From Akkermansia sp. (lineage in GTDB: Bacteria > Verrucomicrobiota > Verrucomicrobiia > Verrucomicrobiales > Akkermansiaceae), in assembly GCA_017555205.1 (NCBI GenBank), contig JAFZGW010000033.1, forward strand, positions 1 to 64,000: a stretch of DNA of 64,000 nt, read 5' to 3'. Shown here in pieces: positions 1 to 64,000 of the stretch. Under the pieces are notes generated by a model. That model was not told the origin of the DNA and ran no database searches. It saw nothing but the letters and a program-made list of their open reading frames with translations. Within the stretch, counting starts at the first letter, position 1, and every line of letters starts with the position of its first letter. The position numbers and the translations under genes were made by a program.

Positions 1-10
1 AACCCCTATA

Positions 11-106
11 AGAGCATACATGCAAAGCCCCCTGATTTGCACCAGGGGGATCTATTTGCAAGAAACGGCTGATGATTTTCGCTATCCTTTGATATAGGTA
101 TGCTCT
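11..106. other. Structured non-coding element of unknown nature
   Basis: A 9-bp inverted repeat (AGAGCATAC at 11-19, GTATGCTCT at 98-106) encloses a second helix (TGCAAA 21-26 with TTTGCA 55-60). That helix is stacked on a 7-bp G/C hairpin (CCCCCTG 28-34, CAGGGGG 43-49). The nesting looks like a folded RNA or the tail of one. No clear U-tract follows the hairpin on either strand, so a simple terminator is not convincing. No open frame covers it. I recognise no riboswitch, tmRNA, SRP or 6S signature. Confidence 0.3.
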
Positions 107-170
107 ACTTTTGGGTGCTTACCTATTTTGGACAGCTATGATTATTCCACGCGCTCATCAAAATATATGC

Positions 171-198
171 TTGCAATTCTGCAAAAATCGGGCATAAT
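171..198 (+). promoter_or_regulatory. Sigma-70-type promoter of adk
   Basis: The -35 is TTGCAA (171-176), the spacer 16 nt and the -10 CATAAT (193-198). This predicts a leader of about 45 nt before the adk ATG. No Shine-Dalgarno motif is visible in that leader. Confidence 0.55.
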
Positions 199-249
199 GA
201 GCGCAGCAGCTGCCGAATAAAAGGTAGCAGAGCTCAATCTTAGATAAAT

Positions 250-903
250 ATGAAAACGCTCAAGAGATTCGTACTTGTAGGTGCCCCGGCCTCCGGCAAG
301 GGTACACAGTCAAACTTCCTTTCCGAGACATACGGCCTGAAGCCGCTGAGCACCGGCGCCCTGCTGCGCGCGGAGATTGCTGCCGGCTCCGAGCTGGGTC
401 TGGAGGCCAAGAAGTACATGGATGCCGCCATGTTCGTACCCGATGAGGTAGTGAACGGCATCGTTGCCAAGTGGTTGGGCGAGAACAAGGATTGCGGCTG
501 CCTACTCGATGGTTATCCCCGCACCGTATCTCAGGCCGAGACTCTGGACGCTAACCTCAGCGCTCTGGGTCTGGGTGTGGACATCGTTATCTACCTGAAC
601 GTGTCCGCCGAGCTGATTGAGGCTCGTATGCTTAAGCGCAAGGCTTGCCCCGCTTGCGGTGAGACTACCCGCAACGGCGAGGAAATCTGCCCGAAGTGCG
701 GTGGCGCCATGATTGTGCGCACCGACGACAACCCCGAGGCATTCGCCAAGCGCCGTAAGGACTACGAGACTCTCACCGTACCCGTAGTTGAGCACTACCG
801 TGCTCAGGGTAAGGTTGTTCAGATTGACGTAGTTGAGGAAGGTGAGCCGGAGGACGTGTCCGCCCGCATCGCCGCCGCTGTGCGTGGCTACTGCGAGAAG
901 TAA
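250..903 (+). CDS. adk: Adenylate kinase, zinc-LID type
   Basis: Cytoplasmic nucleoside monophosphate kinase that interconverts ATP + AMP and 2 ADP; 217 aa, the normal length for the long bacterial form. The P-loop GAPASGKGT is at residues 11-19 and the AMP-site motif DGYPRT at 87-92. The LID carries four cysteines as CPAC (133-136) and CPKC (147-150), the structural zinc site common in Gram-positive enzymes and absent from the E. coli one. The gene stands alone between its own promoter and a strong terminator, not in the secY-adk arrangement of many genomes. The ATG is set by family alignment. Identification is secure. Confidence 0.97.
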   Translation: MKTLKRFVLVGAPASGKGTQSNFLSETYGLKPLSTGALLRAEIAAGSELGLEAKKYMDAAMFVPDEVVNGIVAKWLGENKDCGCLLDGYPRTVSQAETLDANLSALGLGVDIVIYLNVSAELIEARMLKRKACPACGETTRNGEEICPKCGGAMIVRTDDNPEAFAKRRKDYETLTVPVVEHYRAQGKVVQIDVVEEGEPEDVSARIAAAVRGYCEK

Positions 904-930
904 GCCCAATTACAACCCCGTTTTTCCACG

Positions 931-965
931 AGAGCTCACCCGAGGGTGAGCTCTCCCTTTTTTTT
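931..965 (+). terminator. Rho-independent terminator of adk
   Basis: A 10-bp perfect stem (AGAGCTCACC 931-940, GGTGAGCTCT 945-954) with a CGAG tetraloop, followed by CCC and eight T (958-965). Confidence 0.93.
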
Positions 966-996
966 CGTCATTGAATATATAAAACGCACTTTCAAC

Positions 997-1024
997 TTTA
1001 CAAGTGAGTACGAATTAATATAAT
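997..1024 (+). promoter_or_regulatory. Promoter overlapping the longest-frame start of the next gene
   Basis: TTTACA (997-1002), 16-nt spacer, perfect TATAAT (1019-1024). The -10 overlaps the first in-frame ATG at 1023. If this promoter is used, that ATG cannot lie in the mRNA and the start must be 1035 or 1041. Confidence 0.5.
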
Positions 1025-1034
1025 GAAAATACTT

Positions 1035-3287
1035 ATGAATATGCGTACCACACTCATGATGATGGCAGCCACCATGGCGCCTCTCTATGCCCAAGAACCG
1101 GCAGAAAGCACGGCTCAGATTTATGCTCGCCTGACGGCTCCGGCCGCCGGTACCAGTGCCACAGCAGAGCAGCGCGCCGCAGCTTATCCGGCGCTTAGTG
1201 TATTGCCTGCTGATATCGAATCCGTTTTCACCATGAACCAAATTGCTGAGCTGAGCACCGCCATTCCCGCCGCATTCGGCGCTGACCCGGAGGATACGCC
1301 CAGCGAGATGACCATGATTGAGAGCCTTTCCATCGCTACGGGCAAAGGTTCCGTCGAGTTCTGCAAGCACCTCGATTCCATTTTTACATATTTCTACCAG
1401 CAGGACGAATCTATCCCGATTTTCTTCACGGCTCTCGCAGATAGCATGCCCAACCCCGCCGGTGCAACGGTACGAAAGCTCGGGGATGCTTACTTTGCTT
1501 CCGTAAAGGCAGCCGCCCTCAGCAGCATTAAAACCGCAAAAGTACCCGCTCTTTACGGCGTGCTCACCTCCAAGGCTGAAAACGCAGCCCTGCTCGCAGC
1601 ATGGTATGACTCCGCTGTCCAAGGCACACGCTCCGGCATCGAGGAGAACGAGAGTTCCGATGAAATGCGCGAAGTTTACAGCAAAAATGGGTTCGAAGGT
1701 ATTAAAATCACCCTGAAAGGTGACCAGATGGTATCTCCTGACTATGATTTCGATGAAGACACGGGCAAACTCATCAAAAAACCGCTCAATGAAATGCAGA
1801 CTGCCATCAGAGATGCAGTAGACGGTCGCGTTCTTTATCTCGTCTTTAAACTGGAGGGCAACAAACTTATCTCCATCATTACCGAGAATGAAGCAGACAT
1901 TGCTCTACCGGCAGATGCAGCACAGTCGTTTTTGGGTAGCGACAAGCTCGCCAAAGCAGATGCCAATCTCGGCAAGTCCCCGATTATGCTGGCCTACACG
2001 GCCCCCGGCATGTTCGATACGTTGACAAACATTGAACTGTCCGCCTATATCGGACTTCCCGGTTTAGCCAAGGATATCTTTACGGAATTAGCCTCTCAAC
2101 CCGGCGAAAATCAGGCTACTTGGGCAGCTGCAGCCAAGGGTACCGAACTGCTCTGCAACACCTACAAGCCCTTCCTCCTTCCGAATAGTACACAGCCGGA
2201 ACTGTTGCAGATTTGGAGCGAAGGAGCCACCATACAACTGCAGCAAGACGGAAGTACACAGGGTGTAAATTACACCCCCGGCAAACTCAGCCTGACCTCG
2301 GTTCCCGACAAGCCCTCCACCATACTGTACTTTGAAGGAACCCCTGCCACATACGGCTCGGGCAACGCCGGTTACAGCGAAATCATTGACGCTATCGTAA
2401 ACGTGGCAGACGGCGTTATCGCGGCCATTCCGGCAGAGAATCAGGCGGAATTAGCCCCGCAAGTTGCCATGGCAAAGCAGTTCCTGCCCGACCTGAAAGA
2501 CCTCTGCGGTGCACTGGGCACCATCGCTGAAGGCATGGGTAACAGTACGGCACTGACCGTAGATAGCGCCGGTTCCATGCCTATGATTCTCGGTGGTACT
2601 CCCGGCAACAAGACTGCAATTCCCCGCATCTGCTTCTACTCCGGCGTAACAGACCGCAGCAAACTGAGCGAGGGCTGGGATAAGATTGTAACAGTTGCCG
2701 CCAACGTTGCTACTAAGCTCGGCTCTGATCCCTCCGTAGTCAACATGCTGCCCATCGTCCCTGCCACCAAGGGCAACATGACCTCATACTCCGTAGCCAT
2801 GCCTTGGTTTACCCCCGACATGGTACCCAATGTCACCATCAGCGATACAGCCTTCACTGCCGGTACTTCCAGTAACTACAATGAGGAGATTGTGACATGT
2901 GCCACCGGTAGCACCCCCTTCGCCGGTGTGGTATGCACCATCAAATTTGGCCCCATTGCAACCACCGCTCGCGGTATTGCCAACGAACTTGCCACAATCG
3001 CCAAGGCTGAAAAGGAGTCTTCTCTCTCTCTCGAGGACAATGCCCCTGCAGCCACTACTGACGAGGAGGATTATGACGGTGAAGACTACATCGAAGAAGA
3101 TGACTACGAAGAGGAAGAATCCTACTCTTACCGTCGTACCAGCCCTGCTGAAGAGCGAGCAGAACAGATGGAAGAAGTAGCCGATATGCTCGAAAATGTC
3201 GCCAAGCTCATTGACCGAGTGGATGGCACGACCACCGCAGAGGGTAATTCACGCACCATTCGCATGCAGATTCAGTTGAGGAAGTAA
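1035..3287 (+). CDS. Secreted protein of unknown function with acidic C-terminus
   Basis: About 750 aa with no family I can name. It opens with a signal peptide (a hydrophobic stretch ending PLYA, cleaved before QEP). The body is Ala/Thr/Gly-rich without obvious catalytic motifs. Near the C-terminus is an Asp/Glu/Tyr-rich block (about residues 675-705), followed by a helical segment rich in Glu, Met and Leu and a basic end. It is therefore exported, to periplasm or surface. The start at 1035 is preferred because a good -10 element covers the earlier ATG at 1023; 1041 is also possible. It is monocistronic, flanked by terminators on both sides. Function is left open. Confidence 0.8.
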   Translation: MNMRTTLMMMAATMAPLYAQEPAESTAQIYARLTAPAAGTSATAEQRAAAYPALSVLPADIESVFTMNQIAELSTAIPAAFGADPEDTPSEMTMIESLSIATGKGSVEFCKHLDSIFTYFYQQDESIPIFFTALADSMPNPAGATVRKLGDAYFASVKAAALSSIKTAKVPALYGVLTSKAENAALLAAWYDSAVQGTRSGIEENESSDEMREVYSKNGFEGIKITLKGDQMVSPDYDFDEDTGKLIKKPLNEMQTAIRDAVDGRVLYLVFKLEGNKLISIITENEADIALPADAAQSFLGSDKLAKADANLGKSPIMLAYTAPGMFDTLTNIELSAYIGLPGLAKDIFTELASQPGENQATWAAAAKGTELLCNTYKPFLLPNSTQPELLQIWSEGATIQLQQDGSTQGVNYTPGKLSLTSVPDKPSTILYFEGTPATYGSGNAGYSEIIDAIVNVADGVIAAIPAENQAELAPQVAMAKQFLPDLKDLCGALGTIAEGMGNSTALTVDSAGSMPMILGGTPGNKTAIPRICFYSGVTDRSKLSEGWDKIVTVAANVATKLGSDPSVVNMLPIVPATKGNMTSYSVAMPWFTPDMVPNVTISDTAFTAGTSSNYNEEIVTCATGSTPFAGVVCTIKFGPIATTARGIANELATIAKAEKESSLSLEDNAPAATTDEEDYDGEDYIEEDDYEEEESYSYRRTSPAEERAEQMEEVADMLENVAKLIDRVDGTTTAEGNSRTIRMQIQLRK

Positions 3288-3313
3288 AAAAATAACTCAT
3301 TACTGTACCTATC

Positions 3314-3357
3314 TGCCCCCATCGCAACAAGCCACGCGATGGGGGCAGTTGCATTTT
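3314..3357 (+). terminator. Terminator after the secreted protein
   Basis: A 12-bp perfect stem (TGCCCCCATCGC 3314-3325 with 3336-3347), 10-nt loop, then GTTGCATTTT. The stem is strong and the T-tract modest. Confidence 0.75.
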
Positions 3358-3382
3358 AAGCAGTCTTTTACAGCAAAAAGGC

Positions 3383-3410
3383 GTGACTTTTCGGTAGATT
3401 ATGCTAGAAT
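3383..3410 (+). promoter_or_regulatory. Promoter of the dapA-dapB-folK-panB cluster
   Basis: GTGACT (3383-3388), 16 nt, TAGAAT (3405-3410) preceded by TGC (extended -10). Twelve nucleotides separate the -10 from the dapA ATG, so the leader would be only about 6 nt. Confidence 0.6.
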
Positions 3411-3422
3411 GAACGCGAACTT

Positions 3423-4304
3423 ATGAAGTACTACGGACTTTACACAGCTATTGTCACACCTTTCAAGGATGATAAAGTGGATACTGAGGCACTGAAAGCC
3501 TTGGTAGAAGCACAGATTGCAGGCGGCGTAGACGGCATCGTACCGGTTGGTACTACCGGCGAAAGCCCCACCCTGAGCCACAAGGAGCACATGGAGGTTA
3601 TCCGCCTGACCATCGAATTCGCAGCAGGTCGCTGTCAGGTAATCGCCGGGACCGGCTCCAACAGCACCATCGAGGCCATCGAAATGACCAAGGAGGCCGA
3701 GGCCATGGGCGCAGACGGCACCTTGCAGGTTTGCCCCTACTACAACAAGCCCAGTCAGGAAGGTGTGTACCGCCACTTCAAGGCAATTGCCGACTCCACA
3801 ACCCTGCCCATCCTCCTCTACAGCATTCCCGGTCGCAGCGGCATTGAAATTTCCGTAGATACAGTCGCCCGCCTAGCCAAAGATTGTCCGAATATCGTGG
3901 CCATCAAAGAGGCCGGAGGCAGCGTAGAGCGCGTCAATCAACTCGTACAGGCTCTGCCCGCAGACTTCGCCATTCTCAGCGGTGACGACGGCCTGACCGT
4001 GCCCTTCATTTCCTGCGGCGCCGTGGGTCTGGTATCCGTCACCTCGAACGTAGCCCCTGCCGAGATGAAAGCCTTGGTCGATACAGCTCTTGCCGGTGAC
4101 GGTAAGAAGGCACTGGAACTCCAGAAGAAGTACTACCCGCTGATGAAAGGGCTCATGAGCCTGGACGGCAACCCCGTACCCATTAAAGCCGCCATGGCAC
4201 TGCGTGGCGACATGAGCTGGGAAATCCGCATGCCCCTCACCCCGTTGGCTGAGTCCAAGCACGCACAGCTTGCCGACCTGCTGAAGAGCTACAACCTCCT
4301 GTAA
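3423..4304 (+). CDS. dapA: 4-hydroxy-tetrahydrodipicolinate synthase
   Basis: Condenses pyruvate with aspartate semialdehyde in the first committed step towards diaminopimelate and lysine; cytoplasmic TIM barrel, 293 aa, typical length. Visible signatures: GTTGESPTL (residues 43-51, the Thr pair of the proton relay), Tyr107, Tyr133 in the segment before SIPGRSG, and the Schiff-base lysine K162 in AIKEAGG. First gene of a tight plus-strand set, 9 nt ahead of dapB. No Shine-Dalgarno motif precedes it; the promoter -10 lies 12 nt upstream. Confidence 0.97.
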   Translation: MKYYGLYTAIVTPFKDDKVDTEALKALVEAQIAGGVDGIVPVGTTGESPTLSHKEHMEVIRLTIEFAAGRCQVIAGTGSNSTIEAIEMTKEAEAMGADGTLQVCPYYNKPSQEGVYRHFKAIADSTTLPILLYSIPGRSGIEISVDTVARLAKDCPNIVAIKEAGGSVERVNQLVQALPADFAILSGDDGLTVPFISCGAVGLVSVTSNVAPAEMKALVDTALAGDGKKALELQKKYYPLMKGLMSLDGNPVPIKAAMALRGDMSWEIRMPLTPLAESKHAQLADLLKSYNLL

Positions 4305-4313
4305 TTCCTTACC

Positions 4314-5045
4314 ATGAAAATTCTCGTAACCGGTATTTCCGGCCGCATGGGTCAGGCCGTAAAGCAGGCGGTAGAGCTCAACCCCTCTGCCGAAATGGCC
4401 AGCACGCACGATGTCGGGCAAGATATCGCTACTGCTATGCAGCAGGCGGAGATTGCCATCGACTTCTCTTTCCATGGTTTCACCCCCGAACTACTTGCTA
4501 CCGCAGTAGCTCAGGGCAAACCCTTGGTTATCGGCACAACCGGCCATACTGCGGAAGAAAAAGCAGCTATTGCAGAAGCCGCTAAGCAGATTCCCATCGT
4601 ATTTGCCAGTAACTATTCCGTAGGTGTCAACACCCTCTTCTGGCTCACCCGAAAGGCTACAGCCATTCTGAAAGAGTACGATATCGAAATCATCGAAATG
4701 CACCACCACCACAAGCTGGACGCTCCCAGCGGTACCGCTCGCACTCTGGCAGAGGTTGTATGCGATGTCACCGGTCTCGACTACGAAAAAGACGTCATGC
4801 ATGGCCGCAACGGTTTGGTGGGTGCTCGCCCGCAAGCTCAGATTGGCATGCACTCCATGCGAGGCGGTGATGTAGTGGGCGACCACACAGTCATGTATGC
4901 CACTGATGGCGAACGCATAGAGCTTACCCACAAGGCCTCCAGCCGTATGACTTTTGCAAGCGGTGCCGTAAGAGCCGCACTGTGGCTGGCCGATAAACCC
5001 GCTGGTCTGTACACCATGCAGGATGTGCTCGGCTTTACGGATTAA
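4314..5045 (+). CDS. dapB: 4-hydroxy-tetrahydrodipicolinate reductase
   Basis: NAD(P)H-dependent reductase acting directly after DapA; 243 aa. The N-terminal Rossmann motif GISGRMG is at residues 7-13. The signature EMHHHHKLDAPSGTA (128-142) supplies the catalytic His and Lys and the substrate-binding SGT. It follows dapA by 9 nt and precedes folK by 3 nt, so the genes are almost certainly co-transcribed. The bases before the ATG (TTCCTTACC) contain no Shine-Dalgarno motif. Confidence 0.97.
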   Translation: MKILVTGISGRMGQAVKQAVELNPSAEMASTHDVGQDIATAMQQAEIAIDFSFHGFTPELLATAVAQGKPLVIGTTGHTAEEKAAIAEAAKQIPIVFASNYSVGVNTLFWLTRKATAILKEYDIEIIEMHHHHKLDAPSGTARTLAEVVCDVTGLDYEKDVMHGRNGLVGARPQAQIGMHSMRGGDVVGDHTVMYATDGERIELTHKASSRMTFASGAVRAALWLADKPAGLYTMQDVLGFTD

Positions 5046-5048
5046 GCT

Positions 5049-5561
5049 ATGACTGCAGCACCCCCAAATCCTCAGCGCGTCATCTTCTCCCTCGGCTCGA
5101 ATGTGGGAGATAGGCTTGGCGTGCTCGAATCCGCCTGTGATTATCTGGCAGATATATTCGGTGGGTTGCGGTTATCACAAGTATACGAAACCGAGCCCGT
5201 AGGTTGCCCTGCGGGCTCGCCCTCCTACCTCAACGCCTGCGTCGAGGTGAATACAAGCATGCCGGCTGAAGAAGTATTGCAGCTTTGCATGCGTATTGAA
5301 AAAGAACTGGGGCGCGAACGCAATGGTATATATGGCGCGCCCCGCACCTGCGATATCGATATCATCACCTACGGTGAGCTACAGCAGCAAAGCCCTGCTC
5401 TCACCCTACCGCACCCGCGTGCGCACGAAAGAGAGTTCGTGCTGCGCCCCATCTGCGACCTCGACCCGCAGCTCCGCCTGCCGGGTCAATCGCTCACGGT
5501 CAGCGAGTTACTTGCTGCTTTACCGGCAGAGCGTCCCTCGGTAACACCGTTTGATTTGTAA
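5049..5561 (+). CDS. folK: HPPK, folate biosynthesis pyrophosphokinase
   Basis: 2-amino-4-hydroxy-6-hydroxymethyldihydropteridine pyrophosphokinase transfers pyrophosphate from ATP to the pterin before DHPS acts; 170 aa, normal length. It has the N-terminal FSLGSNVGDR, the ERNGIYGAPRTCDIDII segment with the DxD magnesium-binding aspartates, and the PHPRAHEREFVLRP motif near the C-terminus. It starts 3 nt after dapB and ends 11 nt before panB, placing folate synthesis in the same transcript as lysine and pantothenate synthesis. Confidence 0.95.
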   Translation: MTAAPPNPQRVIFSLGSNVGDRLGVLESACDYLADIFGGLRLSQVYETEPVGCPAGSPSYLNACVEVNTSMPAEEVLQLCMRIEKELGRERNGIYGAPRTCDIDIITYGELQQQSPALTLPHPRAHEREFVLRPICDLDPQLRLPGQSLTVSELLAALPAERPSVTPFDL

Positions 5562-5572
5562 TTGTACAAACC

Positions 5573-6337
5573 ATGAACAGCAAAATTGCCGCTATCGTTG
5601 CCTGCAAAGGCAAGCGCCCCGTTTCTGAATTAACCGCCTATGACTATCCCACCGCACGACTGGTGGACGAAGCGGGGGTGGACATGATACTCGTGGGTGA
5701 TTCCTTGGGCATGATGATGCTGGGATTCCCGGACACTACCCATGTGACATTGGCGCACATGCTGCACCACGTCGAGGCCGTAGCCCGTGCAGTAAAAAAT
5801 GCCGTAGTGATAGCAGACATGCCCATTCATACATACGACACCCCTGAGCAGGCACTTGCTACAGCCAAGGCACTCATGGCAGTGGGGGCAGATGCCGTGA
5901 AACTTGAAGGCGGTGCTGCCATGGAAGAACAAATCCGCACTATCACACAGGCGGGCATACCAGTTCAGGGTCACATCGGTCTGCTCCCCCAAAAGGTCAA
6001 AGAAGACGGCGGCTACCGCATGCGTGGCAAAACGGATGAGGAGGCTGTGGCGCTCATGCGAGACATGGAAGCCGTAGTGCGTGCCGGTGCTTTTTCCGTT
6101 GTCATAGAATGCACTAAGCACAGTGTGGCAGCAGAAATCACACATGCATGCCCCATTATCACCATCGGAATCGGAGCCGGGCGCGGTACTTGCGACGGCG
6201 AAGTTGCCGTATTCCACGATTTGGTAGGTGCCTACCCTTGGTTTACACCATCATTCGCTCGCCCCAAGGCCGATATTTCTACCGAAATCACCCAAGCAGT
6301 GAAAAAATATATCGCAGAAGTAGAGCGGCCACAATAA
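5573..6337 (+). CDS. panB: 3-methyl-2-oxobutanoate hydroxymethyltransferase
   Basis: Makes ketopantoate from ketoisovalerate and methylene-tetrahydrofolate, the first step of pantothenate/CoA synthesis; cytoplasmic TIM barrel, 254 aa. Motifs seen: LTAYDYPTARLVDEAG, ILVGDSLGMMMLG (metal-binding Asp), ADMPIHTY, DAVKLEGG, the catalytic Glu in VVIECT, and GIGAGRGTCDGEV near the C-terminus. Using a folate cofactor while lying directly behind folK makes the pairing metabolically sensible. The start codon sits 11 nt after the folK stop. Confidence 0.96.
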   Translation: MNSKIAAIVACKGKRPVSELTAYDYPTARLVDEAGVDMILVGDSLGMMMLGFPDTTHVTLAHMLHHVEAVARAVKNAVVIADMPIHTYDTPEQALATAKALMAVGADAVKLEGGAAMEEQIRTITQAGIPVQGHIGLLPQKVKEDGGYRMRGKTDEEAVALMRDMEAVVRAGAFSVVIECTKHSVAAEITHACPIITIGIGAGRGTCDGEVAVFHDLVGAYPWFTPSFARPKADISTEITQAVKKYIAEVERPQ

Positions 6338-6373
6338 AATTGAACACAAGGCCTGCTCCCGGTGTCCGGATTG

Positions 6374-7072
6374 ATGAAGATGAAAAAAGTCATTGCCATC
6401 ATAGCCACCGGAGCGATTTTTCTCGCAGCTGCTTACCTGTTGCTTGCAGAGGATTCAGCAGCTCACCCCCTGCTCGCTGCGCTGTACGGAGCAGCCGGCA
6501 CAGCGGCTCTATTGTACTGGCCGCGTAAAGGATGCCTGCAATTACTCTCACTATGTTGGCTGTGCATACTGCTCTATGGTATGGCATTACTGGAGCTGGC
6601 CACTTGCACCACGGTCTACAGCACTGTGGTATATACACCTTCTTCAGCGGAAATACTCATTCTCATGAGCATACCCTTTCTGCTGGTCATGCTACCGATT
6701 TGCACATATTACATGCGCGCCTACTACTACGAACACATGCGAGGTGAGCTGGAAGATGCCGTATTGTCCGCAACCGACCCACTGGACGGCCCCACGGAGG
6801 GAGCTTTGGAAAAAGCGCGAAAACTGCTCTCGAAGGGCATACCCGCCGATGATATACCGGATGCCTTGGTCGCCCGCGATGAGCTGGTTTTTGAAGCTAT
6901 TGGCACGCCAAATGCGCAGGCTGTTGCAAATACACTCGAACTGCTCCCATTGCTGGCAAAAGCAGGCGCTACCATCAGTCGGGATTCATTGAAATCAGCC
7001 AAGTACAACTGCCCGCTCAGCATACAGGCGGAGCTGGAAAAACTCCCCGTTACTCCCGATAATCGACTGTAA
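6374..7072 (+). CDS. Inner-membrane protein of unknown function
   Basis: About 232 aa, last gene of the dapA cluster. Roughly three hydrophobic helices fill the first 115 residues. A soluble domain of about 110 residues follows, with a helix-turn-helix feel reminiscent of degenerate ankyrin/TPR units (KLLSKGIPADDIPDALVARD; LLPLLAKAGATISRDSLKSA), but I cannot assign it to a family. The longest frame begins with GTG at 6362. ATG 6374 or 6380 gives a conventional positively charged n-region (MKMKK), so 6374 is used. The gene ends 13 nt from the convergent BASS-type gene with no clear terminator between them. Confidence 0.7.
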   Translation: MKMKKVIAIIATGAIFLAAAYLLLAEDSAAHPLLAALYGAAGTAALLYWPRKGCLQLLSLCWLCILLYGMALLELATCTTVYSTVVYTPSSAEILILMSIPFLLVMLPICTYYMRAYYYEHMRGELEDAVLSATDPLDGPTEGALEKARKLLSKGIPADDIPDALVARDELVFEAIGTPNAQAVANTLELLPLLAKAGATISRDSLKSAKYNCPLSIQAELEKLPVTPDNRL

Positions 7073-7085
7073 CGGCTGCCGCCCC

Positions 7086-7994
7086 CTACTTACTTGCGCG
7101 GCGACGCTGCTCACGCGCGGCCAGTGATAATTGAATGGCGTTTGCCATATTGTGGCAGAAAACATAAAACACAGGGCCGATATACGCCAAGGGGGTAGCA
7201 TAACTCTGCCCGGCAATATAGAGGGTAAGTATGGTATTCTTTTGCCCGAGAGCCTGAGAACACTCTCGCTTAAGTGACGGATATCCCAGTCTGTAGCCGG
7301 AAATAAAGCCGACTGCACACACCACCAATGCGCCCAGCGCCATTGGCAGCATATCCCAATAGCTGTAATCCATTTGTAAAATTCGGTGAGTACCGATAGC
7401 AGAAACCACCACCAAATTAAAATTCCATATTCCCAGAGAAACGTCTTTCAGCCGTGCGGACCACTGCTTGCAGGGCGGATACAGTAACCGCAAAACCGTA
7501 GCAACCACAGCCGGCACGCCCAACACTATTCCGATTTGCTGTGCCACCATCTGCACGAGCTGAGCATAGCTCAAGTTATCTGAACTAACTATAAATGGCA
7601 GCACAAACGGCGTGAGCACAGCAAAAACAATTTGGCTGAGTACCATGGCCGTGGTGATAAAACCGACGTTACCCCTCAGCAAGTGCACAATAATGGGCGC
7701 TGCGGATGCTATGGGAGCCGCACCACAATAATATACAGCCTCGGCTAACACCGGGTTCCCCATCAGCCGAGCGGCACCCCAAGCAAGCACCCATACAAGC
7801 TGCAAGGCCAGCAACACCCACAGGTGCATCCACCGCAAACGAAGCTGCGCAGTATCAAGCCCCAGAAAGGTTATAGTCAACATCACCGTGATGCCGAATG
7901 GCAACAACCAACCGTAATCACATATCTGGGAGTGAAAGATGCCCCCCACCAAAAAGGAAAGCACCATCAAAAAGCTACGCAGCTGCTGTTTCAT
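7086..7994 (-). CDS. BASS-family (bile acid:sodium symporter-like) membrane transporter
   Basis: 302 aa with about nine or ten hydrophobic segments. The order of segments, the central AAPIASAAPIIVHLL crossover and the C-terminal GQKNTILTLYIAGQSY region match the BASS fold used for sodium-coupled uptake of organic anions such as pantoate, pyruvate or bile acids. The substrate cannot be read from sequence. It is the second gene of a minus-strand pair, 10 nt behind the HD-domain membrane protein. The protein ends in a short basic tail (REQRRRASK). Confidence 0.65.
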   Translation of the reverse strand: MKQQLRSFLMVLSFLVGGIFHSQICDYGWLLPFGITVMLTITFLGLDTAQLRLRWMHLWVLLALQLVWVLAWGAARLMGNPVLAEAVYYCGAAPIASAAPIIVHLLRGNVGFITTAMVLSQIVFAVLTPFVLPFIVSSDNLSYAQLVQMVAQQIGIVLGVPAVVATVLRLLYPPCKQWSARLKDVSLGIWNFNLVVVSAIGTHRILQMDYSYWDMLPMALGALVVCAVGFISGYRLGYPSLKRECSQALGQKNTILTLYIAGQSYATPLAYIGPVFYVFCHNMANAIQLSLAAREQRRRASK

Positions 7995-8004
7995 GCTATG
8001 AATA

Positions 8005-9594
8005 TCAGCTCTCCCCGGCTTTCTCTTCCGTGTTGCGTTTCTGCGCTAACAGGGAGGCCGCATCCCCCGTCTGAGGTTTGGGGTAAGCTATGCGATTATG
8101 GTTCATCGTGCGCAAAGTTGTGAAAAAGGATTCTTTCATGAGAGCAATCTCACCCAATGTCAACCCGCTTGATTGCAAGTGCCCATCAAGGATACGCCCC
8201 TTAAAAATCCCCTCAATCATGTTGCGAATATCATCCTCAGTCGGGTGATGAAGCGAGCGCGTAGCGCTCTCCACGGCATCCGCCATACTCACAATACCGG
8301 ACTCCCGGCTCTGCGGTATAGGACCGGGATAGGTGAAAATAGACTTATCCACCTCGTCCGGGCAGGTATCCGTCAAGCCATCATCAAACTTCTTCTTCGC
8401 CTCCTCATAATTATCCAGAGCCTTGCGATAGAAGAAATAGGCTGTAGTAGTACCGTGATGCTCACGTATAACATCGATAATACGCGGGTTAAGCTTGTGA
8501 GCAAGCGCCAACTGCACACCTTCCGTCACGTGCCCGGTAATAATGCGAGCACTGGCCTCGGGGGTAAGTTCCGCATGCGGAGACATCGTCTGGTCAACTA
8601 TATTCTCAGAAAAATACTGTGGGTTCTTAATCTTACCGACATCATGGTAAAGCCCACACACACCGGCGCGAGTTACATCCGCCCCCACAGCCTCGGCCGC
8701 AGCCTCAGCCAAACGCTGTACATACAAGCTATGGTGGAACGTGCCGGGCGCTGTAATTTGCAACTTTTTCAACAGAGGATGATTCATATCAGCCCATTCG
8801 AGCCATGTGATATGTGTAGAAATACCGAAAAGGCTTTCAAGCATAGGCATCACTCCGTTTACAATCACAGCCAACAGGAAGTTCACGCCTACTGTCATAA
8901 TACACAGCGTCAGCATACGAGCAGCATCCAGCTTCTCCAGCGACAAGCCGCTGTTGTCGCCATGCAGCGACACCAAAACCAGTGTTACAAGAAAGACCAA
9001 CAAACCGGTCTTAAACCCTGCATAAAGAATTTGTTGCCTTTTTTGAAGGTGACCACATATAGCGGCGGATACAACACCTGTGAGCAGGCTCAGCAAAACA
9101 TAGTCAGCAATAACTTGTGCAGAATATGATGCCGGGAAGAACATCACCCCAAACAGAGTGCAGCACAATGCCACATACACCCCCATGGAGCGATTTATCA
9201 GCACGGCAGTTACAGCAGGTGCCAGCATGTAAGGCATCACCAGCAACTTGTGCCAAGCTTCCACACCGGGTATAGCGGGCCACACGCTATTGATGAGGTA
9301 TATAATCGACATCTGCCCCAGTGTGACCAGCACACACAACAAAGCTCGGCCGGTGTTAAGCTCCCCTTTGCGGTGCCCCAATGTATAATAACCAGTAACC
9401 GCTATCGAGCAAAGAACAACCCAAACCATGCGGTAAACACTCAGCAACGGACTATCAGCCTGCGTATACACCAATGCGCACACCACTGCTACGCCCACTA
9501 CAGCCAGCAGTAGTAAATGTTGGGAAACTCGGCGCCCGGCATCCCCATCGGCTGCATTACGCCGGCGGAACAATGATGATATAAAACTTGCCAT
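8005..9594 (-). CDS. 7TM-HD phosphohydrolase, PgpH-like without the large extracytoplasmic domain
   Basis: About 529 aa. An N-terminal block of roughly seven membrane helices is followed by a cytoplasmic HD domain carrying HHSLYVQRLAEAA and LYHDVGKI (metal-binding His and His-Asp), then IREHHGTT and SMADAVESATRSL. This is the domain pair of the 7TMR-HD family, whose characterised member PgpH degrades c-di-AMP. Here the long extracytoplasmic part is missing, which explains the short length. Start: the longest frame begins at 9615, but a perfect TTGACA-17-TATAAT promoter overlaps that ATG, so the next in-frame ATG at 9594 is preferred. It is co-transcribed with the BASS transporter. The nucleotide substrate is inferred from family only. 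Confidence 0.83.
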   Translation of the reverse strand: MASFISSLFRRRNAADGDAGRRVSQHLLLLAVVGVAVVCALVYTQADSPLLSVYRMVWVVLCSIAVTGYYTLGHRKGELNTGRALLCVLVTLGQMSIIYLINSVWPAIPGVEAWHKLLVMPYMLAPAVTAVLINRSMGVYVALCCTLFGVMFFPASYSAQVIADYVLLSLLTGVVSAAICGHLQKRQQILYAGFKTGLLVFLVTLVLVSLHGDNSGLSLEKLDAARMLTLCIMTVGVNFLLAVIVNGVMPMLESLFGISTHITWLEWADMNHPLLKKLQITAPGTFHHSLYVQRLAEAAAEAVGADVTRAGVCGLYHDVGKIKNPQYFSENIVDQTMSPHAELTPEASARIITGHVTEGVQLALAHKLNPRIIDVIREHHGTTTAYFFYRKALDNYEEAKKKFDDGLTDTCPDEVDKSIFTYPGPIPQSRESGIVSMADAVESATRSLHHPTEDDIRNMIEGIFKGRILDGHLQSSGLTLGEIALMKESFFTTLRTMNHNRIAYPKPQTGDAASLLAQKRNTEEKAGES

Positions 9595-9613
9595 ACTTCG
9601 TTCGTTGTCGCTC

Positions 9614-9642
9614 ATTATACATACCGGGATTCACTTTGTCAA
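9614..9642 (-). promoter_or_regulatory. Consensus promoter of the HD-phosphohydrolase operon
   Basis: On the minus strand: TTGACA (9637-9642), 17-nt spacer, TATAAT (9614-9619), all consensus positions matched. The -10 overlaps the first ATG of the longest frame (9613-9615), so translation probably starts at 9594. Confidence 0.8.
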
Positions 9643-9741
9643 GTTCACTCTCGGGTTGAAACACGTAAATCAAAAACAACAAAATGACTCATTTTCGACT
9701 TGACAAGCAGTGCGTTTTTTTGTCTTTCTATAGATAGGCAA

Positions 9742-9763
9742 GGCGCTCCGCGCGGAGTGCGCC
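9742..9763. repeat. GC-rich hairpin upstream of topoisomerase III
   Basis: GGCGCTCC, a GCGC loop and GGAGTGCGCC form a stem with a 2-nt bulge, 36 nt before the topoisomerase start. A TTGACA lies at 9700-9705, but no -10 stands at a good distance from it, so the promoter of this gene is not resolved. The hairpin may sit in the mRNA leader. Confidence 0.3.
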
Positions 9764-9798
9764 GATAGTTTTCAGATTTCACACGGATACAGTTCAGC

Positions 9799-12663
9799 AT
9801 GGCAAAAACGCTCATCATCGCAGAGAAACCCAGTGTTGCAGGAGACCTCGCCCGAGTGCTTGGAAAGCAAACCGGCAAGTTCCGCAAAGATGACAGCACC
9901 GGCAGCTATGTCAACGACTCGCTCATCATAACCTCAGCCGTGGGTCATTTGGTCGAGCAAAAGAAACCCCAGACCGAGGATGGCAAAAGCCTGCCATGGA
10001 AAATGGAGTATCTTCCGGTCATGCCGGCCAGCATGGAGCTGGAACCAATTACGAAATCAGCAGATCGCCTGAAGAAAGTTCTCAAACATGCTCGCAGTAA
10101 GGAAGTAGTCGCACTCGTGAACGCATGCGATGCCGGCCGCGAAGGTGAGCTGATATTCCGCAACATCATCCGCTACGGTAAAATAAAGAAACCTATCAGC
10201 CGACTGTGGATGCAGAGCATGACGGATGATGCGATACTCGAGGCTTGGGCTACGCTGAAGAGCGATGCCGACATGACAAATTTGGCGGATGCGGCAGTAT
10301 GCCGTTCAGAAAGTGACTGGCTGGTTGGCCTGAACAGCACCCGTGCACTTACCGTGTTGCAATCAGCAGCCGGTGGATTCAACATCACCCCGACCGGGCG
10401 AGTACAAACTCCCACTCTGGCTCTGCTGACTGCACGCCAGAAAGAGATACTCGCCTTCCAACCCGAGACCTATTACGAAGTACGAGCCACCTTCAAGGCA
10501 CAAGCCGGTCAATACGAAGGGCGTTGGTTCGACCCGGAGTGGAAGAAAGACGAAAACAACCCGCAGCGTACCCGCGAACGCTTGTGGGATGCCGAAACAG
10601 CAACGGCAATAGCCCAACGCTGCGAGGGACGTACGGCGGAGGTAAAAGAGGTCAAAAAGCCGGTCTCGATGCCTCCCCCCCTGCTCTTCGATTTAACGTC
10701 TCTGCAAAAGGAAGCAAGCAACCGCTATGGATTCTCGGCCAGCCGCACATTGCAGATTGCGCAGGAATGCTACGAAAAGCATAAGGTACTTACCTACCCG
10801 CGAACCGACTCCAAATACCTGCCTGACGATTACCTGAAAATCGCCACCCGGACAGTAGCAGCCATCGGTGAAAATCTGCCGAACCTTGCCCCCTTCGCAA
10901 CGGATATTCTCGACAATCATCGAGTGCGCCCCAGCAAGCGAGTATTCGACAGCAGCAAGGTGAGCGACCACTTTGCCATTATTCCCACCGGTAAGTTCAC
11001 CGCTTTGAGCGGCGATGCCGCTAAAATTTTCAATTTGGTTGTACAAAGATTTCTGGGTGTATTCCTGCCGAACGCAGAATACGAAGACACCGATCGCACC
11101 AGTATAGTGAAGAGCCCCGGCGCGAAAGACCACTTCCACACCCACGGCAGAGTACTGCTCAAGGCCGGTTGGAAAGCGCTATACAACAGCCCGGAGCGCA
11201 AGAAGAAGGACGAGCTCTGCCCGGTAGAACCGGGTGAAAACGTACTGACAGTAAAGGCTGTTGCCAACGAGGACCAAACCAAGCCACCGGCACCGTATAC
11301 AGAAGCCACCCTGCTCACAGCAATGGAAACGGCAGGCAAACTCGTGGAAGACGAAGAGCTGGCATACGCCATGAAAGAGCGTGGTTTGGGCACGCCTGCC
11401 ACACGGGCAGCTATCATTGAAGGGCTACTTACTCAGGAATATATAGCCCGAGACGGCAAAGATTTAGTTGCCACGCGCCGTGGTATCGACCTCATCGACC
11501 TTTTAAGCAAAATCGGCTTAAGCACCCTCTCCAGCCCGGAACTTACCGGCGAATGGGAGTACAGGCTCAAGCTCATGGAAAGCGGCAAGCTCGACAGAAC
11601 GGCCTTCATGAAAGATATCCGAACCTATACGGCGGATATCGTTACAGCCGTGCGCGATTATATGCAGAACGGCAAGAACGCCGATTTAGTCATCCCTTGC
11701 CCGGCCTGCGGTACAAGCCCGCTCAACAGCCGAGTAGATGCCGTATCCTGCTCTGCCTGCAAGTTCCGCCTACGCCGCGTGCACGCCGGGCTTAACCTGC
11801 CGGATGACGTACTGGCCGAACTTATCACCACACGCAGTCTTCCGGTCATGGATGGCTTCCGCTCCAAGTTCGGTAAACCCTTCAAGGCCGGACTGCGCCT
11901 TACAGCCCCGGAAAAGGAAGGTGGCGCATGGAAAGCCGAGTTCTATTTTGACGATGATAAAGCCGACAGCAACAGCACGCCTACCGCACAAATTAGCTTG
12001 GGCAAGGTAACTGTAAAAGACCAGGGCGAACTGGAACTCACGGAAAACGATAAACAATGGAGCGTACCTGACTTCTGCCAAACCGGCAACAAAACCGGCT
12101 TCACCATGTCCAAAACCATCCTCGGTAAGGAAATGAATGAAGAACAGCTGCGCCATGTGTTGGCTGAGGGTAAGAGCGAACTCATCACCGGTTTCATTTC
12201 TCAGCGCACCAATCGCGCGTTCGATGCCTACCTTGTGCTGGATGTTCGCAAGGGCACTGTAGGCTTCGAATTCCCCCCGCGGGAACCCCGCAAGAAAGAT
12301 AGCAAGAGCAATGCCGACAGCAAGTTCACAGCGGCAGATGCAACGGCACAAGACCTCAGCAAGGCCACACGCCACGGTGCCATCAAAGTTAAAGGCAAGG
12401 GAGAGCACGAATTGCTCGAAACCCCCGAAGCTTGGCATGTAGATGGATTAACCTACGGCAAAAACCGTAAACCGTTGGTCATTCCTCACACCATGTGCGG
12501 AATTGAGCTGACGGCCGACGTTGTTGCAAGGCTTCTGACCAAGGGCAAAACGGAGCTTATAAAGGATTTTGTAAGTCACAAGAGTGGCAAAAAATTCGAT
12601 GCTTACCTCGTCTTTACCCCAACTACGGGGCGCATCACATACGAATTCCCTCCGCGTAAGTAA
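9799..12663 (+). CDS. topB: DNA topoisomerase III (type IA) with extended C-terminal repeats
   Basis: Single-strand passage topoisomerase, 954 aa against about 650 for E. coli TopB. The Toprim part starts at residue 3 (TLIIAEKPSVAGDLA) and has the acidic NACDAGREGELIF. The active-site motif LTYPRTDS places the catalytic tyrosine at Y333. Around residue 634 a CPAC...CSAC cysteine set forms one zinc ribbon. After it come three copies of a roughly 90-residue unit, two ending VSH/SQR...FDAYLV.....G.I/V.[FY]EFPPR (topoisomerase C-terminal repeat). These probably bind DNA. Monocistronic. The subfamily (TopB/TraE-like rather than TopA) is set by the N-terminus. Confidence 0.93.
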   Translation: MAKTLIIAEKPSVAGDLARVLGKQTGKFRKDDSTGSYVNDSLIITSAVGHLVEQKKPQTEDGKSLPWKMEYLPVMPASMELEPITKSADRLKKVLKHARSKEVVALVNACDAGREGELIFRNIIRYGKIKKPISRLWMQSMTDDAILEAWATLKSDADMTNLADAAVCRSESDWLVGLNSTRALTVLQSAAGGFNITPTGRVQTPTLALLTARQKEILAFQPETYYEVRATFKAQAGQYEGRWFDPEWKKDENNPQRTRERLWDAETATAIAQRCEGRTAEVKEVKKPVSMPPPLLFDLTSLQKEASNRYGFSASRTLQIAQECYEKHKVLTYPRTDSKYLPDDYLKIATRTVAAIGENLPNLAPFATDILDNHRVRPSKRVFDSSKVSDHFAIIPTGKFTALSGDAAKIFNLVVQRFLGVFLPNAEYEDTDRTSIVKSPGAKDHFHTHGRVLLKAGWKALYNSPERKKKDELCPVEPGENVLTVKAVANEDQTKPPAPYTEATLLTAMETAGKLVEDEELAYAMKERGLGTPATRAAIIEGLLTQEYIARDGKDLVATRRGIDLIDLLSKIGLSTLSSPELTGEWEYRLKLMESGKLDRTAFMKDIRTYTADIVTAVRDYMQNGKNADLVIPCPACGTSPLNSRVDAVSCSACKFRLRRVHAGLNLPDDVLAELITTRSLPVMDGFRSKFGKPFKAGLRLTAPEKEGGAWKAEFYFDDDKADSNSTPTAQISLGKVTVKDQGELELTENDKQWSVPDFCQTGNKTGFTMSKTILGKEMNEEQLRHVLAEGKSELITGFISQRTNRAFDAYLVLDVRKGTVGFEFPPREPRKKDSKSNADSKFTAADATAQDLSKATRHGAIKVKGKGEHELLETPEAWHVDGLTYGKNRKPLVIPHTMCGIELTADVVARLLTKGKTELIKDFVSHKSGKKFDAYLVFTPTTGRITYEFPPRK

Positions 12664-12687
12664 TATCTTCGGTATCAGGAACAATTC

Positions 12688-12731
12688 AGCGCCCCGCACT
12701 CGTTCTCGATTGTCCGGGGCGCTTCCGTTTT
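12688..12731. terminator. Shared terminator between topB and the ABC-F gene
   Basis: AGCGCCCCG (12688-12696) pairs with CGGGGCGCT (12715-12723), followed by TCCGTTTTA on the plus side. It lies between two convergent genes and can serve both, best for topB. Confidence 0.65.
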
Positions 12732-12735
12732 ACAA

Positions 12736-14730
12736 TTACTCCGCACCTGCGAGCTCAGCTTCCACTCGCTCAATTTCAAGCGAAAGCTCCTCCCATCGGG
12801 AATAAAGAGATTCGGATTCATTTTCCAAAAGCTGGTAGCGCTGGGTAAGCTCCATCAGCTTTTGGTTATCGCTCATATTTTCCGGTTTTTCGAGCTCAGC
12901 AGAGATTGCGGTTTTGGCATCATCCTTTTCAGCGATAGCGAGTTCGACCTGCTCCATCTCGACCTGCAGGGGCTTAAGGAGACGAGCGCGACGTTCGCGC
13001 TCCATAGCACGAGCACGGCGAGCTTCTTTCTTGTTTGCTATACCGGCAGCGGCATCAACAACTGCCCCGCTTGCAGAATGAGTAGGCGCAGCAGCTGCCA
13101 TTTCCTTCAGGCGGCGTTCCTCCGCCTCAACCGTTTCAATGTACTGCGACACATTGCCATGAAACAGGCGGGGCGCATGTCCCAAGCGGAACTCCAATAC
13201 CTTGTTGACAATAGGATCCAAAAATTGACGATTGTGCGAGACAATACAATACGAACCGGGGTACTCCGCCAATGCTGCCTGCAAAACATCCTGACTCTGG
13301 AAATCAAGGTGGTTGGTCGGCTCGTCCATAATCAGGAAATTCGCAGGCTTCAGCAACATGCACACCAAGGCCACTCGCGAGCGCTCACCACCGCTGAGCA
13401 CACTAATTTTCTTAAATACATCATCCCCGCGGAAAAGGAAGCAACCGAGGATATTGCGCACCAAGGGACGCGTTTCACGACTGGCGGCAGCCTCCACACA
13501 CTCCAACACAGTCTGCTCATTGTTAAGCACATCGGCATGAGTTTGCGAGAAAAACGCCACTTGCGTGTGGTGCCCAAAGGAAAACTTACCGTTATCCGGA
13601 TTTTCAGTTCCGGAAATAATACGAGTAAAGGTAGATTTACCGGAGCCGTTCACCCCGACAATGGCTATACGATCGCCCTTATCCATGCGGAAGTCGTAAC
13701 CCTCCAGCAGGCGAATGGGGCCGTATGACTTGCAAACCTTTTCCAACTGCACCACGGTATTACCACCGGGCGGGGGCGGCGGGAAATGAAAACTCATCAC
13801 AGCATCATCATCCTCCACCTCAATTATCTCGATTTTTTCGAGCTGTTTTATTCGGCTCTGAGCCTGACTGGCCTTGGTAGCCTTTGCGCGGAATCGGTCA
13901 ATGAACGCCTGAGTCTTTGCAATTTCGCGCTGCTGAGCTTTAGCTTGGCGTAGCAGGATTTCCTTTCGCGCTTTGCTCTCTTTCAGGTAAAAAGAGAAAT
14001 TACCGGAATATTCTTCGGCTCTACCGTGGTGGAACGCAATGGTACGAGTGACCAAATTATCGAGCAACGCTACATCGTGGCTGATAATGCAAATGGCACC
14101 ACGATAGTTACGCAGATTTTGTTCCAACCATCGTTGGCTTTGAATGTCAAGGTGATTGGTAGGTTCGTCCAGCAACAAGACTTCCGGTTCCTGCAACAAA
14201 AGACGAGCAAGAGCTATACGCATTTGCCAACCACCGGAAAACTCGCCGCAGTCGCGAGTAAAATCGGCATCAGCAAATCCGAGCCCACGCAATATTGATT
14301 CGGTACGGGGGCGCAATGAGGCTGCATCGCGGTCTTGCAAAATAAGCTCCAAGCGCCCGATTTCTTCTAACGTATCACGATATTCGGCACTATCAGCCGG
14401 CAAATGTTGCAAATCGGCGGATAATTCATCTACAGTCTGTTGCAGCTCTACGATATTACCGACCGAACCCAGCACCTCATCTAGCAAGGGACGCCCGGAA
14501 ATGTGAATACCGTCCTGCGGAAGATAACCTACATGAGTGTGCTTTGGCTGCAACACTTTACCGTGGTCAGGCTCCTGCACACCCACGATACACTTCATGA
14601 GGGTGGACTTACCGGCTCCGTTCTGCCCGGCAAAGGCGATACGCTCCCCACGTTCTACAACGAAGGAGAGCGAATCGAACAATACGCGGGGACCGAACTC
14701 GATGTGCAGGTCCTGTACGGCGAAAACCAT
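12736..14730 (-). CDS. ABC-F family ATPase (ribosome-associated translation factor)
   Basis: 664 aa, soluble, two ABC domains and no membrane part. First domain: Walker A GQNGAGKST, signature SGGWQ, Walker B LLLDEPTNHLD. Second: GVNGSGKST, SGGERSR, LIMDEPTNHLD. Between them is the charged linker helix (residues about 235-310) that ABC-F proteins insert towards the ribosomal P site. The last 110 residues form a coiled coil rich in Glu, Lys and Arg. The closest named groups are the Uup/YheS-like housekeeping ABC-F proteins. Nothing indicates an antibiotic-resistance subtype. Its ATG overlaps the cyclophilin stop by one base (TAATG), so translation is coupled. Confidence 0.9.
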   Translation of the reverse strand: MVFAVQDLHIEFGPRVLFDSLSFVVERGERIAFAGQNGAGKSTLMKCIVGVQEPDHGKVLQPKHTHVGYLPQDGIHISGRPLLDEVLGSVGNIVELQQTVDELSADLQHLPADSAEYRDTLEEIGRLELILQDRDAASLRPRTESILRGLGFADADFTRDCGEFSGGWQMRIALARLLLQEPEVLLLDEPTNHLDIQSQRWLEQNLRNYRGAICIISHDVALLDNLVTRTIAFHHGRAEEYSGNFSFYLKESKARKEILLRQAKAQQREIAKTQAFIDRFRAKATKASQAQSRIKQLEKIEIIEVEDDDAVMSFHFPPPPPGGNTVVQLEKVCKSYGPIRLLEGYDFRMDKGDRIAIVGVNGSGKSTFTRIISGTENPDNGKFSFGHHTQVAFFSQTHADVLNNEQTVLECVEAAASRETRPLVRNILGCFLFRGDDVFKKISVLSGGERSRVALVCMLLKPANFLIMDEPTNHLDFQSQDVLQAALAEYPGSYCIVSHNRQFLDPIVNKVLEFRLGHAPRLFHGNVSQYIETVEAEERRLKEMAAAAPTHSASGAVVDAAAGIANKKEARRARAMERERRARLLKPLQVEMEQVELAIAEKDDAKTAISAELEKPENMSDNQKLMELTQRYQLLENESESLYSRWEELSLEIERVEAELAGAE

Positions 14731-15254
14731 TATTTTCCGAGCTTGCTGTTCCAGCGAGCGATGTTAGCGGACTGCTCTTCGAAAAGATCAGCGCAATCGT
14801 CGTGAATTACGATATCAAGAATCTTGTCACCTTGGCGCACAGAATCAACTACCTTCTGGTCTTCGGGGGCGCAAACTTCACCGAAAATAGTGTGCTTACC
14901 GTTAAGCCAATCGGTGGGCACATGGGTAATGAAGAACTGGGAGCCATTGGTTCCTTGGCCGGTCCAAGTCTTACCAGCATTGGCCATGGCAAGCAAACCG
15001 GGGCGATTGAACTTCAAATCAGGACGGCACTCATCATCAAACTTATAGCCGGGGCCACCGCAGCCAGTACCCTCAGGGCAACCGCCCTGAATCATGAAAT
15101 CAGCAATCACGCGGTGGAAAGTCAGCCCCTTATAGAAACCGCGAGCGGCCAAGTTCAGGAAACTGGCTGCGGTCATGGGAGTCTTGGAGGCGAAAACTGT
15201 CAGGTTGATATCCCCGCAGCTGGTCTTTATGGTGATTTTCTTGTCTGTTGCCAT
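14730..15254 (-). CDS. Cyclophilin-type peptidyl-prolyl cis-trans isomerase
   Basis: 174 aa, cytoplasmic (no signal peptide). Catalyses proline isomerisation during folding. It has the cyclophilin motifs FHRVIADFMIQGG (catalytic Arg), GTGCGGPGYKFDDE and GSQFFITH. The longest frame extends 38 codons further upstream, but that extension has no family similarity. A promoter whose -10 ends 6 nt before the ATG at 15254 fixes this start and predicts a leaderless mRNA. It is followed by the ABC-F gene with a one-base TAATG overlap. Confidence 0.93.
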   Translation of the reverse strand: MATDKKITIKTSCGDINLTVFASKTPMTAASFLNLAARGFYKGLTFHRVIADFMIQGGCPEGTGCGGPGYKFDDECRPDLKFNRPGLLAMANAGKTWTGQGTNGSQFFITHVPTDWLNGKHTIFGEVCAPEDQKVVDSVRQGDKILDIVIHDDCADLFEEQSANIARWNSKLGK

Positions 15255-15260
15255 GCGCGC

Positions 15261-15289
15261 ACCATACCAATCTATCGCCCACATTGCAA
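15261..15289 (-). promoter_or_regulatory. Promoter of the cyclophilin/ABC-F operon
   Basis: Minus strand: TTGCAA (15284-15289), 17 nt, TATGGT (15261-15266). Only six bases separate the -10 from the ATG at 15254, so transcription would begin at or next to the start codon. Confidence 0.65.
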
Positions 15290-15353
15290 GCCCTGAACGT
15301 GACATATCGCAGCAAAAGAAGCCCCGGACATACATAACTAACGCACTTTTGAC

Positions 15354-15383
15354 TTGCCAACAGTTCAATTACTGACCTATAAT
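15354..15383 (+). promoter_or_regulatory. Promoter of the thioredoxin-fold protein/hrpB operon
   Basis: TTGCCA (15354-15359), 18 nt, TATAAT (15378-15383). The ATG at 15391 is 7 nt downstream of the -10, again predicting a leaderless or one-base-leader mRNA. Confidence 0.7.
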
Positions 15384-15390
15384 ATGAGCC

Positions 15391-16689
15391 ATGAAGAAAA
15401 CCGCACTACTAGCCGCATTCACCCTACTGAGCACCGCCATAGCCGGTGCCTCGGAACCCGCCATGCGAGCAGCCCTCACACGATGGGAACAACAAATGAC
15501 GGAATATCATGCAGCTCAAAAAGTAGCTAAAACAGAGGAGCAGCGGGCAGCAGTGCGTGTACCCGACGGCAAAGATATTGCCGCCGAACTATGGCAAAGC
15601 GTGTGCCGCAAAGTCGGCGAACGCCAAGAGTTGGTGCGTCCCACGGCCGAAGAGCGCATGCACGGAGCCACCGATGAGCACAAGACAGTTCCGGTCTACG
15701 AGTTTGATCAACCCTGGGCAGCCCCGGCGGTAGTGTGGTTCCTGAACCACCCCCAAGCCTTTGCTGAAATCTTTAAGAACAAGCAACGCCGTATTTCATA
15801 CTATGCCAATGCCCTGCTGGAAAGTGTTAACCGCACACACTATTCCAGCCCGATTATAGGTAATGCCTGTGCAAAATTGTCTGAAAGTCAGAGTGTGCGG
15901 GTATACGAACTGCTACAAAAAATATACACCCGAAACAATGATTTAACATCGCGGGCAAATGCTGCTATGGCCATGTGTATCATGCTCAGCAACCCCGCAA
16001 TTCAAGGAGCCGAAGGTAGCGCAGGCATGGCTCGCAGTAAACAGCTCTATTTCCTGAAACAAGCCGTAAGTGCCAGCCCGGAAAATGCCATGTTCGGCAA
16101 TCGCAGCCTTAGCGAAACGGCTCTCGAAATGGCCTACATCCTGAGAAATCTCAGCGTGGGGTCAATCCCGCCCCAGCTCCATGTGACCGGCACAGACGCT
16201 AAACCAGCCACATTTCCGGTGCCAGGCAAACCCAATCTACTTTTCTTCTGGTCTCCGGCGGAACAAGTGGGGCTGAATATCGTCAGTCGTCAGCACCAAT
16301 TGGCAGAGCAATTCCCCGGGCTTATCTTCTGCCCCATTACTGTGCACAACCCGAACCATAAAGAGTGGCTAGCCGAACTCAACCGGCTTAACATTGTGGC
16401 AAACTGTTACATGGACACACCCGAGAACAGTAATGGCCGCGCCTATCGAGTAGCCCAGTTGCCCACAGCCGTACTGGTTGGTCCCGACAGTCGTATTCTC
16501 TTTATCGGGTATCCCGGCCTCCCCCTGCAAACCGCGCTCAACACACTCTTTGCCGAGCAAAAATCTCAGACTCCCAAAGTTATCATCCGAAGCGAAGCTC
16601 CCAATATTCAACCCGGCTCACAGCCTACGGATTCGACGTCCGGCTCCAATGAAGCCCCCGCCTTGCGCGACATGCCCGACGAATTCTGA
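15391..16689 (+). CDS. Secreted protein with C-terminal thioredoxin-like fold lacking CXXC
   Basis: 432 aa with a clear signal peptide (MKKTALLAAFTLLSTAIAGA). The N-terminal 270 residues are helical and unassigned. From about residue 275 a thioredoxin-like pattern appears: FPVPGKPNLLFFWSPAEQ, then a helix, LIFCPITV, and the cis-Pro region VAQLPTAVLVGPDSRILFIGY. The redox pair is replaced by WSPAEQ, so it is not an oxidoreductase of the usual kind and may be a binding or structural domain. The tail is polar and proline-rich. The stop overlaps the hrpB start (TGATG), linking the two in expression although one product is exported and the other is a cytoplasmic helicase. Confidence 0.8.
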   Translation: MKKTALLAAFTLLSTAIAGASEPAMRAALTRWEQQMTEYHAAQKVAKTEEQRAAVRVPDGKDIAAELWQSVCRKVGERQELVRPTAEERMHGATDEHKTVPVYEFDQPWAAPAVVWFLNHPQAFAEIFKNKQRRISYYANALLESVNRTHYSSPIIGNACAKLSESQSVRVYELLQKIYTRNNDLTSRANAAMAMCIMLSNPAIQGAEGSAGMARSKQLYFLKQAVSASPENAMFGNRSLSETALEMAYILRNLSVGSIPPQLHVTGTDAKPATFPVPGKPNLLFFWSPAEQVGLNIVSRQHQLAEQFPGLIFCPITVHNPNHKEWLAELNRLNIVANCYMDTPENSNGRAYRVAQLPTAVLVGPDSRILFIGYPGLPLQTALNTLFAEQKSQTPKVIIRSEAPNIQPGSQPTDSTSGSNEAPALRDMPDEF

Positions 16690-19220
16690 TGCCTGCCCAT
16701 CTTCCCATTGAGGACATAAGAGCCGATATCGCAGCAGCCGTACGAGAACCGGGCTTCTGTGTGTTGCTTAGCGCGCCCACCGGCAGCGGTAAGTCAACAA
16801 GAGTACCTCTCATGCTGCAAGCCGCCGGCGTAGCTGACCGAGGAACTATCATTGTAGTGCAACCTCGCAGATTGGCAGCCCGCTTGCTGGCCGGTTACGT
16901 GGCAAAGCAGTACCCCTGTTCACTCGGGCAGGAGGTGGGGTATACCGTACGTTTCGACTCGCGCTGTAGCGCAACAACCCGCATTTTGTATGTAACGGAC
17001 GGCATATTGGAGAGACGCCTGACAGATGACCCGCAACTGAGCGGAGTAAGTGCGGTTATATTCGATGAAGTTCACGAGCGGAGATTATCCGGCGACTTGT
17101 GTTTGGCTCGCGTGCTGGAACTACAGCAGAGCACGCGGCCGGATATAGGCGTATTCGTCATGTCTGCCACGCTCGAATTGGACAAACTACAGGGGTACCT
17201 ACCACAGGCTACAGTATTGCGAGCGGAAGGTCGACTTTACCCGGTGGAGGTCATCTACATGCCCCCTACCCCGGTTCGCGATTCACGCGGCTATGTAGGC
17301 ACACCCCCATTGTGGGAACAATGCGCGGCAGCTGTGCGCAAACTGGTAGAGTTGCCCGATTGCGGAGATGTGCTTGTTTTCCTGCCCGGAGCCTACGAAA
17401 TTCGCCGCACTGTAGAAATTCTGGAAAACGTCGGCTGGATGAACGGACGCGAAGTATACGCGCTGCACGGTCAACTCACGCCCGATATGCAAGCCAGAGC
17501 CGTTGAATGCGGCTCCTGCCCTCGCGTAATTGTCAGCACCAATATCGCGGAGACCTCACTCACTATCGAAGGAGTACGCTCCGTGGTCGACAGCGGCACC
17601 GCACGCGAAAGCCGATGGGACCCGCTGCGCGGCATATCCACACTACACATTGTCCCCATATCACAAGCCCAAGCTGAGCAACGAACCGGGCGAGCCGGGC
17701 GCTTGGGACCTGGGCGCTGCATACGGTTATGGAGCGAGTCAGAGCAACGTCGACGCCCCCCATTCCCGGCTCCGGAAGTTCACAGAGCGGACATCTCAAT
17801 GGCATTTCTCAACCTATTGGCATGGGGCTGCTGCGGGGCGGAGGGGATTCGCCGATTTAACTGGCCGGATGCACCGACAGAAGCGGAATCCACCCGAGCT
17901 TGGTCACTGCTGCAAGAACTGGGAGCAGTCAATTCAAAGGACAGTTTAAGTCATATAGGCCAACAAATGCTGCGCTACCCCCTCCCCCCGGTACTTGCCC
18001 GCCTGATGGTAGCAGGAAAAGAATACGGCATCGACGCGGAAATGGCAGCCATTGCCGCACTCATTCAAGGAGAGAACGTAGCACTGACAAGTGGACTTAG
18101 TGAAAAACTGGCAGAAGACAGTGACTACAGCGATTTTCAGGCGGAATGGCGCGCCGTTCAAACCGCTACGGCTCTACGCTACGATACAACAGCCTGCACG
18201 CGCCTGGGAATTATGGCTCGCGCAGCCCGTGAAGTAGCGGCTGCCTACCGTCAGTTGTTGCGCGGCAGTACCGCTGAACCAAACTTCGACGAACATCGCA
18301 ACGAAGTCGTCTCCGCCCTGCTGGGGTCGTTCCCGCTTCATGTTGCAGCCAAAAACAGCACAAACACCGCTACAGCCAGATTAACAGGACGCCGCAGCGG
18401 AAAAATAGCCTCCGTCATCGGTAAAGATTCGGAAGTTTTCCTAGCCGCCGAAATTACGGAAATCGGTGGTAAAGGAGTAGAAACCCGCCTAAGCCGCTGC
18501 ACTCAGCTACACATAAGCGACCTGCTCACGCAGGAGGATGATGTGGCCACCTACGACCCGGCACGCAAACGAGTCATCAACATGCACCGCACCCTGTACC
18601 GTGACCTTGTATTGACCGAAAAAGAAAGCGGCGATGCAAGTCCCGATGCAGCAGCCCCGCTGTTGGCGGAGCGAGTAGTGCGCGGCGAACTTCGACTGGA
18701 AGGCTGGGATGGCCACGTATTACAATGGATTAACCGCTTAACCTGCTTGCGACAGGCAATGCCGGAACTGGAGCTGCCGGATTTCGGCGAAGAAGACCGC
18801 CTGGTAGCCATCACCATGCTGTGCGAGGGAGCCGTGAGTTACAAAGACATTGCCACACGTCCCGTGCTCCCCATATTGGGAGAATGGCTTTCCCCGTGGC
18901 AAAAAGATTGCCTGAATCGCTATGCGCCCAAAGCCATAAAGCTCGCCAATGGGCGAGAGGTGAAATTGCTCTACCGAGAAGACGGCACCCCCACCTTTGC
19001 GCTGAAATGCCAGTTACTCTTCGGTGTGCCTACAACACCCACCATAGCCGATGGCAGAATAAAATGTTTAGTCGAAATCCTTGCCCCCAACCAGCGCCCC
19101 TACCAAACGACCTCCGATTTGGTATCATTCTGGCGCAATGGTTACCCACAGATGAAAAAGGATTTAGCAGGCCGCTATCCCCGCCACGATTGGCCCGATA
19201 CTGCCCCCGACGCTACATAA
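16689..19220 (+). CDS. hrpB: ATP-dependent RNA helicase HrpB
   Basis: DEAH-type helicase of the HrpA/HrpB group, 843 aa, close to the family length. Motif I APTGSGKST is near residue 31. Motif II reads DEVH in VIFDEVHERRL; motif III is MSATLE; motif V is STNIAETSLTI; motif VI is QRTGRAGRLGPG. The C-terminal half matches the HrpB-specific domain (EEDRLVAI, LPILGEWLSPWQK, and a region near the end reading LAPNQRPYQTTSDLVSFW). The cellular role in bacteria is poorly defined, probably RNA processing. Its start overlaps the upstream stop by one base. Confidence 0.95.
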   Translation: MPAHLPIEDIRADIAAAVREPGFCVLLSAPTGSGKSTRVPLMLQAAGVADRGTIIVVQPRRLAARLLAGYVAKQYPCSLGQEVGYTVRFDSRCSATTRILYVTDGILERRLTDDPQLSGVSAVIFDEVHERRLSGDLCLARVLELQQSTRPDIGVFVMSATLELDKLQGYLPQATVLRAEGRLYPVEVIYMPPTPVRDSRGYVGTPPLWEQCAAAVRKLVELPDCGDVLVFLPGAYEIRRTVEILENVGWMNGREVYALHGQLTPDMQARAVECGSCPRVIVSTNIAETSLTIEGVRSVVDSGTARESRWDPLRGISTLHIVPISQAQAEQRTGRAGRLGPGRCIRLWSESEQRRRPPFPAPEVHRADISMAFLNLLAWGCCGAEGIRRFNWPDAPTEAESTRAWSLLQELGAVNSKDSLSHIGQQMLRYPLPPVLARLMVAGKEYGIDAEMAAIAALIQGENVALTSGLSEKLAEDSDYSDFQAEWRAVQTATALRYDTTACTRLGIMARAAREVAAAYRQLLRGSTAEPNFDEHRNEVVSALLGSFPLHVAAKNSTNTATARLTGRRSGKIASVIGKDSEVFLAAEITEIGGKGVETRLSRCTQLHISDLLTQEDDVATYDPARKRVINMHRTLYRDLVLTEKESGDASPDAAAPLLAERVVRGELRLEGWDGHVLQWINRLTCLRQAMPELELPDFGEEDRLVAITMLCEGAVSYKDIATRPVLPILGEWLSPWQKDCLNRYAPKAIKLANGREVKLLYREDGTPTFALKCQLLFGVPTTPTIADGRIKCLVEILAPNQRPYQTTSDLVSFWRNGYPQMKKDLAGRYPRHDWPDTAPDAT

Positions 19221-19227
19221 AAACAGC

Positions 19228-19269
19228 CATCGATTCTCGAGAATTGTAACAGGTAAATTACAATCGATG
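19228..19269. promoter_or_regulatory. Nested inverted repeats, candidate operator of the phosphatase/kinase operon
   Basis: ATTGTAA (19243-19249) and TTACAAT (19258-19264) form a perfect 7-bp dyad with 8-nt spacing, ending 6 nt before the -35 hexamer. A second dyad, CATCGATT (19228-19235) and AATCGATG (19262-19269), overlaps it. There is no T-tract, so it is not a terminator for hrpB. Its position suits an activator or repressor site. Confidence 0.4.
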
Positions 19270-19270
19270 C

Positions 19271-19299
19271 TTGCCAACAGGCTCAAATCATGCTAAGAT
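19271..19299 (+). promoter_or_regulatory. Promoter of the phosphatase/kinase operon
   Basis: TTGCCA (19271-19276), 17 nt, TAAGAT (19294-19299) preceded by TGC. The leader is about 18-20 nt. A GGAG lies 17 nt before the ATG, too far to be an obvious Shine-Dalgarno site. Confidence 0.65.
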
Positions 19300-19323
19300 G
19301 GTCGGAGTAAGAATAAGCGAGAC

Positions 19324-21453
19324 ATGCAACGCAAGTTCCTCAGCTGGCTTTTTATTTTGATATGTACCGCCTTTGCACTGGCGGGGCTGTTGTCATTCTT
19401 TCAATTTCAGCGCCAATCCGAGGCTCGAGCCCGGGATTTGATGAGCAACCGACTGCACGACCTCATGTTGCTGGTGCGATTCTCACAGGACAACATGAGC
19501 CATGTGATGCAAATCAATGACGAAAGCACACTGGAACGCACCCGGGCGGCAGCGGAAATTATACGACTGAATCCGGATATACTCAACTCCGACGAAGCCA
19601 TGCAAGGCTTGTGCAATGAGCTGGGGGCCGATCAGCTTTCCGTATCCAACGAAAAAGGAGTTATCGTTGCAGCAATCCCCAAAAGCACACTAGGCTTCGA
19701 CCTCTCAGCGCATGAACAAAGCCGCCCGTTCATGGAGTGCATACGCACCCCCGGTTACGAACTTATACAACGCCCGCAAAGCAATGCACACAGCGGCCAA
19801 ATACTGCAATACGCAGGGGTAACAAGACAGGATACCCCGGGAGTCATTCAATTGGGCTTCAAGCCACAACATGAACAAATGGTGCGTGCATCAGCAAACT
19901 TCGAAAAACTGGCTTCCAAAATACTCGGCAGTGATACCGGGCACATTGTGGCCTTTCGAGACGGGTGCATGCTTAACCGCAACACCCTCAACATCCCCTC
20001 CTCAACCTTGCTCGCCTTACCCCTCAACAAAGTAGGAGAAACAACACTGGGAGGCAAGGATTATGCTACATTCGCAATTGAAGAAAACGGGTTACGCCTT
20101 GTCGCTTTAACTCCGTGGAGAGAAATCAGCAAAATCAGCTACAAGTCACTTCGCTATCTTCTACTCAGTAACATCGGGTTATTTGCCCTCATGTTCATCG
20201 TTGTATGGCTGCTGCTACGCATATATGTACTCGGCGGACTACAAAGAATTAACAACTCTCTGCGCCGCATAACCGAGGGGTACACCGAAGAACGAGTAAA
20301 CGAAAAAAGCACCCCGGAATTCACCCGACTTTCCACCGGAATCAACACCATGGTGGAGTCCATTCAATCATTCAGCGAGCAAAAACGCGAACGATTACAA
20401 AAGGAACTTCAACTTGCCGGCGCCATACAAAATACAGTATTGCCACACACCTTCCCGGCATTCCCCGAGCGCCAAGAGTTCGACATCTACGCCACCTGTG
20501 AGCAGGCTCACGGCGTAGGCGGTGACTTCTACGACTTTTTCATGCCCGATAGCAAACACCTCAGTATACTGCTGGGGGACGTTACAGCAACCGGCATACC
20601 GGCCGCCCTGTTTATGATGCGCGCCATCTCCATCATCCGAGAGCTGGCCAACGATGGTCTCACCCCGCAACAACTGCTCACCAAAGCCAATAAAATACTT
20701 TGCAGCGAAGGTGCCAACATGCGCATGTCCCTCTTTTACGGTCGCCTTAATGTCATGACAGGTGATTTCCGCTTTGTAAACGCCGGCACACCTCAGGCAT
20801 TATTAAGCCACTTCGGCGAAGAATATGAAATGCTGGCGATGCGCTCCGGCGCCATAGTCGGGGCACACACCGGTGCCACCTACACCGAGTGTCGGCGCAC
20901 GCTGAAACCGGGCGATCGCTTATTCCTGTACACACATGGAGTACTGGCTGCGGCAGATAGCGACCATACCCCCTTCGGAGCAGCGCGCCTGCAAGAAGCA
21001 CTGAAAGCCGAGGCGCCCACCATAGCCGATGTTCCTCGCCGCATACGCGCGGCCCTGCGCCAATACACGGGAGAAATGGAGCAAAACAACGACATCACGA
21101 TGCTGGCGGTGGAGTTCCGTGGTGAATGGTGTTGCATGGCTCAATGTGAAGTTCAGGCCTCAGCACCGGAACGCCTCAGCAACATGCTGGAACAGAAACT
21201 CGAAAGTGTGTTCGCAGCACCCAACAGTATAATCGAACTACAAAACTCACTCCGCAACATCTGCGATGTCATGCCGCCGGATACCCACATAAGCGCGAAC
21301 CTTCGCTGCAATGAGCAAAAAGCGCTCCTGACTCTCACCTACAACCAGCCTTTGTTTAACCCGCTCATTCTGCTACCCGAGCTACCGGTGGATAGCACGG
21401 ACTACAGCACGGACAATGAACGGAGCACCTTAAAGCTGAGCAAATCACTCTGA
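19324..21453 (+). CDS. Membrane-bound SpoIIE/PP2C-type serine phosphatase with sensor, HAMP and degenerate RsbW-like tail
   Basis: 709 aa. TM1 covers residues 7-25. An extracytoplasmic sensor of about 250 residues follows, probably Cache-like, then TM2 (about 278-297) and a HAMP-like linker (GGLQRINNSLRRITEG). The PP2C domain (about 385-600) has GGDFYDFF, LLGDVTATGIPAAL and NNDITMLAVEF, the metal-binding aspartates of RsbU/SpoIIE enzymes. The last 110 residues resemble an RsbW/HATPase fold (ELQNSLRNICDV, FNPL, STLKLSKSL) but lack glycine-rich ATP-lid motifs. Such phosphatases usually act on phosphorylated STAS proteins. It precedes the kinase by 15 nt, so sensor-controlled dephosphorylation opposing that kinase is likely. 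Confidence 0.88.
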   Translation: MQRKFLSWLFILICTAFALAGLLSFFQFQRQSEARARDLMSNRLHDLMLLVRFSQDNMSHVMQINDESTLERTRAAAEIIRLNPDILNSDEAMQGLCNELGADQLSVSNEKGVIVAAIPKSTLGFDLSAHEQSRPFMECIRTPGYELIQRPQSNAHSGQILQYAGVTRQDTPGVIQLGFKPQHEQMVRASANFEKLASKILGSDTGHIVAFRDGCMLNRNTLNIPSSTLLALPLNKVGETTLGGKDYATFAIEENGLRLVALTPWREISKISYKSLRYLLLSNIGLFALMFIVVWLLLRIYVLGGLQRINNSLRRITEGYTEERVNEKSTPEFTRLSTGINTMVESIQSFSEQKRERLQKELQLAGAIQNTVLPHTFPAFPERQEFDIYATCEQAHGVGGDFYDFFMPDSKHLSILLGDVTATGIPAALFMMRAISIIRELANDGLTPQQLLTKANKILCSEGANMRMSLFYGRLNVMTGDFRFVNAGTPQALLSHFGEEYEMLAMRSGAIVGAHTGATYTECRRTLKPGDRLFLYTHGVLAAADSDHTPFGAARLQEALKAEAPTIADVPRRIRAALRQYTGEMEQNNDITMLAVEFRGEWCCMAQCEVQASAPERLSNMLEQKLESVFAAPNSIIELQNSLRNICDVMPPDTHISANLRCNEQKALLTLTYNQPLFNPLILLPELPVDSTDYSTDNERSTLKLSKSL

Positions 21454-21468
21454 TTACTTTTCCGAAAC

Positions 21469-24015
21469 ATGAATAACGCTGCGCCAGCCCCAATCTCGCC
21501 ACTCCCGGTGCCATCGCACGACCTGACGGACAACGAACCGCAGGTAACAGAGACAAACGCCAGACTCCCGCTACCGCCCGGCACAATCGTCGGCGATTAC
21601 ACAATTATATCCAAACTCGGGCAAGGAGGATTCGGCATTACCTACAGGGCTCAACATACCACACTCGGCTCAATCGTGGTGATTAAAGAGCACATGCCCT
21701 CCGGTCTGGCTATGCGACTGCCCGCAAGCACATTCGTGAGCAGCGTATCGCCCGAGGCAGACGAACGATTCAAAGCAACCATGGCTGAGTTCATGGAAGA
21801 AGTGGTCGTTCTGATGGGGCTGGAGCACCCCGGCATCGTCCCCATCATTTCCGGGTTCGAAGCCAACGGAACAGCCTATTATGTAATGCCCTACGTTGAA
21901 GGTAATTCCCTGGAGCTGAGCGAACAACCAACCCTCGACAAAGAAAAACAGGCCATCGAGGCGCGCAAGCGCAAACAGCAATTGCGCTACCTGCTCTACA
22001 CCATTGAATATCTGGAGCAAAACGGCATCGTACACCGCGATATTAAGCCCGAAAACATTATCATCAACCCCGAAGGGCGCCCCATTCTGCTTGACTTCGG
22101 CTCTGCACGCCAATTACAGGAGGGTAAAGTATACACCAATATCTACACACCGGACTTCTGCGCACCCGAACAGAGTACAGCACGCACAGACGCGCAAATG
22201 AGTGCCGCCATCGGCCCCCAGACAGATATATACGCACTCGGAGCAACATTTTACTATCTCATCACTCGCCTGCTGCCGCCGAAATCCGACATGAGAATAC
22301 TCTCGTCGCCCGACCCCTACAAGCCATTGGCCGGTCGAGTTCATTTAGAGGAAAACTACGGTCGTCACTTTCTGCAAGCCATTGATCGCGCACTCCAACT
22401 CGAACCGGCGGAGAGATGGAAAAGTGCCTCGGCGTGGCGCGACAGCATGGAAAGCGGCATCATACCGCCGCCGTCCGGGTTGCTTAAGCGCATGAGAATC
22501 CTCATGTCTGTCAGCATTTGCGTAGTACTTGCACTTGTTGCTCTTTGTGCATGGGCGTTGAAAGAAAAGGAGCAAGCCATGGAGATATATAACTACAGCC
22601 TCAACTTCACAGAAGGTATGCTCTATGACTTCAACGATGAACTCGCAGACATCCCCGGCTCAACAGAACTTCAACAGCAATTGGGTACCAACCTCAAAAA
22701 TTACCTCAACTCCATGGAGAAACTGCCCGTTGCACAAGATGAGAAACTTCAAAGAGCCCTCGCCATAGCATGGAAAAACCTAGGGTCAGTAAACGTGCAA
22801 CAAGGCGAACTGGCCGCCGCAACAACAGCCTATCGCAATGCCACTAAATTACTGCAATCCCTCCACGATTCCCACCCGGAGGAACAGCAATACCGCTATG
22901 AACTGGCTCGTACCTGGCTGCTGCGCGCGGAGGTAGCCCGACGCCGCAACATGAACGACCAAGCCCGAGTGCTGGTGAACCAAGCGCTCAACGTCTTGCG
23001 AGCCCTTTGTGACCAATCGCCCGACAACCCCGACTATCACTGCGATTTAGGGCGAGCCATGGAATACACCGCCCAATTGGCCGGCAACAGTGGCAACACC
23101 GAACAACGCCGCAAAGCAACCGACAGCACGGCTGACCTATTCCGTCAACTCGTCACACAATATCCCCGGCATGAGGGCGCAAGCCTCGGCTTAGCGCAAT
23201 CCCTCATCAGCCAAGCAAATCTGCTGGCAGAGTGTGAAAACTACGGCCTTGCCACACAATTGCTCAACGAAGCCCGCGAAATCTACAACAGACTTTCAGC
23301 AGAGCAACCACACCGCCTGTCGTTCAAAATAGGCAAGTCAAATGAGGCCTATGCTCGCGGCAACATGTACAGCAAAATCAGCTTCGGCACCCAAGACCCG
23401 GAATCGCGCACCAATATGGAAGAGCAAGCCATGATTGCCTTCAAACAAAGCATCACGTTGACCGAGGAACTGGCAGCCATGGATACCCACAATACCGAGT
23501 ATACTTTCCAGCAGAGTCGAGCCATGAGTTTCCTCGTTGACATTATGCTGCGCCGAGAACTCTACAATCAGGCCATAGCATACTGCAACACAATCATGCA
23601 AAATGCAGAAAAACTGCTGAACACCTCGCCGGGGAACACGGAGTACAACATGCTGAAAGCCGGTGCTTATCGTGGGCTCGCCATAGCACATAGCAAAAAC
23701 GTAAAGCACCAGTCAAAAGCCACCGAGGAGTACGAACAATACCGCTCAATGGTACAGCATTTACTGAAAAAAAGCCCCGACAATCCCAGGCTGAAAATCA
23801 TGTATGCCGATGCGCTGATAGAAAAAGCAACAAACGACATAAGTCGGCAAAAAATGAAGCAAGTGCGCCAACAACTCGAACAAGCAATCGCGCTGATGAA
23901 CGAAGTAGCGCGCAAAGACCAGGAAAATGCCAGAGTTCAGCAAATGAAGAAAAAAGCGCAGGGGCTTCTGGAGTCTCTCACAACGCCCGCGCCACAACCT
24001 GACTCACAAAGCTGA
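21469..24015 (+). CDS. Transmembrane Ser/Thr protein kinase with periplasmic TPR region
   Basis: 848 aa Hanks-type kinase. The catalytic domain (about 44-330) has the glycine loop GQGGFG (51-56), ATP-binding K73, the catalytic loop HRDIKPEN (189-196), DFG (209-211) and APE (232-234), so all key residues are present and it should be active. One membrane helix at about 344-364 is followed by about 480 residues of helical TPR-like repeats, placing the repeats outside the cytoplasm as a likely sensor or protein-binding arm. It lies 15 nt after the phosphatase. The signal and the substrates are unknown. Confidence 0.92.
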   Translation: MNNAAPAPISPLPVPSHDLTDNEPQVTETNARLPLPPGTIVGDYTIISKLGQGGFGITYRAQHTTLGSIVVIKEHMPSGLAMRLPASTFVSSVSPEADERFKATMAEFMEEVVVLMGLEHPGIVPIISGFEANGTAYYVMPYVEGNSLELSEQPTLDKEKQAIEARKRKQQLRYLLYTIEYLEQNGIVHRDIKPENIIINPEGRPILLDFGSARQLQEGKVYTNIYTPDFCAPEQSTARTDAQMSAAIGPQTDIYALGATFYYLITRLLPPKSDMRILSSPDPYKPLAGRVHLEENYGRHFLQAIDRALQLEPAERWKSASAWRDSMESGIIPPPSGLLKRMRILMSVSICVVLALVALCAWALKEKEQAMEIYNYSLNFTEGMLYDFNDELADIPGSTELQQQLGTNLKNYLNSMEKLPVAQDEKLQRALAIAWKNLGSVNVQQGELAAATTAYRNATKLLQSLHDSHPEEQQYRYELARTWLLRAEVARRRNMNDQARVLVNQALNVLRALCDQSPDNPDYHCDLGRAMEYTAQLAGNSGNTEQRRKATDSTADLFRQLVTQYPRHEGASLGLAQSLISQANLLAECENYGLATQLLNEAREIYNRLSAEQPHRLSFKIGKSNEAYARGNMYSKISFGTQDPESRTNMEEQAMIAFKQSITLTEELAAMDTHNTEYTFQQSRAMSFLVDIMLRRELYNQAIAYCNTIMQNAEKLLNTSPGNTEYNMLKAGAYRGLAIAHSKNVKHQSKATEEYEQYRSMVQHLLKKSPDNPRLKIMYADALIEKATNDISRQKMKQVRQQLEQAIALMNEVARKDQENARVQQMKKKAQGLLESLTTPAPQPDSQS

Positions 24016-24022
24016 TTCAGAC

Positions 24023-24051
24023 TTGCAATGGTAACAAAAATATGATAGCAT
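24023..24051 (+). promoter_or_regulatory. Promoter of the SulP transporter/mutY pair
   Basis: TTGCAA (24023-24028), 17 nt, TAGCAT (24046-24051). It starts 8 nt after the kinase stop, so the transporter can be expressed independently. Nine nucleotides separate the -10 from the ATG. Confidence 0.6.
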
Positions 24052-24060
24052 AAGCACAGT

Positions 24061-25914
24061 ATGGGAGCACTGGCACATCGCGTCAAACTGGGGTGGAAGG
24101 GATTTTGCAACTATCTGGCACAGGGTATGATTGACCCTCTGCCTGCGCGCCATGCCATTAACGGTTACAACCTCAACAAAGCCGGGCGAGACACAAAAGC
24201 CGCGCTTGATGTTGCACTGGTGGGGTTACCGCAAGGCATGGCGTTTGCGGCCATGGCCGGGCTCGACAGCATATACGGCATCATGGCTGCTACGGTAGGC
24301 ACATTCATAGCCCCGCTCTTTACGCGCTGCGGCATGACCGTAAGTGGCCCCAGCAATGCCACAGCGTTCATGCTGGCCAGTTTCTTTTTGGCATCAAGCC
24401 CGGCCATACAGAGCAACCCGGCAATATTTGTACCACTTATTGTATTCATGGCCGGCGTGGTATGTGTGATAGGTGCCTTCGTAAAGGCCACGGAAATGCT
24501 GCAATTCGTCAGCCGCAGCGTTTTAGTGGGCTATATTACCGGAGCGGCCACACTCATCATTGCCTCCCAACTTCGTTACGTTCTGGGAATAAATGATGTA
24601 AATGCAGGCAGCTCATTCTTCACCATGAGCTCAGCCATCGTAAGCAACCTCGACAAGGTAGAGTGGCAGCCAATAGTTCTGGGAGTACTATCGTTCCTGA
24701 TGTTCATCCCGCTGAAAAAACACTTTAAATTTCTGCCTACCTTTGCGGTGATACTGCTCACCATGAGCGTGCTCAACTGGGTACTGAGCCAGCCATGGAC
24801 GGGAGGATATTTCTGCGATGTCCGCATGCTCAAAGATTTCACCATGAGCGATTTGACCTGTACCCCGCCCGCAATTTGGGAACTACCGGGGCACTTGGCC
24901 GAGTTATTCCCGGTCGTCATAGGTATAGCCTTCCTTTCCACACTTGAGCAAACTGTAATGAGCAAAACCCTCTCCGCCAAAACCGGGGAGCAAGTCAACC
25001 TCAATCAAGACACCTTTGCCGTCGGCATGGCCAACATCGGTTCAGCATTCACCACATCCCTGCCCTGTTCAGCCTCACTCACACGCTCCATGCTCAACTA
25101 CACAGCCGGAGCCGCCACACGATTCTCAGGGGTAATTTGCGGTCTTCTCTGCTTGGGTATCACATTCGTACTGGCCAGTTTCCCCATCATTTCCCGCATA
25201 CCGCACAGTGTATTGGCAGCACTGGTACTGGCGAATGCCGTATCGCTCTACGACCGCAAATTGCTGCGCATCTGTTTCCGCTCCACCAAGGGGGATGCCG
25301 CGGTACTCATCATCACCTTCATCGCAGCTCTGCTGCTTCCGCTGCACATTGCAATCTTTGTGGGAGTAATCATCTCGGTATCCCTATTCCTGCGCAAGGC
25401 AGCTCGTCCGGAGCTTGTGGAATACACCTTCGACAACGAAGGCACCCTGATGGAGCTCAACAACAAAGCCGAACGCCTGCCGCAGATTTCCATTGTGCAC
25501 GTGGAAGGCGACCTCTTTTTCGGCGCCGCAGATCTGTTCCGAAAACAGGTTTCCCGCATTGCCGAGGATCCCAGTCTGGCCGTTGTCGTGCTGCGCATGC
25601 GCAACGCCCGCAATCTGGATGCTACGGCAGTCTGCGCACTGGAAGAACTCATTAAGTTCACGCGTGAAAAAGGCCGCCACCTCATCATCTCCGGTGCTGG
25701 GCGCCAAGTCTTCCGCGTGCTGAAGAAAAGCGGTGTGCTCGCGGTATTGCAGGAGAACTGTGACCGTCATTCGGGCGAAAGCAACATCTTCATCTTCGAG
25801 CCTAAAAACCCCAATATCTCCACCCGAAAGGCCCTTATGCGTGCGCAGAAACTACTCGGCACCCGCAACGCTGACATCTCCATCTACACCACTGAGCAGC
25901 ACAAACCAGCCTAA
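24061..25914 (+). CDS. SulP/SLC26-family anion transporter with STAS domain
   Basis: 617 aa. The membrane part (about 1-450) has the SulP features: DVALVGLPQGMAFAAMAGL, YGIMAATVGTFIAPLFTRC, the conserved VSGPSNATAFM binding region, and TTSLPCSASLTRSML. The C-terminal STAS domain (about 470-575) includes ISIVHVEGDLFFGA and LDATAVCALEELI. At the site where SpoIIAA-type STAS proteins carry the phosphorylated Ser, this one reads D520-A521-T522, so canonical phosphorylation is not preserved, although T522 is adjacent. Likely substrates are sulfate, bicarbonate or dicarboxylates; sequence does not decide. mutY begins 2 nt after the stop. Confidence 0.9.
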   Translation: MGALAHRVKLGWKGFCNYLAQGMIDPLPARHAINGYNLNKAGRDTKAALDVALVGLPQGMAFAAMAGLDSIYGIMAATVGTFIAPLFTRCGMTVSGPSNATAFMLASFFLASSPAIQSNPAIFVPLIVFMAGVVCVIGAFVKATEMLQFVSRSVLVGYITGAATLIIASQLRYVLGINDVNAGSSFFTMSSAIVSNLDKVEWQPIVLGVLSFLMFIPLKKHFKFLPTFAVILLTMSVLNWVLSQPWTGGYFCDVRMLKDFTMSDLTCTPPAIWELPGHLAELFPVVIGIAFLSTLEQTVMSKTLSAKTGEQVNLNQDTFAVGMANIGSAFTTSLPCSASLTRSMLNYTAGAATRFSGVICGLLCLGITFVLASFPIISRIPHSVLAALVLANAVSLYDRKLLRICFRSTKGDAAVLIITFIAALLLPLHIAIFVGVIISVSLFLRKAARPELVEYTFDNEGTLMELNNKAERLPQISIVHVEGDLFFGAADLFRKQVSRIAEDPSLAVVVLRMRNARNLDATAVCALEELIKFTREKGRHLIISGAGRQVFRVLKKSGVLAVLQENCDRHSGESNIFIFEPKNPNISTRKALMRAQKLLGTRNADISIYTTEQHKPA

Positions 25915-25916
25915 AA

Positions 25917-26912
25917 ATGCACGAGCAGAACTACACAGACTTTGCGCAAGCGCTGGTAGACTGGTTCAGCGAACAAGGGCGAGATTACCCTTGGAGACGC
26001 ACCACTGATCCGTGGGCTATTCTGGTGAGCGAAGTCATGCTGCAACAGACCACCATCCCTACGGTCTTAGCTCGCTACGAAAGCTGGCTTTCCCAATTTC
26101 CCACACCGGCGGCACTGGCCGCAGTCGATGAACAGACCGCCCTGCGCTCGTGGGAAGGACTGGGCTACTACCGCCGGGTGCGCTCGCTGCAAGCTGCGGC
26201 CATTGCGATATGCGAAAAGCACAATGGAGAATTTCCGCGGGATGAAGCCCACATTCGCGCCCTGCCCGGCATAGGCGACTACACAGCCGGAGCTGTGCTA
26301 AGCTTTGCCTACAACCACCCGGCAGCACTGGTAGACGCCAACGTGAGCCGAGTATTCGCACGGCTTTTTAATGACCCCACCCCGGTAGACAGCCCGTCCG
26401 GTCGCAAAAAACACTGGCAGCTTGCAGCACAGCTAGTGCACCCGACCAACCCGCGAGCTTACAATTCGGCACTTATGGAGCTGGGGCAAACCATCTGCAC
26501 CGGCGGCACTCCCACCTGCCTACTTTGCCCGGTTCGGCAGTACTGTACAGCCACAGCACCGGAAAAACTCCCGGTCAAGCTCCCCAAAAAGGCAATCACC
26601 GAGTTAGAACACTGGGATATATGGCACAGCTGCGACCAAGGGCTGCTCATGGAAAAACAACCCGACGGCAAACGCCACGAAGGCATGTACCGGCTCCCCC
26701 GCCGCGAACCGGCAGAACTACAAAATTGCCCACACATTTGCGACCAGAAATACAGCGTAACTCGCTACAAAGTAACACGCCATCTTTTCCGCGCGGATTC
26801 CGCCTGCCCCCGCGCAGGTGAATGCTATATTCCATGGTCGCAACTTCAGCACACCCCCATGGCCAGCCCCGACCGCAAACTGGTACAAAAATATACCCCC
26901 AAAAAAAACTAA
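25917..26912 (+). CDS. mutY: A/G-specific adenine DNA glycosylase
   Basis: Base-excision repair enzyme that removes adenine opposite 8-oxoguanine; 331 aa. It has the VMLQQTTIPTVLARY motif, the helix-hairpin-helix LPGIGDYTAGAV, the catalytic Asp in VDANVSRVFARLF, and a 4Fe-4S loop with spacing C-x6-C-x2-C-x5-C (CTGGTPTCLLCPVRQYC). The C-terminal 8-oxoG recognition domain is short but present (GMYRLPRR, SPDRKLVQKY). It starts 2 nt after the transporter stop, so it is in the same transcript without an obvious functional link. Confidence 0.95.
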   Translation: MHEQNYTDFAQALVDWFSEQGRDYPWRRTTDPWAILVSEVMLQQTTIPTVLARYESWLSQFPTPAALAAVDEQTALRSWEGLGYYRRVRSLQAAAIAICEKHNGEFPRDEAHIRALPGIGDYTAGAVLSFAYNHPAALVDANVSRVFARLFNDPTPVDSPSGRKKHWQLAAQLVHPTNPRAYNSALMELGQTICTGGTPTCLLCPVRQYCTATAPEKLPVKLPKKAITELEHWDIWHSCDQGLLMEKQPDGKRHEGMYRLPRREPAELQNCPHICDQKYSVTRYKVTRHLFRADSACPRAGECYIPWSQLQHTPMASPDRKLVQKYTPKKN

Positions 26913-27020
26913 TCCGGCGATTCCACAGGGAAATGCCCCAGCGATTTGCAAGAATTGAGCAAACGATGTAGCTTTCTATGTCATTCCACCATGATTTTTT
27001 CATTTTGACACAGCGTATAC

Positions 27021-27048
27021 TTGACTTGAAGCCACATTCGTATACAAT
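27021..27048 (+). promoter_or_regulatory. Promoter of skp-lpxD
   Basis: TTGACT (27021-27026), 16 nt, TACAAT (27043-27048). It predicts transcription from about 27055, which removes the upstream in-frame starts at 26978 and 27047 and supports the ATG at 27077. Confidence 0.65.
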
Positions 27049-27076
27049 GTTTAAGTCAATAGACCTCAATAAAGCT

Positions 27077-27715
27077 ATGAAGTTCCACAACATCATCACC
27101 ACAGTTGCCGTAACGCTGAGTGCACTTGTTGCTACAGCTCAGGCAGAGATTAAAGTAGCCTCTGTCAATGTTACCGAGCTCTACACCATGTTCTACAAGC
27201 GCTTCGATACCGAGGTGCGCCTGAAAGAAGAAGAGGCCAAGATTAAGGCTGAAATCAAGCAACGTGAGGACAAACTGCGTGCCCTGCAGGAGCAGGATCA
27301 GAAGATTCAGAAGCAGTATGACCCCTCCCTCTCCGAATCTCAGGTAAAGAAACTGCGCGACCAGCACAACCTCAAGGTAAACGAGATTCAGGCTGCTCAG
27401 CAGGAACTTCAGACCTACGTACAGCGCCGCTCTCTGGCCTTCAAGGAAATGTTCCGCCGCGACATGGCTCTGCTCTTCAACGAAGTTCAGCAGGCCATCA
27501 CCGATTGCTCCACTCAGGGTGGTTATGATTTGGTAATTGACTCCAGCGCCACAAACGCCACAACCGGCATGAAAGTGTTCCCCCATGTGAAGAGCACCTT
27601 CGACATCACCCCCGAAGTTCTCAAGCACATCAATGCCGGTGCCCCTGCCGGTTTCGACCCCAAGGCCGAGCTGCAGCGCCTCTACGGCAACGGTGCAACA
27701 CCCGCTGCCAATTAA
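27077..27715 (+). CDS. skp: OmpH/Skp-family periplasmic chaperone
   Basis: 212 aa with signal peptide MKFHNIITTVAVTLSALVAT (cleaved after AQA). The mature N-terminus EIKVASVNVTELY matches the OmpH family start. A long charged coiled coil follows (about 50-130; Lys/Glu/Gln-rich), the tentacle that holds unfolded outer-membrane proteins. The end returns to the body domain (GYDLVIDSSATN). The start at 27077 is chosen because the longer frame begins upstream of the promoter and lacks a signal peptide. It lies 34 nt before lpxD, the order found in E. coli, which supports an outer-membrane biogenesis role. Confidence 0.9.
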   Translation: MKFHNIITTVAVTLSALVATAQAEIKVASVNVTELYTMFYKRFDTEVRLKEEEAKIKAEIKQREDKLRALQEQDQKIQKQYDPSLSESQVKKLRDQHNLKVNEIQAAQQELQTYVQRRSLAFKEMFRRDMALLFNEVQQAITDCSTQGGYDLVIDSSATNATTGMKVFPHVKSTFDITPEVLKHINAGAPAGFDPKAELQRLYGNGATPAAN

Positions 27716-27749
27716 TTAGTTTCACCCTAACCCCATTAAGAGCACTGCC

Positions 27750-28826
27750 ATGAATCTCTCTCTAGAGCAGGTTGTCGCTCTCACCGGGGGCAAGATTCTC
27801 AACCCGACTCCGGAGATTAACATCTCCGGAGTCGCTACGTTGGCCGAAGCCTGCCCCGGCGAGATTTCCTTCCTCGGCAACGAAAAATACTTCAAAGATT
27901 TCCTTGCGACCAAAGCGTCTGTCGTTCTGGTACCGCCGAGTCTGCCGGAATACCCGGAAAATGTAGTCTTCATTGAAGTTGAAAACCCCTCCCTTGCATT
28001 CAATGCAGTGGTAGGCCACTTCATGAAGGCAGCTACTGACTTCAAGCCGGGCATCTCCCCGGGAGCCTATGTAGATGCCGAGGCCGTGCTCAACCCTGAC
28101 AAGGTAAGAGTATCTCCCGGTGCTGTTATCGAAGCCGGAGCCGCCATCGGCGATGGTTGCGACATCGGTCCCGGCTGCGTGATTGGCAAATCTGCCGTAC
28201 TGGGAGAAAACTGCAAGCTCTATGCCAACGTGGTTGTGCGTGAGCGCTGTGTGCTGGGTAAGAACGTAGTTGTGCAGCCCGGTGCCGTTATCGGCTCTGA
28301 CGGCTTCGGATTCCTGCTCAACAAGGAAACCGGTCGCTATGAAACGGTAGATCAGGTTGGCGTCGTCATCATTGGCGACAACGTTGACATCGGCGCCAAC
28401 ACCACCATCGACCGCGCTCGTTTCGGTCGTACAATCATAGGCGAAGGGACAAAAATCGACAACCTCGTGCAGATTGGCCACAATGTGGTCGTCGGCAAAC
28501 ACACGGTGATAGTCTCCCAAAGCGGTATTGCCGGCAGCACACAAATTGGCGATTATGTGACCGTAGCCGCTCAGGTAGGCATTGCCGGCCACATCACGAT
28601 TGGCGACAAAGCCGTAATGGCAGCCCGCACAGGCGTTATCTCCTCGCTGGAAGGTGGTCAGGTATATTGGGGAGCCCCTGCTGCCCCCTACAAGGATGCA
28701 GCCAAGCAATACGCTGCTATTCGCAAATTACCTGAGGCCATGAAAGAAATGGCCAACCTTAAAAAACAGGCTGCGGAAATCAAAGAACTCATTGATCAAG
28801 CTCTTGCCGAACAGGCCGGGGAGTGA
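27750..28826 (+). CDS. lpxD: UDP-3-O-acylglucosamine N-acyltransferase
   Basis: Third step of lipid A synthesis, transferring the second hydroxyacyl chain from acyl-ACP; cytoplasmic homotrimer, 358 aa. An N-terminal uridine-binding domain (LNPTPEINISGVATL, ISFLGNEKY) leads into a left-handed beta helix of hexapeptide repeats from about residue 110 to 300. The catalytic histidine region NLVQIGHNVVVG is present. The C-terminal helix KEMANLKKQAAEIKELI completes the family layout. It follows skp and ends in a strong terminator, giving a two-gene envelope operon. The presence of the gene shows the organism makes lipid A. Confidence 0.96.
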   Translation: MNLSLEQVVALTGGKILNPTPEINISGVATLAEACPGEISFLGNEKYFKDFLATKASVVLVPPSLPEYPENVVFIEVENPSLAFNAVVGHFMKAATDFKPGISPGAYVDAEAVLNPDKVRVSPGAVIEAGAAIGDGCDIGPGCVIGKSAVLGENCKLYANVVVRERCVLGKNVVVQPGAVIGSDGFGFLLNKETGRYETVDQVGVVIIGDNVDIGANTTIDRARFGRTIIGEGTKIDNLVQIGHNVVVGKHTVIVSQSGIAGSTQIGDYVTVAAQVGIAGHITIGDKAVMAARTGVISSLEGGQVYWGAPAAPYKDAAKQYAAIRKLPEAMKEMANLKKQAAEIKELIDQALAEQAGE

Positions 28827-28851
28827 TAAAAGTCCACCCTTATACACCAAC

Positions 28852-28890
28852 GAGCCCGCTGCGCATCTGCACAGCGGGCTCGCTTGTTTT
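28852..28890 (+). terminator. Terminator of skp-lpxD
   Basis: A 10-bp stem (GAGCCCGCTG 28852-28861, CAGCGGGCTC 28872-28881) with a 10-nt loop and a GCTTGTTTTA tail. Confidence 0.85.
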
Positions 28891-28906
28891 ATAAATATCC
28901 GAAAAA

Positions 28907-29203
28907 TTATTGCGCAGAAATAGCCGTACGCACGACCTCTTCAAGCGGAGCCGTATCATACTTATCCGCCCAGGCTTTAAGCTCTTTACCGGAGTAAGAA
29001 GAAAGCCCATCGGCCGTTAACCTGCGAGCCAACACACCGGCAGGTATCAGCATGCAAAGAAAATCAGAGTCCGTCTCATAACCTACCTTTACCTTTCCCT
29101 CACGGGTCATGATGACACCATCGCAAGGGCTCATGGAATTCAGTTCAATAATCGCCTCCGTAAGAACCGACCGGTCGATTTCAAATGATACATCGTCACT
29201 CAT
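28907..29203 (-). CDS. Small soluble protein of unknown function
   Basis: 98 aa, acidic, no signal peptide or membrane helix. It contains SPCDGVIMTREGKVKVGYETDSDFLCML, which could form a beta hairpin or sheet, followed by a helical C-terminus. No family recognised. The longer frame to 29254 adds 17 residues without support. A TTGAGT-17-TATAAT promoter ends 6 nt before the ATG at 29203 and fixes this start. It is divergent from the lipoprotein-like gene at 29300, with both promoters packed into 96 bases. Confidence 0.7.
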   Translation of the reverse strand: MSDDVSFEIDRSVLTEAIIELNSMSPCDGVIMTREGKVKVGYETDSDFLCMLIPAGVLARRLTADGLSSYSGKELKAWADKYDTAPLEEVVRTAISAQ

Positions 29204-29209
29204 GGCGGC

Positions 29210-29238
29210 ATTATACCCCGGATTTGTTCCTAACTCAA
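29210..29238 (-). promoter_or_regulatory. Promoter of the 98-aa protein
   Basis: Minus strand: TTGAGT (29233-29238), 17 nt, TATAAT (29210-29215). The gap to the ATG is six bases, so a leaderless transcript is predicted. Confidence 0.7.
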
Positions 29239-29263
29239 GCCACAAGTTTGGCAAACATCAGAC

Positions 29264-29293
29264 TTGACGTCCCCCCTCGTTATGGTGTAGGCT
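29264..29293 (+). promoter_or_regulatory. Promoter of the 204-aa exported protein
   Basis: TTGACG (29264-29269), 18 nt, TAGGCT (29288-29293). The ATG at 29300 follows after six bases, predicting another leaderless start on the opposite side of the same intergenic region. Confidence 0.6.
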
Positions 29294-29299
29294 ATAAGC

Positions 29300-29914
29300 A
29301 TGAATAGATTTTACATGATGGTAGCTGCTGCGTTAATGTGTGCCCTGCCCATTTCCTGCCAGCAACAACAGGTTAGCGAAAAACCCACCGGCGAACAGGA
29401 GCAGCAGATGGAGCCGCCCCTGCACTTGGGTGCTGTGCACCAAGTTTACCCGGAGCAAGGTTTCGCGCTGCTGCGAATCATCGGCCCGATGCCCAAAAGC
29501 GGCACCGTGCTCATCACCCACCCGGTAGACGGCACAAACTCTCGCATAGGCAACCTATGTGTTACCGCCGAAACGGCAGCCCGCAACAACATCATTGCCG
29601 CGGATATTCGCTCCGGCGTTGTCATGAAGGGTGATCGCGTTTTCCAATACCGCAATATCCTCACTACGGAAAATGAGGAAGAAACCTCTACCGAGCACCC
29701 CATACTCGACACCGTGCCCGACAGCGCCGTACAGGAGATGCAAACAGAAGCCGCACCCCAAGAGCAAACTCAAACTCCGCCCGACCTGAGCGAGCAGGAA
29801 TCGCCCCTCCCGACCCCGGCTCCCGTTGAGCCACAACCCACACAAACAGAAAGCTCCGCCACTCCGCCAACGTACCTGGATGACATTCCCGATGATATAA
29901 GCGGCTGGAACTAA
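29300..29914 (+). CDS. Putative lipoprotein of unknown function
   Basis: 204 aa. The N-terminus is an export signal ending PISC at residues 17-20, a poor but possible lipobox. After a Gln-rich linker comes a compact region of about 70 residues (HQVYPEQGFALLRIIG, GTVLITHPVDG, GDRVFQYR) with the look of a small beta-barrel domain. The last 80 residues are Pro/Glu/Gln-rich and probably disordered. No family named. It lies 23 nt before the FAA-hydrolase gene and probably shares its transcript. Confidence 0.7.
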   Translation: MNRFYMMVAAALMCALPISCQQQQVSEKPTGEQEQQMEPPLHLGAVHQVYPEQGFALLRIIGPMPKSGTVLITHPVDGTNSRIGNLCVTAETAARNNIIAADIRSGVVMKGDRVFQYRNILTTENEEETSTEHPILDTVPDSAVQEMQTEAAPQEQTQTPPDLSEQESPLPTPAPVEPQPTQTESSATPPTYLDDIPDDISGWN

Positions 29915-29937
29915 CAACCTTTTTTCATTACACTGAA

Positions 29938-30807
29938 ATGAGACTGCAATATTATGTAGACGAAGACGGTGAAAGCGTCATCGGGCTGTGGATTCCACGC
30001 CGAAAATGCTGGATAGACGTCACCGGACAAGATGACCAAATTTGGGCTGCTCTTCAACCGGGCGGCAAGAAACTGCGCAAAGAAATTGAGACCTGGATTT
30101 CCAAAGGAGCCACAGACGGTGTAGAAGTTGACATGGATGGGCTTGTCGTATCAAGCGCCCTCCATGTACAGCCCTGCACCATAGCATGTTTAGGGAAAAG
30201 CTATGCAGCTCATGCAAAGGAATTCAGCGGAGACTGCCCCGACGAGCCCTCTATCTTCCTGAAAGCGACGTCTGCTATCAGTTCCGATTTATCGTATGTA
30301 CTCAATCCTCCCGGTGCGCAAAAGCTCGATTATGAAGTAGAACTTGCCGTAATAATCGGCGACACTCTACACAACGCAACAGCGGCCGAAGCTCGCCGAG
30401 CCATTGTTGGCTACACCCTCATGTGCGACTATTCCGAGCGTGCGTATCAACTCGAACATGCCGGGCAATGGACAAAAGGAAAAAGTTATGATACCTTCGC
30501 ACCGTTCGGGCCGATACTTGTCTCAAAAGACGAAATTCCCAATCCGGACAACCTGACCCTGCAACTGAAAGTAAACGGGGAACTGCGCCAGTGCGCATCC
30601 ACGGCAGAACTCATCATGCCGGTAGCCGAGTTGGTTGCCTATGTCTCGCGCTTCATGACCCTGAATGCCGGAGATGTGGTCTCCACCGGAACACCGGGTG
30701 GTGTAGGCATGGGAATGACCCCGCCCTGCTACCTTAAACCGGGCGATGTGGTAGAAATCGGCTGCGATTCCATCGGCTGGATGAAGCAAATTGTTGAGCA
30801 GGAATAA
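29938..30807 (+). CDS. Fumarylacetoacetate hydrolase-family protein
   Basis: 289 aa, cytoplasmic. A short N-terminal domain precedes the FAH fold: IACLGKSYAAHAKEF, EPSIFLKATSAIS, the metal-binding LDYEVELAVIIG (Glu pair), GYTLMCDYSER, the KSYDTFAPFGP signature, and the closing STGTPGGVGMG. Members of this family are hydrolases, decarboxylases or tautomerases acting on 2-oxo acids (for example oxaloacetate tautomerase/decarboxylase or acylpyruvase). The exact substrate cannot be read. Nothing nearby indicates aromatic catabolism, so a housekeeping clean-up role is more likely than tyrosine breakdown. Confidence 0.88.
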   Translation: MRLQYYVDEDGESVIGLWIPRRKCWIDVTGQDDQIWAALQPGGKKLRKEIETWISKGATDGVEVDMDGLVVSSALHVQPCTIACLGKSYAAHAKEFSGDCPDEPSIFLKATSAISSDLSYVLNPPGAQKLDYEVELAVIIGDTLHNATAAEARRAIVGYTLMCDYSERAYQLEHAGQWTKGKSYDTFAPFGPILVSKDEIPNPDNLTLQLKVNGELRQCASTAELIMPVAELVAYVSRFMTLNAGDVVSTGTPGGVGMGMTPPCYLKPGDVVEIGCDSIGWMKQIVEQE

Positions 30808-30822
30808 TTTTTGAAAAAAAGG

Positions 30823-30850
30823 TTGCATTTACAGAAAAACGATGTAGAAT
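30823..30850 (+). promoter_or_regulatory. Promoter of the sugar-nucleotide epimerase
   Basis: TTGCAT (30823-30828), 16 nt, TAGAAT (30845-30850). It gives a leader of about 40 nt before the ATG at 30898. Confidence 0.55.
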
Positions 30851-30897
30851 AATTGCTGTTCGGCCTACAATATTCAATCGCTTACAAACCTCGTCAA

Positions 30898-31932
30898 ATG
30901 AAACTTCTCGTAACCGGTGCTGCCGGCTTTGTCGGCTTCCACACCATCAATCGCCTCATCAATGAAGGACATAGTGTGGTGGGTATCGACAATCTTTGCG
31001 AACCGGACACCGTAGCTCTCAAAAAAATCAGGCTCTCTCTCCTGGGCATTAACCCCGAGGCAATTGCAGATGCCCGCCCGGTGCGCAGCACAATAGCCCA
31101 GTTTGATTTTGTCAAACTCGATATACTTAATCGTGAGCAGATGCTCAGCCTGTGCCACGAAAATCGCTTTGATGCCATCATACATCTTGCGGCAGTAGCC
31201 GGTACTGCCATGTCGAAGAAATACCCCACGGCGTTCTACGATATCAATACTACGGGTACACTCAACATGCTGGAGGCAGCCCGCCTCAGCAACGCCAAGC
31301 ATTTCTTCTTCACCTCCAGTTCAGTCGTGCACGGCAAGTTGTCGAAAGCCCCCATGAGCGAGCAAGACGATGTAGATAGCCCGTTGAGCATGTACGCCGG
31401 CTCCAAGCGCGCTGCTGAGCTGCTGTGCTACACCTACGCACAGTCATACAACTTACCTGTTACCATCTTCCGACTCTTCAACGTGTACGGTTCGTGGTGT
31501 CGCCCCAATTCCGAACCGATGCGAATTGCTCACAGCATCAGCGTCGGCACCCCCGTCAAGGTGATTAACGACGGTTACCTTGTACGAGATTTCACCTATG
31601 TGGACGATGTCGTAGACGGTATGATATTTGCCCTGAATACCCCGAGCCATAAGCCGGGGCAGTCACCCTATGCCCTCTACAACGTAGGGCGCTCTACACC
31701 AGTTCCCTATTTATCATTCATTCAGAGCATCGAAATGGCACTGGGAATCCCCGCCATTATCGAGCAGGATACCACTGACCCCTTCTCACTGGGAGAACAT
31801 GTCGAAATGTACGCCGATACAACCAAGCTCGAATCAGAACTGGCCTACTCCCCCGTTTGGGATTATGAGGAGGCGGTACCTCTCTTCGCGCGGTGGTTTA
31901 AAGACAATTACAACGTAAACTTTACTATTTAA
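30898..31932 (+). CDS. NAD-dependent sugar-nucleotide epimerase (UDP-glucuronate 4-epimerase-like)
   Basis: 344 aa extended SDR enzyme. It has the Rossmann motif TGAAGFVGFHTI, the SSS segment of FFTSSSVVHG, and the catalytic Tyr/Lys in MYAGSKRAAELL. Also present are FNVYGSWCRPNSEPMR and the RDFTYVDDVVDGM signature of GalE/UGE/GAE enzymes. The RP after the YG turn and the SEPM segment point to the glucuronate-4-epimerase branch. It would supply an activated sugar for LPS or capsule, but no glycosyltransferase is adjacent. The longer frame (from 30853) adds 15 residues before the Rossmann strand and is not used. Confidence 0.88.
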   Translation: MKLLVTGAAGFVGFHTINRLINEGHSVVGIDNLCEPDTVALKKIRLSLLGINPEAIADARPVRSTIAQFDFVKLDILNREQMLSLCHENRFDAIIHLAAVAGTAMSKKYPTAFYDINTTGTLNMLEAARLSNAKHFFFTSSSVVHGKLSKAPMSEQDDVDSPLSMYAGSKRAAELLCYTYAQSYNLPVTIFRLFNVYGSWCRPNSEPMRIAHSISVGTPVKVINDGYLVRDFTYVDDVVDGMIFALNTPSHKPGQSPYALYNVGRSTPVPYLSFIQSIEMALGIPAIIEQDTTDPFSLGEHVEMYADTTKLESELAYSPVWDYEEAVPLFARWFKDNYNVNFTI

Positions 31933-31941
31933 CCCAATAAG

Positions 31942-31977
31942 AAGCGTGGCAGAAGCTCGGAACTTCCGCCACGCCTT
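31942..31977. terminator. Hairpin between the epimerase and pyrD
   Basis: GCGTGGC (31944-31950) pairs with GCCACGC (31968-31974), with an inner GAAG/CTTC extension. The T-tract is poor (CTTCTATC), so it may be a weak terminator or a processing structure ahead of pyrD. Confidence 0.45.
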
Positions 31978-31988
31978 CTATCATTACT

Positions 31989-33020
31989 GTGAACCCGATT
32001 ATATACAACATAGGCAAACGGTTCCTCTTTAGCTTGGACCCGGAAACAGCGCACGGCCTTACATTGGCCGGTCTGCGCATGGCGGAGAAAGCGCGAGTAC
32101 TCCCCCTGATAGCTCAGCGCACCATCTCGAATCCGATAACGGTCATGGGGATTAAGTTTCCCAATCGAGTGGGGCTTGCCGCCGGTATGGACAAAGAAGC
32201 CAACACTATCGCCGCCTTCGGGCAACTGGGATTCGGCTTTGTGGAGGTCGGCACCTTAACCCCTCGTCCGCAGTCAGGCAACCCCAAGCCCCGTCTTTTT
32301 CGCTGCATACCGCAGCGAGCCATCATCAATCACATGGGAATCAACAACCCCGGTATTGATAAAGGCGTGGAAAACATAGAGGCCACGACCCGATTCAACG
32401 GTGTGCTGGGTGTCAATATCAGCAAAAACAAAGTAACCCCCAACGATGAGGCTCGCATGGACTATTTGGCCTGCATGCGCGCTGCGTGGAATGTAGCGGA
32501 CTATATCGCCATCAACTTCTCCTGCCCGAATGTTCCCAACCTGTGCAACCTGGCAAAGGCTGCACCTGCGGCAGACCTACTGGCAAGCCTTAAAAGCGAG
32601 CAGGCCAACCTCGCTAACGATACCGGTCGTTATGTCCCCATCGTTATGAAGGTGTCTCCCGATATGGATGAAGCCCAGATTAACGAACTGGCTCAGGTAT
32701 TCATGGATAGCCAGCTCGATGGCCTCATTTGCTCCAACACTACAACCACCCGCAACGGCGTGGAGGGCCACCCAGCAGCAGCACAAAGCGGCGGTCTCTC
32801 CGGCGCTCCGCTCTACGACCGAGCCAATGAAACACTTGAGGCCTTTGCTAAGGCACTCAAAGGCTCCATCCCCATTATTGGTGTGGGCGGTATCATGAGC
32901 GGTGATGATGCGGTGAAGAAAATTCGCGCAGGCGCCAGCCTTGTGCAGCTCTACAGCGGCTTCATATACAACGGGCCCAAACTCATATACGATTGCGCAA
33001 AAGCAATCCGCGACATGTAA
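31989..33020 (+). CDS. pyrD: Dihydroorotate dehydrogenase (quinone), class 2
   Basis: Fourth step of pyrimidine synthesis; FMN enzyme bound to the inner membrane face, 343 aa. The N-terminal amphipathic segment (YNIGKRFLFSLDPETAHGLTLAGLRM) is the class 2 membrane-association region. Core motifs: NRVGLAAGMDKEA, FVEVGTLTPRPQSGNPKPRLFR, NHMGINNPG, NFSCPNVPNL and GVGGIMSGDDAVKKI. The start codon is GTG. A bidirectional terminator follows the gene. Confidence 0.96.
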   Translation: MNPIIYNIGKRFLFSLDPETAHGLTLAGLRMAEKARVLPLIAQRTISNPITVMGIKFPNRVGLAAGMDKEANTIAAFGQLGFGFVEVGTLTPRPQSGNPKPRLFRCIPQRAIINHMGINNPGIDKGVENIEATTRFNGVLGVNISKNKVTPNDEARMDYLACMRAAWNVADYIAINFSCPNVPNLCNLAKAAPAADLLASLKSEQANLANDTGRYVPIVMKVSPDMDEAQINELAQVFMDSQLDGLICSNTTTTRNGVEGHPAAAQSGGLSGAPLYDRANETLEAFAKALKGSIPIIGVGGIMSGDDAVKKIRAGASLVQLYSGFIYNGPKLIYDCAKAIRDM

Positions 33021-33047
33021 TCAGTCGCTGCTCATTGGCAAAATATC

Positions 33048-33076
33048 GAAAAAGGCCGCTTTTTGCGGCCTTTTTC
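33048..33076. terminator. Bidirectional terminator between pyrD and the EptA-like gene
   Basis: A 12-bp stem (GAAAAAGGCCGC 33048-33059, GCGGCCTTTTTC 33065-33076) with a TTTTT loop. A/T runs on both arms allow termination from either side between two convergent genes. Confidence 0.88.
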
Positions 33077-33101
33077 ATTTCTCACAAATCAGTGGGTATT
33101 A

Positions 33102-34949
33102 TTATTTTTCGAGCATATAATCCGGCCAGTCATTGGGCATAGGCCCATCATACGGCTGAGCATCGGGAGAGCACAAATCAAGCTGTGATTTGTAATAAGG
33201 TGACTTTATACCCACAATCCCCAGCAGGGTATGGAAGAAGTGTTCATGAGCAATTGTCATGTTGCTCGACTTTTTCAACTGTTCTGCGGCCTCGGCCAAT
33301 TTAGGATGCAGGGCTTTAAACTCAGGCGAATAGATAACAAAGGCAGCAACGGCCGCAGCCTGAGTTGAGTGGAAAAATCCCTTTTCCACGCCGGTTCTGG
33401 CGCGCCCCCATGTACCGTCATAATCGCCGAGATACTCGCCGTGGTCACTCACATATACATATACAAAGGGGCGCCCCTTAAGTTCATCCATAACACGTTG
33501 GACGAACAAATCCGTGTAGTGAATTGTGTTGTCATACGCATTTCTAACCGCATCTGCGTATGAAGAAGAGGGGTTTAAAATGTGCATGGAAGGAGTAAAG
33601 GGAGGATTGTCCTGGTCATACATATTGAAGGGAGTATGGCTACCTTCATTATTTATCAGAATAAACTTATTGCATTTGTCAGCAGCTTGCGCCTGCAACT
33701 GTTTCCTGATAAGTGCCGGGGTTTCCATAACGTCATCCTCCGTATAATAGTAATCTACTGCTGCCGAGGCCAATTGCATCAACACACCATCACCGCGTAC
33801 AGAACGACTCTTCATTGCACCAAAGTAACAACGAACATCAAACCCGTTCGCTTTGAACAACTCCAGCACAGAACCACAGGTCGGTCGCATTTCTTCCGGA
33901 ATCGCACCCATATTGTCATCCCAACGGCGAGCATCCGTCAATACGGTAGACAAACTATTTACAGTCAACGGTGTGGATGCGATACAACGCTTCCAGCTGA
34001 TTAAGCCGGGAGCCGCAGCGATATTCGGAGTGGTATTACGCTCATAACCATTGAAACTCACTCTGTCGGCTCGAATACTTTCACCTATATGAAAAACGAC
34101 AATACAACCTTCATCCCCATTGAGATACGGAAGCTCACTCGGCTTAGATGCCGACGAGGGCAGTTCTTTGAGTATATTTACCGTTGCATCACTGCGCTTA
34201 AGGTCTCTTAAGCCACGGCTTAAACGCTTAAAGGTACCATTGATACTGATATGGGAAAGGCTGGTACTATGATTGGGAACAAAGGGATAGAGTATGTACA
34301 TACAAGCCAACAGGCAAAGGCTGCTACCGATAAGCGGTCTGGGACCAGCCGACCGAAACACCCGGGACAACACATACAGCACCGCCGTTAACACCAACAA
34401 GCCGGCAACCAGCAACGATATGTTCGTAGGGGTTATGTACACCATGAACTCCTCCCGCGAACACTCCATGGCCTCCACCAATACCATCGAATTAAATATA
34501 GTATGGTACTGAATGTAAGCACCCACCTCTATCATTCCGAAGTAGAGCAAGGGGAGTAATATTACATAGTAAAAGTTGCGCAACAACAACCAAGCCACTG
34601 CTGCAATACAGAACAGAAGCGTCGTGCTATGGAAAATCAGCTCCGGCTCACTACAGGAAAAAGGGCATGTAAGTAGCGACAATCCCAATACAACCCCCAA
34701 CATAGCCACAAATACTTTTGCTGACGGAAGGCAAAGCCACGCATAGCGCTTGTTATATACAAGAAACACAATACCAACAACCAACATCAACAAACTACCA
34801 AGCCAAGAAGCAGAATTCGGCGGGTTAAATATATCGTACTGATCGAAGTTTGCAACAAGCGGGGTAAAATATCCCGCTATCATGATAAGGAGCGGCAGGA
34901 ATGGCACACTCATCTTCGATTCAGGGGACCTGTGATTTGTACTTTTCAT
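33102..34949 (-). CDS. Phosphoethanolamine transferase-like membrane sulfatase-fold enzyme
   Basis: 615 aa. Five or so membrane helices (to about residue 225) are followed by a periplasmic alkaline-phosphatase/sulfatase domain. The domain opens with VVFHIGESIRADRVSFNGYERNTTP; GES at 289-291 places Ser at the position where characterised EptA enzymes have the nucleophilic Thr. It continues with STPLTVNSLSTVLT, NNEGSHTPF and the metal-binding VSDHGEYLGD. Members transfer phosphoethanolamine to lipid A, core sugars or other glycans. On lipid A this lowers polymyxin binding, but the acceptor here is unknown. It has its own promoter and a shared terminator. An alternative start at M13 is possible. 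Confidence 0.83.
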   Translation of the reverse strand: MKSTNHRSPESKMSVPFLPLLIMIAGYFTPLVANFDQYDIFNPPNSASWLGSLLMLVVGIVFLVYNKRYAWLCLPSAKVFVAMLGVVLGLSLLTCPFSCSEPELIFHSTTLLFCIAAVAWLLLRNFYYVILLPLLYFGMIEVGAYIQYHTIFNSMVLVEAMECSREEFMVYITPTNISLLVAGLLVLTAVLYVLSRVFRSAGPRPLIGSSLCLLACMYILYPFVPNHSTSLSHISINGTFKRLSRGLRDLKRSDATVNILKELPSSASKPSELPYLNGDEGCIVVFHIGESIRADRVSFNGYERNTTPNIAAAPGLISWKRCIASTPLTVNSLSTVLTDARRWDDNMGAIPEEMRPTCGSVLELFKANGFDVRCYFGAMKSRSVRGDGVLMQLASAAVDYYYTEDDVMETPALIRKQLQAQAADKCNKFILINNEGSHTPFNMYDQDNPPFTPSMHILNPSSSYADAVRNAYDNTIHYTDLFVQRVMDELKGRPFVYVYVSDHGEYLGDYDGTWGRARTGVEKGFFHSTQAAAVAAFVIYSPEFKALHPKLAEAAEQLKKSSNMTIAHEHFFHTLLGIVGIKSPYYKSQLDLCSPDAQPYDGPMPNDWPDYMLEK

Positions 34950-34979
34950 TTAAACAATAATATTGATTCCTGTTTCTAC

Positions 34980-35007
34980 ACTCTATCAAAATCTGCGTTT
35001 TTTGCAA
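34980..35007 (-). promoter_or_regulatory. Promoter of the EptA-like gene
   Basis: Minus strand: TTGCAA (35002-35007), 16 nt, TAGAGT (34980-34985). It gives a leader of about 25 nt to the ATG at 34949. Confidence 0.5.
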
Positions 35008-35090
35008 GTATAAAACAAGCTTAACACATAGAAAAAACATATAATGATAACCGACGTCGCCTGACGAGAAGGCTTTGATGATTGAGCCGA

Positions 35091-35960
35091 TTATTTTTTG
35101 CGCAAAGTTTCCAAGCGAGCAGACCAAGCTGCGGCTTCTTCTTCATTTTCAGCAGCATTCTCCGCATTGCGCAACAAGTTAATAAGCAACCCCATCGCTT
35201 GCGGATTATCTTGCCCTGCAGCAAGCCTGAGCATTGCCATACCCTGTTGCGGGTCAACCGGCACAGAATCCCCACTGAGCAACATAATGGCATATACCAA
35301 CTGAGCCCGAGAATTCCCTCCGCGTGCCGCGCGCGCATACCAATCAGCAGCTTTGTGCATATCAAGAGCTACGCCATAGCTGCCCTTAGCGTAGATATTT
35401 CCCAAGTCGCATGCAGCCTGAGCTGCAAGCTTCGGCACACTACCGGCAGCCACCTTCTGCAGCAATTCCAGAGCTTCCGCCTGTGTAGCAGAGTCTTGCA
35501 ACAACAAGTGCGCCAATCGATATTGAGCCTCGCCTATACCGGCTGCGGCCGCCTTGCGCCAGTGAACCATGGCAGCAGCTTTGTCGGCAGTGCGCCCCAG
35601 CCCATTGTATAGAATATGCCCCAAATAAAACTCAGCTTCAGCACTCCCGGCTTCAGCAGCTTGCAAAAACCAATCGTATGCCTTGTTGGGGTCAGCTGTC
35701 ACCCCCTTGCCACCTTGCAGATAAATACCGCCAAGGTCAAGCCGTGCCTGCTGCCATCCCCCCTCAGCAGCCCGGGTCAGCCATTCCATAGCCCCCACAA
35801 AGTCGGACTGCTCCCCTTCCGTATTCGGTTTGAGCAGAGCCTGTGCGCGGGCATACATCTGCTCAGGGGTAGACGGTGCAGCCTTCCCCGCATCACCACA
35901 CGCGGAGAAGGCTGCAGAAAGTACCACCGCCGCCGTTACCCTGAAGAATTGCTTTTTCAT
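35091..35960 (-). CDS. Sel1-repeat lipoprotein
   Basis: 289 aa. A lipoprotein signal ends FSAC (Cys21), so the protein is membrane-anchored outside the cytoplasm. Helical Sel1-type repeats run from about residue 50 to 270, with the usual A...LG.IY..G.GV..D..KA..W...AA..G pattern (QARLDLGGIYLQGGKGVTAD; AEFYLGHILYNGLGRTAD; ACDLGNIYAKGSYGVALD). Such proteins act as protein-binding scaffolds in the envelope. It lies 21 nt behind the malic enzyme gene, so the two are probably co-transcribed although no functional link is evident. Confidence 0.87.
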   Translation of the reverse strand: MKKQFFRVTAAVVLSAAFSACGDAGKAAPSTPEQMYARAQALLKPNTEGEQSDFVGAMEWLTRAAEGGWQQARLDLGGIYLQGGKGVTADPNKAYDWFLQAAEAGSAEAEFYLGHILYNGLGRTADKAAAMVHWRKAAAAGIGEAQYRLAHLLLQDSATQAEALELLQKVAAGSVPKLAAQAACDLGNIYAKGSYGVALDMHKAADWYARAARGGNSRAQLVYAIMLLSGDSVPVDPQQGMAMLRLAAGQDNPQAMGLLINLLRNAENAAENEEEAAAWSARLETLRKK

Positions 35961-35981
35961 GGCTCAGCGGCGAATTTGAAA

Positions 35982-37295
35982 TCAAGCCTTGTAGCTGTCG
36001 ACCAAGGCATGAGTGCGCTCGTGCACCTTCTGCACGCGAGCCTTGAGCTCAGCCTTGTACGCCTCCTTGTCAGGCATGGGGCGGCGAGCTACACCGGAAA
36101 TCACAGCGGCCTCGGCAATAGCAGGAGCCAAGTACTCAATCATGCGCGGGTCGAAGGGCTTGGGAATGACGTAATCGCGGCCGAACTGCAGCTCCACGCC
36201 ACCGTTAGCGGCTACCACCTCCGCCGGCACCTCTTCACGAGCCAAATCAGCCAAGGCACGCGAGGCGGCAATCTTCATAGCCTCGTTAATGCAGGTAGCC
36301 TGCATATCGAGAGCTGCGCGGAACATGTAGGGGAAGCAGCTCACGTTGTTCACCTGATTGGGCCAGTCGCTACGACCGGAACCCATGATGCAGTCCGGAC
36401 GGGCAGCTTTTGCCTCTTCGTAGGTAATTTCGGGATCGGGGTTAGCGCAAGCGAAAATAATCGGGTTGGGGGCCATGCTCTTAAGCATTTCGGGCTTCAA
36501 CAAGCCCTTCTTGGAAAGCCCCAGGAAGATATCTGCCCCCTGAAGAGCAACCTCAAGCGTGCAATCCTCGCTTTGAGCAAACATGGCCTTGGTGGGGTGC
36601 AAGTCCAGACGCCCGGTATGAATGAGCCCCTTGGAGTCAAACATGAAAATGTTGTCGCGGCGAATACCCAGTGCCATGTAAAACTTAGCGCAGGCAATAC
36701 CGGCTGCACCGGCACCGCAAACCACGCACTTCATATCCTGCAGCAAACGCCCGGTAAGGTGGGCAGCATTCAACAGAGCTGCACCGGAAATAACGGCTGT
36801 ACCATGCTGGTCATCGTGGAAAACAGGAATATTCATTTCCTCTCGCAGACGCTGCTCTACGATGAAACACTCCGGTGCCTTAATGTCCTCCAAATTGATG
36901 GCACCGAATGTAGGCTCCATGGTCTTAATGACCTCAATAAGCGTCTCCGGCTTCTTAATATCAAGCTCGATATCAAAAACGTCAACATCGGCGTAAATCT
37001 TGAACAACAAGCCCTTACCCTCCATCACAGGCTTAGATGCATGAGCTCCGATATTGCCGAGACCAAGCACGGCAGTACCGTTACTGATTACCCCCACCAA
37101 GTTACCGCGGCCTGTATAGGCGGCAGATTTGTTCGGGTCAGCGGCAATCTCCATGCAGGGAACCGCTACACCGGGAGAATAGGCAAGCGTAAGGTCATCG
37201 ATGGTGAAACAGGACTTATTCGGCAGCACCTCCAGCTTGCCGGGGCGCGGTGTTTCGTGGTAATTCAGAGCTCTCTGGGCTAAATCAGTACTCAT
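35982..37295 (-). CDS. NAD(P)-dependent malic enzyme
   Basis: Oxidative decarboxylation of malate to pyruvate and CO2; 437 aa, the short bacterial form without the phosphotransacetylase-like tail of MaeB. It has TLAYSPGVAVPC, the VISNGTAVLGLGNIGAHASKPVMEGK signature region, FHDDQHGTAVISGAALLNA, and the dinucleotide-binding VVCGAGAAGIACAKF. The longer frame to 37394 is rejected because the family start and the promoter (-10 at 37321-37326) support the ATG at 37295. Cofactor preference is not decided. A 555-codon open frame lies on the opposite strand and is regarded as a shadow. Confidence 0.94.
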   Translation of the reverse strand: MSTDLAQRALNYHETPRPGKLEVLPNKSCFTIDDLTLAYSPGVAVPCMEIAADPNKSAAYTGRGNLVGVISNGTAVLGLGNIGAHASKPVMEGKGLLFKIYADVDVFDIELDIKKPETLIEVIKTMEPTFGAINLEDIKAPECFIVEQRLREEMNIPVFHDDQHGTAVISGAALLNAAHLTGRLLQDMKCVVCGAGAAGIACAKFYMALGIRRDNIFMFDSKGLIHTGRLDLHPTKAMFAQSEDCTLEVALQGADIFLGLSKKGLLKPEMLKSMAPNPIIFACANPDPEITYEEAKAARPDCIMGSGRSDWPNQVNNVSCFPYMFRAALDMQATCINEAMKIAASRALADLAREEVPAEVVAANGGVELQFGRDYVIPKPFDPRMIEYLAPAIAEAAVISGVARRPMPDKEAYKAELKARVQKVHERTHALVDSYKA

Positions 37296-37320
37296 GTCGA
37301 TTTTGCTGTGGTGAGCGCGT

Positions 37321-37348
37321 ATTATACACCGTTTTCCTAAAATTGCAA
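37321..37348 (-). promoter_or_regulatory. Promoter of the malic enzyme/Sel1 pair
   Basis: Minus strand: TTGCAA (37343-37348), 16 nt, TATAAT (37321-37326), with a leader of about 19 nt before the ATG at 37295. Confidence 0.7.
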
Positions 37349-37451
37349 GCACAGACTCTGCCTTACTTAGATAAAGAAAGAAAAAAGCCCCCATCCACAG
37401 CCCGAAGAAGAGTTTAACATGTCATATCAAAGCGAAAAATAAACTTACCGC

Positions 37452-37480
37452 TTGCTCCGATGCTCATAATGTGGTATTAA
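37452..37480 (+). promoter_or_regulatory. Candidate promoter of the PEP-CTERM protein
   Basis: TTGCTC (37452-37457), 17 nt, TATTAA (37475-37480). AAGGAG follows at 37484-37489, ideally spaced for an ATG at 37499 that is in frame with the protein. This is one of the few Shine-Dalgarno-like motifs in the window. Confidence 0.4.
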
Positions 37481-37576
37481 TATAAGGAGTGATAGTTGAT
37501 GACTTTTCTGCCATGCGGAAGGTTCATACCTCGCGTTCCCCAAAGTTTAATACAAACCAGTCCCTACAAGCTTTTT

Positions 37577-39094
37577 ATGAAACGCTCTCTTTTTCTTATA
37601 TTAGTTGCCGCGGGTGCACTACATGCGGAGGACTACACTTTCGTAGCCCGCAGCTCCTCACTGACAGGTGAAGTAAGTGGTTATGACAACGTAACAGCCA
37701 GCGGTATATCCGCCGGTTTTGCCGGCAGCATCGGCACCATCAAGAACAACAACGAGTACAGCATCTCCGGAAACGGTGATGTTACCTTAGAAAATAACCA
37801 AACAACCGGCAAAGGCGGTCTTTTCTACGTGCAAACGAGCACATACACAAACCCGCAGCAGCACACCACGCTCAATATCACCAACAATAAGAACGTCACC
37901 CTCAGCAACAACTATTCCCAGAGCTACGGCGGTGCCATAGCAGCCGACAACAATGGCTCCTATCCGGAGTATTATACTGTTACCAATATCAGCGGCAACA
38001 CCGGCAACGTAAGCTTCACCGGCAATAATACGGATGGCAGCGGTGGCGCTATTAGGTGCGACAGCAAGCTGAACATCAACAACAACGCCAATGTCAAATT
38101 TACCGGCAATGCTGTAAACAAGGCAAACGGAAACTGGGGCGGCGCTATTTATATGGGCGTTTCCAGCGAAAACGCGTTCAATATCAGCGGCAACGATTAT
38201 GTAGAGTTCCGGGGAAATTACCTCTACAAAGCCAAGAGCAACTATGTACCGGAGGCCACAGTACGCCTTAACTCCATTTATCAGAAAGGGACGAACCAAG
38301 CCAACACCATATCCGCCAAGACGGGAGGCAGCGTGGTATTCTACGATGCCGTGATTACCGAGAGCGCCGGTAGCAGAGCCAGCTACGAATTGAACGCCGA
38401 CTACACAGATGCAGCCGGCAACACCCAACAAGCCGGTGGCACTATCACCTTCTCCGGCAAATATACGCAAATCGACCTCGATGCTTTCACCGATACCGTG
38501 AGCAATGCGAAAGAATCACAAACCAGCATCTTGTCCGCAAACACCACACTGCACAACGGCACATTAAATATCGAGTACGATGCCGTATTGCAGACCAAAA
38601 ATCTGACCATCAACGACGATGCAACCCTCACGCTCCGAAATGGCGCATGCGAGGTTCTTACCGGTGGCGACCTTCTTTTCAAAAACGGCAGTGAACTCTC
38701 CGTTACAGGCAGCAACATACTGAGCGCAGACAGCATCACCTTTGAGGATAACACGGTTCTCACTCTGACACTCAGCGACCTCAACACAGAAAGCGCCATC
38801 ATCAACCTTGTGACATCCGACTTGTCCTTCACGCAAGGTACCATTAACTTTGTAGGCGTCGACAGCTTGGATGACGGCCAATACATGCTCCTGTCCTTGG
38901 GTGAGAGCCGACTTACTGCAGCCAACCTGCTTACCGATAATCTGACAGTCAGCGGCTTGGCAGCCGGCGATAAATTAGAGTGGAACGAGACCGGCACAAC
39001 ATTATACCTCAGCCACAAATCCATCCCGGAACCCACAACAGCCACGCTGAGCCTGCTGGCTCTTGCCGGCTTGGCTACTCGCCGCCGCCGCTGA
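37577..39094 (+). CDS. Secreted PEP-CTERM protein with Pmp-like FxxN/GGAI repeats
   Basis: 505 aa. Signal peptide MKRSLFLILVAAGALHA. Residues 69-214 hold five units of V-x-[FL]-x-x-N, four of them followed by GG[AL][IF]: LENN...GGLF (71-83), LSNN...GGAI (109-121), FTGN...GGAI (147-160), FTGN...GGAI (175-191) and FRGN (211-214). This is the organisation of chlamydial polymorphic membrane protein repeats and predicts a right-handed beta helix. The rest is Thr/Asn-rich beta structure. The end is a PEP-CTERM sorting tail (IPEP, a hydrophobic helix, four Arg), so an exosortase-like system, not present here, should process it. No autotransporter barrel. ATG 37499 would add 26 residues and has a better ribosome site; 37577 gives a normal signal peptide. 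Confidence 0.85.
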   Translation: MKRSLFLILVAAGALHAEDYTFVARSSSLTGEVSGYDNVTASGISAGFAGSIGTIKNNNEYSISGNGDVTLENNQTTGKGGLFYVQTSTYTNPQQHTTLNITNNKNVTLSNNYSQSYGGAIAADNNGSYPEYYTVTNISGNTGNVSFTGNNTDGSGGAIRCDSKLNINNNANVKFTGNAVNKANGNWGGAIYMGVSSENAFNISGNDYVEFRGNYLYKAKSNYVPEATVRLNSIYQKGTNQANTISAKTGGSVVFYDAVITESAGSRASYELNADYTDAAGNTQQAGGTITFSGKYTQIDLDAFTDTVSNAKESQTSILSANTTLHNGTLNIEYDAVLQTKNLTINDDATLTLRNGACEVLTGGDLLFKNGSELSVTGSNILSADSITFEDNTVLTLTLSDLNTESAIINLVTSDLSFTQGTINFVGVDSLDDGQYMLLSLGESRLTAANLLTDNLTVSGLAAGDKLEWNETGTTLYLSHKSIPEPTTATLSLLALAGLATRRRR

Positions 39095-39130
39095 TGCGAG
39101 CACCGTTTTAAACATCATACAAAGCTCAAA

Positions 39131-39163
39131 AAAACGCTGTCCTCATCCGGACAGCGTTTTTAT
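39131..39163. terminator. Bidirectional terminator between the PEP-CTERM gene and rnc
   Basis: A 12-bp perfect stem (AAAACGCTGTCC 39131-39142, GGACAGCGTTTT 39149-39160) with a 6-nt loop and A/T flanks on both sides, between convergent genes. Confidence 0.9.
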
Positions 39164-39183
39164 ATTATAAAAATTGTTTAAGT

Positions 39184-39870
39184 TTACTCCTGCTCCCACA
39201 ATTTACGAGAGAGAGCATCCTTCGCGGCCGCGACCTGAGCGAAGTGCTTGCTGCGCCCCTCGGCCTCGCCCACCACCATATCGTGCCACATAGCCTTGGC
39301 ATGAAACGGGCCGGCAATTTTATCGGGGTCAACGAGCGTGACAACATACTCCGGGCCCTCACCATCCACCGCCTGGAGCGCCTCCAGCAGTTGCCCCTTG
39401 TAGTTAACCTCCATATAATCAGCCGCATTGGCAATACTTTCGGCCATGATATGCAGCACAACTTTACGTACTGCATTGTAATTAGAATCCATCATCACTG
39501 CACCGATTACGCTCTCAAAAGTATTCGCCAGAATAGAAAAATGATGACGTCCGCCGTTCTTTTCCATCTGGGGGCTCATGATGATATATTGCCCCCAGCC
39601 CAGTTTTTCGCACAAGCCGGAGAGGTGCTGACGGCTGACGATACCCGAGCGAAGCTTAGTCAGCAAACCTTCATCAGCCTTGGGAAAAAGGGTAATAAGT
39701 TCACGGCTTACAACAAGCTCCAGCACGGCATCCCCCAAGTACTCCAAGCGCTCATAATTGAGATTGGTTTTCTTCTTCTGGTCAGAACTGGGATGACTGA
39801 GCGCCTGCTTCAGCCAAGCGATATCAGTAAATTGATATGCCAGAGATTCCTGTATTGCCTCAAACTGCAT
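39184..39870 (-). CDS. rnc: Ribonuclease III
   Basis: Double-strand-specific endoribonuclease for rRNA and mRNA processing; 228 aa, usual length. The endonuclease domain carries the RNase III signature NYERLEYLGDAVLELVVS with its catalytic acidic residues, and the second acidic cluster NTFESVIGAVMMD. The C-terminal double-strand RNA-binding domain starts near residue 155 (NYKGQLLEALQA...PEYVV...GPFHAKAM...AAAKDALSRKL). The frame runs to 39921, but the ATG at 39870 is chosen because a TATGAT -10 lies six bases upstream of it, implying a leaderless mRNA. Confidence 0.95.
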   Translation of the reverse strand: MQFEAIQESLAYQFTDIAWLKQALSHPSSDQKKKTNLNYERLEYLGDAVLELVVSRELITLFPKADEGLLTKLRSGIVSRQHLSGLCEKLGWGQYIIMSPQMEKNGGRHHFSILANTFESVIGAVMMDSNYNAVRKVVLHIMAESIANAADYMEVNYKGQLLEALQAVDGEGPEYVVTLVDPDKIAGPFHAKAMWHDMVVGEAEGRSKHFAQVAAAKDALSRKLWEQE

Positions 39871-39876
39871 GCGGGC

Positions 39877-39905
39877 ATCATAGCATAAAAGCAGCAGTTT
39901 GGCGA
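39877..39905 (-). promoter_or_regulatory. Promoter of rnc
   Basis: Minus strand: TCGCCA (39900-39905), 17 nt, TATGAT (39877-39882) preceded by TGC (extended -10). Six bases separate it from the ATG at 39870. Confidence 0.55.
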
Positions 39906-39956
39906 GAGAATGCGGCGTCATGACATGCTTTTGCCGCTTTATGTCTCGAAATGGCG

Positions 39957-39985
39957 TTTATCTCCGCGCGTTTATGGGCTAGAAT
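39957..39985 (+). promoter_or_regulatory. Weak promoter of ftsH
   Basis: TAGAAT (39980-39985) with a poor -35 (TTTATC, 39957-39962) at 17 nt. The leader of about 18 nt contains CAGGAAA, a possible but weak ribosome-binding site. Confidence 0.35.
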
Positions 39986-40009
39986 GTCAGGAAATCAGTC
40001 CCAACGTCA

Positions 40010-42307
40010 ATGTCAGACCAGAACCAAAATAAAAACGGACTTCCGCCCACACCGGGCAGCTCCCCGAACTGGGGGCTGTGGATACTTATGGCAGTCATCA
40101 CCGGCATATTGCTGTTGGCATTCACCTCCGACGGCGATATAGGTAGCACAGCTCAAAAAATAACATTGGAAGAGTTCCGGCAGGACTATCGCAATGGCCG
40201 GGTCGTGCTGACTGAACCGGATAAGTACCCCATCGAAGTAGTCAGCAACGATAGTTCGAGCAATGCCGTTATCAATGCCTACGTGTACAAGAGCGCGCCG
40301 AACTTCACCTATGCCCCGTTCTACATGCCCTTTACGGAAAGCGAAGAGCTCAAGACCCTCTTCAACCGCTACGGCATCACGGAAACCGGCTTTGAAGCAA
40401 GCCCCGTCACGCAGGGCGACAAGGTAATCTCGACCGAGTATTTCCGAAAACTCGGTGAAGAAGGCCGCATACTCGATACGAAGGAGAAGCAGCCCCGCAT
40501 CATCTACACCAACCAGGAACACACGGAAGGTGTAGTGGTGGGTGAATACCGCAAGAACCCGGAGGGGCAGGTAAACCGTAAGCTTATTGAGCCGGTCAGC
40601 GTAACATTCAGCCGCGCATTCCAAGGCGACCAAGTTCGCGACATGCTGGGCAGCCACGCCATATACAAGGTTGAAAGCAACACTTGGGAGATGATACTCA
40701 TCAACTGCCTGCCGGTGGTGATTATCTTCGTCATCCTGCTGTTCCTGTTCCGAGCCCAGGGGGGTGGCCCCAGCGGAGCCATGAAGTTTGCCCGCAGTCG
40801 GGCACGCCTGCTCGACCCCAGCCAGAATCAAATTACCTTCAAAGATGTCGCCGGTATTTCCGAAGCCAAGGAAGAGGTGTGGGAGATTGTAGAATTCCTG
40901 CGCAACCCGCAAAAGTTCCGCAACTTGGGCGGCACTATTCCCAAAGGTGTGCTGATGGTAGGCCCGCCCGGAACGGGTAAAACCCTACTGGCAAAAGCCA
41001 TTGCCGGCGAGGCCGATGTGCCTTTCTACACCATCTCAGGTTCCGACTTTGTGGAGATGTTCGTGGGTGTGGGTGCCAGTCGCGTGCGAGACATGTTTGC
41101 CGAGGCTAAGAAGCACTCCCCCTGCCTCATTTTCATCGACGAAATTGATGCCGTGGGTCGCCACCGTGGTCACGGCGTAGGTGGCGGGCACGATGAGCGT
41201 GAGCAAACGCTGAATGCCTTGCTGGTGGAAATGGACGGCTTCACCGCCAATGAAAACGTCATTGTGATTGCAGCCACCAACCGTGTGGATGTGCTCGACC
41301 CCGCCCTGCTGCGTCCCGGTCGTTTCGACCGACAGGTAGTAGTAAACCTGCCGGATGCCGCCGGTCGTGAACAGATACTGCGCGTGCATGCTCGTAAAAT
41401 TAAATTAGACCCGGCAGCTGATCTCAACCCGATAGCCCGAGCCACGACCGGATTCTCGGGTGCAGAATTGGCGAATCTGGTAAACGAGGCAGCTCTCATT
41501 GCCGCACGCCGCAACAAATCGACAGTCACCCAGAGCGATCTCGAAGAAGCACGCGAAAAAGTGCGTTGGGGTCGCGAGCGCCGCTCCCTGGAAATTACAG
41601 ACAAGGAGAAGTACAACACCGCAGTACACGAGGCAGGTCACGCCATTTGCCTGCTCAAGACCGAACTGCGCAAGAGCCTTCCCTTGCACAAGGTAACCAT
41701 CATCCCCCGCGGTCCGGCACTGGGCGTAACCATGATGCTGCCGGACGAAGACAAGCACAGCGAGTACAAGAGCGAGCTGCTCGACTACATCGTCATGGCA
41801 ATGGGTGGTCGCTGCGCTGAGCAGGTCGTATTCGGCGACATATCCGGCGGAGCTCGCGGCGATATACAATCCGCAACCTCGATTGCCCGCAAAATGGTGT
41901 GCGTGTACGGCATGAGCGAAAAGCTTGGCCCGATTGAATACGGCACCAATCATAACGAGGTATTCCTGGCTCGCGATATATCGCAGACCACGCGCAACTA
42001 TTCCGAGCGTACGGCACAGCTGATCGATGAAGAAATTCAGCGAATTGTGACGGAGAACTACAACCGAGCCATCAACATTCTCACGGAAAACAAGGAACGC
42101 CTGCTACTCGTAGCAGATAAGCTCATTGAGTTTGAAACTCTTAACGGTGAGCAAATTGCAGAGCTGCTGGAGACCGGCGCCATGAGTAACCCGCCCACCC
42201 GCGAGTTGCCCCCGCCTGTCCCCACCGAGCCAGATGCGCCCACCGACCTGCAAACACCCGACGACGAGCCCCCGGCTCCCGCCGATTATACACCCGCTAA
42301 CTCCTAA
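40010..42307 (+). CDS. ftsH: ATP-dependent zinc metalloprotease FtsH
   Basis: Membrane AAA+ protease for quality control of membrane and regulatory proteins; 765 aa against 644 in E. coli. TM1 (about 21-38) and TM2 (about 226-248) enclose a periplasmic domain near 185 residues, much longer than the roughly 70 of E. coli. Walker A GPPGTGKT is at 318-325, Walker [33 protein letters not shown] (split across residues), and the zinc site HEAGH at 540-544. The C-terminal 40 residues are proline-rich and probably disordered. It precedes rsfS by 24 nt. Confidence 0.97.
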
Positions 42308-42331
42308 CCCTCCCATCTTTTACTCATTACC

Positions 42332-42688
42332 ATGAACAGCAAAGAATTGGCACTTGCCTGCGCAGCCGCAGCAGATGAAGCGAAAGCCTCCAACATCGCC
42401 ATCTACGACCTGCGTGGCACTTCATCCATCACAGACTTCGCCATTGTCTGCACAGCCACCTCGACCCCGCACCTTCGCGCGGTTTTGGGCGGCATCGACA
42501 AAGAAGTCGGTGAGAAATACAACATCGAACCCGTATATGCAGAGCGCACTCCCAACGCCCTGTGGTCGGTTCTCGATTACATCGACGTGATGGTACACAT
42601 CATGGCCGACGAGGTGCGCGACTTCTACGGACTGGAGAAGTTCTGGAAAGAGGAAAACCGCATAGAGTGGACTCCCTCTGCCGAATAA
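42332..42688 (+). CDS. rsfS: Ribosomal silencing factor RsfS
   Basis: 118 aa. Binds ribosomal protein uL14 and blocks joining of the two subunits when nutrients are short. The DUF143/Iojap signature is clear: IYDLRGTSSITDFAIVCTA (residues about 24-42), HLRAVLGGIDKEVGEK, and WSVLDYIDVMVHIMADEVRDFYGLEKFW near the end. It lies 24 nt behind ftsH and is followed by a strong terminator, so the two form a unit. TTTTACTCATTACC precedes the ATG, with no Shine-Dalgarno motif. Confidence 0.95.
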   Translation: MNSKELALACAAAADEAKASNIAIYDLRGTSSITDFAIVCTATSTPHLRAVLGGIDKEVGEKYNIEPVYAERTPNALWSVLDYIDVMVHIMADEVRDFYGLEKFWKEENRIEWTPSAE

Positions 42689-42716
42689 GCTCGCTATAGC
42701 CTAACCCTTTCAACAG

Positions 42717-42742
42717 GCCGCCACATACGTGGCGGCTTTTTT
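42717..42742 (+). terminator. Terminator of ftsH-rsfS
   Basis: An 8-bp GC-rich stem (GCCGCCAC 42717-42724, GTGGCGGC 42729-42736), ATAC tetraloop and six T. Confidence 0.93.
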
Positions 42743-42763
42743 CGTACCCCGGCCAAATTCAGC

Positions 42764-43597
42764 TTATAGCACCCACCTGTAACAAAGATATGCAAACGCC
42801 GGCAGCGACATCAGCGGCCACCCAAGAGCATACCAAAGGCATGCACCAATGCGCCCACGCAATAGCAGCAGCAACCATACACTGCCCGTCACTCCGGCAA
42901 TAACCGGGCAGCAGGCGGCAGAAATTCTGTAGCCACTCTCAACATAGCCCACAAGTTTAACGATACTGAACAACGCGAGCAGCGAACCTACCACCAATAC
43001 GCCCACGCCTAACCGACGATAGCTCATGCACCGCATCAAAAAAAATCCGCCGAACGCCACAATACCAACCCAGAATGGCCAAGTCAGGCACAGTCTCAGC
43101 GGATTTACCGTAAAGCTGTAGAAAAGAGCCGGGAAAGAAACAGTGCAAACAAAAGCAATCCCCAGAAAGAGGCTCCCCATCACAGAGTCCGACCGCCGCA
43201 ATAACAGCAAACAACCGGCACAACCGAAAAAGGCGGCAATCATTTGCAAGCGAATCAAACCAAAAGGAGTGTGCAACAAGTATGGATACACCCCGCACAA
43301 TATCATCAGCAACGCCGCCACAGTTACACTGCAAAGCGCAATCTTACGTTTTGCACAGCACCCTACATCAGAGCGAACATCATCACCATTTTTACACGAA
43401 AGCTCCATCCGCATGTACAACAACACCGTATAAATGCACCCTGCAGACATAGCCACCACATACCACGGCAGCACCACTATACCCACCAACTCAGCATAGT
43501 AGTATATCCAGCAAATCAGAGCAACGGCAGCATCGATTCCACAAAATCCCATCTCGCACAACGCTCGGCAAAAAGTTACTTGACCACGGTAGGGCAT
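42764..43597 (-). CDS. Polytopic membrane protein of unknown function
   Basis: 277 aa with about eight hydrophobic helices, Cys-rich for a membrane protein. An acidic and basic cytoplasmic loop (CKNGDDVRSDVGCCAKRK) lies between early helices. No transporter or enzyme motif is visible; the aspartate-rich motifs of prenyltransferases are absent. The frame runs to 43636, but a TTGCCA -35 with a weak GAAAAT -10 ending six bases before the ATG at 43597 supports the shorter start, which also gives a proper N-terminus (MPYRGQV). Divergent from the efflux operon. Confidence 0.65.
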   Translation of the reverse strand: MPYRGQVTFCRALCEMGFCGIDAAVALICWIYYYAELVGIVVLPWYVVAMSAGCIYTVLLYMRMELSCKNGDDVRSDVGCCAKRKIALCSVTVAALLMILCGVYPYLLHTPFGLIRLQMIAAFFGCAGCLLLLRRSDSVMGSLFLGIAFVCTVSFPALFYSFTVNPLRLCLTWPFWVGIVAFGGFFLMRCMSYRRLGVGVLVVGSLLALFSIVKLVGYVESGYRISAACCPVIAGVTGSVWLLLLLRGRIGACLWYALGWPLMSLPAFAYLCYRWVL

Positions 43598-43603
43598 GGT
43601 TTT

Positions 43604-43632
43604 ATTTTCCGCCCAAAAACATATTCTGGCAA
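43604..43632 (-). promoter_or_regulatory. Candidate promoter of the polytopic membrane protein
   Basis: Minus strand: TTGCCA (43627-43632), 17 nt, GAAAAT (43604-43609). The -10 is weak, but the six-base distance to the ATG repeats the pattern seen at other genes. Confidence 0.4.
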
Positions 43633-43682
43633 GCATTCAGCACGTCATTTAATTATTAACACACAAAAGACGTGTTTTATCC

Positions 43683-43712
43683 TTGCCATGGCGGGCTGTT
43701 ATGGCCTATAAT
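43683..43712 (+). promoter_or_regulatory. Promoter of the RND efflux operon
   Basis: TTGCCA (43683-43688), 18 nt, TATAAT (43707-43712). The first operon ATG is at 43719, six bases on, so the message is predicted to be leaderless. CACGTC (43641-43646) and GACGTG (43669-43674) form a loose dyad just upstream. Confidence 0.7.
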
Positions 43713-43718
43713 GGCTAC

Positions 43719-44339
43719 ATGGAATGGAATGACGGATTCATGAGCCTGTTGAGAAATGCCGTAGCACGTTACCACGAGCGCCCACAGAGCACTGCCAGCA
43801 ATTTTTTCCTACCCGATGAGATTCAATTGCTGGCGGACATAGGTTACACACCGGCAGAAATGTTTGCCTATGTACTGGACTACGCCACAGTGGGAGACCC
43901 ATCACCGAGCACCATTTTACTGATAGCCGCTGCGCGCCGCACGTTTTTCCTGACGGCACAGCGAGGAATATCCGGCAATGCAAAACCCGTAAAAGCGGCG
44001 GATTTACCATCACCGGATGACGATTTCCAGGGCATACCATACCTGCCCCGCATTATTCGCAAAGCCGAGGCCAAGCTGCATGGCACGCTTGATACCGGTC
44101 TGATGTACTATGATGAGCAAGACCGCATATTCCTGCGCGAGCACGGCAACATACACCCGGCAGATTTCCTCTACTTAGCATGGACCGCCCACGGCGATAA
44201 GCAAAAGATGGTTAAAGGTGTGCTCAATGCTATGAAAACGGCAACCGATGCGGAAAATGCGGAGCACCGCCCCGCCGGCCACGGCGCCCAGCAAACCGGT
44301 GAGAACATTCCTAGGCAAAGTGAACTTAAACTGGACTAA
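43719..44339 (+). CDS. Soluble protein with DUF5069-like C-terminal region
   Basis: 206 aa, no signal peptide or membrane helix. Residues about 95-165 (IPYLPRIIRKAEAKLHGTL, FLREHGNIHPADFLYLAWTA, KMVKGVLNAM) resemble the DUF5069 family, which is of unknown function. The first 80 residues (FFLPDEIQLLADIGYTPAEMFAYVLDYA) form a helical domain I cannot place. The tail is polar. The start at 43719 is set by the promoter six bases upstream; the longer frame from 43683 begins inside that promoter. First gene of the efflux operon, 11 nt before the next. Confidence 0.7.
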   Translation: MEWNDGFMSLLRNAVARYHERPQSTASNFFLPDEIQLLADIGYTPAEMFAYVLDYATVGDPSPSTILLIAAARRTFFLTAQRGISGNAKPVKAADLPSPDDDFQGIPYLPRIIRKAEAKLHGTLDTGLMYYDEQDRIFLREHGNIHPADFLYLAWTAHGDKQKMVKGVLNAMKTATDAENAEHRPAGHGAQQTGENIPRQSELKLD

Positions 44340-44350
44340 ACCCACTACCC

Positions 44351-44902
44351 ATGTTCAACCCGCCGCACATTGAAATTCCGCACGGCGACGAAGTAACGAC
44401 CGAACCTCAGCGACAGGCTCTTGAGGCCATGTCGCAGGATTTGATCAACAAGCTTTCGGCAATGGTTGCCGAGCAAGAACGCCGGGCTCATGAATTTGCC
44501 CAGCAGCAGCACTCCCTGTCATCGCTGCCCATTCAAATGCTTCCTGAAATATCCGCCCCGGAGTTCCCCGAAGTCCGAGTGCCCGAAATAGAAGCAGCAA
44601 TGCCGCAATTACCACCGTCCCCCCCCGGCAGAACCGGCTCAGCAGGTACAGCAGCTGCCCCCAAAAAGCGGCATGAAAGCCCGCATGGGGCAAGGGTTCC
44701 CCATGGAACCACCGCATGTTCTCCCCCCCTACCCCAATCCGCGAAGCCCAAGAAATACTCATGGGATACCGGTGACTTCAACAAAATGCCAACCGTCATC
44801 CGCGACCCCAAGACCGTCAAAAATGAAGGGTCCATCGGCGCCGGCACCATTTCATTTATCATATTCATCATTTTCGCAATCGTTTTGCACGGTTGCGACT
44901 AA
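44351..44902 (+). CDS. Proline-rich protein with C-terminal membrane anchor, unknown function
   Basis: 183 aa. The N-terminal third is helical and Gln/Glu-rich (EPQRQALEAMSQDLINKLSA, then EQERRAHEFAQQQ). The middle is Pro-rich and probably disordered. The last 20 residues are a hydrophobic anchor ending HGCD, so the protein is likely tail-anchored in the inner membrane facing the cytoplasm. No family recognised. It sits between the DUF5069-like gene (11 nt) and the adaptor gene (21 nt), so it belongs to the efflux operon by position. A role there is only inference. Confidence 0.65.
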   Translation: MFNPPHIEIPHGDEVTTEPQRQALEAMSQDLINKLSAMVAEQERRAHEFAQQQHSLSSLPIQMLPEISAPEFPEVRVPEIEAAMPQLPPSPPGRTGSAGTAAAPKKRHESPHGARVPHGTTACSPPLPQSAKPKKYSWDTGDFNKMPTVIRDPKTVKNEGSIGAGTISFIIFIIFAIVLHGCD

Positions 44903-44923
44903 AAATACTTTCACCATCAAATC

Positions 44924-47905
44924 ATGACCGCACACACCCTCATAGCCATTGCGCTCGGCAGCTGCACATTGGGTCTGCTAACCTCATGCGGACAAAAACA
45001 AGAACAACAGGCCGAAACCGCAGAAGTACGGATTAAAACATTCAAAATAAAACAGCAGCAAGTTACCGATTACGCAGAGTGGTTCGGCTATTTGCGAGGA
45101 AAGAATGATACAAACATACACCCCCGCATCAGCGGTTTCCTATTAACACAGGAATACAAAGACGGGGCAAAAGTAAAGAAAGGAGATGTACTGTTCCGCA
45201 TAGATCCCGCATTGGCCAAAGCAGAACTGGCACAGGCGGAGGCAAACCTGCAAGCTGCAGAAGCCGCACTGGCTGCCGCCACGGCAACCCGCGACCAATA
45301 CAAACTCGACGCCGCCCGCTATGAACAGCTTGTGAAAACCAGCGCAGTCTCGGAAAAGCAGGTGAGCGACACCCACCACAACCTGCTCGCAGCAGAGGCG
45401 AATGTGAAGGCATGCCTGGCCGGTATCGAACAAAACAAAGCAGCTGTTACAACAGCAAAAATCAACTTAGATTACACGGTGATACACGCCCCCTACGATG
45501 GTATTGTCGGCACGGCGCTCGCATCGAAAGGCGATTTGGTAACCGCGGCAACCAAACTGGCCAACATTACCTCTACAGATCCTATCCGTGTGGATTTTTC
45601 TATCAACAGCGATAGCATGGTTAACTCATTTCGCCGTTTCGGCAACGTGTTATCGGCCAAGAAAAACCCGGAACTGACTTCACCCGGTTTCGATTTAATA
45701 CTGGAGGACGGCACCGTGTACCCATACAAAGGCACCCTGCTCACGATGGAGAGCAAAGTTGCCGAATCCGGGCTCATAGATGTTGAGGGCGAGGTCGAAA
45801 ACCCCGATTCCCTGCTGCGTGGCGGCATGGCGGTGCGTGTAAAAATACCGATGGGAACCAAGAACGCCATGCTGGTGCCGGCAGCCGCTATTCGCCCGGT
45901 GTTGCGCAACAATTTCATCATCGTAACAGACACAAACGGCGTACCTCACACTATCCCTGTAATAGTCGATGGCAAATACGATATAACCATAACCGAGGAA
46001 GATGGCTATACCTCCACTCAAGAGCTTGTTGCCATCAAAGACTACAATCGCCCCCTGATGGACTATTTCCGCGAGTTCGGTTACGAAAAAGCCGAGGATG
46101 TTCCGGTGGTAGCAGACCCGGACAACGGAGTGCGCGCCATGAACATCTCCTCCGCCAACAGTCGATTGGCGAAAGATGACCCCACCCCCCGAGGTACAAT
46201 CAAAACAGCCCCCTTCTCCTTCCGCCCCACGCTGAGTGCAGCCGAACAAAAAGTAATGGATCGCGCTGCGGGTAAAGAAGAAAAGCAGGAGGAGGCCGCC
46301 CCGGCCAACGATATCAAACAGCTTCCCCCATTCCCGGTACAAGTAATGCCGCTTGTGCAGCAAGATGTGGAGATAAAGGATGAATGGTTCGGCACCCTGC
46401 GAGGAGAGGAGGAAACCGACATTCGCCCCCAAGTAAGCGGGTTCCTGCTCACGCAAAACTTCCGCAACGGCACAATAGTAAAGGAGGGGGACGTGCTCTA
46501 CACCATCGACCCCGCACCGTATAAGGCGGAACTTGCCAAAGCACGCGCCAACCTGCTTGCAGCACAAGCTTCTCTTGAACAGGCTAAGGCCAAGCTGGAC
46601 CAGAGCAAAGCCGACCTCGAACGCTACACAAGGCTGGAGGCAAACAGCCCCGGTGCCGTATCCGCCAAGACGGTGACGGATACCAAAACCGCAGTACAAA
46701 CAAATGAAGCCTCCGTCAACAAGGCCGAAGCTACCATCGCACAGGCACAAGCCGCCGTACAACTGGCAGAAATCAACCTTGGCTACACCACCATCAAGGC
46801 GCCTTTCGATGGCCGAGTCGGCATCAGCAAAATCTCAATCGGAGCATTGGTCTCGCCCAATGACCAACAACCGCTTGTAACCCTTTCCTCAACTAACCCC
46901 ATTCGAGTGGATTTCAGTGTAAGTGGTAAGGGCGCATTGTTAATTATTGAGTCGCTGCAGAAACACAAAATCGACTCGGGAAACCGACCTCAGTTTGACT
47001 TGGTTCTCAAAGATGGTTCCGTTTACCCCGCCAAGGGTGAAATGATGTCGATGGACAACACCCTGAATACCAGCTCCGGTACTTTCGGTATCGTCGGCAG
47101 AGTGGAGAACGTAGACCACGGATTGCGCAGCGGCATGCCGGTGCGAGTACGAGCCACATCGAACAATATGAAGGGGGCCTACCTCGTACCGGCGAGAGCA
47201 CCGCTGAATGCCAACGGCCGTGACCTGCTGTTACTGCTGGGAGCAGACAATGCCCCCACGCCACTGCCCGTCACCAAAGGAGCCATGATAATAGTCCCCA
47301 TTAAGGAGGAAGGAGGCAAAGAAGTTGTACAACCCATGTATGTGGTAGATGTAGATCGAGCCTCCGTCATTCCGCCCATGTTGGCGAAGGCGAATGCGAC
47401 CAGTCTGGATGCCATGATACTCGGCGGAGCCCAGGTTGACAGTTGGGATGCCCTAGTGCTGAAGAATGCACAAGTGGCGGATTTTAAAGCCCTGCTCGAA
47501 AAACGAACCGGCAGTGCCCTGCCCGACGATTTGCCGGAGCAGGAACAGGCCGACGACTGGAAAACCCTTACCCTGCGCCGCGCCGGTGTGAAGAATACCA
47601 AAGAGCTCGTGCTTAAGGATGCCGGTGCACGCGATGAACTGGAGTTCATTGCGCACAGCATGGGGTTCAGCTCCGCTATGCAAATGATTCTCAAGAGCAT
47701 GGGATTTGAGGATATGGCAAATGTACCCGTCATCGTAGAAGGCTCTCTTCTGGTAGCCCAGCAAACAATGGCTGCCAACATGAAAGCCGGTAAACGAATC
47801 CATAAGCTCACACCGACACCATTCCATTACGTCGCACCTCAAACGGTCGTAGATTCCGTAACGGCAGATGCCGACGCTACTGCCCCCCAGTTCAGAAAGC
47901 GCTAA
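44924..47905 (+). CDS. Tandem (double) RND periplasmic adaptor lipoprotein
   Basis: 993 aa, about 2.5 times a normal AcrA. Lipobox LTSC (Cys22) anchors it to the inner membrane. Two complete membrane-fusion modules follow. Copy 1 (about 45-400): WFGYLRG, ISGFLLTQEYKDGAKVKKGD, a coiled coil, then LDYTVIHAPYDGIVG and DPIRVDFS. Copy 2 (about 470-800): WFGTLRG, VSGFLLTQNFRNGTIVKEGD, a coiled coil, then LGYTTIKAPFDGRVG and NPIRVDFS. A linker of about 80 residues, rich in Glu, Lys and Pro, joins them. Copy 2 carries an extra helical stretch (about 820-935). Copies differ widely, so the duplication is old. The inner-membrane pump follows 16 nt on. No frameshift or stop lies between the halves. Confidence 0.93.
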   Translation: MTAHTLIAIALGSCTLGLLTSCGQKQEQQAETAEVRIKTFKIKQQQVTDYAEWFGYLRGKNDTNIHPRISGFLLTQEYKDGAKVKKGDVLFRIDPALAKAELAQAEANLQAAEAALAAATATRDQYKLDAARYEQLVKTSAVSEKQVSDTHHNLLAAEANVKACLAGIEQNKAAVTTAKINLDYTVIHAPYDGIVGTALASKGDLVTAATKLANITSTDPIRVDFSINSDSMVNSFRRFGNVLSAKKNPELTSPGFDLILEDGTVYPYKGTLLTMESKVAESGLIDVEGEVENPDSLLRGGMAVRVKIPMGTKNAMLVPAAAIRPVLRNNFIIVTDTNGVPHTIPVIVDGKYDITITEEDGYTSTQELVAIKDYNRPLMDYFREFGYEKAEDVPVVADPDNGVRAMNISSANSRLAKDDPTPRGTIKTAPFSFRPTLSAAEQKVMDRAAGKEEKQEEAAPANDIKQLPPFPVQVMPLVQQDVEIKDEWFGTLRGEEETDIRPQVSGFLLTQNFRNGTIVKEGDVLYTIDPAPYKAELAKARANLLAAQASLEQAKAKLDQSKADLERYTRLEANSPGAVSAKTVTDTKTAVQTNEASVNKAEATIAQAQAAVQLAEINLGYTTIKAPFDGRVGISKISIGALVSPNDQQPLVTLSSTNPIRVDFSVSGKGALLIIESLQKHKIDSGNRPQFDLVLKDGSVYPAKGEMMSMDNTLNTSSGTFGIVGRVENVDHGLRSGMPVRVRATSNNMKGAYLVPARAPLNANGRDLLLLLGADNAPTPLPVTKGAMIIVPIKEEGGKEVVQPMYVVDVDRASVIPPMLAKANATSLDAMILGGAQVDSWDALVLKNAQVADFKALLEKRTGSALPDDLPEQEQADDWKTLTLRRAGVKNTKELVLKDAGARDELEFIAHSMGFSSAMQMILKSMGFEDMANVPVIVEGSLLVAQQTMAANMKAGKRIHKLTPTPFHYVAPQTVVDSVTADADATAPQFRKR

Positions 47906-47921
47906 AAATCGTTAATTAATT

Positions 47922-50900
47922 ATGTCTCCGTTTTTCATCAAACATCCTATCATAGCAGGTGTCATTTCCATAGTGACCACCATGCTGGGTGTCATCTGCA
48001 TGCTGGCGTTACCAATTTCGCAGTACCCGGATATCACCCCCGTCACCATTCAGCTAAGTGCGACCTACCCCGGTGCAAATGCCCAGGAAGTAGCAGATGC
48101 CGTGGCCACCCCCATTGAGCTGCAACTCTCGGGTATCCAAAAGATGGACTACATGAGCTCCACCTCGTCCAACAACGGTGCATGCTCGCTCAGTGTTATC
48201 TTCGAACCCGGTACGGACGCAAACACAAACCAGCAGCTCACCTACATGCGCTACAGTCAGGCAACCTCGCAGCTGCCCAGCACAGTATCACAAATGGGTG
48301 TTACCATCAAGCAGTCCGCCGGTCTGCCGCTCATGCTGTACGCCATCGACTCACCCGAGGGCTTCTTCAACCCCATCGACCTGACCGGATATGCCTACAT
48401 AAACTTGGTGGATCCGATTAAGCGAGTAAAAGGCGTGGGCGATGTAATGGTGTTCGGTGGTCGCTACGCCGTGCGTATATGGCTCGATAGCGAAAGCATG
48501 GCCCAGAAGGGAGTAACCGTAGACCAAGTATACAACGCTGTTTACCAGCAAAACAACATTAACCCCGGCGGTTCTGTAGGCGCTGAACCGATGCCCGACG
48601 GGCAAGAATTCACCTTCACCATCCGCAATAAAGGCCGAGTGGAAAGCATTGAGGAATTCGGGGATATCATCATCCTTCAAAATCGCACCCAAGCTGTAAG
48701 GCTCAAAGATATCGCCAAGATAGAGCTCGGCTCGCAATCATACTCTCTGGCCGGTCGAGTAAACGGCCAGCCGGCTACCTGCTTAGCCATTTACCAAGCA
48801 GCAGATGCGAATGCTCTCGAAACAGTTGAGCAACTTCGCGAACTCTTTGCCGAAAAGGAGAAAGTCATGCCGGAAGGTATGCGAGGCTTTGTGGCTCTCG
48901 ACACCACAACCAGTGTGAGCGACTCCATCAACGAAATCATCCATACTCTTTTCGAAGCACTGGTACTGGTTGCTCTGGTGGTATTCCTGTTCCTGCAAGG
49001 CTGGCGTGCGACCCTTATCCCGCTGATTGCGGTACCGGTATCGTTGGTGACCACCTTCTGCTTCTTCCCCATACTGGGATTCTCGCTCAACACCATCTGC
49101 CTGCTCGGCATGGTGCTGGCCATCGGTCTGGTGGTGGATGATGCCATCGTGGTAGTTGAGGCTGTAGAAACACACATGGAGAACGGCATGACCCCGCGCC
49201 AGGCCACATTCGCCGCTATGAAGGAGGTGAGTGGCCCGGTAGTTGCCATTGCTCTGGTACTGGCTGCGGTATTCCTGCCCTCGGTGCTGTTGCCGGGTAT
49301 CACGGGTACCCTATTCCAGCAGTTTGCCGTAACGATTGCGGTGTCGATGCTTATCTCGGCATTCAACGCGCTCACACTCTCCCCGGCACTCTCCGCAATC
49401 ATGCTCAAAAACAAGAAAGAGCACAAGTCCCTGCTCACCCCCTTCTACAACGTCTTCAATAGGGGTTACGACTGGATTGCCGAAAGATTTGCCGCAATCT
49501 GTGGCTTCCTCTGCCGCAAACTTTGGATTTCCATGCCGCTGCTGGCCGGGCTTGCCCTGCTCATTATTCCCACCTCCGCACGAGTCCCCGGCGGTTTCCT
49601 TCCCTCGGAAGACCAAGGATTCCTCATTGCCGGTGTTATCATGAAACCCGGTGCATCCCTGCAGCGCCTGACGGAAGAGACGGTACCGGTCGAGCAAACC
49701 CTCATGAGTGACAGTTCTGTTGAGCACGTTGTATCTATCATAGGTATGAACCTCATGATTAACGTGCAGACTACCAATGCCATGACCTACTTCGTGAAGC
49801 TCAAGGACTACGCTGAGCGCCCCTTGGAGAACGGCATACGCCCCACGGCGGAAGACATATACAAGCGACTCAATGGCAAGTTGATTATGTGCGGGACCGA
49901 CGGTATCGTATTCGCCGCTATGCCGCCCGCCATTCCCGGTGTGGGTACAGGTAACGACATCGCAATGGTTCTGGAAGACCGCGAAGGCCAAGGTGTGGCC
50001 GTTCTCTACGAGCAGATGAAGCGACTCGAAGCCGCCCTTGAGGCACACGAGGCCATTGAAAAAGCCTCCGATATGATGTTGCCGGCAGTACCGCAAAAGA
50101 GTATTGCCATCGACAAGGACAAGTGCTTGGCGCAGGGGGTGGATTACGCCGGCGCAAATAGCCTGCTGCAATGCTTCAACGGCTCGCGCTTTGTGAACTA
50201 CTATACTCAGTTCGGCCAACAGTGGCAAGTATACATGCAGGCGGCAGGTGTAAACCGCACCGATACGGACAAAATCGCAAACTTCTACGTCAGCAACAAC
50301 AAGGGCGAATCAGTCCCGCTCAGCACACTTGTCACCATAAAAGACATCGCTGACACGGAGTATGTGCAGCACACCAATAACTACAACTCAGGCAAAATCA
50401 ACATTGCACCGGCGGCCGGTTACTCCTCTGCACAAGCAATGGCAGCCATTGATGAGGTGTTCAACGCTGTGATGGATAAAACCAAGTTCGGCTACTCCTA
50501 CATTGACATGAGTTTCCAAGAGAAGAAGGTGCAGGATGGTCTCGGCCTCGGTGCCATCTTCACCCTCTCAGGTGTATTCGCCTTCCTCATCATGGCTGCA
50601 CTTTACGAGAAATGGACACTGCCGCTGGCGATTTTCCTTTCCGTTCCGATTGCTGTGCTGGGGGCATTCTTCGGCCTGTGGATATATGGCATGACCTTGG
50701 ATCTCTACGCTCAGATTGGTCTGGTGATGTTGGTAGGTCTGGCCGCCAAAAATGCCATTCTGATAGTAGAGTTTGCCGTGCTGCAGATGGAGCGTGGTCT
50801 AAGCCTGATGGACGCTGCTGTAACCGCTGCGCGCATGCGTCTGCGCCCCATTCTGATGACCTCGTTCGCCTTTATTCTGGGTTGTGTACCGCTGCTCACG

Positions 50901-51110
50901 GCGGAGGGTTCCGGTGCTCTTGCACGTAATGCCATCGGTGTGGTGGTTGTTATCGGCATGAGCGTTGCAACCGTTGTGGGTGTATTCTTCATCCCCTGCT
51001 CCTTTGTGTTCATCATGAAACTTTTCCGCTCCAAAGTAGAAAAGGCTCACCACGGTGCTGACCCGGACGAAGAATTGGCCTACGCTAAACTAGCCGAGAG
51101 CGAAGAGTAA
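47922..51110 (+). CDS. RND multidrug efflux pump, inner-membrane subunit (HAE1/AcrB type)
   Basis: 1062 aa proton-driven exporter, full AcrB-like length with twelve membrane helices and two large periplasmic loops. The N-terminus [14 protein letters not shown] and the [21 protein letters not shown] segment are classic. TM4 carries the proton-relay pair D406-D407 ([13 protein letters not shown], equal to AcrB 407/408) and TM10 has the matching Lys in [15 protein letters not shown]. It follows the double adaptor by 16 nt. No TolC-type outer-membrane channel lies nearby, so one must be supplied from elsewhere. The substrate range is not predictable beyond the hydrophobic/amphiphilic-efflux group. 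Confidence 0.96.
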
Positions 51111-51130
51111 ATTGTGCCAAAATAATTTAG

Positions 51131-51166
51131 CCCCGCAGGAGACCGCGTTTTCCTGCGGGGCTTTTT
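51131..51166 (+). terminator. Terminator of the RND operon
   Basis: A 10-bp stem (CCCCGCAGGA 51131-51140, TCCTGCGGGG 51151-51160) with C and five T following. Confidence 0.93.
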
Positions 51167-51176
51167 ATTGCCTACT

Positions 51177-51217
51177 TACAAAATTGGGGATGCTGCATGT
51201 CGCAGTATCCCCAATTT
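51177..51217 (-). terminator. Terminator of the outer-membrane protein gene
   Basis: A 16-bp stem with one mispair or wobble (51181-51196 with 51202-51217) and a 5-nt loop, ending on the minus strand in AATTTTGTAA. It lies 20 nt past the stop of the beta-barrel gene. Confidence 0.7.
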
Positions 51218-51236
51218 TATGACTATCTGAAAAATA

Positions 51237-51878
51237 TCAGAACTTGCCACCGAGACCGGCAGAAACAGTTATACCGAACTGCTGATCTTCACGAGCAAAA
51301 TCCCAAACGTTGGGTGTGGTCCAGTAACCACGAGCGCCCACAGCACCAACAGCGTACACACGCTTGCAAATGTCGTACTTCACACCAACCTCAGCAGAGT
51401 ATGCTACACCAATATCGTCACCAAAATGCTTTTCACGATAACCGGTAGCATCAGTGAATACGTCAGTTACCTCGGTACGCCCCCAACCAATGTTGGCACC
51501 GGCGAACCAAGAGAGCTTCTCGGTGATGGGAGCAGTATAACGGGCACCGGCTGTGATGGCCCAGTTGGTGATGTTCTCTTTGAGGACATCGGTACCGTCG
51601 TCGAAACGACCGCTGCCGTCAGCATAGGAAAAACGGAAAGTGGCAGCCCACTTGTCGGTTACATTGTAAATAGCAGTTACATCTACACCCCAAGTGTTGA
51701 TGTTGTGCATCTCATCATAGCTATCTGCAACGGCCCATGTGTGAACACCGGCGATTTCAACAGCCCAGGGAGAGGCAGCGGCTGCAGTAGCAGCCTCAAT
51801 AATTACGGGAGCCGTCGTGGCTGTACCGGCCATTGCAGGCACGGCAAGAGCGAGAGCAAAAATAACGGATTTTTTCAT
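51237..51878 (-). CDS. Outer-membrane beta-barrel protein
   Basis: 213 aa. Signal peptide MKKSVIFALALAVPAMAG. The mature part is a run of alternating amphipathic strands with aromatic girdles (WAATFRFSYADG, WAITAGARYTAP, LSWFAGANIGWG, GVAYSAEVGVKYD, VYAVGAVGARGYW) and ends FGITVSAGLGGKF with a terminal Phe, the outer-membrane insertion signal. It fits an eight-stranded barrel of the OmpA/OmpW/opacity class. The longer frame to 51941 is rejected because the signal peptide begins at 51878. It has its own promoter and terminator, so likely expressed strongly on its own. Function unknown. Confidence 0.85.
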   Translation of the reverse strand: MKKSVIFALALAVPAMAGTATTAPVIIEAATAAAASPWAVEIAGVHTWAVADSYDEMHNINTWGVDVTAIYNVTDKWAATFRFSYADGSGRFDDGTDVLKENITNWAITAGARYTAPITEKLSWFAGANIGWGRTEVTDVFTDATGYREKHFGDDIGVAYSAEVGVKYDICKRVYAVGAVGARGYWTTPNVWDFAREDQQFGITVSAGLGGKF

Positions 51879-51912
51879 ATGTATAAATGTGGTTGTTACT
51901 TTAACCAACTCT

Positions 51913-51941
51913 CTTATAGCATATAAGCCCCCGGTAGACAA
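51913..51941 (-). promoter_or_regulatory. Promoter of the outer-membrane protein gene
   Basis: Minus strand: TTGTCT (51936-51941), 17 nt, TATAAG (51913-51918) preceded by TGC. It gives a leader of about 28 nt. Confidence 0.55.
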
Positions 51942-51977
51942 GCAAATAATATTAACTTAATTAAAATACCTAGGGAC

Positions 51978-52018
51978 AAAAAAAAGCCTGCCCGATAGCC
52001 AACAACTACCGGACAGGC
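51978..52018 (-). terminator. Terminator of the ilvD-MFS-ankyrin operon
   Basis: In the minus-strand RNA a 13-bp stem (52006-52018 with 51986-51998) pairs fully if two G-U wobbles are allowed, and is followed by eight U (51978-51985). The plus-strand version has two mismatches, so the direction is clear. Confidence 0.88.
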
Positions 52019-52031
52019 ACGCTCTATATAT

Positions 52032-53810
52032 TTACTCGACAGAAGCCGGCACAGGGACGTTCTCCGTTGCTTCGGGAGTCGGCACATCAAGTGCTGTAGG
52101 CTCTGTAGGCAACTCAGGCATGGGGAAGTCAGCAGCGTCGCGCTTCACAATAATTTCCTCCTCCTCAGCCGGGGCGGTAATGGGAGCCACGGGAGCCGGC
52201 TCTGCGGGAGCAGCATCAACCGCAGGCGTCGGCAATTCGGGGGTATCGGATTGAGCGGGGGCACTGTCCGGAGCCGGAGCGGTGGGCTGCATCACCTCGC
52301 GCAAGTGGGCAGCAGTCTTGCTCAGGCCGAACTGAAGGGCAATATCAAGAGCATTGCGCCCCTCTTTGTCAACGGCGTTCAACACAGACGGTTGCACCAC
52401 GCCCTTCTTCTTCAGCTCCAGCTCACGGGCAGCGATAGATTTTAACTGACCAAGCACAAAGTAGTGAATAGCCTCGTCATACTCTTGTGTATTTGCTGCC
52501 TGAGCGGCGCCCTGTACCGTTTGTAAGAGCACATAGCTGCCGGTTTCCTTATCCTTCTCAAGAATGGCAGCACCAAGACGCTCGGCGCGAGCCTCTCCAC
52601 TCATGCGAGCCATGTCATCGGTGAGTTCGGGCAAGCTGCGAGCAGCAGGAGGGTTGCTGAGCAGTTCGATAGTTGAACGATAAGCAGCCTCGCGCTCCTT
52701 CGCAAAAATGAGGGTGAAGAGGAAGGAGTCGCGCTTATTATAAGCACTCTCACCATTCTTCACGAGCATTTCAGCAGTATAGCCATCAGCATTTTTCAGG
52801 TCGGCGGATGCCCCCAGAGAGAGCAGCATGGTCACTACTTCATTATTGCCACGCATGGCGGCAAGCATGAGCGGGGTGAAGCCGTTGTTCTCCTGAGCGT
52901 TGATGTCGAGCCCGGCCTCTGCCAGTACAAGAGTGCAGTAGGGCATACCGCTCCAAGCGGCCCAGTGCATGGCGGTAAAACCATCATTATCCTTAGCCTG
53001 CACGTTGATACCGGGCTGCTTAAGCAGGTTCTGCACATAGTACAATCGAGCAAGGTCGCGCTTAAGAGCATCCTCCGGGTTATTGTAGTTGGCATACACA
53101 GCCCACATCAGAGGCGTACGCCCGGTAGCATCGGCGGTGTTCACGAAATTGGAGTCTTCCTTCTTGCCGTTCTCCAACTCGCGCAGGTACACGTTGTCAA
53201 TTTCCTCGCCGGATTTCTTATCGGTCTCCAGAGCGCCCTTACGAATAAGGGATACGAGGGAGTCCGTCACGTTGGTCTGCTCAAAGGGTTTCATGGCAAG
53301 GTTGCAGAGATAGCCGAGCGAGCCCATAACGAGCAGGAGCTTGAGCATATCTTCCACAATACCACCCCAAGAGGTGCCGGTGAAAGGAACACCGGGAAAC
53401 TGCGGGTTCTCGCCGTAGTCGTTCGTGCCGGCCTGCGAGGGCAGCAGGAAGAATACCAGCAATGCAATATGCAACACACTGCCGAAACCGCACAGCAGAA
53501 CCAATGTTACAGCCCCCACCCACTCAGGTGCAGGCTCGGGCAGTGCTAAGAAGCCGGCAGACAAGACTTCTACAACAACGAGCATCCAGAAGAAGAAGCG
53601 GCTCACGCCGGCATCATGCAAACGGCGAACCACATGCCATTGGATGCAGATGAAATAGACAGCCATGACAATCAGGCTGGCGCTCATCACGATGCTCTGC
53701 ATGGTTGCTGCACCGACTATCAGTGCAGCAAGCGGCAGAAAATACGGCAGAAATACGGGCCAGAACTTTGCGCGAGTCTCACGCCCGGCGTTAATTTTAC
53801 TATCAGTCAT
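52032..53810 (-). CDS. DUF805 membrane domain fused to ankyrin repeats
   Basis: 592 aa. The first 175 residues carry membrane helices with the DUF805 hallmarks RRLHDAG (62-68) and a GTNDYGENP motif after the last of them. A further hydrophobic helix (MLKLLLVMGSLGYLC) follows. Residues about 225-350 contain ankyrin repeats (GRTPLMWAVYANYN; DGFTAMHWAAWSGM; NGFTPLMLAAMRGNNEVVTMLL), and another unit lies near 480 (EGRNALDIALQFG). The C-terminus of about 90 residues is Pro/Ala/Glu-rich and disordered. Probably a membrane-tethered protein-binding platform. It starts 21 nt after the MFS gene. Confidence 0.85.
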   Translation of the reverse strand: MTDSKINAGRETRAKFWPVFLPYFLPLAALIVGAATMQSIVMSASLIVMAVYFICIQWHVVRRLHDAGVSRFFFWMLVVVEVLSAGFLALPEPAPEWVGAVTLVLLCGFGSVLHIALLVFFLLPSQAGTNDYGENPQFPGVPFTGTSWGGIVEDMLKLLLVMGSLGYLCNLAMKPFEQTNVTDSLVSLIRKGALETDKKSGEEIDNVYLRELENGKKEDSNFVNTADATGRTPLMWAVYANYNNPEDALKRDLARLYYVQNLLKQPGINVQAKDNDGFTAMHWAAWSGMPYCTLVLAEAGLDINAQENNGFTPLMLAAMRGNNEVVTMLLSLGASADLKNADGYTAEMLVKNGESAYNKRDSFLFTLIFAKEREAAYRSTIELLSNPPAARSLPELTDDMARMSGEARAERLGAAILEKDKETGSYVLLQTVQGAAQAANTQEYDEAIHYFVLGQLKSIAARELELKKKGVVQPSVLNAVDKEGRNALDIALQFGLSKTAAHLREVMQPTAPAPDSAPAQSDTPELPTPAVDAAPAEPAPVAPITAPAEEEEIIVKRDAADFPMPELPTEPTALDVPTPEATENVPVPASVE

Positions 53811-53831
53811 GATATGAGAGATTTCTATGGG

Positions 53832-55322
53832 TTAGGCGTTCTGGGTTGCGGCTTCTTCTTTTTCGTCATCGTCATCCTTATCAGCAGCATCCTCCTCGGG
53901 GTGATCGGAAACGAAGCTATCCTTGGTAAGAATAATGGCGACAGGCGATATAACGGCCATGATGAGGTACAGAGTCCACATCAGCTCAGGTGAGTGCCAG
54001 AAATCAATGTGTCCGGTATCCATCTTGGCGGCAATACCATCGTAACAGAAATACGATACCAGCAAACCACCTACTACACCGTTAATCGGTTTGGCAATGA
54101 ACATGGGCAGTGCAGAGAGTGACATGTAGGATGCCACTTTGTCCTTCGGTGCCACACGAGCAACATACTCGGAGAATCGGGGGCTGAAGAGCAACTCACC
54201 GGCAGCGAAGATGATAATCTGCGCAGCTACGGCAAAGAAATAAGCCTGACCGATTGTCTCGATACCGGGAATGATGAAGTACCACTCCGGGGGGATGGCC
54301 AGCAGCACCATGGATGCAGCAGAGATTGACATACCGGAAATCATGAGCTTAACCGTAGAGAAACGGTTAAGAATGGGAATAATCATGATGAGGCCGGTAA
54401 TGATAATGAAGGGGTTGAAGGAGTTAATGATACCCAAGTCAAAGTCATCGCCAATGGTACGGGTATAGTACTGCGGCATAACCAAGAATTGCAGTGTGAA
54501 CACCAAGCGCACACCCAAGGTCAACACAAGGAATACAATGAGTTTCTGGAAAGCCTTCTCGCGAGCGACCTCACCAATCAACTGCAAGGGGCGGCGCTGA
54601 GCGGCTTCTTTCTTGGCGATTCGCTCCTCCGGCACAGCGTAGTGGTTTTCATCGATAAATCGAGTAAAGATGAAGGCAATCACGTTACAGGCTGTACCGA
54701 AGTTGATAACCCAGAACAAACCATCCACACCGTCAAATGCACCACGAATGGGGTCCACCACAGCGAAACCGGCAAGCAATGCACCGATGTTCATGAACAG
54801 GTAGTAGAAGTTGAACCCGGTCGGGCGAGCACGCAAGGTAGTAAAACGTCGGATAGACGTAGAAATACAGGGGCTCATGAATGCGGTACCGAAGGACAAT
54901 ATACCGATACCGGCAATCACGAAGAAGCGCGAGGCATCCTGACTCATTTCCAACACCTGAGTACCGAAGTCGGAACCAAGTGCCATGATAAGTCGGCCAC
55001 CTATCAACAGCGTAAAGCCGATGAGGTAGGTGCGCTTAAGACCAATGATATCGCAAATCGTGCCTACTGCAAACACGAACAGCGACAGGAACAGCGTGTA
55101 CATACCCACCCAGAAAGGAGCGTCCGCATCGCGGAAACCGCAGTAATCTTTCAGGAAAAGGGTGAACACGATGATAAGTGAGAAATACGACAGACCATCG
55201 AAGAACTGAATGAAGTTGGTCAGCCAGAAGTCCTTGCCGCACTCGCGCAGCACTTTGAACTCCGAGAAGTATTTCACAATCGGGTTGGCCTTGGTGGCCA
55301 GCTGGTTGTTTTCTTCGCTCAT
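53832..55322 (-). CDS. MFS transporter, resembling the POT (peptide) group
   Basis: 496 aa with about 12-14 membrane helices. The N-terminal half has FFDGLSYFSLIIVFTLFL, VGTICDIIGLKRTYLIGF (the MFS loop 2-3 motif in a form like POT proteins) and FIDENHYAVPEE in the central loop. The POT motif ExxERFxYY is not preserved, so peptide transport is uncertain. The C-terminus is strongly acidic (EEDAADKDDDDEKEE). The frame extends to 55481, but ATG 55322 gives the natural start. It lies 34 nt after ilvD and 21 nt before the DUF805-ankyrin gene, so the three are likely one operon. Confidence 0.82.
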   Translation of the reverse strand: MSEENNQLATKANPIVKYFSEFKVLRECGKDFWLTNFIQFFDGLSYFSLIIVFTLFLKDYCGFRDADAPFWVGMYTLFLSLFVFAVGTICDIIGLKRTYLIGFTLLIGGRLIMALGSDFGTQVLEMSQDASRFFVIAGIGILSFGTAFMSPCISTSIRRFTTLRARPTGFNFYYLFMNIGALLAGFAVVDPIRGAFDGVDGLFWVINFGTACNVIAFIFTRFIDENHYAVPEERIAKKEAAQRRPLQLIGEVAREKAFQKLIVFLVLTLGVRLVFTLQFLVMPQYYTRTIGDDFDLGIINSFNPFIIITGLIMIIPILNRFSTVKLMISGMSISAASMVLLAIPPEWYFIIPGIETIGQAYFFAVAAQIIIFAAGELLFSPRFSEYVARVAPKDKVASYMSLSALPMFIAKPINGVVGGLLVSYFCYDGIAAKMDTGHIDFWHSPELMWTLYLIMAVISPVAIILTKDSFVSDHPEEDAADKDDDDEKEEAATQNA

Positions 55323-55356
55323 TGTTTTGGTGTTGTGTTGGGGTGGGTGTTTTTCG

Positions 55357-57024
55357 TTATTGCAGCACAGCGCCTCGGCTGGCGTTGGTAGCCAGTTTAC
55401 GATAACGCTTGAGCCACTTACCGGAAACCTCCTGCATGGTGGGCTGCCAATTTGCGCGACGGGCAGCAATCTCCTCGTCACTCAGTTCGGCAGAAAGGGA
55501 ACGGTTGGGGATGTCGATAGAAATGATATCACCATCTTTCAGCAGGCCAATGAGCCCGCCCTCAGCCGCCTCGGGGGATACGTGACCAATGCACGCACCG
55601 TGTGTAGCACCGGAGAAACGGCCATCAGTAATGAGAGCCACGCAGTTGCCAAGCCCTTTACCCATGATGTAGCTGGTGGGAGCCAGCATTTCCTGCATGC
55701 CGGGGCCGCCCTTCGGGCCTTCGTTGCGAATAACGACCACATCACCGGGCTTAACTTTGTCTGCCAGAATACCGGCACAAGCTTCCTCTTGGCTTTCAAA
55801 AATGACGGCAGGGCCTCGGTGCACCATCATTTCAGGCAGCACGCCGGCTTTCTTCACAATACCGCCCTGCTCTGCCAAGTTACCGAAAAGCACAGCCAAG
55901 CCGCCGTCTTTGGAGTAGGCATTGTCGATGGTACGGATAACCACGGGGTCTTGGGTGGAAAGCCCCTCCATCTGCTCGCCGAGTGTCTTACCGCTTACCG
56001 TGGGAACATCTGTCTTCAACGCACCGGGAATCTTATTGATTTCGGCCAGTACGGTCATAATACCGCCGGCACGCAGCACGTCGTGCATGTGGAAGCGGCT
56101 GCTGGGAGCAACTTTGCAAATGTTGGGAGTGCGGCGGGATATTTCATCAATTCGGCGCAGGTCATAGTCCAAGCCGGCTTCTGCGGCGAAGGCAAGAGTG
56201 TGCAGCACGGTGTTGGAAGAACCACCCATGGCCATGTCGCAAGTAAAGGCATTGTCTATGGCGGCCTCGGTGATGAGATCACGAGGCAGCGGGCCACCCT
56301 GAAGAGCCATCTCGACCGCACGACGAGCAGCAGCCCTCCACATTTCCTTACGCTCCTCAGAAAGAGCAAGCAAGGTACCATTGCCGGGCAATGCCAAGCC
56401 CAGCACCTCGCACAGGCAGTTCATGGAATTGGCCGTAAACATACCGGAGCAAGAGCCGGCACCGGGGCAGGCATTGCACTCGATGTGGTGCAGCTCCTCC
56501 TGAGAAATCTTACCGGCCTTGCAGGCGGCCACGGCTTCAAACACGCTGTTGAGGTCCAAATCCTCACCATTGCGCCCCTTACCAACAGCCATCGGACCAC
56601 CGGAACAGAATATGGTCGGGATATTGCAGCGCAGCGCACCCATAACCATACCGGGCACAATCTTGTCGCAATTCGGTATGCAGATACAGGCATCGAAGGC
56701 ATGCGCAGTGAGCATAGTCTCCACACTGTCAGCAATCAATTCGCGGCTGGCAAGCGAAAACTTCATACCGTGGTGAGCCATGGCAATACCATCGCACACA
56801 CCGATGAGGTTGAATTCGATGGGGGTACCACCGGCTTTGCGCACCTCCTCCTTAATGAGCTCGGCCACCTTGTTCAGGTGCACATGACCCGGAATCACTT
56901 CGTTGAAAGAGTTGCAAATAGCGATGAAGGGCTTTCTGATGTCCTCATCAGTCATACCCGTGGCGCGCATCAGACTGCGGTGCGGCGCACGCTCAATGCC
57001 GGTTTTTGTACGGTCAGATAACAT
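55357..57024 (-). CDS. ilvD: Dihydroxy-acid dehydratase
   Basis: Fe-S dehydratase, third step of valine/isoleucine synthesis; 555 aa, normal length. Cluster cysteines lie in [28 protein letters not shown] and [19 protein letters not shown]. Other family blocks: [27 protein letters not shown], and near the C-terminus [20 protein letters not shown]. First gene of the minus-strand operon; an extended -10 (TGCTATAAT) lies 9 nt upstream of the ATG. The opposite strand is open for 603 codons, which I treat as a codon-bias shadow. Its ketoisovalerate product also feeds PanB. Confidence 0.97.
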
Positions 57025-57033
57025 AGCAAGCAG

Positions 57034-57042
57034 ATTATAGCA
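57034..57042 (-). promoter_or_regulatory. Extended -10 promoter element of ilvD
   Basis: Minus strand: TGCTATAAT (57034-57042), 9 nt before the ATG. No convincing -35 lies at 16-18 nt, so the extended -10 probably carries recognition. Confidence 0.5.
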
Positions 57043-57102
57043 TATTTCCTACCTTATTACCAGCATAAAAATTCGGGCAGTGACATGATTTTTCTTTTCA
57101 TA

Positions 57103-57131
57103 TTGACAAGAACCCGCACATCTGCTAGTAT
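57103..57131 (+). promoter_or_regulatory. Promoter of the thioredoxin/nitroreductase pair
   Basis: TTGACA (57103-57108), 17 nt, TAGTAT (57126-57131) preceded by TGC. Nine nt separate the -10 from the ATG, and GAGGAAG fills the gap. Confidence 0.75.
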
Positions 57132-57140
57132 GAGGAAGTT

Positions 57141-57674
57141 ATGAAACTCGCAAACTTTTTTCTCTGTGTACTGGGTGCCATCGGCACTTTAGCTACCGCA
57201 CAGGAGCCCGTTAAAAGCAATCCGGCTCCCGTTACAGAGACAGCGGCCCACTCTATAGCTCAGGCTATCGAAAACACCACGTTTGTTACGACCAACAAAC
57301 CGAGCACAGAGGCAAAGTACTACATGTACCTCGCTTCCGCCAGCTGGTGCGGTCCCTGCCGCATGGTTACGCCCAAGCTGGTACAGGAATACCCCAACAT
57401 GATGGCAAACAAGGAGGTTGAAGTAATTTTGCTCTCCTGCGACCGCACCCCGGAAATTGCTCTCAAATACTTGGAGCACTACAAGGCCCCGTTTGCTGCC
57501 GTCATGTACGGCTCCGAAGCAGCAAAAGCCCTGCCCGGTTGCCCGCAAGACATTCACGGCATTCCCCACATCGTTGTGGTAGATGCATACGGTAAAATGG
57601 TATACCGCGGTCACGGCCTTCAGTTCTCGAACTGGAAAATGCAAATCGAAGCATACAAAATTTCTCAGAAATGA
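57141..57674 (+). CDS. Periplasmic thioredoxin-like protein with active CGPC site
   Basis: 177 aa. Signal peptide MKLANFFLCVLGAIGTLATA; exported. The thioredoxin domain has LASASWCGPCRMVTPKLVQEY with the redox pair CGPC, a middle region VEVILLSCDRTPEIALKYLEHY, and the cis-Pro element HGIPHIVVVDAYGKMVYRG. The layout is like TlpA/ResA or tryparedoxin-type thiol proteins, able to reduce or shuffle disulfides outside the cytoplasm. It overlaps the nitroreductase by four bases (ATGA). Unlike the thioredoxin-fold protein at 15391, the active cysteines are present. Confidence 0.9.
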   Translation: MKLANFFLCVLGAIGTLATAQEPVKSNPAPVTETAAHSIAQAIENTTFVTTNKPSTEAKYYMYLASASWCGPCRMVTPKLVQEYPNMMANKEVEVILLSCDRTPEIALKYLEHYKAPFAAVMYGSEAAKALPGCPQDIHGIPHIVVVDAYGKMVYRGHGLQFSNWKMQIEAYKISQK

Positions 57675-58198
57675 AAGAAACACTTACCGACATCCGTACC
57701 CGGCGAAGCTGCCGCAAGTACCGACCTGAACAGATTACGGAGGAGGAGTTAAGCACCGTACTGGAGGCCGCGACCTGGACCCCCACGGGGCGAGGCATGC
57801 AAAGCCCGCAGCTCGTTGTAGTTCAAGACGCCGCAACCTTGAAACAACTTTCCGTACTCAACGGTAGTTTCATGGGATGGGGACCCGATAAAGATCCCAT
57901 GTATGGAGCTCCCACGGCAGTACTGGTATTCACAGATACGACCATACCGACCGGCCGCGACGACAGTGCTCTGATGATGGGCACGCTCATGCTGGCGGCA
58001 CATTCTACCGGACTGGGTTCCTGCTGGATTAACCGCGGCAAGGAAATGTTTGACACTGCCGAAGGCCGCGAGCTCATGCAGAAATGGGGAGTGGCTGATA
58101 AATATGAAGGCCTTGCCATTTGCATTCTCGGCTATCCGGCTGAGGGAGGAATCCTCGCCCCCAAGCCCCGCCGAGAGGACTACATTATCCGCGCCTGA
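57671..58198 (+). CDS. Nitroreductase-family flavoprotein
   Basis: 175 aa, cytoplasmic. The N-terminal TDIRTRRSCRKYRPEQITEEE and the following AATWTPTGRGMQSPQLVVVQD match the FMN-binding part of the nitroreductase fold. DDSALMMGTLMLAAHSTGLGSCWINR and CILGYPAEGGILAPKPRRE give the dimer-interface and second flavin segments. Such enzymes reduce nitro groups, quinones or other small acceptors with NAD(P)H. The natural substrate is unknown. It overlaps the thioredoxin-like gene by ATGA, so the two are translationally coupled despite different compartments. Confidence 0.92.
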   Translation: MKETLTDIRTRRSCRKYRPEQITEEELSTVLEAATWTPTGRGMQSPQLVVVQDAATLKQLSVLNGSFMGWGPDKDPMYGAPTAVLVFTDTTIPTGRDDSALMMGTLMLAAHSTGLGSCWINRGKEMFDTAEGRELMQKWGVADKYEGLAICILGYPAEGGILAPKPRREDYIIRA

Positions 58199-58217
58199 GA
58201 GATTTCAAGTACATTAA

Positions 58218-58253
58218 ACAGCCATGAGCCTGCAAGCTCATGGCTGTTTTTTT
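58218..58253. terminator. Bidirectional terminator between the nitroreductase gene and rarA
   Basis: A 12-bp stem (58218-58229 with 58236-58247; core CAGCCATGAGC) and seven T to 58253, between convergent genes. Confidence 0.92.
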
Positions 58254-58263
58254 ACGATTAAGT

Positions 58264-59622
58264 TCACTGCTTATCCGACTGCAAAGAGCGCAGATAATTC
58301 ATTCGCTCGGTTATGCGCAGCTCCATACCGTTGGTAGTAGGATGGTAGTACACACGCCCTTCAGGCAAATAAGCTTGCGGCACATAGTGTTCTTCCCCGA
58401 AGTCGTGGGCGTATTTGTAATCCGTAGCTTCTTCACTAACCCCACGCAAACGAGCAAGCTTTTTGCGGGTGGGCGTAGCCAAATGGTCTGGCACAGCGAG
58501 AGTTTTCCCCTCGCGCACATCCTGAAGAGCAGCATTGATAGCCGCATACGCAGAATTGCTCTTAGGCGCCGTGGCGATATATACCGTGGCATGAGCTAAG
58601 GGGATGCGAGCCTCGGGCATGCCGAGCATTTCCGCAGACTGCGCTGCAGCCAGAGCCACACGCAGCGCGTTCGAATCAGCCAATCCCACATCCTCACTCG
58701 CACAAATAACCAAGCGGCGAGCAATAAAGCGAATATCCTCACCGGCATTGAGCATATAGGCCAACCAGTAAAGAGCAGCATCCGGGTCACTACCACGCAT
58801 CGATTTTATGAAAGCCGAAATGGTATCGTAATGCCCATCCCCGGCTCGGTCATACTTTATGGCTTTCTTCTGAATCGATTCTTCAGCAACCGTCAAATCC
58901 ACATGAACCACCCCGTCATCAGACATCGGAGTGGATAACACTGCAATCTCAAGCGCCGTGAGAGCTTTGCGCACATCGCCATCAGCCTTCAGAGCCAGAT
59001 GCGCCAAGGCATCTTCAGACACATCGAGTTTCATGTTCCCCAATCCCCGTTCGGGGTCATGAGATGCGCGCCGCAACAATGCCACGATTTCCGAATCCTG
59101 CACCGGTTCCAGCGGGAATACCTGAGAGCGCGAAAGCATAGCCGAATTAATGGCAAAATAGGGATTCTCCGTTGTGGCACCAATAAACCGTACCGTACCA
59201 CGCTCCAAATGCGGCAAGAGCACATCTTGCTGAGCTTTATTGAAACGGTGCAACTCGTCCACAAACAAAATAGTGCGCTGCCCATGCAATGCCTGTCGCG
59301 CCTTCGCCTCCGCAATCTTTTCGCGAATATCGCTCACGTTCGATTCCACGCCGTTAAGCATCACGAAATAGGCACTGGTCTGCCGAGCTATAACATACGC
59401 CAGAGTGGTTTTCCCCACACCGGGAGGCCCATAGAAGATTAGGGAAGAAAAACGGTCTGTTTCAATCGCACGGCGCAACAGCTTTCCCGGAGCGAGCAAA
59501 TGCTGCTGCCCTGCGACCTCTTCCAAACTCTCCGGGCGCATACGCGCAGCCAGCGGCATGCCAACCGAGGCTTTTTCCTCTTGCGGCGCTTCATTGCGCC
59601 CATGTGGGGTGAATAAATCCAT
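58264..59622 (-). CDS. rarA: Replication-associated recombination AAA+ ATPase RarA (MgsA)
   Basis: 452 aa clamp-loader-like ATPase acting at stalled forks. The N-terminal RMRPESLEEVAGQQHLL is the family hallmark. Walker A FYGPPGVGKTTLAY, Walker B ILFVDELHRFNKAQQD, sensor 1 FIGATTENPYFAIN, then FIKSMRGSDPDAALYWLAYML and a C-terminal PTRKKLARLRGV region complete the match. The frame extends to 59664, but the start at 59622 (MDLFTPHG) fits the family and lies 13 nt from a good -10. Convergent with the nitroreductase gene, divergent from leuS. Confidence 0.95.
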   Translation of the reverse strand: MDLFTPHGRNEAPQEEKASVGMPLAARMRPESLEEVAGQQHLLAPGKLLRRAIETDRFSSLIFYGPPGVGKTTLAYVIARQTSAYFVMLNGVESNVSDIREKIAEAKARQALHGQRTILFVDELHRFNKAQQDVLLPHLERGTVRFIGATTENPYFAINSAMLSRSQVFPLEPVQDSEIVALLRRASHDPERGLGNMKLDVSEDALAHLALKADGDVRKALTALEIAVLSTPMSDDGVVHVDLTVAEESIQKKAIKYDRAGDGHYDTISAFIKSMRGSDPDAALYWLAYMLNAGEDIRFIARRLVICASEDVGLADSNALRVALAAAQSAEMLGMPEARIPLAHATVYIATAPKSNSAYAAINAALQDVREGKTLAVPDHLATPTRKKLARLRGVSEEATDYKYAHDFGEEHYVPQAYLPEGRVYYHPTTNGMELRITERMNYLRSLQSDKQ

Positions 59623-59635
59623 GGTGTGCGCGCCT

Positions 59636-59664
59636 ATCCTACCACGACCGACAGCTATCAGCAA
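59636..59664 (-). promoter_or_regulatory. Promoter of rarA
   Basis: Minus strand: TTGCTG (59659-59664), 17 nt, TAGGAT (59636-59641). It lies inside the longest open frame, supporting the start at 59622. Confidence 0.6.
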
Positions 59665-59816
59665 GCAAATAAAAGAGCAATCGATACACAGCGTGACATT
59701 CTGAGATTTACCGACAGAGCCCCACTCGTATTCCCCTGAAAATCGCCGCAGTCAGCGCCGGAACCGCTTCGGCTGCGCTATTTGCGGCAGCGAACAGAGT
59801 TTCAGCGCAAAAAGGC

Positions 59817-59845
59817 TTGATTTTCATGAGTGATTGTATTATATT
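59817..59845 (+). promoter_or_regulatory. Promoter of leuS
   Basis: TTGATT (59817-59822), 17 nt, TATATT (59840-59845). Ten nt separate the -10 from the ATG at 59856. No T-box or other regulatory leader fits in that space. Confidence 0.6.
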
Positions 59846-59855
59846 CTCGCGCGAC

Positions 59856-62426
59856 ATGTCTGAACGTAAAAATCCGTATCCTTTTGATGTATTCGAGCCC
59901 GCATGGCAAGCTGTGTGGGACAACGAAAAAACTTTCAAAGTGCACAACCCCGGAGAAGAGGGGTTCGATGCCACAAAACCCAAGTACTATGTGCTGGATA
60001 TGTTCCCCTATCCCAGCGGCGCCGGTCTGCACGTAGGCCACCCGGAGGGTTACACAGCTACTGATATTGTGAGCCGCTACAAGCGCATGAACGGCTACAA
60101 TGTACTTCACCCCATGGGTTGGGACTCTTTCGGTCTGCCGGCCGAACAGTATGCCATTAAGACAGGGCAGCACCCCTCCATCACCACATACGCTAATATC
60201 GACACCTTCCGCCGCCAGCTGAAGATGCTTGGTTTCTCCTACGACTGGGATCGCGAAATTGCCACAACCGACCCTGCCTATGTACGCTGGACCCAGTGGA
60301 TTTTCCTGCGCCTGTACAACTCGTACTACAACGAAGAATTAAAGAAAGCCTGCCCCGTCAGCGAGTTGGAGGCAAAAGGCTGGACCCGTGAACAGATTGA
60401 TAACGTGCGCTTGGCCTATGTCGCCGAAGGTATGGTAAATTGGTCCCCCGATATGGGCACTGTGCTGGCCAATGAAGAGGCTGAGGAATGGAAGAGCAAG
60501 GGGCATATCGTAGAGCGCCGTAAACTGCGCCAGTGGATGCTGCGCATTACCGCTTACGCAGAGCGCCTGATTGACGAGCTCGAACCGCTCGATTGGCCCG
60601 AAAGCATCAAGCTGTTGCAGCGTAACTGGATTGGTAAGTCCATGGGTGCAGAAGTGAACTTCACTTGCAACGGCAAGACGATTACCGTCTACACCACCCG
60701 CCCGGACACCCTCTTCGGCGCCACCTACATGGTGCTCTCCCCCGAGCACGAACTGGTAAATGAAATCACAACCGCCGAGCAAAAAGCTGAGGTGGAAGCC
60801 TATCAGTCCGCCTGCGCCGCCAAGAGCGATTTGGAGCGAACCGAGAGCAAAGACAAAACCGGCGTATTCACCGGTGCCTATGCCGTCAACCCCGTAAACG
60901 GTAAAGAGATTCCCATCTGGATTGCTGACTATGTATTGACCGGCTACGGCACGGGTGCTATCATGGCAGTACCGGCTCACGATAGCCGCGACTATGAATT
61001 CGCCGTGAAATTTGGTCTGCCCATCATTCAGGTTGTACAGCCGGATGCCGCAGACACTCCCTGGCAGGACTTCTGCGGTTACGATGGCACCATGGTCAAC
61101 TCCGAGCACCTCAACGGTCTGAGCGTCCCCGAAGCCAAGCAGCAAATGATAGCATGGTTGGAAGAGAAGGGCTACGGCTGCGGCAAGGTAAATTATAAGC
61201 TGCGTGACTGGCTCTTCAGCCGCCAGCGCTATTGGGGTGAACCCTTCCCCATTGTATGGAACACGGAGGACGGCAACCACTACGCCATCCCCGAAAGCGA
61301 GCTGCCCCTGTTGCAGCCCGAAATGGAAGACTTCAAACCCAGTGGTGACCCCCGCGGTCCGTTGATCAAGGCCACCGAGTGGATTCAGTATTCCGAGAAC
61401 TTCAGACGCGAAACCAACACCATGCCCCAGTGGGCAGGTTCTTGCTGGTACTACCTGCGCTATCTGGATCCCAAAAACGATTGTGCATTCGTTGCGCCCG
61501 AGGTCGAGCAGTACTGGATGGGCGGCAACAACCCCGGCGGTGTGGATTTGTACGTAGGCGGCACCGAGCACGCCGTACTGCACTTGCTTTACGCCCGATT
61601 CTGGCACAAGGTGCTCTATGACTACGGTTTGGTCAGCACGAACGAACCCTTCAACAAACTTGTAAATCAGGGTCTCATTCTCGGCGAAGACAGCCAAAAG
61701 ATGTCCAAGAGCCGCGGCAACGTGGTAAACCCCGATGACATTGTGCGTGAATACGGTGCCGACGCTCTGCGCATGTACGAAATGTTCATGGGCCCGCTTA
61801 AGGAGGTCAAACCCTGGCAAACCAAGGGTGTGGAAGGCATCAGCCGCTTCCTGGCTCGCGTATGGCGCGTGGCAATGGCTGAAAACCGCGAGGGCGACTG
61901 GGTACTCTCCGGCAAAATTACAGCTGAGGACAACGGCGAAGTGACACCTGTTCGCAAGGAGGTTCACAAGACCATCAAGAAAGTAACGGAAGATATTGAA
62001 ACCATGAGTTTCAATACCGCTATTTCCAAGATGATGGAATGCACAAATGCCATGACGAGCGCTGGCTCCGTAACGGTGAGCGATTACGTGCAATTGCTGC
62101 ATGTACTCAATCCTTTTGCACCTCACATCACGGAAGAGCTCTACAGCCGCCTGCGTGCCGAGTTCACCACCCTGCCCGCCTGCCAGCTCTGCCAGCAAAC
62201 CTGGCCGACCTTCAACCCTGAATATCTGGTTGAAAATACAAAGGAAATCGTCATTCAGGTGAACGGCAAACTGCGCGACAAGATTACCGTGGCGGCCGAT
62301 GCAACCAAAGATGAGCTGGAGGCAGCAGCTCTTGCATCCGAGCGCGTGAAGGAATTCATCGATGGCAAGACTGTTCGCAAGGTAATCGTGGTTCCCGGTC
62401 GCTTAGTAAACATTGTGGCCAACTGA
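59856..62426 (+). CDS. leuS: Leucyl-tRNA synthetase
   Basis: Charges tRNA-Leu; class I synthetase, 856 aa, typical bacterial length. It has the HIGH-type motif in [16 protein letters not shown] (residues about 46-61), the CP1 editing domain with a [13 protein letters not shown] block and [15 protein letters not shown], and the KMSKS loop in [17 protein letters not shown]. The C-terminal end has [11 protein letters not shown]. The longer frame from 59817 runs through the promoter and is not used; MSERKN at 59856 is the family start. Monocistronic with a strong terminator. The 619-codon frame on the opposite strand is a shadow. Confidence 0.97.
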
Positions 62427-62454
62427 TAACCAACCCTCAATCAGTTTAATAATT

Positions 62455-62490
62455 ATCCCCCGCCGAACAGAAATCGGCGGGGGATTTTTA
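62455..62490. terminator. Terminator of leuS
   Basis: A 12-bp stem (62455-62466 with 62474-62485; core CCCCCGCCGA) followed by TTTTTA. Convergent with the LprI-like gene; the minus-side tail is weaker. Confidence 0.9.
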
Positions 62491-62518
62491 TATACCTACA
62501 AATCTAAAATTGATTTAC

Positions 62519-63574
62519 TCAATCTTCCTGCTCTTCACCTTCAAAGTCTTCCTCAGTTCCATCCCATTCATATTGAGAAAAATCTATCAGTGTCGGCAAG
62601 GAAGCACCTCCGCCATTGGCAAGTCCGGCAACAATGGCCAGATATCGCAACTGAGACAAACGCATAGAAACAGATAACTGACCGGCCCACACAGGAGTGC
62701 CACTACCACCATAAAAACTATTCTTCACAGGGAACTGAGTACTGCAAATCGCCTTTCTGTAATCATCCCAAGCCGTTTCAGCTGCAAGAAATGCGGAACA
62801 GGCAAGATTCAACTGCTGTTTTTGAGAATCAGAGTCTGTTGGGTATGCAACATATAACTTTTCGCTTATAAAGCGACGATCACCAGCCAGGCGTTCATTC
62901 AAGCGCTCAATCACCATATTATTGGCTTCAATACTATCGCCTGTTGAAAATACACCACGTCTTTGAAGTGCATAATCAAACTCGCTTATCCCCAAATCGG
63001 CCAACGAACCGAGCTCCGGATTCTCCTTTATACTTTCAAACCAATGGCATATACCATCGGTTCCCAGTATATGCAAGTCCAGCAATAATCGAGAGCGCAA
63101 AGCATTGGCAAAATGGCCGCGCATTTCCTGATAGCTACCTTCCACATACTGAGTAAATACGAAATCAGCCTCATACCACGCCAACGAAGCATCGTATGCC
63201 TTACGCGCGGACTGAACGGAACGAGATAACAACTCATAGCACTTCTCAGCATCCTTAGCGGCCTGTTCAGCACCATATTCAGCCAAATAATTTTGGTCGG
63301 ATAAAAAGCCGCTTACAAACCCGCGCATATCCTCGAGCATGGCGGCCTCCAATCGTTGAAAAAACTCATCATCACTCCAAGCCTGCGCATTCTCTACACA
63401 GTCGTATTCAAACGGATTTGTTCTTAGTAGCTGTTTTATACCTTTGTCGACAGGTTCCATTTCAGCCAGCTCAATGGAGGATTCCTGAGCCTCAGCCGGA
63501 AGACTATCGCTAGCTATAGGTTCTGCGCAAACAACTGACAGCGCACTCAACAATATAATCGGAAACTCTTTCAC
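62519..63574 (-). CDS. Secreted protein with C-terminal LprI/DUF1311-like domain
   Basis: 351 aa from a GTG start at 63574. Signal peptide MKEFPIILLSALSVVCA. The central 200 residues are helical and unassigned. Residues about 255-330 (LNLACSAFLAAETAWDDYRKAICS, then YGGSGTPVWAGQLSVSMRLSQLRYL) match the LprI-type domain known from lysozyme-inhibitor and DUF1311 proteins, including the W..YR...C core and the GSG turn. The tail is acidic. A TTGACA-16-CATAAT promoter ends 7 nt before this GTG; the frame also has an upstream GTG at 63580. A lysozyme-inhibitor function is inference from fold only. Confidence 0.75.
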   Translation of the reverse strand: MKEFPIILLSALSVVCAEPIASDSLPAEAQESSIELAEMEPVDKGIKQLLRTNPFEYDCVENAQAWSDDEFFQRLEAAMLEDMRGFVSGFLSDQNYLAEYGAEQAAKDAEKCYELLSRSVQSARKAYDASLAWYEADFVFTQYVEGSYQEMRGHFANALRSRLLLDLHILGTDGICHWFESIKENPELGSLADLGISEFDYALQRRGVFSTGDSIEANNMVIERLNERLAGDRRFISEKLYVAYPTDSDSQKQQLNLACSAFLAAETAWDDYRKAICSTQFPVKNSFYGGSGTPVWAGQLSVSMRLSQLRYLAIVAGLANGGGASLPTLIDFSQYEWDGTEEDFEGEEQED

Positions 63575-63581
63575 GCACACA

Positions 63582-63609
63582 ATTATGCTGAAAGTTATCT
63601 CATTGTCAA
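63582..63609 (-). promoter_or_regulatory. Promoter of the LprI-like gene
   Basis: Minus strand: TTGACA (63604-63609), 16 nt, CATAAT (63582-63587). The GTG at 63574 is 7 nt downstream; the GTG at 63580 is only 1 nt downstream and unlikely to be transcribed. Confidence 0.7.
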
Positions 63610-63642
63610 TATTTCAACATGACTTATACCACTTCTACAAGT

Positions 63643-63674
63643 AAAAAGCCCCTGCCAACTAAAGCGGCAGGGGC
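63643..63674 (-). terminator. Terminator of hisE
   Basis: A 9-bp stem (GCCCCTGCC with GGCAGGGGC; 63648-63656 and 63666-63674) followed on the minus strand by five T (63643-63647). Confidence 0.9.
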
Positions 63675-63694
63675 AAAAACTGATAAAAATCAAA

Positions 63695-64000
63695 TCAGTG
63701 CTTCTTCCAGCCCGGTTTGTGGCGAGAAGCCAACTCCTCGATGACTTGCTCGATACGCAGCCCCTTAGAAGTCAGAAGAACGATAAGGTGATAGAGCATA
63801 TCGGAGGCCTCGTACACCAACCGCTCGTTGGTACCGTTGCAAGCTTCGATGCAGGCTTCGAGTGCCTCCTCACCCACCTTTTGAGCCATGCGGTTCACGC
63901 CATCACGGAAAAGCGAAGTAGTATAAGAGCCCTCGGGCATCTCTTCATGGCGCTTGTTAATGAAATCCTGCAATTCTGTAAGGAAAAGCAGCGGATTCAT
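63695..64000 (-). CDS. hisE: Phosphoribosyl-ATP pyrophosphatase (HisE), possibly cut by the window edge
   Basis: 101 aa visible; second step of histidine synthesis, removing pyrophosphate from phosphoribosyl-ATP. It has the all-alpha MazG-like fold with YTTSLFRDGVNRMAQKVGEEALEACIEA (metal-binding Glu residues) and LVYEASDMLYHLIVLL. The visible Met codon falls exactly on the last three bases of the window, so it cannot be decided whether this is a complete HisE or the C-terminal half of a HisIE fusion. The length fits free-standing HisE. A strong terminator follows. Confidence 0.92.
   Translation of the reverse strand: MNPLLFLTELQDFINKRHEEMPEGSYTTSLFRDGVNRMAQKVGEEALEACIEACNGTNERLVYEASDMLYHLIVLLTSKGLRIEQVIEELASRHKPGWKKH

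Follow-up and report, generated by a model that had tools for sequence, protein, structure and literature searches.

A gene of the genus Akkermansia encodes two complete periplasmic adaptors of the RND type in one polypeptide, and the gene directly downstream encodes an RND pump. The window, a stretch of 64,000 nucleotides of Akkermansia DNA, holds this gene at positions 44924-47905 of the + strand as a single uninterrupted frame of 993 aa, identified from the ORF, its homologues and a profile scan. The chain is a variant of the RND_mfp family, with two modules versus one per chain in ordinary members. Each chain supplies two complete, diverged adaptors, and we consider it probable that three chains build a six-module ring on the adjacent trimeric pump, each half in a fixed position, a stoichiometry that we infer. 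A second tandem adaptor is encoded in the same genome; the two are called tandem 1 and tandem 2 here, tandem 1 being that of the window.

Architecture of the tandem 1 adaptor and its locus

When the halves were scanned separately, as residues 1-462 and 463-993, against TIGR01730 RND_mfp, with a curated cut-off of 94.9 bits, half 1 scored 186.1 bits and half 2 scored 181.2 bits, both above the cut-off. Half 1 (residues 36-430; 45029-46213, + strand) comprises lipoyl, hairpin, barrel and membrane-proximal parts. Half 2 (residues 470-993; 46331-47902, + strand) is a second full adaptor module with an added array, and between them lies a linker of variable sequence (residues 431-469; 46214-46330, + strand). 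In the predicted models of the whole chain and of half 2, the lipoyl, alpha-hairpin, beta-barrel and membrane-proximal domains are all present, and the top structural matches are AcrA, MexA and MacA. The hairpins are predicted at residues 96-183 in half 1 and 531-620 in half 2 of the full-length model; the pTM of that model, 0.62, does not fix the mutual packing of the halves. The profile scores and predicted folds bear out a sequence-only reading of this DNA, which had claimed two full membrane-fusion modules in one 993-residue frame, and each half is predicted to fold as an adaptor. That reading had also described the copies as clearly diverged, and they are 41% identical when aligned over 346 columns (BLASTP, E 7e-67).

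The lipobox LTSC (residues 19-22; 44978-44989, + strand) is the sole one of the chain. Its cysteine, C22, is invariant in all 58 aligned rows and all 43 aligned locus sequences, and inspection of the half 2 sequence revealed neither a signal peptide nor a lipobox, so that the single lipobox does belong to the first half only, as had been proposed. The 58 rows are an alignment (A1) of 57 of the 120 listed homologues plus the window sequence; a further alignment (A2) used 48. Among the 43 locus sequences, L008 and L050 are probably from one organism.

The halves differ at the hairpin tip, which is the TolC-docking end of an adaptor. In half 1 the tip runs from R132 to K145 (45317-45358, + strand) and has the spacing of single adaptors; in half 2 it runs from R567 to K582 (46622-46669, + strand) and is usually two residues longer. 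The spacing from the conserved Arg to the conserved Lys is 13 in 55 of the 58 half 1 rows and 15 in 56 of the 58 half 2 rows. Row by row, the half 2 tip exceeds that of half 1 by two residues in 55/58 and is longer in 57/58, and it is longer in 40 of the 43 locus sequences, all but L049, L013 and L029. The short tip of half 1 is found in 17 of the 18 single relatives shown, the remaining one being a residue shorter, and AcrA also has a short tip. A further difference is an array of short predicted helices, in which the sequence repeats with a period of 13 residues and which occurs in half 2 only (residues 811-935; 47354-47728, + strand). The period has a z of 10.4 over 45 rows, a value that none of 300 column shuffles reached, and no Pfam family scored above its cut-off for residues 811-935. 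The array is 101-125 residues long in 41 of the 43 locus sequences and 16-23 in the other two, and at the presumed equivalent place half 1 has 20-21 residues (58 rows). Judged from these sequences, the array is dispensable for being a tandem, since it is nearly absent from two of the 43.

Apart from these features the halves have remained similar. In 20 tandems, 74 columns are at least 90% conserved in both halves; 67 of these carry the same residue and 7 are fixed differently, indicating that divergence of the halves is local and that specialisation is modest outside the tip and array. Each half retains a long list of invariant residues, and dN/dS, with region borders set by eye in the three sequence pairs that did not include the window sequence, shows similar purifying selection on half 1 and half 2 and to weak constraint on the linker, the sequence of which drifts. 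Linker length stays at 28-39 residues (roughly 35) across the 58 rows despite the changing sequence, and pLDDT is below 50 at residues 440-463 of the full-length model.

The partner gene, for an RND pump of the HAE1 type (1062 aa; 47922-51110, + strand; PF00873 927.9 bits, TIGR00915 above its cut-off), begins 16 nt past the stop codon of the tandem. Of the 42 tandem loci tabulated, 41 have a pump gene immediately after the tandem, at a gap of 6-57 nt, and the remaining locus (L022) ends early yet shows the start of a pump. The RND neighbour described from the sequence is borne out. A consensus scan found a terminator-like hairpin with 14 pairs and a T run after the pump gene (51129-51162, + strand), which likely marks the end of the operon. 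The strength of this hairpin, together with the location of the next gene on the opposite strand, argues that there is no channel gene in this unit. Upstream, a gene at 43683-44339 (+ strand) has a relative in 36 of the 42 tabulated tandem loci by tblastn; its DUF5069 score of 15.7 bits is below the cut-off of 27. A second small upstream gene, at 44351-44902, ends in a membrane-type stretch and has relatives in many tandem loci. Farther away in the window, 37496-39094 encodes a repeat-rich, surface-type protein with a PEP-CTERM-like tail, as read by eye.

In the genome, the assembly of which is 84% complete, four frames are RND pumps and three that score above the cut-off are of the channel type (OEP), with a fourth counted when neighbours are considered. 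One OEP frame adjoins a single-adaptor system on contig C27 and none adjoins either tandem; a channel is likely shared between systems. In A. muciniphila, according to the accessible part of PMC7671984, ox-bile raises an RND adaptor and pump; the bile-raised gene could not be matched to any gene of this study.

Distribution and origin of the tandem genes

The homologue search gave 212 proteins at E <= 0.001, and the 120 listed are 971-1023 aa long with 96-100% query coverage, spanning both modules. By genome, tandems were surveyed in the family (260 genomes) and in a sample of the phylum (387 genomes). Tandem 1 was found in 53 of the 260 family genomes (E <= 1e-130), all in one of 16 genera, that of the window, which going by named relatives is Akkermansia; the copy at L008 is 70% identical. 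In the phylum sample, matches at E <= 1e-100 were confined to one of 197 genera and came from 14 genomes, of which nine have the tandem, four have single adaptors only and one has a piece at a contig end. Among the 53 family genomes, the G082 copy is truncated by a contig end and G056 has two match pieces within one 910-aa frame. Stops reported for G009 and G019 fall beyond the gene end, and the full frames are 974 and 996 aa. A contig search gave four loci, L008 with a tandem and the other three with single adaptors. One candidate tandem, the 726-aa frame at L010, was dropped by eye because its N-terminal part reads like an over-long open frame and not like an adaptor.

These counts dispose of the trivial explanation that an assembly join or frameshift merged two adjacent adaptor genes. 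The window genome is a draft in 70 contigs, and such an error might be imagined there, but the same architecture recurs in the 120 listed homologues (of 212) and in 53 genomes, and the artefact is thereby refuted, with a negligible chance left to it. The same survey upholds the earlier view that the fusion is old and kept, and a genome search for other tandems, which that view had called for, found matches in the 53 genomes.

In an adaptor tree of 83 rows, which used 20 tandem 1 loci, the rows of each half, 20 per half, cluster as a clade of their own (100/100 in both cases), and these two clades group with 17 single adaptors from the genus (99/95). One duplication or fusion before the tandem spread accounts for this pattern. 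The halves may be sisters, or one of them may be a paralogue that was fused in: a constraint joining half 1 with half 2 was not rejected (p-AU 0.34), and the best tree in that test, from which 7 of the 83 rows were left out for their long branches, put half 2 with the single adaptors (92/68). In the pump tree, the 17 tandem 1 pump rows (two of them identical) are one clade (100/99), nested among 17 pumps whose genes directly follow that of a single adaptor; L077, L079 and L122 have no usable pump and were omitted. In the longer single-adaptor loci, L124, L125, L130 and L131, no further adaptor gene was found upstream of the single one. The nearest single relative within the same genome is the lipoprotein adaptor G000:C27, and its pump is 59% identical to that of tandem 1 in the N-terminal part.

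Tandem 2 is a 727-aa chain encoded at G000:C28:192197-194377 (L004, L107, L123), with an RND_mfp score of 430.9 bits in two stretches. It adjoins its own RND pump, which is 34-39% identical to the pump of tandem 1. Tandem 2 was found in 58 of the 260 family genomes (E <= 1e-200), all in one genus of 16, with G064 matching only from residue 136, and in 10 of the 387 genomes of the phylum sample, in one genus of 197 (E <= 1e-90). In 17 genomes of the genus there is instead a single adaptor that matches the first half of tandem 2, and at nine such loci, in eight genomes, the adaptor-pump gap is 7-64 nt. A tandem 2 adaptor tree, built with 18 tandem 2 loci, gave two half clades of 18 rows each (100/100) that group with nine single relatives (100/99 together). 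In the 83-row tree the tandem 2 halves stand apart from the tandem 1 halves, and in the pump tree 12 tandem 2 rows, two of them from one genome, form a clade (99/96) inside the single-adaptor pumps. The 83-row adaptor, pump and tandem 2 trees all carried a long-branch warning; the clades quoted are independent of the joins concerned, whereas the position of tandem 2 with respect to distant single adaptors depends on them. Because each tandem family lies among single-adaptor relatives of the same genus, the conversion from single to tandem apparently happened twice in the genus.

Among the 76 genus genomes with any of these genes, 52 have both tandems, six tandem 2 only, one tandem 1 only and 17 neither. 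Shared ancestry may explain this co-occurrence; the co-occurrence test counts relatives as independent and does not serve as proof. In G012 and G086, both among the six that have tandem 2 alone, contig ends hold fragments of the tandem 1 system. Of the tandem 2 matches in which stops were flagged, those of G007, G023, G054 and G021 nonetheless give full frames. An adaptor-pump fusion suggested by frames of about 1850 aa in G007, G023 and G054 was rejected, as these are actually separate frames, a tandem of 726-727 aa and a pump of 1107 aa. The G063 copy (L116) is broken by a stop codon into frames of 422 and 288 aa. Another tandem 2 relative, P0223 (789 aa), has a pump-like insert of about 85 residues in its second half, seen by eye and with PF00873 listed, which could be an artefact.

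Proposed assembly on the pump

Cryo-EM of AcrAB-TolC, as described in the accessible part of PMC5404916, has the six AcrA as a trimer of two distinct protomers, and the non-equivalent adaptor pairs invoked by the sequence-only reading agree with this description. The available text of PMC6975555 describes two semi-equivalent sites per RND protomer, which two dedicated adaptors occupy in TriABC. A diverged two-module tandem fits this two-site asymmetry, for three chains would provide six modules in a fixed order. In the working that we propose, half 1, with its lipid anchor and ordinary tip, would take one of the two non-equivalent sites per pump protomer and one TolC-type groove, and half 2, with its longer tip and its helical array near the membrane-proximal domain, would take the other site. 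The flexible linker, of about 35 residues, would merely tie neighbouring modules together. With the halves fused, a 1:1 ratio and the succession half 1-half 2 round the ring would be assured, and the pump would be completed by an outer-membrane channel whose gene lies elsewhere in the genome. Put more broadly, selection within one genus may twice have converted an RND adaptor ring of six identical subunits into one of 3 x 2 covalently linked modules, each with its fixed and specialised place, half 1 serving one pump site and a TolC groove and half 2, through its longer tip and array, the other; we offer this tentatively, with a somewhat less than even chance of its being right.

Other uses of the tandem have to be weighed against a ring of three chains. 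The chain might be cut in the linker after export, yielding two separate adaptors in equal amounts, like TriA and TriB. Such cutting would leave half 2 without a lipid anchor, and the retention of linker length (28-39 residues, 58 rows) while sequence varies is what would be expected of a tether. Cleavage is therefore unlikely, even with a linker that is variable, weakly constrained and of low confidence in the model (440-463), and with the precedent of TriABC, in which, by the accessible part of PMC4338810, two separate adaptors are able to serve one RND pump. It is also conceivable that six tandem chains surround the pump and that one half of each docks, the other hanging free or bridging neighbouring pumps. 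The pTM noted above leaves the relative placement of the halves free, as this arrangement would need, but invariant residues and similarly strong purifying selection in both halves tell against it, and one pump would hardly have room around it for six more modules; we regard it as quite unlikely.

Mixed rings, combining the tandem with the single adaptor, a lipoprotein, that belongs to the paralogous system G000:C27, are suggested by the position of that adaptor as nearest single relative in the genome and by the 59% identity of its pump (N-terminal part). Three tandems would by themselves fill a six-module ring, however, and each of the two adaptors adjoins its own pump gene, so that mixing seems very improbable.

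Three tandem chains per pump thus remains our preferred reading, and its interest lies in the RND 3:6:3 design, which makes one adaptor fit two pump sites and two TolC grooves. A natural, diverged tandem labels both positions in its sequence and opens residue-to-site questions that identical AcrA copies hide. A covalent pair would set order and stoichiometry by construction, and a genuine benefit of covalent pairing would be suggested by its having arisen twice in parallel within the genus. Controls are at hand in the single-adaptor relatives from this genome and genus. If the proposal is true, the genus, in which single- and tandem-adaptor versions of related pumps coexist in the same cell, would amount to a natural experiment on the question of why a three-fold pump carries six identical adaptors.

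Comparison with known systems

TriABC-OpmH of Pseudomonas aeruginosa resembles tandem 1 in having two diverged adaptors for one RND pump, but TriA and TriB are separate genes and tandem 1 is one frame. A need for both adaptors in transport, as in pumps of the TriABC type, would be consistent with the similar purifying selection on the two halves. The tandem weakly matches a PDB chain of 695 aa, 6vej_P (3.7e-11), whose molecule name has more than one item and which is probably an engineered fusion of TriA and TriB. TriA and TriB are 36% identical, according to the accessible part of PMC4338810, against 41% for the halves here.

DSY0927 of Desulfitobacterium hafniense is, like tandem 1, a single polypeptide that naturally contains two adaptor parts. 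The portions available of PMC4338810 and PMC4446572 present it as two different membrane fusion proteins that are joined in nature, in which its describers read support for a functional dimer. DSY0927 belongs to an ABC-type transporter of a Gram-positive bacterium, whereas the partner of tandem 1 is an RND pump. Further, its N-terminal half is without a coiled-coil domain (PMC4338810, accessible part), in contrast to tandem 1, where full hairpins are predicted in both halves.

Engineered AcrA tandem fusions complement the loss of AcrA, as reported in the accessible parts of PMC4446572 and PMC13328181. These fusions also have two RND adaptors per chain, but they are laboratory constructs, whereas the tandem here is natural and diverged. 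The copies in the engineered fusions are reportedly identical.

Within the same genome, tandem 2 is like tandem 1 in having two RND_mfp modules and an adjoining RND pump, and in occurring, among the genomes searched, in the same genus only. Tandem 2 differs in being about 720 aa long, in having no lipobox by eye in 18 N-termini, in the ordinary tip spacing of both its halves and, by the trees, in its separate origin. Tandem 2, the longer half 2 tip and array, the restriction to one genus and the prior fused or paired adaptors all go beyond the sequence-only reading. In the literature within reach, which mostly excluded subscription journals, we found no report of a naturally occurring tandem RND adaptor with both hairpins complete that evolved twice in one Gram-negative genus, nor of any natural RND tandem in Akkermansia. 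In sum, fused and paired adaptors are already known as an idea, and what appears new is a natural RND tandem with two hairpins.
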